Position numbers and translations under genes: made by a program
Shown: in pieces, positions 1 to 15,600 of the stretch
Layout: every line of letters begins with the position of its first letter
Position numbering within the stretch: the first letter of the stretch is position 1
NCBI GenBank assembly: GCA_003518245.1
Contig: DOZA01000012.1
Span: 1-15,600, forward strand
Direction of reading: 5' to 3'
Length of the DNA: 15,600 bases
Origin: Bacteroidales bacterium
GTDB lineage: Bacteria; Bacteroidota; Bacteroidia; Bacteroidales; VadinHA17
Notes under the pieces: generated by a model
Database searches by the model: none
The model's input: the letters and a program-made list of their open reading frames with translations, nothing else
What the model was told of the DNA's origin: nothing

Positions 1-3000
1 TAAGGAACATAACCGATAAAGATATAAAACCCGAACTTGAGAATATAGATGGTATTGCAGGTGTTGAGGTGTTTGGAGGAAGGGAAAGCTCTATTGAAAT
101 ACTGCTTGATGAAGAAGCATGCAAAGCCAACGGCATAACAATGAACAGGGTAAGGTCACTTATTGCATCAAACAGTAATGATAAAGTTTTTGCCGGACGT
201 GTATATGAAAGTGATAAGAGGTTTTTTGTTAATATATCATCTGAATATTCTGAGGTATCTGATATAGGGAATATCATAGTGAATCCCCAGGGCCCTGTTC
301 TTTTAAAAGATATTGCGCAAATATTTTTTGGAGTAAAAGAAGAAGAATCATACAGCCGTGTCAATGGTCTGGATGCTATTACTATAAACCTTATATATGA
401 TAACCAGGCTAATATTATTGATCTTTCACACCATACTGTCGATGTTATAAAAGACCTTAATAATAAGCTGGCCTCATCAGGTGTAGAAGTATTAGTGCAG
501 AATAATAATGCTGAGGTGATGGAGAAAAATATTGACCAGATCATTAACCTCGCCCTTGTTGGAGGTCTTCTTGCCGTAATTATTCTCTGGTTCTTCCTGA
601 GAAATATAAGACTGGTCTTTATAATTGCTTTTTCTATCCCGGTATCAATATTTACAGCCTTTAACTTTTTCTATGCAGCAGGAATAACAATAAACAGTTT
701 AACCCTAGTTGGTATGGCCCTTGCCATAGGTATGCTCATAGACAACTCTGTAGTTGTACTTGAAAATATATACAGGATTGCTGGCAGTGGATCAGGAACA
801 GATGAAGCGGTAAGAAAAGGAACCAGGGAAGTATATAGGTCGGTTATAGCAGCCACCCTGACAACAATCATTGTGTTCCTTCCTTTTGTTTTTTCAGACA
901 ACTTCCTTGTTAAAATAATAGGTAAGAATATAGGTGTTTCTATAATATCAACATTATTGGTCTCACTGGCTGTGGCCTTACTTCTTATACCCATGGCTAC
1001 CCATTTCCTCCTTGCCCGGTCAAAGAAAAGTAAATCACAGATATTCAAAAGAATGTCTATACATGACAGGCTGATACAATATTACCTTCTTATTCTAAAA
1101 GCCAGCATACGTCGGCCGGCGTCTACCATCATCGGCACTCTGGTCGTATTCTTTGCTGCTCTACTTATAAGCCTGGGCCTGAGTATCAATCAACTGGAGG
1201 AAATAGAAACAGACAGCTTCCCGGTAAGTATTATAATGCCTGCAGGGTCAACGCTTGAAAAAACTGATGCCCTTGTCACTGAGCTGGAAAAAAGACTTGA
1301 AAACCTTCCTGAAAAAGGTGATATTATAACAAAAATTGAGGAAGAGCGGGCGTCTGTAACTGTTCAGCTAGTGGAGGACTGGGACAGGGCAAGCAATCGT
1401 AATCTGGCCGAGATAAAGAATGATATATACGAGAGGGTACATGATTTTGAAGGAGCAGAAATCACCATGGACGAGATTTCTTCCGGCGGAGGAATGGGAG
1501 GTTATGGAGGATCAGGAGGCGTGAACCCCGGGGAGGGATTTACACGTATGCTGGGTATAGGGACACAATCAGAAAGTATCATAATCAAAGGACAGGACTT
1601 CGGTAAGATGAGAGACCTGTCCGATGATATAGAATATTACCTTGATGACCTTAGCACTATCAGATCGGTAAATGCTAATATACAGGATAATACACCTGAA
1701 GTACAGCTCAATTTTAACACAGAACTAATGAGCAGGTATGATATCAGCCTCAATAATGTTGCCCAGGAACTGGCTTCATTTCAGCCAGAATATTCATCAG
1801 GGGTTAAGTTCAAACATGATAATGAAGAGTATGATATCATAATTAAATACGATACCCAGGAAGAAGAGGAAGAAGAATATAAAAATGTTGAGGACCTTAA
1901 ACACTTACAGATATCCGGTGCCGGAGGCAATATAGTAGAGATGGAAGAGATAGCAGGCATAGTTTTTTCCTATGGCATGGGTAATATACACCGTGAGAAC
2001 CAGGAAAAGAGTATTACTGTAACTTACAGTTTTACCGATGAGATCAATGCTTCAAAAGCATTGATTGAGGGAGCAAGGGAAGAAATAGATGGACTTATAG
2101 CAAGTATGAGCATTCCATCTGGCATTGCTATCGAAGTAATACATGAAGAAGATGAGATGAAAGACTTCTATTACCTGATCGGAATTGCTTTTCTTTTGAT
2201 ATTTATGATCCTTGCTGCCGTATTCGAATCATTGTCCACTCCAATAGTACTGATGTTTTCAATACCACTGGCTGCACTGGGCTCCCTGCTTACTCTTATT
2301 CTTACAGGCAACTCATTGCTTAATGCAAATACTCTCACCGGTTTTCTTATACTCCTCGGTGTTGTTGTAAACAACGGCATTATACTGATTGATTACTCAA
2401 ATATCCTCAGGAAAAGAGGATACCGCCGTACACGTGCACTGATGACGGCCGGGCTGGCTCGCGTGCGGCCAATATTGATTACCGCCATAACAACTATTGT
2501 AGCTCTCATGCCACTGGCTATGGGAAAAGCAGAATACGCTTCAACGATCGGGGCTTCTTTTGCTATAACCGTTATAGGGGGACTTGCACTCAGTACTGCT
2601 CTTACACTTGTCTTTATCCCGACATTCTACACGGGGCTTGAAAACTCAATATCATGGATCAGATCACAGGACTGGAAAATAAAACTGGTCATGCTGGTTG
2701 TTTTCGTTTTCATTATAACGATGATCTATCTTAATATCGAAAAGTTCCTCTGGAAATTAATTACTACCATACTGGCAATAATACTTGTACCTGCAGTAAC
2801 CTGGTTTGTCAAAACCAGCCTCCGGAAAGCTCGTGAAACAGTTATTGCTGAAGATGAACCTGTAAATATTGTTATCAGGAGCCTGGTTAAGATATATGAA
2901 CGTGATCCCAGGATGGTAAGAGAATGGAAAGCAGGTAAAAAGATAAGACGCAGGCTGGGGCTGGAAAAGGATCCTTATTCGGTCAGAGACCTCAAGCAGT

Positions 3001-4295
3001 TTATATGGCAAGTGCCACTGCTGGGATTCCTGTTGTATTTTACCTTTATATACCTGGAAAAAGATTTCTGGATTTTCTTCTTCAGCGTGGTGAGCTGGTT
3101 CTTGATCATTACACTGTGGAACCCGGTATATTCAATACTAAGAAAAAAGCATAAGATACCATCCCTGCTGACCCGATTACTTAATATTATTGCAGTATGG
3201 CTTATTCCTCTTGCTAATCTTATCATTTTCCAGCTTAAATGGGATAATATTGCAGCAGTAATAGTAATCGGCCTTTTATGGTACCTGGGACTGATGATAT
3301 GGTCAACAGGAAAACAGCTAAGTAAAAAAAGTACTGATATATACAGGCTTAAAGGTAAGTTCAGGAATCTCAGGAAAACATACTATAAAATAGTGCTGTC
3401 TACACCCCTGATAGGCAAGGTGCGTAAACCCTTCAAGGCTCTGGGAGGAGTGTCACTTGAGATCGAAAGTGGAATGTTTGGTCTCCTGGGTCCTAATGGT
3501 GCCGGTAAAACAACACTCATGCGGATAATCTGCGGAATACTGGATCAGAGTTATGGTAAGATATGGATAAATGGACTTGATGTGGCTGAAAAGCGCGAAG
3601 AATTACAGGGCCTTATTGGCTACCTGCCCCAGGAATTCGGCACATATGAAAATATGACCGCATGGGAATTCTTGCAGCACCAGGCTATACTGAAAAATAT
3701 TACCGATATAAAAATAAGGAATGAACGGGTTAATTATGTTCTTAATGCTGTACATATGCATGAACGTAAAGATGAGAAAATAGGATCATATTCGGGAGGT
3801 ATGAAACAGAGAATCGGTATAGCACAGATACTGCTCCATCTGCCACGTATAATGGTGGTTGACGAGCCTACAGCAGGCCTTGACCCCCGCGAAAGGATAA
3901 GGTTCAGAAACCTGCTTGTTGAACTGAGCAGGAAAAGAATAGTTATATTCTCAACTCATATTATAGAAGATATCTCAAGCTCGTGTAATAAAGTGGCTGT
4001 TCTTGACAGGGGATACCTTAAATACCTCGGTCATCCCGGCCAGATGACAAAACAGGCAGAAGGAAAAGTATGGCAGTTCAATATTCCTGTCCCGGAGTTC
4101 AGGAAATTTGCTTCTGAAAACATGGTTGTACACCATATGTCAGAAAAAGGAAGCGTTAGGGTGAGGTGTATTTCTGAAAATAAACCACATGAAAATGCCA
4201 AACAGGTAAACCCAAACCTTGAAGATTCATACCTGTGGTTATTAAGAAAAAATAAAAATGAAGTCACCAATGAGCAGGAAAAAAAAGATAAGTAA
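1..4295 (+). CDS. RND efflux pump fused to ABC ATPase domain (5' partial)
   Basis: Inner-membrane transporter joining an RND (AcrB/HAE-like) pump to an ABC nucleotide-binding domain in one frame. The frame is open from base 3, so the GTG at 69 is not the true start; by comparison with AcrB about 160 residues are missing. Numbering from 69 as residue 1: end of the first porter region; TM2-6 at about 155-310 with GMLIDNSVVVLENIYR (D225, matching AcrB D407; the next residue is N226); a periplasmic half with a Gly-rich loop (473-486) and a run of Glu near 600; TM8-12 ending near 857, with GVVVNNGII (N768 where AcrB has K940). An added linker follows with about six hydrophobic helices (about 873-913, 979-1017, 1037-1080) and a basic soluble segment. 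The ABC domain has Walker A GPNGAGKT (1141-1148), signature SGGMKQR (1242), Walker B ending DE (1265-1266) and H-loop His1297. The RND and ABC assignments are firm; the substrate is unknown. Confidence 0.93.
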   Translation, partial: RNITDKDIKPELENIDGIAGVEVFGGRESSIEILLDEEACKANGITMNRVRSLIASNSNDKVFAGRVYESDKRFFVNISSEYSEVSDIGNIIVNPQGPVLLKDIAQIFFGVKEEESYSRVNGLDAITINLIYDNQANIIDLSHHTVDVIKDLNNKLASSGVEVLVQNNNAEVMEKNIDQIINLALVGGLLAVIILWFFLRNIRLVFIIAFSIPVSIFTAFNFFYAAGITINSLTLVGMALAIGMLIDNSVVVLENIYRIAGSGSGTDEAVRKGTREVYRSVIAATLTTIIVFLPFVFSDNFLVKIIGKNIGVSIISTLLVSLAVALLLIPMATHFLLARSKKSKSQIFKRMSIHDRLIQYYLLILKASIRRPASTIIGTLVVFFAALLISLGLSINQLEEIETDSFPVSIIMPAGSTLEKTDALVTELEKRLENLPEKGDIITKIEEERASVTVQLVEDWDRASNRNLAEIKNDIYERVHDFEGAEITMDEISSGGGMGGYGGSGGVNPGEGFTRMLGIGTQSESIIIKGQDFGKMRDLSDDIEYYLDDLSTIRSVNANIQDNTPEVQLNFNTELMSRYDISLNNVAQELASFQPEYSSGVKFKHDNEEYDIIIKYDTQEEEEEEYKNVEDLKHLQISGAGGNIVEMEEIAGIVFSYGMGNIHRENQEKSITVTYSFTDEINASKALIEGAREEIDGLIASMSIPSGIAIEVIHEEDEMKDFYYLIGIAFLLIFMILAAVFESLSTPIVLMFSIPLAALGSLLTLILTGNSLLNANTLTGFLILLGVVVNNGIILIDYSNILRKRGYRRTRALMTAGLARVRPILITAITTIVALMPLAMGKAEYASTIGASFAITVIGGLALSTALTLVFIPTFYTGLENSISWIRSQDWKIKLVMLVVFVFIITMIYLNIEKFLWKLITTILAIILVPAVTWFVKTSLRKARETVIAEDEPVNIVIRSLVKIYERDPRMVREWKAGKKIRRRLGLEKDPYSVRDLKQFIWQVPLLGFLLYFTFIYLEKDFWIFFFSVVSWFLIITLWNPVYSILRKKHKIPSLLTRLLNIIAVWLIPLANLIIFQLKWDNIAAVIVIGLLWYLGLMIWSTGKQLSKKSTDIYRLKGKFRNLRKTYYKIVLSTPLIGKVRKPFKALGGVSLEIESGMFGLLGPNGAGKTTLMRIICGILDQSYGKIWINGLDVAEKREELQGLIGYLPQEFGTYENMTAWEFLQHQAILKNITDIKIRNERVNYVLNAVHMHERKDEKIGSYSGGMKQRIGIAQILLHLPRIMVVDEPTAGLDPRERIRFRNLLVELSRKRIVIFSTHIIEDISSSCNKVAVLDRGYLKYLGHPGQMTKQAEGKVWQFNIPVPEFRKFASENMVVHHMSEKGSVRVRCISENKPHENAKQVNPNLEDSYLWLLRKNKNEVTNEQEKKDK

Positions 4296-4989
4296 CCTGG
4301 CAGATATCGCTTTTAAAATGATCAGGTATAACCTTAAGATTATTTTTGCCAACAGGTTTATCTGGTTCCTTATCGGAGCTATTGCATTTTATACCGGTCT
4401 GACACTTATATATGTCTTTACAGAAGATGTATCCCGGGTAGAAGACCTTTACGGAATATTTGTTTTCTGCGGTATACTGCTGGTTTTTTACCCTACTGTT
4501 TTTGGTATCCAGAACGACCAGGATGCAAAGACAATAGAAATATTGTTCGGAATACCTAATTACAGGTATAAGGTATGGCTGGTACGTATTGGACTGATAT
4601 ATGTTATCACTTTTGCTATTCTGCTGGGCTTTTCTTCACTATCATCATTCCTTGTAATACCCATGCCGGTATTTGCCGTAACATATCATGTTCTATTCCC
4701 GGTATTTTTTCTCGGTATTATGTCATTCATGGTATCAACATTTGTGAAAAATGGAAATGGGACAGCAGTGCTGATGATAATATTCGGCCTGATATTCCTG
4801 ATTTTGCAGGACACACTGGAAAAAAGTAAATGGAATGTATTCCTGAATCCATTCTCTACCCCTGATGATATAAGTGAAACAGCCTGGTCGAATATTGTTC
4901 AGGATAACAGGATTATACTTTTTACTTCCATAATCATTTTCCTGTTGGCAGGACTGTATAACCTCCAGAGAAGGGAGAAATTTATCTGA
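4258..4989 (+). CDS. ABC-2 type transporter permease
   Basis: Small polytopic membrane protein of 243 residues with about six hydrophobic helices (near 34-54, 65-84, 107-127, 143-162, 168-184 and 217-235) and a basic N-terminus, the layout of ABC-2 permeases that pair with a separate ATPase. The segment ETIEIL-like KTIEILFGIPNYRYKVWLVR (91-110) after TM2 resembles the cytoplasmic coupling region of this family. The start at 4258 overlaps the end of the RND-ABC gene by 38 nt; ATGs at 4270 and 4318 are alternatives, and no clear Shine-Dalgarno sequence decides between them. The overlap implies translational coupling, so it is most likely the membrane partner of the ABC domain encoded just upstream. 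The substrate cannot be told from sequence. No peptidase or extracellular domain is attached. Confidence 0.88.
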   Translation: MKSPMSRKKKISNLADIAFKMIRYNLKIIFANRFIWFLIGAIAFYTGLTLIYVFTEDVSRVEDLYGIFVFCGILLVFYPTVFGIQNDQDAKTIEILFGIPNYRYKVWLVRIGLIYVITFAILLGFSSLSSFLVIPMPVFAVTYHVLFPVFFLGIMSFMVSTFVKNGNGTAVLMIIFGLIFLILQDTLEKSKWNVFLNPFSTPDDISETAWSNIVQDNRIILFTSIIIFLLAGLYNLQRREKFI

Positions 4990-5003
4990 CCGTACCGGGT
5001 TCA

Positions 5004-5143
5004 GGGAGTGTATCAAAAGCCAGTAATTCTTATTCTTTGGAAAATATCTTAATTGCTATGTTGCTTAATAACAAAACTATATATTTATAAAAATGGCTAT
5101 TAAAAGTAAAAAATCAAGATTTTTTTACTTTTGATACACCCCC
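5004..5143. repeat. MITE-like block with 16-bp inverted ends
   Basis: The left end (5004-5019, reading inward GGGAGTGTATCAAAAG) and the reverse complement of the right end (5128-5143, GGGGGTGTATCAAAAG) match at 15 of 16 positions and bound a 140-bp AT-rich block without a coding frame. This is the form of a small non-autonomous insertion element (MITE) or a deletion remnant of an insertion sequence. A TCA stands just outside the left end (5001-5003) and another one base beyond the right end (5145-5147), a possible but not clean target duplication. The element family is not identified; an extended hairpin acting as a transcription end for the upstream operon is the alternative. Confidence 0.5.
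5098..5136. terminator. AT-rich hairpin, possible transcription terminator
   Basis: Arms 5102-5115 and 5118-5132 are complementary with one bulged T and a two-base loop; pairing can continue outward through 5098-5100 with 5134-5136. The right arm contains seven consecutive T. It lies about 110 bp after the stop of the ABC permease gene, so it may end that transcript, and being nearly symmetric it could work on both strands. It also forms the inner part of the right end of the 140-bp inverted-repeat block. A low GC content makes it weak as a classical intrinsic terminator. Confidence 0.4.
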
Positions 5144-5248
5144 CTCAATCAACTGCCTCAATATTATGAATGTCTCCCTATTTTTCTCAGAACCATGATG
5201 TTTTGTGTATTAAATATATAATTTGTACTTTTGCAGGCGATTGAGGGG
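5141..5248. repeat. Imperfect 16-bp inverted repeat flanking the rimP promoter
   Basis: CCCCTCAATCAACTGC at 5141-5156 matches the reverse complement of 5233-5248 at 14 of 16 positions, the outer 10 bp being perfect. The right arm begins at the last base of the -7 element and covers the expected transcription start, while the left arm lies about 70 bp upstream of the -7 element and abuts the 140-bp block. It could be a pair of regulator sites, the ends of a second small element, or chance. No function can be assigned. Confidence 0.35.
5202..5233 (+). promoter_or_regulatory. Bacteroidota sigma-type promoter for rimP-nusA-infB
   Basis: TTTG at 5202-5205, a 20-nt spacer, then TACTTTTG at 5226-5233 match the -33 TTTG and -7 TAnnTTTG consensus known for the primary sigma factor of Bacteroides and relatives. 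Transcription is expected to begin near 5240, giving a leader of about 60 nt before the rimP ATG. No other good match was seen in the 310-bp gap, so this probably drives the whole rimP-nusA-infB cluster. Confidence 0.7.
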
Positions 5249-5260
5249 TGATTGACTTCT

Positions 5261-5287
5261 TAGGGGACCAGAGTCCCCTATTTTATT
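5261..5287 (+). promoter_or_regulatory. Hairpin with T-rich tail in the rimP leader
   Basis: TAGGGGAC (5261-5268) pairs perfectly with GTCCCCTA (5273-5280) around a CAGA loop and is followed by TTTTATT. The form is that of an intrinsic terminator, yet it sits downstream of the predicted promoter and only about 20 nt before the rimP start codon. It may therefore be an attenuator, a protein-binding hairpin in the leader (RimP, NusA and ribosomal factors are often autoregulated), or a terminator for transcripts arriving from the ABC operon. The hairpin is certain as sequence; its role is inferred. Confidence 0.55.
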
Positions 5288-5300
5288 ATTGCTAATTGCT

Positions 5301-5750
5301 ATGATTAACAAAGAGATAGTAAAAGAACTGGTAAAGAACTTTATTGCTGGCAGGGATATCTTCCTTGTCGACACAAAAGTATCGACCACTAACAGGATTA
5401 CAATCCTGGTAAATAAGCCATCGGGCATTACTATTGATGAATGTGTTATGATTAGCAGGCATATTGAATCAAATCTCGACAGGGAAAAGGAAGATTACGA
5501 ACTAAATGTTTCATCACCCGGACTGGATATGCCTTTCAGGGTCAGGGAGCAATATGAGATGAGTATTGGAAGACCTGTTGAAGTGATTGATATTGAAGGC
5601 AAAAAGACAAGGGGAATACTTAAAAACGTTCAAGGGGAAGGATTTGAGATTGAATCGCAGAAAGTAAATGGAAAGAAAAAAGAGTCTAGGGAGATATCAT
5701 TAAATTTTGATGAAGTAAAATCAGTAAAAGAAATAATAAAGTTCAAATAA
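5301..5750 (+). CDS. rimP: Ribosome maturation factor RimP
   Basis: Cytoplasmic assembly factor that binds the 30S precursor and helps its late maturation. The 149-residue product has the family's two-domain layout: an alpha/beta N-terminal domain with the hallmark YELNVSSPGLDMPFR (residues 66-80) at its end, then a small Sm-like beta domain (about 85-149) carrying VEVIDIEGKKTRGIL. An upstream in-frame TTG at 5289 is possible, but the ATG at 5301, giving MINKEIV, fits family length and is preferred. It is the first gene of rimP-nusA-infB, 18 bp ahead of nusA, and is preceded by a Bacteroidota promoter and a leader hairpin. The gene order is the near-universal one, supporting the identification. 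Confidence 0.95.
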   Translation: MINKEIVKELVKNFIAGRDIFLVDTKVSTTNRITILVNKPSGITIDECVMISRHIESNLDREKEDYELNVSSPGLDMPFRVREQYEMSIGRPVEVIDIEGKKTRGILKNVQGEGFEIESQKVNGKKKESREISLNFDEVKSVKEIIKFK

Positions 5751-5768
5751 AAAAGATTTTGAAGTGAG

Positions 5769-7007
5769 ATGGAAAATGTAAACTTAATCGATACCTTCTC
5801 AGAATTTAAAGAACTGAAGAACATTGACAGGGCTACAATGATGAGTGTCCTGGAAGATGTTTTCAGGAGTCTGCTTGCCCGTAAGTACGGGTCAGATGAG
5901 AATTTTGATATTATAGTCAACATTGACAAGGGTGATTTTGAGATATGGAGAAACAGGGAGGTCGTAGAAGATTCGGACCTTGAAGATCCGAATACACAAA
6001 TATCATTATTGGATGCAAAGAAAATTGATGAGGATTACGAGGTGGGTGAAGAGGTATCGGATGAGGTTAAACTGCACGACTTTGGCAGAAGGGCTATACT
6101 GGCTCTCAGGCAGCACCTGACAACACGTATACTTGACCTGGAGAAGAACAATATCTATATGAAATATAAAGATCGCATAGGTGATATTGTGACCGGTGAA
6201 GTATACCAGGTATGGAAACGTGAAATACTTATTCTTGATGATGACGGTAACGAACTGATACTTCCAAAATCTGAACAAATTCCGTCCGATCATTTCCGTA
6301 AAGGAGATACAATCAGGGCGGTTGTGATAAAAGTGGAAATGAAAAACAATACCCCTTTTATTATTCTTTCACGTACTTCACCTGTTTTCCTTGAACGTCT
6401 GTTTGAACTTGAAGTACCTGAGATATTCGATGGTCTGATTACTATCAAGAAAATAGTCAGGGTTCCCGGTGAAAGGGCAAAAGTAGCCGTTGAATCATAC
6501 GATGAAAGGATTGACCCGGTAGGAGCATGTGTGGGAATGAAAGGATCAAGAATACATGGTATTGTACGTGAATTAAGAAACGAGAATATAGATGTAATCA
6601 ATTTTACATCAAACCTCCAATTGTATATTTCCAGGGCACTCAGTCCGGCAAAAATAAGCTCACTGAAGCTTTTTGAAGATGATAAGAGAGTTGAAATATA
6701 TCTTAAACCAAGCGAGGTGTCCCTGGCAATTGGTAAAGGTGGTCTGAATATTAAGCTTGCCAGCCAGCTCACCGGGTTTGAAATAGACGTTTACAGGGAA
6801 CCTGATAGTGAAGATGATGAAGATGTGAACCTTGAAGAATTTGTTGATGAGATAGACGGATGGATAATTGATGAACTGAAAGCTATAGGTTGTGATACAG
6901 CTAAATCGGTTTTGAGATTATCTCTTGATGACCTGGTTAAAAGAACAGACCTGGAAGAAGAAACAATCTCAGAAGTAATAAATATTCTAAAAGCTGAATT
7001 TGAATAA
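5769..7007 (+). CDS. nusA: Transcription termination/antitermination factor NusA
   Basis: RNA polymerase-associated elongation factor that modulates pausing, intrinsic termination and antitermination. Domains in order in the 412-residue product: N-terminal polymerase-binding domain (about 1-130); S1 domain beginning at GDIVTGEVYQVW (residue 138); KH1 with GACVGMKGSRIHGIVREL (252 onward); KH2 with the GKGG loop LAIGKGGLNIK (322-325 at its core); an acidic stretch near 350-362; and a short helical C-terminal segment (364-412) with helix-hairpin-helix character. It lacks the second long acidic-repeat extension of the E. coli protein, as is usual outside Gammaproteobacteria. The ATG at 5769 gives the expected N-terminus; a GAAGTGAG stretch just upstream may aid initiation. 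It lies between rimP and infB, 25 bp before the latter. Confidence 0.97.
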   Translation: MENVNLIDTFSEFKELKNIDRATMMSVLEDVFRSLLARKYGSDENFDIIVNIDKGDFEIWRNREVVEDSDLEDPNTQISLLDAKKIDEDYEVGEEVSDEVKLHDFGRRAILALRQHLTTRILDLEKNNIYMKYKDRIGDIVTGEVYQVWKREILILDDDGNELILPKSEQIPSDHFRKGDTIRAVVIKVEMKNNTPFIILSRTSPVFLERLFELEVPEIFDGLITIKKIVRVPGERAKVAVESYDERIDPVGACVGMKGSRIHGIVRELRNENIDVINFTSNLQLYISRALSPAKISSLKLFEDDKRVEIYLKPSEVSLAIGKGGLNIKLASQLTGFEIDVYREPDSEDDEDVNLEEFVDEIDGWIIDELKAIGCDTAKSVLRLSLDDLVKRTDLEEETISEVINILKAEFE

Positions 7008-7032
7008 CTTTTTCTGTAAATAGAGGATTTTT

Positions 7033-9864
7033 ATGGCTGAAGGACAAAAAGCAACGAGATTAAGTAAAGCCGCACGTGAATTTAACGTGGGAATATCCAC
7101 CATTGTTGAATTCCTGCATAAAAAAGGATTTGACATAAATGCAAATCCTAATACTAAAATACCTGCAGAAGCTTATGACCTTCTTCTTAAGGAATACAGT
7201 TCAGATATAAGTGTTAAGAAAGAATCTGAAAAATTAACCCTTAAAGAACTTAGCAGAAGGAAAGAAACACTCTCGATTGACCAGCCTGAAGACACCGTGG
7301 CAGAGGAAATTAAAAACCCGGAGCCAGAAGAAGAAAAACCTGAAGCCCCCATAGACACCCCACCAGAAAAGAAAGAAGAGAAGAAAGTAACGGAAGAAAA
7401 AGAAGAGAAAAAACCTGTTGCTGTAGATGAAAAGGATGAGGTTAAAACTAAAACCACCGAGAAGGAAAAGACAAAGCTGGGTGTAAATGTAGTAGGTAAA
7501 ATAGACCTCGTTAAAGAAAAAGCAACCAGGAAGGAACCCATTAAAGCGGAAAAGGGAAAGACTGAAGTTCGGGCTGGGGAAGAAAAGCCGGCAAACAAGA
7601 AAACAAGCACAAAGAAAACAACAGATAAGAAAAAAGAGGAAGAAGAAAAAGAAAAGAAAGTTATTCCTGAAAAAGAAGAAAAGATCGTTGCTGAGGCAGT
7701 GAAGGAGGAAAAAAGTGAAGAAGATAAATTTATTAAAACAAAAATACAGAAACTTTCAGGGCCTACAGTGGTAGGTAAGATTGACCTGCCTGTACAGGAG
7801 AAAAAGAAAACACAAAAGGCCAGGAAAGTTAATATCAATGATGAACACTCATCAAAAAAGAAAAGAAAGAGAATAAAGAAAGAAAAAGAAAAGGTAAGCC
7901 TCAAAGCATCGGGAGAAGATAAAAAAGATAAACGGAAAAGAAGAACACAGGTAAGACATGAAGTTAATGAAGAAGATGTGCAGAAGCAGGTAAAAGAAAC
8001 ATTGGCACGACTTACCTCAAAAGGAAAATCCAAGGGAGCAAAGCATAGAAGAGAAAAGAGGGATGCCATCAGCCAGAGACAGAAAGAGGAAATAGAAAAG
8101 CAGGAACAGGAAAAGAAAATACTTAAAGTAACAGAGTTTGTTTCGGTGAATGAACTGGCTACAATGATGGATATACCTGTTACAGACATAATAGGAACAT
8201 ATATGAACCTTGGACTGTTTGTCTCAATAAACCAGAGGCTGGATGCTGAAACCATGTCACTTGTTGCTGAAGAATTTGGCTATGAGGTTAATTTTATAAG
8301 TGCCGAATTGCTTGATGCCGTCAGGGAAGAAGAAGATAAACCTGAAGATCAGGAATCTCGCCCTCCTATTGTAACAGTTATGGGCCATGTTGACCATGGT
8401 AAGACAAAACTGCTTGACCATATACGTAATACTAACGTTATTGCCGGCGAGGCCGGGGGTATAACACAACATATTGGTGCATACAGCGTGTCACTCGATG
8501 GCAGGAAACAGATAACATTCCTGGATACACCGGGTCACGAAGCATTTACTGCTATGAGAGCAAGAGGAGCCCAGATAACTGATATAGCTATTATTGTTGT
8601 TGCAGCTGATGATGGTGTTATGCCCCAGACAGTAGAAGCAATAAATCATGCTGCTGCTGCAGGTGTGCCAATAATATTTGCCATAAACAAAATTGATAAG
8701 CCCACGGCTAACCCGGAAAAAATTAAGGAAGAACTGGCAAATATGAATTACCTGGTTGAAGACTGGGGAGGAAAATACCAGTCACAGGAGATCTCGGCCA
8801 AGGAAGGGATAAACATTGACGAACTGCTTGAGAAAGTATTGCTCGAAGCGGAAATGCTGGAACTGAAAGCTAACCCTAATAAGAAAGCTACAGGAACAAT
8901 AATCGAGTCATCCCTTGATAAAGGTCGCGGGTATATTGCTACTGTTCTTGTAAAATCTGGTACACTGAAAATAGGCGATATAGTCCTGGCCGGGTCATAT
9001 TACGGTCACATAAAGGCTATGTATAACGAAAGAGGAAATAAGATTGATGAGGCAAGCCCTGCAAGCCCTGTTCTTATTCTTGGCCTCGATGGAGCCCCCC
9101 AGGCAGGTGATAAATTCAATGTGATGGAAACAGACAGGGAAGCTAAAGAAATAGCCAATAAAAGAACACAGTTGCAGAGAGAACAGGGTATGCGTACACA
9201 GAAACATATCACACTCGATGAGATTGGTCGCCGTATAGCTATAGGTAACTTCCAGGAACTGAATATTATTGTAAAAGGTGATGTGGACGGATCTGTTGAA
9301 GCACTGAGCGATTCATTGATAAAACTTTCAACTGAAGAAATCCAGGTGAATATACAGCATAAAGCCGTTGGTCAAATATCCGAATCAGATATTCTCCTGG
9401 CAGCAGCATCAAATGCAATTATTATTGGTTTCCAGGTCAGACCATCCTTGAGTGCAAGAAAACTGGCAGAGAAAGAAGAAATAGATATACGCCTCTATTC
9501 AATTATCTATGATGCCATAAACGAAATAAAATCTGCTATGGAAGGTATGCTCTCACCCGAGATGAGGGAAGAAATAACCTGTACCGTGGAAGTGAGAGAA
9601 ACATTCAAGATTACCAAAGTGGGAACCATAGCTGGCTGCTATGTGAGAGAAGGAAAGATAACACGCAATACAAAAGTAAGGATCATCAGGGATGGTATTG
9701 TAATTTATACCGGTGAGCTGGGATCACTTAAGAGATTCAAAGATGACGTTAAGGAAGTAAGCTCCGGCTATGAATGCGGACTTAATATCCAGAATTTCAA
9801 TGATATAAAAGTAGGCGATTTTGTTGAAGGATACCAGGAAATAGAAGTAAAGAAGACTCTCTAG
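7033..9864 (+). CDS. infB: Translation initiation factor IF-2
   Basis: GTPase that places initiator fMet-tRNA on the 30S subunit and promotes 50S joining. The 943-residue product has an IF2-N-like helical domain (about 1-60), a long Lys/Glu-rich disordered stretch (about 66-350), a second IF2-N domain (366-418), and then the G domain: G1 GHVDHGKT (451-458), the switch [11 protein letters not shown] region, G3 DTPGH (498), G4 NKID (552-555), G5 SAKEG (588). Domains II, III and IV follow, IV ending in the fMet-tRNA-binding beta barrel. The disordered stretch contains VVGKIDL twice (153-159 and 246-252). The ATG at 7033 has AGAGG 7 nt upstream, a fair Shine-Dalgarno sequence for this group. It is the last gene of the cluster and converges on gcvH with 11 bp between stop codons. 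Confidence 0.98.
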
Positions 9865-9875
9865 ATAAAACCTTA

Positions 9876-10253
9876 TCAGCCTATCAATTCTTTATACTCC
9901 TCAGGTGATAATAACTCTTCAATCTCAGCAGGGTCAGTAACCTTTACTTTTACCATCCAGCCTTTACCATAAGGGTCTTTATTTACCACTTCGGGACTGT
10001 CTTCCAGATCAGGGTTGATCTCAAGCACTTCACCACCCACAGGCATAAACAGATCAGACACTGTTTTAACGGCTTCTATAGTGCCAAATACTTCTTCTTT
10101 ATCAAGTGCTTCTCCTTCTGTTTCAATCTCCACGAAAACTACGTCGCCGAGCTCACCCTGTGCAAAATCAGTAATTCCAACAACTGCATGATCACCCTCT
10201 ACACGCAACCATTCATGGTCTTTTGTGTACTTTAAATTTTCAGGTATATTCAT
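9876..10253 (-). CDS. gcvH: Glycine cleavage system H protein
   Basis: Lipoyl carrier protein that shuttles the aminomethyl group between the P, T and L proteins of the glycine cleavage system in the cytoplasm. The product is 125 residues, the standard length, and begins [20 protein letters not shown] as typical H proteins do. The lipoylation site is Lys63 in [13 protein letters not shown], followed by the [18 protein letters not shown] segment and GKGWMVKVK near the C-terminus, all characteristic. No P, T or L protein gene is in the window, so it is not part of a gcv operon here. It lies 86 bp after sprA on the same strand, with its own promoter-like sequence in that gap, and may also be reached by read-through from sprA. 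Confidence 0.97.
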
Positions 10254-10294
10254 ATTCTAAATAGGTTTTTGAGATTATTTCTGATAAGTAAAAC

Positions 10295-10326
10295 CAAAAA
10301 TAAGTTTTTAAATTAATTGAAACAAT
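10295..10326 (-). promoter_or_regulatory. Putative Bacteroidota promoter for gcvH
   Basis: On the minus strand, ATTG (10326-10323) is followed after exactly 20 nt by TATTTTTG (10302-10295), matching the -33 TTG and -7 TAnnTTTG elements. Transcription would begin near 10288, leaving a leader of about 35 nt before the gcvH ATG. The region is very AT-rich, so a chance match is possible, but both spacing and position fit. Confidence 0.55.
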
Positions 10327-10339
10327 GAAATAACGCAAT

Positions 10340-13300
10340 TTATTGTATCAAGGTAAACTTAAGACTGAACCCAAAATTTGTATTTGATGTGGTATAGGTA
10401 GTTGCCACGAAAGGATCGTTAAGATTATGGTCAAAAAACAATTGCAGGTTGAACCTGTCGCTTAATACATAATCTGTTGTTGTCCTGATTGAAAATATCC
10501 TTTGCCCTGCCACAGGCTGGTTAACATCTTCTATAAGTTTACGGGAAATAGTCTTATTATCCCTTATTGAGAAGTCCAACCTTATATTAAGGTCGCTGGT
10601 AAGCGGACGGCGACGACCACCTGTTTTGAGTATTATCTGTACATCATCAAAACGGTACCCGGCACCTATAATGAATTCATTATTTCGCACATCTGCAACC
10701 TGGTTATTGGCAAGGTTAAGGCTTACAGTACGCGACTTTTTCCATTCGACGCGGGTGGTCAGGCTGTTCTTCCAGTTAAGGTCAATATTTAAAAGTGGAC
10801 TGAACTGTTCATTTATAGTAACCACATTAAGCTCATACTCAGGGATGAAATTAAGGTTCAGATCCCTAATCCTGCTTATACCATCCTCCTCTTCATCATA
10901 ATACAGGTTAGTGGTATATGAGCCTATAGTATATGTACTTCTGTACTGATGTGCAATATTTACTGAACGAAATATTTTTTGCACAAGCTCAAACTTCGAC
11001 AAACCGTCAAAGTTTATTTTCCAGTTTGGCATCATTGATAATACACCAGGGAACATATCAAGGCTGACCTTCTCAGGATCTCTCTTCGAATATGCAGCCA
11101 GGAAAGCAGGTATAAGGACCTCTCTTGATGACAGCCCATAACCATTCTTATATGGACCTTCAATAGGATCACCTGTTTCAGGGTCAATATCCGGCTGGTA
11201 GGAAGGATCAATTTCCTGCCTTCCCTCGGCCTTTCTCCTGGAAATAATTATTGTATTATCCTTAAATTTCTCAAATGTTTCTGAAACATACAGGTTGTCC
11301 TCGCTTATCTTCTCAAAAGCTGTCCCCCATGAAAATATTGTTATAGAGAAATTACCTGACGTAACCCTGTTCCTCAGGCTATCGGGGAAATTACCATTAC
11401 GGTCGGCACGGTAGTAGGCTGATTCTGATTGTGCAAACCTCCTGTCTGCTGTAAGGTCAATGCGCATACCGGGAAAGGGCTCCACAGTACTTCGTATACT
11501 AAATGTTTCATTCCTGTTTGTTACAGCAGCAGTATTTAGTAAAGTATCAGTTGTAATCCAATTATTACCCAGGGCTTTCTCAAAAAAATCAGGATCACTA
11601 TATCCTGCAATGAATCCCCATCCGGGAGCAAACACATCATTGGTCTTTGTCATACCAAGGTATTCTGACTCAGGTGTAAACCCTGGCAGTATCTGTCCCT
11701 GGTCTATTCTATATGTAGCAGAAATATTACGTACACCCATCATTGCCCTCACAAGATATTCCCCTGCCACAATAAGAGGGTTTCTCTTTTTCTCTATCTT
11801 GCCTTCAATTTCTATTCTTCCATTATCAATATCTTCTGATGAGGTAAAAACGACCTTGCTTTCTGATTCAATTTCCACCTTTCCTTCCACCTGCGTACCA
11901 TCTTCTTTAAACACTCTTACTTTCACATCGTCAGTTCTGAGGTTATGGTATATATTCTTTCCCCTTCCAGCAGTAAAATCCACCCTCTCCCGTTTATAGG
12001 TCACTGTGCGATACTCCTTTTGCATCCTGCTTGTAGCACCCGGTCGTGTATTTCTTTCAATGTTCTTGAGGAACTTGGATTTATTATACAGGTTAGTCAT
12101 ATTTGCCTGTGCCGACATCTGTCCAGAGCTCGAATTTTTAATTGTGTTTCCAAGGTTAATATCCAGGCTGTCAGGATACAGTGGACCGGCCAGCCAGTCA
12201 TAGCTTGCCCTGTATCGCAGGTTACCATTTAACCAGCTTAGAAGGGGCAGCTTATTAACAGGTATATTATAATTGATATTAATAATATGATTGTAATGAG
12301 TATTCCTTCCAAAATTGCGGAGGTTAATAAGGACAGAATCTTTCCATGCTTCATACTGATCACGGTATCTTTCCCTGTCAACCCCGCCCATTGGTTCATC
12401 AATTCTTGCAATATTCGAAGCTGTAAAATCTATCTTAAGTTGCTTGGTCAGGTCATACTTAATATCGTAGAATCTCATCCATTCAAAATCTTTTCTGAAA
12501 GTGGGTTTTATCTTTATAAAATCATTATTGATATTTCTTGTTCTTACTTCACTATAGTACCTGCTCAGGTCAGTTCTGATACCCACATGCCTTGGCATCA
12601 GGTAGAAATTTAAATCTCTAATAAGCCTGAAAATATTTCCTCTGAAAAGGTTAACATTCTTGAATGGTGTAATATTTTTTGGATTATTATCAAAAATATA
12701 ATTTATACCACCCCTGTAATTTTTCTCCAGTTTTATCTCTGTATTTATATTGCTTCTGTATATCTCATTAAATGTATAATTAACAGAGAAATTTGAGATA
12801 TCCCACGGGTATGATTTTTCCTTCTTTTTATTTATTCCGGCATTACTGACAGTAATAGTTTTTCTCTGTGTATAGTCCTCAGCAATAGTCTTCAGAGAGT
12901 CTCTTTGTTCCGGGTTCAGGTTCTCAAGTGCATCCTTGAATGGTATATCAGGATCAAGAGGATTATATTGCGGCTGAATATGGCTTTCGGAATATCCCAG
13001 GTAAACCGGTAATCTCACCCCTGCTTTCTCAGGGAAGAAACTTCCCAGTTCGAGGTTGGAAGACGCATCATATTTAGCTACCTGTTCCTTGCTCCTTTCA
13101 TTAACCTTCATATCCAGGCTACCAAACCCTGGTGTACTTGTCTGGCCAACCAGGTCAATTGTACCCAGGTTTGCCAGCCTGGTCTGCAGCCGTGCATTGG
13201 CAGCCCATCCACCTTCTTCATTGAAATCGCTTAGTCTTAGCTCATTAACCCATACTTCACTTGATTTTGGCAGCCCATCATCATCACCTGTATTTCTTGT

Positions 13301-15600
13301 TTTTATAGGATTACGTACTCCAACCATTATTACCCTTACATTGCTGAGGTTGGGGTTGCCCGATACGCTGATCCTTGCATTTTCGTGAGGATAAATATAA
13401 ATATCTGTTCTTGAAAGTGATGAGCCCTGGCGGTTCATCTCTGCGTTCCTGGCCTGCTTAGCCTCCTGGAATAATGACAGATCGATATTGAAGCTATTCT
13501 CTTTAGGCCATACTATAGCCCTTTCTTCATCATCGTCCTTATTATAATAACCCGGGGCTGTAAGTTTAAGGGGTAGCTCGTATTCATAGAAATTTCCTTT
13601 ATAATCTGATCCTATTCTTATGAATACCGTTAACTCATTATCCATCAGCGGTTCACCAATTATCTCTTCTCCATGAACCTCCATCCTTAGCTTCCTGTAC
13701 TGGCGTATATCAAGGTTGACATTTTTAAAAGCTGCCCTTGCATCGCCATCTTCAAGGTTATGTACACTTAATACCATTGACTGCTCATTAAGCTGTCTCA
13801 GTTGGGGATTAGAAGGATCAATTACTCTATCAAATCCTGGCGGAAGGACATAATTTACCGGTTCTTTACCGGCATTCTCCTCTATACTTACCGAGCTTAT
13901 TTCAAAGCTGCCATCTTCCGGTTCAGGTACACTTACTCTTTCTCCTCCTTCGAGGAAGGAAATATTATATTTGCGCCATTCAGCCCTCACCAGGTCAAGC
14001 GTTGCAAGCCGCAGTATTAATTCCTGGTCGAATCCCCTCATGAACATACGCATAAACCTTATTGACTTAAAATCCTGGATATTTCCGATAACACGAGAAT
14101 AGTCAGTTACAGGTATTTTAAACTGGTACCATTTGACAGTTGACTGATCACCATTGGCAAATGTTGCAGTATAATCCCTCTCATCAACAATATAGTTCTT
14201 ACCTACCTCCATATCTTCAGGTCTCATGCTTACCCTGTACTGGTAATAACTTTCCGTTTCGCTGAGAGTATTGTCCCTGTTTATATCTTCCATATCAGGC
14301 ATTGTTGATCCACTGGTAGGGTAATTTTCTTCACTCATCTCCGAGGTCGGCGAATTTCCATCCATACCATTATATTTCTTGTATCTTTCCAGTATTCCCA
14401 GCTGCCGGCCATCATAATCGGAGCCCCTGAAGTAATGAAAATCATCATTGGATGGATCGTCCTGTATCTCATTAAGTACATCCTGGTTAACAATACTGGA
14501 AACCTCCTCCAGATAGGAGCTAAAAAAAGAATGCTCATCCTCATTGGATAAACCGTCCAGGCCCACATCCTGATATTTCCTTGATTCAGGCACATTATCA
14601 AAAGCATGTACCACAGCCTGTACAGTCGGAACCCTGCCCCATGCAGTTGTATCCACATTTACTTCTTCCGGGCTAACAGGTAAACCGTTCTCAAAAGACT
14701 TTCTTGAATCACGAAGGATATCTTCGGATATATTACCAAGATTAATATACAGGTCTCCCCCGCTACGCATTGGATCTTCGTTAAAGGGATCCATCAGCCA
14801 GAATTTTATATACTGTATATTTGCTGTTTCGAAATCGCTGGTCAGGATCTCCCTCATTATACCACCCCATCTTTTCTGGGGATCATTAAGTAATCCCTCC
14901 TGGTTTATCCCTGATGAATATGCTGTGGGTGTTGTTTCATAGTTATAAGGCCCTTTTTCTTCAGGATAGAAAGCAAGGTTTAGAACAGCTATATTTGTAG
15001 GTATACCTGAAGGGCTTTCTTTAAAAGGGAACAGCTCGTTCTCATATATCTCCCTAACAAAATGACTTGATTGTAGATCAGGGTTGTTTTTTATATGATC
15101 GGGGGTTGTCAGTCCATTTCGCAGGAACAGCGGATCTATAACATACCAGTTTAGTTTAGACCGGTTAAAACCACTGGTCCAGTCATTATTAAGCCTTGCC
15201 TCAGGGAAGAGATTATCCTGACCCTGTGGTACACTTGAAAGCACCCATGCATTATAGGTTTTCATATCAAGAGGTATCTCACTGGCCTCAAAATCATCAA
15301 TATACGAATTACCGGCAGAGCTTATTGCCTTTGAATGACCCGGTATAAGGTGAGCAAACTCACCAAAAAAGGTCACTGATGAGGGGTCTTTTGTTTCGAT
15401 AAAAGGCAGTGCATCTACCATTTTTGTAAGAAATTGCGATTCAGAGCGGTATGATGTATTTAAACCCAGGATGGTGTTGGATATAGGCTCCTCGCCAAAA
15501 TTCACCTTCTGTGTATAAGGCCTTTCATTAAGGTGAAGGATGGTTCCCCCAATATTAAAATCATTGGATATTTTATAATCAAGATGTGTACCTACCAGTG
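10340..15600 (-). CDS. sprA: SprA/Sov, type IX secretion outer-membrane translocon (5' partial)
   Basis: Giant outer-membrane beta-barrel protein that forms the translocon of the type IX secretion system (SprA in Flavobacterium gliding, Sov in Porphyromonas). The frame stays open from the TAA at 10340-10342 to the window edge, so the GTG at 15505 is internal; at least 1750 residues are visible, and known SprA proteins reach about 2400. Family hallmarks: NFGEEPISNTILGLNTSYRS and YIDDFEASEIP (codons near 15281-15310) in the N-terminal part, SGNPNLSNVRVIMVGVRNP and SSEVWVNELRLSDFNEEGGW (near 13200-13390), then GFGS and a long series of alternating polar/aromatic strands ending in FSLKFTLIQ, a typical last barrel strand. 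A soluble, charged segment (about 11780-12010) interrupts the barrel strands. The signal peptide and promoter lie beyond the right edge. It is followed by gcvH. Confidence 0.95.
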   Translation of the reverse strand, partial: LVGTHLDYKISNDFNIGGTILHLNERPYTQKVNFGEEPISNTILGLNTSYRSESQFLTKMVDALPFIETKDPSSVTFFGEFAHLIPGHSKAISSAGNSYIDDFEASEIPLDMKTYNAWVLSSVPQGQDNLFPEARLNNDWTSGFNRSKLNWYVIDPLFLRNGLTTPDHIKNNPDLQSSHFVREIYENELFPFKESPSGIPTNIAVLNLAFYPEEKGPYNYETTPTAYSSGINQEGLLNDPQKRWGGIMREILTSDFETANIQYIKFWLMDPFNEDPMRSGGDLYINLGNISEDILRDSRKSFENGLPVSPEEVNVDTTAWGRVPTVQAVVHAFDNVPESRKYQDVGLDGLSNEDEHSFFSSYLEEVSSIVNQDVLNEIQDDPSNDDFHYFRGSDYDGRQLGILERYKKYNGMDGNSPTSEMSEENYPTSGSTMPDMEDINRDNTLSETESYYQYRVSMRPEDMEVGKNYIVDERDYTATFANGDQSTVKWYQFKIPVTDYSRVIGNIQDFKSIRFMRMFMRGFDQELILRLATLDLVRAEWRKYNISFLEGGERVSVPEPEDGSFEISSVSIEENAGKEPVNYVLPPGFDRVIDPSNPQLRQLNEQSMVLSVHNLEDGDARAAFKNVNLDIRQYRKLRMEVHGEEIIGEPLMDNELTVFIRIGSDYKGNFYEYELPLKLTAPGYYNKDDDEERAIVWPKENSFNIDLSLFQEAKQARNAEMNRQGSSLSRTDIYIYPHENARISVSGNPNLSNVRVIMVGVRNPIKTRNTGDDDGLPKSSEVWVNELRLSDFNEEGGWAANARLQTRLANLGTIDLVGQTSTPGFGSLDMKVNERSKEQVAKYDASSNLELGSFFPEKAGVRLPVYLGYSESHIQPQYNPLDPDIPFKDALENLNPEQRDSLKTIAEDYTQRKTITVSNAGINKKKEKSYPWDISNFSVNYTFNEIYRSNINTEIKLEKNYRGGINYIFDNNPKNITPFKNVNLFRGNIFRLIRDLNFYLMPRHVGIRTDLSRYYSEVRTRNINNDFIKIKPTFRKDFEWMRFYDIKYDLTKQLKIDFTASNIARIDEPMGGVDRERYRDQYEAWKDSVLINLRNFGRNTHYNHIININYNIPVNKLPLLSWLNGNLRYRASYDWLAGPLYPDSLDINLGNTIKNSSSGQMSAQANMTNLYNKSKFLKNIERNTRPGATSRMQKEYRTVTYKRERVDFTAGRGKNIYHNLRTDDVKVRVFKEDGTQVEGKVEIESESKVVFTSSEDIDNGRIEIEGKIEKKRNPLIVAGEYLVRAMMGVRNISATYRIDQGQILPGFTPESEYLGMTKTNDVFAPGWGFIAGYSDPDFFEKALGNNWITTDTLLNTAAVTNRNETFSIRSTVEPFPGMRIDLTADRRFAQSESAYYRADRNGNFPDSLRNRVTSGNFSITIFSWGTAFEKISEDNLYVSETFEKFKDNTIIISRRKAEGRQEIDPSYQPDIDPETGDPIEGPYKNGYGLSSREVLIPAFLAAYSKRDPEKVSLDMFPGVLSMMPNWKINFDGLSKFELVQKIFRSVNIAHQYRSTYTIGSYTTNLYYDEEEDGISRIRDLNLNFIPEYELNVVTINEQFSPLLNIDLNWKNSLTTRVEWKKSRTVSLNLANNQVADVRNNEFIIGAGYRFDDVQIILKTGGRRRPLTSDLNIRLDFSIRDNKTISRKLIEDVNQPVAGQRIFSIRTTTDYVLSDRFNLQLFFDHNLNDPFVATTYTTSNTNFGFSLKFTLIQ

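Follow-up and report, generated by a model that had tools for sequence, protein, structure and literature searches.

ABC, RND and MFS proteins are described as the energized inner-membrane components of tripartite systems in excerpts of a 2021 review (PMC8277102). Several known exporters share features with the locus analyzed here. MacAB-TolC is, like it, an ATP-driven exporter associated with a membrane-fusion protein (MFP) and TolC, but MacB, a type VII ABC protein, has no RND part. MdtABC and MuxABC resemble it in encoding two different RND subunits and an MFP in one operon. To our knowledge, these pumps have neither an ABC domain nor ABC permeases, and DrrABC/MmpL7 lacks TolC and MFP components. 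The MdtB2C heterotrimer is given as the active form in excerpts of PMC12802153 and PMC4338810. Export of PDIM in mycobacteria needs the RND protein MmpL7 and the type V ABC exporter DrrABC, thus joining RND and ABC-2 proteins in one lipid export path as our locus may do; unlike our locus, the components described in the excerpts of PMC11539658 and PMC8427324 are separate polypeptides, with one kind of nucleotide-binding domain (NBD) and an MmpL7 without any proton relay. The ABCA lipid exporters (ABCA1, ABCA3 and ABCA4) are the solved structures closest in sequence to both NBDs of the locus, but they are full-length eukaryotic transporters with contiguous NBDs and no RND part. The reading that we favor, with moderate confidence, is that the locus encodes a composite ABC-RND envelope exporter in which the fused gene would supply an RND2-NBD2 subunit.

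The window (the whole stretch of 15,600 nucleotides analyzed, from a Bacteroidales bacterium) begins within this gene, and all the features given here are on its + strand. According to the ORF list, frame 3-4295 is open for 1,430 codons. A Pfam search of the window protein placed ACR_tran at residues 1-877 (E = 3.6e-146; profile positions 154-1018 of 1021) and ABC_tran at residues 1149-1291 (E = 3.1e-28), confirming the single-frame joining of an RND pump and an ABC ATPase noticed in a sequence-only reading of the window. The RND2 part (3-2636, window residues 1-878) is thus covered by ACR_tran along its length, as expected of a member of the (HAE-1-like) RND superfamily. The 5' end of the frame is open because the contig starts there. 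Another contig of the same assembly (C79) terminates with an exact 245-base overlap to the window and holds codons 1-232 of the fused gene, of which 81 are common to the window copy and the first 151, encoding the N-terminal ~151 residues of RND2, lie on C79; the full length of ~1,581 amino acids is arithmetic from this overlap, the two contigs having been kept separate.

The contig end at the start of the window, and the separation of the RND and linker-NBD parts in one genome (G005), where they lie at two places each flanking an N-run, are what an assembly or frameshift artefact would have in its favor. We give this explanation practically no credence, since the fused frame recurs in relatives and dN/dS is low across the RND-NBD junction (0.07 to 0.17 in five comparisons, with dS near saturation). 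Chains with both domains comprised 47 distinct fused proteins of 1,480 to 1,650 amino acids, and many database relatives have ~1,575. The stop or frameshift between the two parts that might have undone the fusion was not seen in the relative ORFs having the NBD plus RND or linker sequence: the RND part was in frame in 59 of 62, and the other three begin at a contig end or N-run. Among 60 genomes searched, 23 (our own included) had matches to the fused gene, and a single match ran from RND into NBD in 20 of them, 18 near full length; the RND side was clipped by contig ends in G046 and G057, and the matches in G017 and G049 end at a contig end ahead of the NBD. One internal stop was reported in eight matches, six of which (L034, L036, L041, L043, L044 and L048) carried the whole fused frame in an ORF listing that left out the other two, L015 and L019. 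Carriers belong to Bacteroidota, Krumholzibacteria, Calditrichota, Zixibacteria, Gemmatimonadota, Acidobacteriota and others; one cultured host is Carboxylicivirga sp. M1479. The RND-ABC architecture is not rare in databases, where some relatives bear the JGI name "multidrug efflux pump subunit AcrB/ABC-type multidrug transport system ATPase subunit." No plasmid record spanned 80% of the fused-gene query; 11 matched at E = 1e-60, and the 10 listed spanned 48 to 50% of the query, in the NBD part.

The fused gene is part of a seven-gene module with the conserved order NBD1 (an ABC ATPase), BIGP, TolC-like channel, MFP, RND1, RND2-NBD2 fusion and TMD2. In loci with room for the gene in question, the unfused RND1 adjoined the fusion in 57 of 58, the MFP was present in 54 of 55, the channel (OMF) in 49 of 51 and TMD2, which follows the fusion, in 56 of 57, three assemblies reached by two routes being counted twice. 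Adjacent genes overlapped or were at most 60 bases apart in 14/18 to 49/57 cases, depending on the pair; four loci (L083, L084, L092 and L107) were not simply adjacent. RND1 and RND2 form two separate tree groups (support of 99 for each), so that, as in MdtABC, two distinct RND genes and an MFP gene share one operon. Such conservation of gene order does not prove that the products form a single complex. The sequence-only reading had counted three NBDs per RND trimer, which assumes a homotrimer of fused chains; with RND1 next to the fusion, a trimer could instead mix both RND types and contain one or two fused chains, and since the module offers a partner for the NBD as well as for the RND, a count of three NBDs per trimer is not required. 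Of its three options, the operon favors pairing of the NBD with a separate ABC unit: genes for a standalone ATPase (NBD1), BIGP and TMD2 accompany the fusion. Flanking genes, compared by eye in ORF lists (13 loci upstream and 22 downstream), did not point to a substrate. This comparison, with Pfam searches of 10 upstream proteins and not systematic, gave no recurring neighbor outside the near relatives L115, L118 and L129.

The ATPase motifs are all present in the fused chain. Positions 3429-4292 hold NBD2 from beta2 onward, its C-terminal extension included, as delimited by motifs and by an hhalign match to nearly the whole profile of NBD1 (E = 6e-102, 42% identity, NBD1 columns 15-301), with Walker A at 3489-3515, Q-loop at 3621-3638, signature at 3786-3803, Walker B/D-loop at 3858-3887 and H-loop at 3951-3965. 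The ATP-site motifs are kept in 46 to 47 of 47 NBD2 and in 20/20 NBD1 sequences. Each NBD forms one tree group (support of 87 for NBD1 and a low 60 for NBD2), a grouping compatible with a single origin of the fusion. The fused chain matched the DrrA model TIGR01188, a further likeness to DrrABC, at E = 4.9e-49 and GldA (TIGR03522) about equally, and TIGR01188 was the best model for the NBD1 of L117.

The sequence-only reading had taken the ABC domain for a complete one and had not noticed that transmembrane helices split it; the domain is complete in its motifs, but beta1 and the A-loop are not contiguous with the rest. The stretch assigned to them by PSSM and hhalign (VNIVIRSLVKIYERD, 2862-2906, with Tyr965) lies 198 residues ahead of Walker A. 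It was the best PSSM site in 47/47 fused proteins, aligned with the NBD1 N terminus (hhalign E = 0.007), has an invariant K and Y (37/37) and follows the same pattern as the beta1/A-loop of ABCA1 (VSIQNLVKVYRDG). The A-loop Tyr usually precedes Walker A by ~23 residues, contiguous with beta2, whereas the distance is 181 to 211 residues in 47/47 fused proteins and 230 in L136. Judged by these alignments, NBD2 is split, its beta1 and A-loop being parted from the remainder by about four predicted transmembrane helices (3006-3302, from family-average hydropathy and alignment A4, two of the peaks being merged or overlapping). Ahead of it, the linker starts with two further predicted helices (TM13-14, 2637-2822; hydropathy averaged over the family is highest at window residues 893-909 and 920-936). 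We know of no ABC domain in which membrane helices intervene at the A-loop, and none of the paper titles listed by an open-access search describes one.

This linker is long, membrane embedded by prediction and conserved across several phyla. It had no Pfam match of note (the commonest, DUF4131, was found in 6/37 members with a best E of 0.0046), nor did the PDB yield a match (best E = 2). Its hits fall in frames of 504 to 1,640 amino acids. An assignment as an ABC-2 membrane domain was not supported, the helices falling into groups of roughly two and four on either side of a cytosolic loop bearing beta1. Neither did it appear to be a standalone protein: of 17 matches of 145 to 460 amino acids, six were read, and these were one truncated fusion and five apparent frameshift or gene-call fragments.

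Two permeases accompany the NBDs. TMD2 is a small protein with about six hydrophobic segments, encoded at 4258-4989, exactly where a permease had been proposed, in overlap with the 3' end of the fusion; ATG 4270 is also a possible start, and relatives start near there. It resembles an ABC-2 permease only weakly. Of 46 family members, at E values up to 1, 6 matched ABC2_membrane_3 (best, 8e-05), 5 matched ABC2_membrane_2 (best, 4e-04) and 9, more than for any ABC-2 model, matched Acyl_transf_3 (best, 3e-04), while the window's own TMD2 matched neither ABC-2 model at this threshold. Its similarity to BIGP was low (hhalign E = 0.0085, probability of 4.7). BIGP is a large, probable ABC-2 permease whose ectodomain (pseudo-M1 and Golvesin_C) is M1-like but degenerate; the protein is matched by ABC2_membrane_2 and by Peptidase_M1 in 7/14 sequences each at E values up to 0.1. 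By string match, the HEXXH zinc motif was absent from 22/23 BIGP sequences, some of them partial, the exception being HETKH in L045.

TMD2 lies directly downstream of the fusion, often overlapping it, and NBD1 adjoins BIGP, leaving one permease neighbor for each NBD. They could thus be two separate half-transporters, an NBD2 homodimer with a TMD2 dimer and NBD1 with BIGP; this is very improbable, since the operon repeatedly contains the two kinds of NBD together with the two permeases, BIGP being present in 24 of the 25 loci with room and missing only from L047, which starts at an N-run. In the composite exporter that we favor, and for which we infer assembly, stoichiometry, energy coupling and substrate, NBD2 and NBD1 would instead pair as the ATPases of a type V (ABC-2) exporter, a type defined by two six-helix ABC-2 membrane domains per two NBDs, here TMD2 and the BIGP N-terminal domain. 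RND1 and RND2 would form a mixed trimer, like MdtB and MdtC, with one ABC unit per RND trimer (or two fused chains at a 1:2 ratio). The ABC part would spend ATP in extracting an amphipathic, probably lipid-like or lipidated, molecule from the inner membrane, and the RND porters, the BIGP ectodomain, the MFP and the TolC-like channel would carry it through the periplasm and across the outer membrane. Being fused, and having helices pass through the NBD at its A-loop, may lock the ATPase to the RND membrane domain, and with it so locked the two cycles would, we propose, be physically coupled.

The relay residues of the RND proteins bear on how they could be energized. The canonical RND proton relay is formed by D407, D408 and K940 of AcrB. 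In RND2, the TM4 motif (GMLIDNSVVVLEN, 729-767) has an Asp at the D407 position (46/47 distinct fused proteins) and an Asn at that of D408 (46/47), and the TM10 motif (GVVVNNGIILID, 2358-2393), with NN in 47/47, has an Asn in place of K940. RND1 shows the same changes, with the first Asp in 54/54 and Asn at the places of D408 in 52/54 and of the TM10 Lys in 53/54. In our alignment MdtB, unlike RND2, has retained both Asp residues of TM4 and the TM10 Lys. The RND2 of L034 matched MdtB, ZneA, MexB and AcrB chains (phmmer). Neither the N-terminally cut window protein (411 bits versus 1,250 for RND_permease_2) nor the full-length L034 RND1 (569.5) reached the curated NCBIfam cutoff for multidrug RND pumps. 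Loss of the TM10 Lys and of the second Asp in both proteins, together with the lack of a canonical relay in MmpL7, the partner of an ABC-2 exporter (excerpts of PMC11539658 and PMC8427324), would suit an RND part converted into an ATP-powered porter driven directly by the fused NBD, with TMD2 and BIGP as accessories. We find this improbable: the first TM4 Asp is kept, ABC-2-like permease genes accompany the NBDs, and in our alignment the metal pump ZneA likewise carries Gly in place of the second Asp and lacks the TM10 Lys, albeit with an extra TM4 Asp six residues upstream.

With this Asp kept in both RND1 and RND2, the RND part may in fact run on protons alone. Together with the intact ATP motifs, such retention of each part's own catalytic residues is consistent with two tethered but independent machines in one operon, an RND tripartite pump and an ABC-2 exporter acting at different steps (flip, then efflux), the fusion giving only proximity or a fixed ratio. 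Also in line with independence, Butyricimonas has, besides its module (L152), a second BIGP and NBD1 on a 20.8-kb locus without RND matches (L107). In Flammeovirga, Balneola and others, a standalone ATPase of the same wider group lies beside a ~1,220-amino-acid protein with a Peptidase_M1 domain in both neighbors tested (L103 and L123) and ABC-2 matches in L123. These pairs differ from the module in having HEXXH (4/4 looked at), no RND matches in the fetched flanks and no fusion, and the similarity between the BIGP of L117 and L103 is weak (21%, E = 2e-06). Since a conserved membrane-embedded linker threaded through the NBD exceeds the needs of a tether, we regard independence of the two machines as unlikely, and a coupled, composite exporter remains our preferred reading.

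As anticipated in the sequence-only reading, no well-characterized pump of this architecture was found: searches of open-access literature, including the excerpts of PMC8277102 and PMC10094684, showed no description of an RND-ABC fusion pump, and the seven-gene export machine appears to be undescribed. It is possible, and we put this forward tentatively, that it belongs to a transporter class of a new kind: a single chain would link ATP hydrolysis to the work of an RND porter, a two-RND tripartite pump and an ABC-2 exporter would be united in one complex spanning the envelope, and the split NBD, with helices next to its adenine-binding A-loop, would let movements of the membrane or RND part act directly on ATP binding. 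An ABC domain interrupted at the A-loop would be a new topology for a much-studied fold. In tripartite systems, ion-driven RND and ATP-driven ABC proteins are regarded as alternative motors, and the module would join these two energy-using transporter types in one complex. In PDIM export, a relay-less RND protein depends on an ABC-2 exporter and the coupling between them is open, according to excerpts of PMC11539658 and PMC8427324. A covalent RND-ABC chain with operon partners would fix the ratio of the two and make such coupling directly testable.

The fused gene runs from position 3 to 4295 of the window (+), with 1430 codons open in one frame; the contig begins inside the gene, which leaves its 5' end open. 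Pfam placed ACR_tran, the RND permease, at residues 1-877 and ABC_tran, the ATPase, at residues 1149-1291. The genome is divided into 419 contigs (the window is C285), and the gene starts on C79, whose end carries its first 232 codons; through an exact overlap of 245 bases, 81 of these codons also lie in the window. The full protein would thus have about 1581 aa. Complete ORFs in the listed relatives have 1556-1584 aa.

Our search covered 60 genomes from the same genus, family and order as the window (its own included), and 23 had a match to the fused gene (E ≤ 1e-150). A single match crossed from RND to the nucleotide-binding domain (NBD) in 20 of these, near full length in 18 and with the RND side cut by a contig end in G046 and G057. 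The match ended at a contig end ahead of the NBD in G017 and G049. In G005, the RND part (L046, 6169-8766) and the linker-NBD part (L047, 8112-9476) were far apart and both next to N-runs, which may reflect either a genuine split of the gene or faulty scaffolding. One internal stop was reported in eight matches, which include L015 and L019, whose ORFs lie outside the listing; the six with listed ORFs were whole fused frames, so the reported stop sits in the C-terminal tail of the alignment. Among the loci L033-L130, RND and NBD occurred together in 59 ORFs, and linker and NBD without RND in 3, two starting at contig ends and the third at an N-run. The single-frame fusion proposed by the sequence-only reading is thus borne out. 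Fused proteins of 1480-1650 aa numbered 50 (47 distinct). Residues 880-1430 were matched by 4836 of the 7993 candidates scored in the protein database (E ≤ 1e-10), and most of the best 120 of these had about 1575 aa and carried both PF00873 and PF00005, the chains with both domains that the same reading had proposed to look for. The dN/dS ratio against five relatives was 0.02-0.17 wherever dS was computable, inserted helices included (Nei-Gojobori; dS near saturation, only the low level being meaningful). Among the papers listed by searches of an open-access library, with few subscription articles or bioRxiv preprints, we found no description of an RND-ABC fusion or of an NBD with such an insertion.

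About 260 aa long, the linker comprises two predicted helices, then a basic loop in the cytosol, then about four more helices ahead of "PFKAL." The loop holds "IxIRNLVKIYD," whose K and Y are invariant in 37/37. A 12-column profile of beta1 and the A-loop, from 27 standalone ATPase windows, was scanned over the 296 residues preceding Walker A, and its best site was the linker loop in 47/47 fused proteins, where Walker A lies 181-211 residues further on (about 23 in standalone ATPases). This distance was 188-197 residues in a divergent subfamily and 230 in L136. The lowest best-site scores were 6.6 (L095) and 10.6 (L092), and the top second-best score was 10.2 (L080, own best 16.3); shuffles of each region reached the site's score in a mean of 0.4 in 500 (maximum 10, L095). 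In an independent comparison by hhalign, columns 15-301 of NBD1, the standalone ATPase of the module, matched the fused part from "PFKAL" onward (E = 6e-102), and columns 2-21 had their sole match in linker columns 75-94 (E = 0.007; printed probability low, 5.5), the two combined covering nearly the whole of NBD1 once. ABCA1 has "VSIQNLVKVYRDG" at the NBD position equivalent to the displaced beta1/A-loop. These alignments suggest that NBD2, the fused NBD, is interrupted by predicted membrane helices between the A-loop and beta2. The linker beta1 could instead be the remnant of a second, degenerate NBD, which is less likely because no beta1 of comparable score was found nearer Walker A.

A translated search with the operon members gave the gene order NBD1 - BIGP (a large ABC-2 permease with an M1-like ectodomain) - OMF (a TolC-like channel) - MFP (a membrane-fusion protein) - RND1 (an unfused RND permease) - RND2~NBD2 (the fusion) - TMD2 (a small permease). 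In loci with room, RND1 was present in 57/58, MFP in 54/55, OMF in 49/51, BIGP in 24/25 and TMD2 in 56/57 (three assemblies reached by two routes were counted twice); the misses were in L046 and L047, both from G005 and beside N-runs, and in L095, which lacks OMF. Median intergenic gaps were -4 to 33 bases, by pair, leaving out L083 (one BIGP on the opposite strand), L084, L092 and L107. In the window's genome, C240 holds NBD1 and the start of BIGP, and C79 the end of BIGP, OMF (N-interrupted), MFP and RND1; from the relatives, we infer that C240 and C79 adjoin in module order. In the divergent subfamily the order is BIGP - MFP - RND1 - fusion - TMD2, no OMF lying between the first two (L154, L155), and TMD2 had no match in its member L156. 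Separately, Butyricimonas carries a second BIGP followed by NBD1, in reversed order (L107, 6704-10861), separate from its RND module (L152). One contig of a Gemmatimonadaceae MAG, reached twice (L084, 5144-11422; L158, 9701-15979, -), has a 2092-aa ORF in which RND2-NBD2 is preceded by a weakly RND1-like stretch, a duplication or chimera.

Downstream of the module in the window lies rimP - nusA - infB (5289-9864, +), which, by ORF starts and lengths, also follows it in close relatives (L034, L036 and L038) and not in L040 and L041; only rimP is visible in L035. IF-2 (7033-9864, +) has a Lys/Glu-rich region of about 360 residues ahead of IF2_N. On the other strand, gcvH (9876-10253, -) adjoins the gene of a giant SprA-like protein (10340-15598, -; 5' open; SprA_N, E = 1.8e-184), a type 9 secretion/gliding component.

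Distribution was assessed with a linker profile from the alignment A4, the open frames around matches being described by their length. Matches were found in 40/295 genomes of the order (own included; frames of 504-1640 aa), 6/395 of a phylum sample (own included; 1430-1640 aa) and 31/64 of the phylum of the L098 genome, recorded as Gemmatimonadetes (528-2326 aa). Among the named records that carry the fusion are Bacteroidales, Prolixibacteraceae, Proteiniphilum, Krumholzibacteriia, Calditrichaceae, Aminicenantes, Zixibacteria, Gemmatimonadetes and Acidobacteria. The linker was present in 8 of the 11 genomes to which named loci belong, including the isolates Butyricimonas sp. Marseille-P3923, Sanguibacteroides sp. 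GM7 and Carboxylicivirga sp. M1479. It was not found in Flammeovirga sp. EKP202, in Gracilimonas mengyeensis or in the Odoribacteraceae MAG with L102, a locus cut within RND2 by the end of its contig.

ATP-site catalytic residues were intact in 20/20 NBD1 and 46-47/47 NBD2, the exceptions being one row X-masked at Walker B and one that lacks the H-loop His. In a tree of 62 NBDs, with several outsiders on very long branches, NBD1 and NBD2 each formed one group (support 87 and 60), making a single fusion event the simplest history. RND1 and RND2 also formed separate groups (support 99 and 99; one outsider only). At E up to 0.1, BIGP matched Golvesin_C in 14/14, ABC2_membrane_2 in 7/14 and, weakly, Peptidase_M1 in 7/14; HEXXH was not found in 22/23 BIGP sequences, some of them partial. 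TMD2 is weakly ABC-2. A protein of about 1220 aa adjoins a standalone ATPase from the wider group in Flammeovirga, Balneola and others (L103, 10821-14453; L113, 10888-14592; L123, 10901-14572; L124, 10910-14569). HEXXH was present in 4/4 of these and Peptidase_M1 in both tested (L103, L123), L123 also having ABC-2 matches. This protein is possibly a membrane peptidase-transporter hybrid; with its ATPase it looks like a simpler ancestral pair, its direct similarity to BIGP being weak.

An ABC dimer requires two NBDs and two membrane domains, and NBD1, NBD2, BIGP and TMD2, all encoded in the operon, could provide them. An RND trimer requires three protomers, and here it could be mixed from RND1 and RND2. 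MdtB2C is a known mixed trimer, according to PMC12802153 and PMC4338810. Two RND1 and one RND2 would bring one NBD2, hence one ABC unit, per trimer, which would remove the puzzle of three NBDs raised earlier for a homotrimer; a 1:2 ratio of RND1 to RND2 would give two units.

RND1 and RND2 keep the first Asp of TM4, but almost all members have Asn both at the second Asp position and in place of the TM10 Lys, so protons may or may not still be used. The metal pump ZneA likewise lacks the second Asp and the Lys in the alignment, though its TM4 contains a further Asp six residues upstream. MmpL7, the RND protein of PDIM export, has no relay and is dependent on DrrABC, an ABC-2 exporter, as described in PMC11539658 and PMC8427324. 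Given the replaced relay residues and this precedent, we favor the module being a composite exporter that is fuelled by ATP, uses protons only optionally and carries an amphipathic substrate. By the likeness of its NBDs to ABCA/Drr and by analogy with PDIM, this substrate may be "lipid-like."
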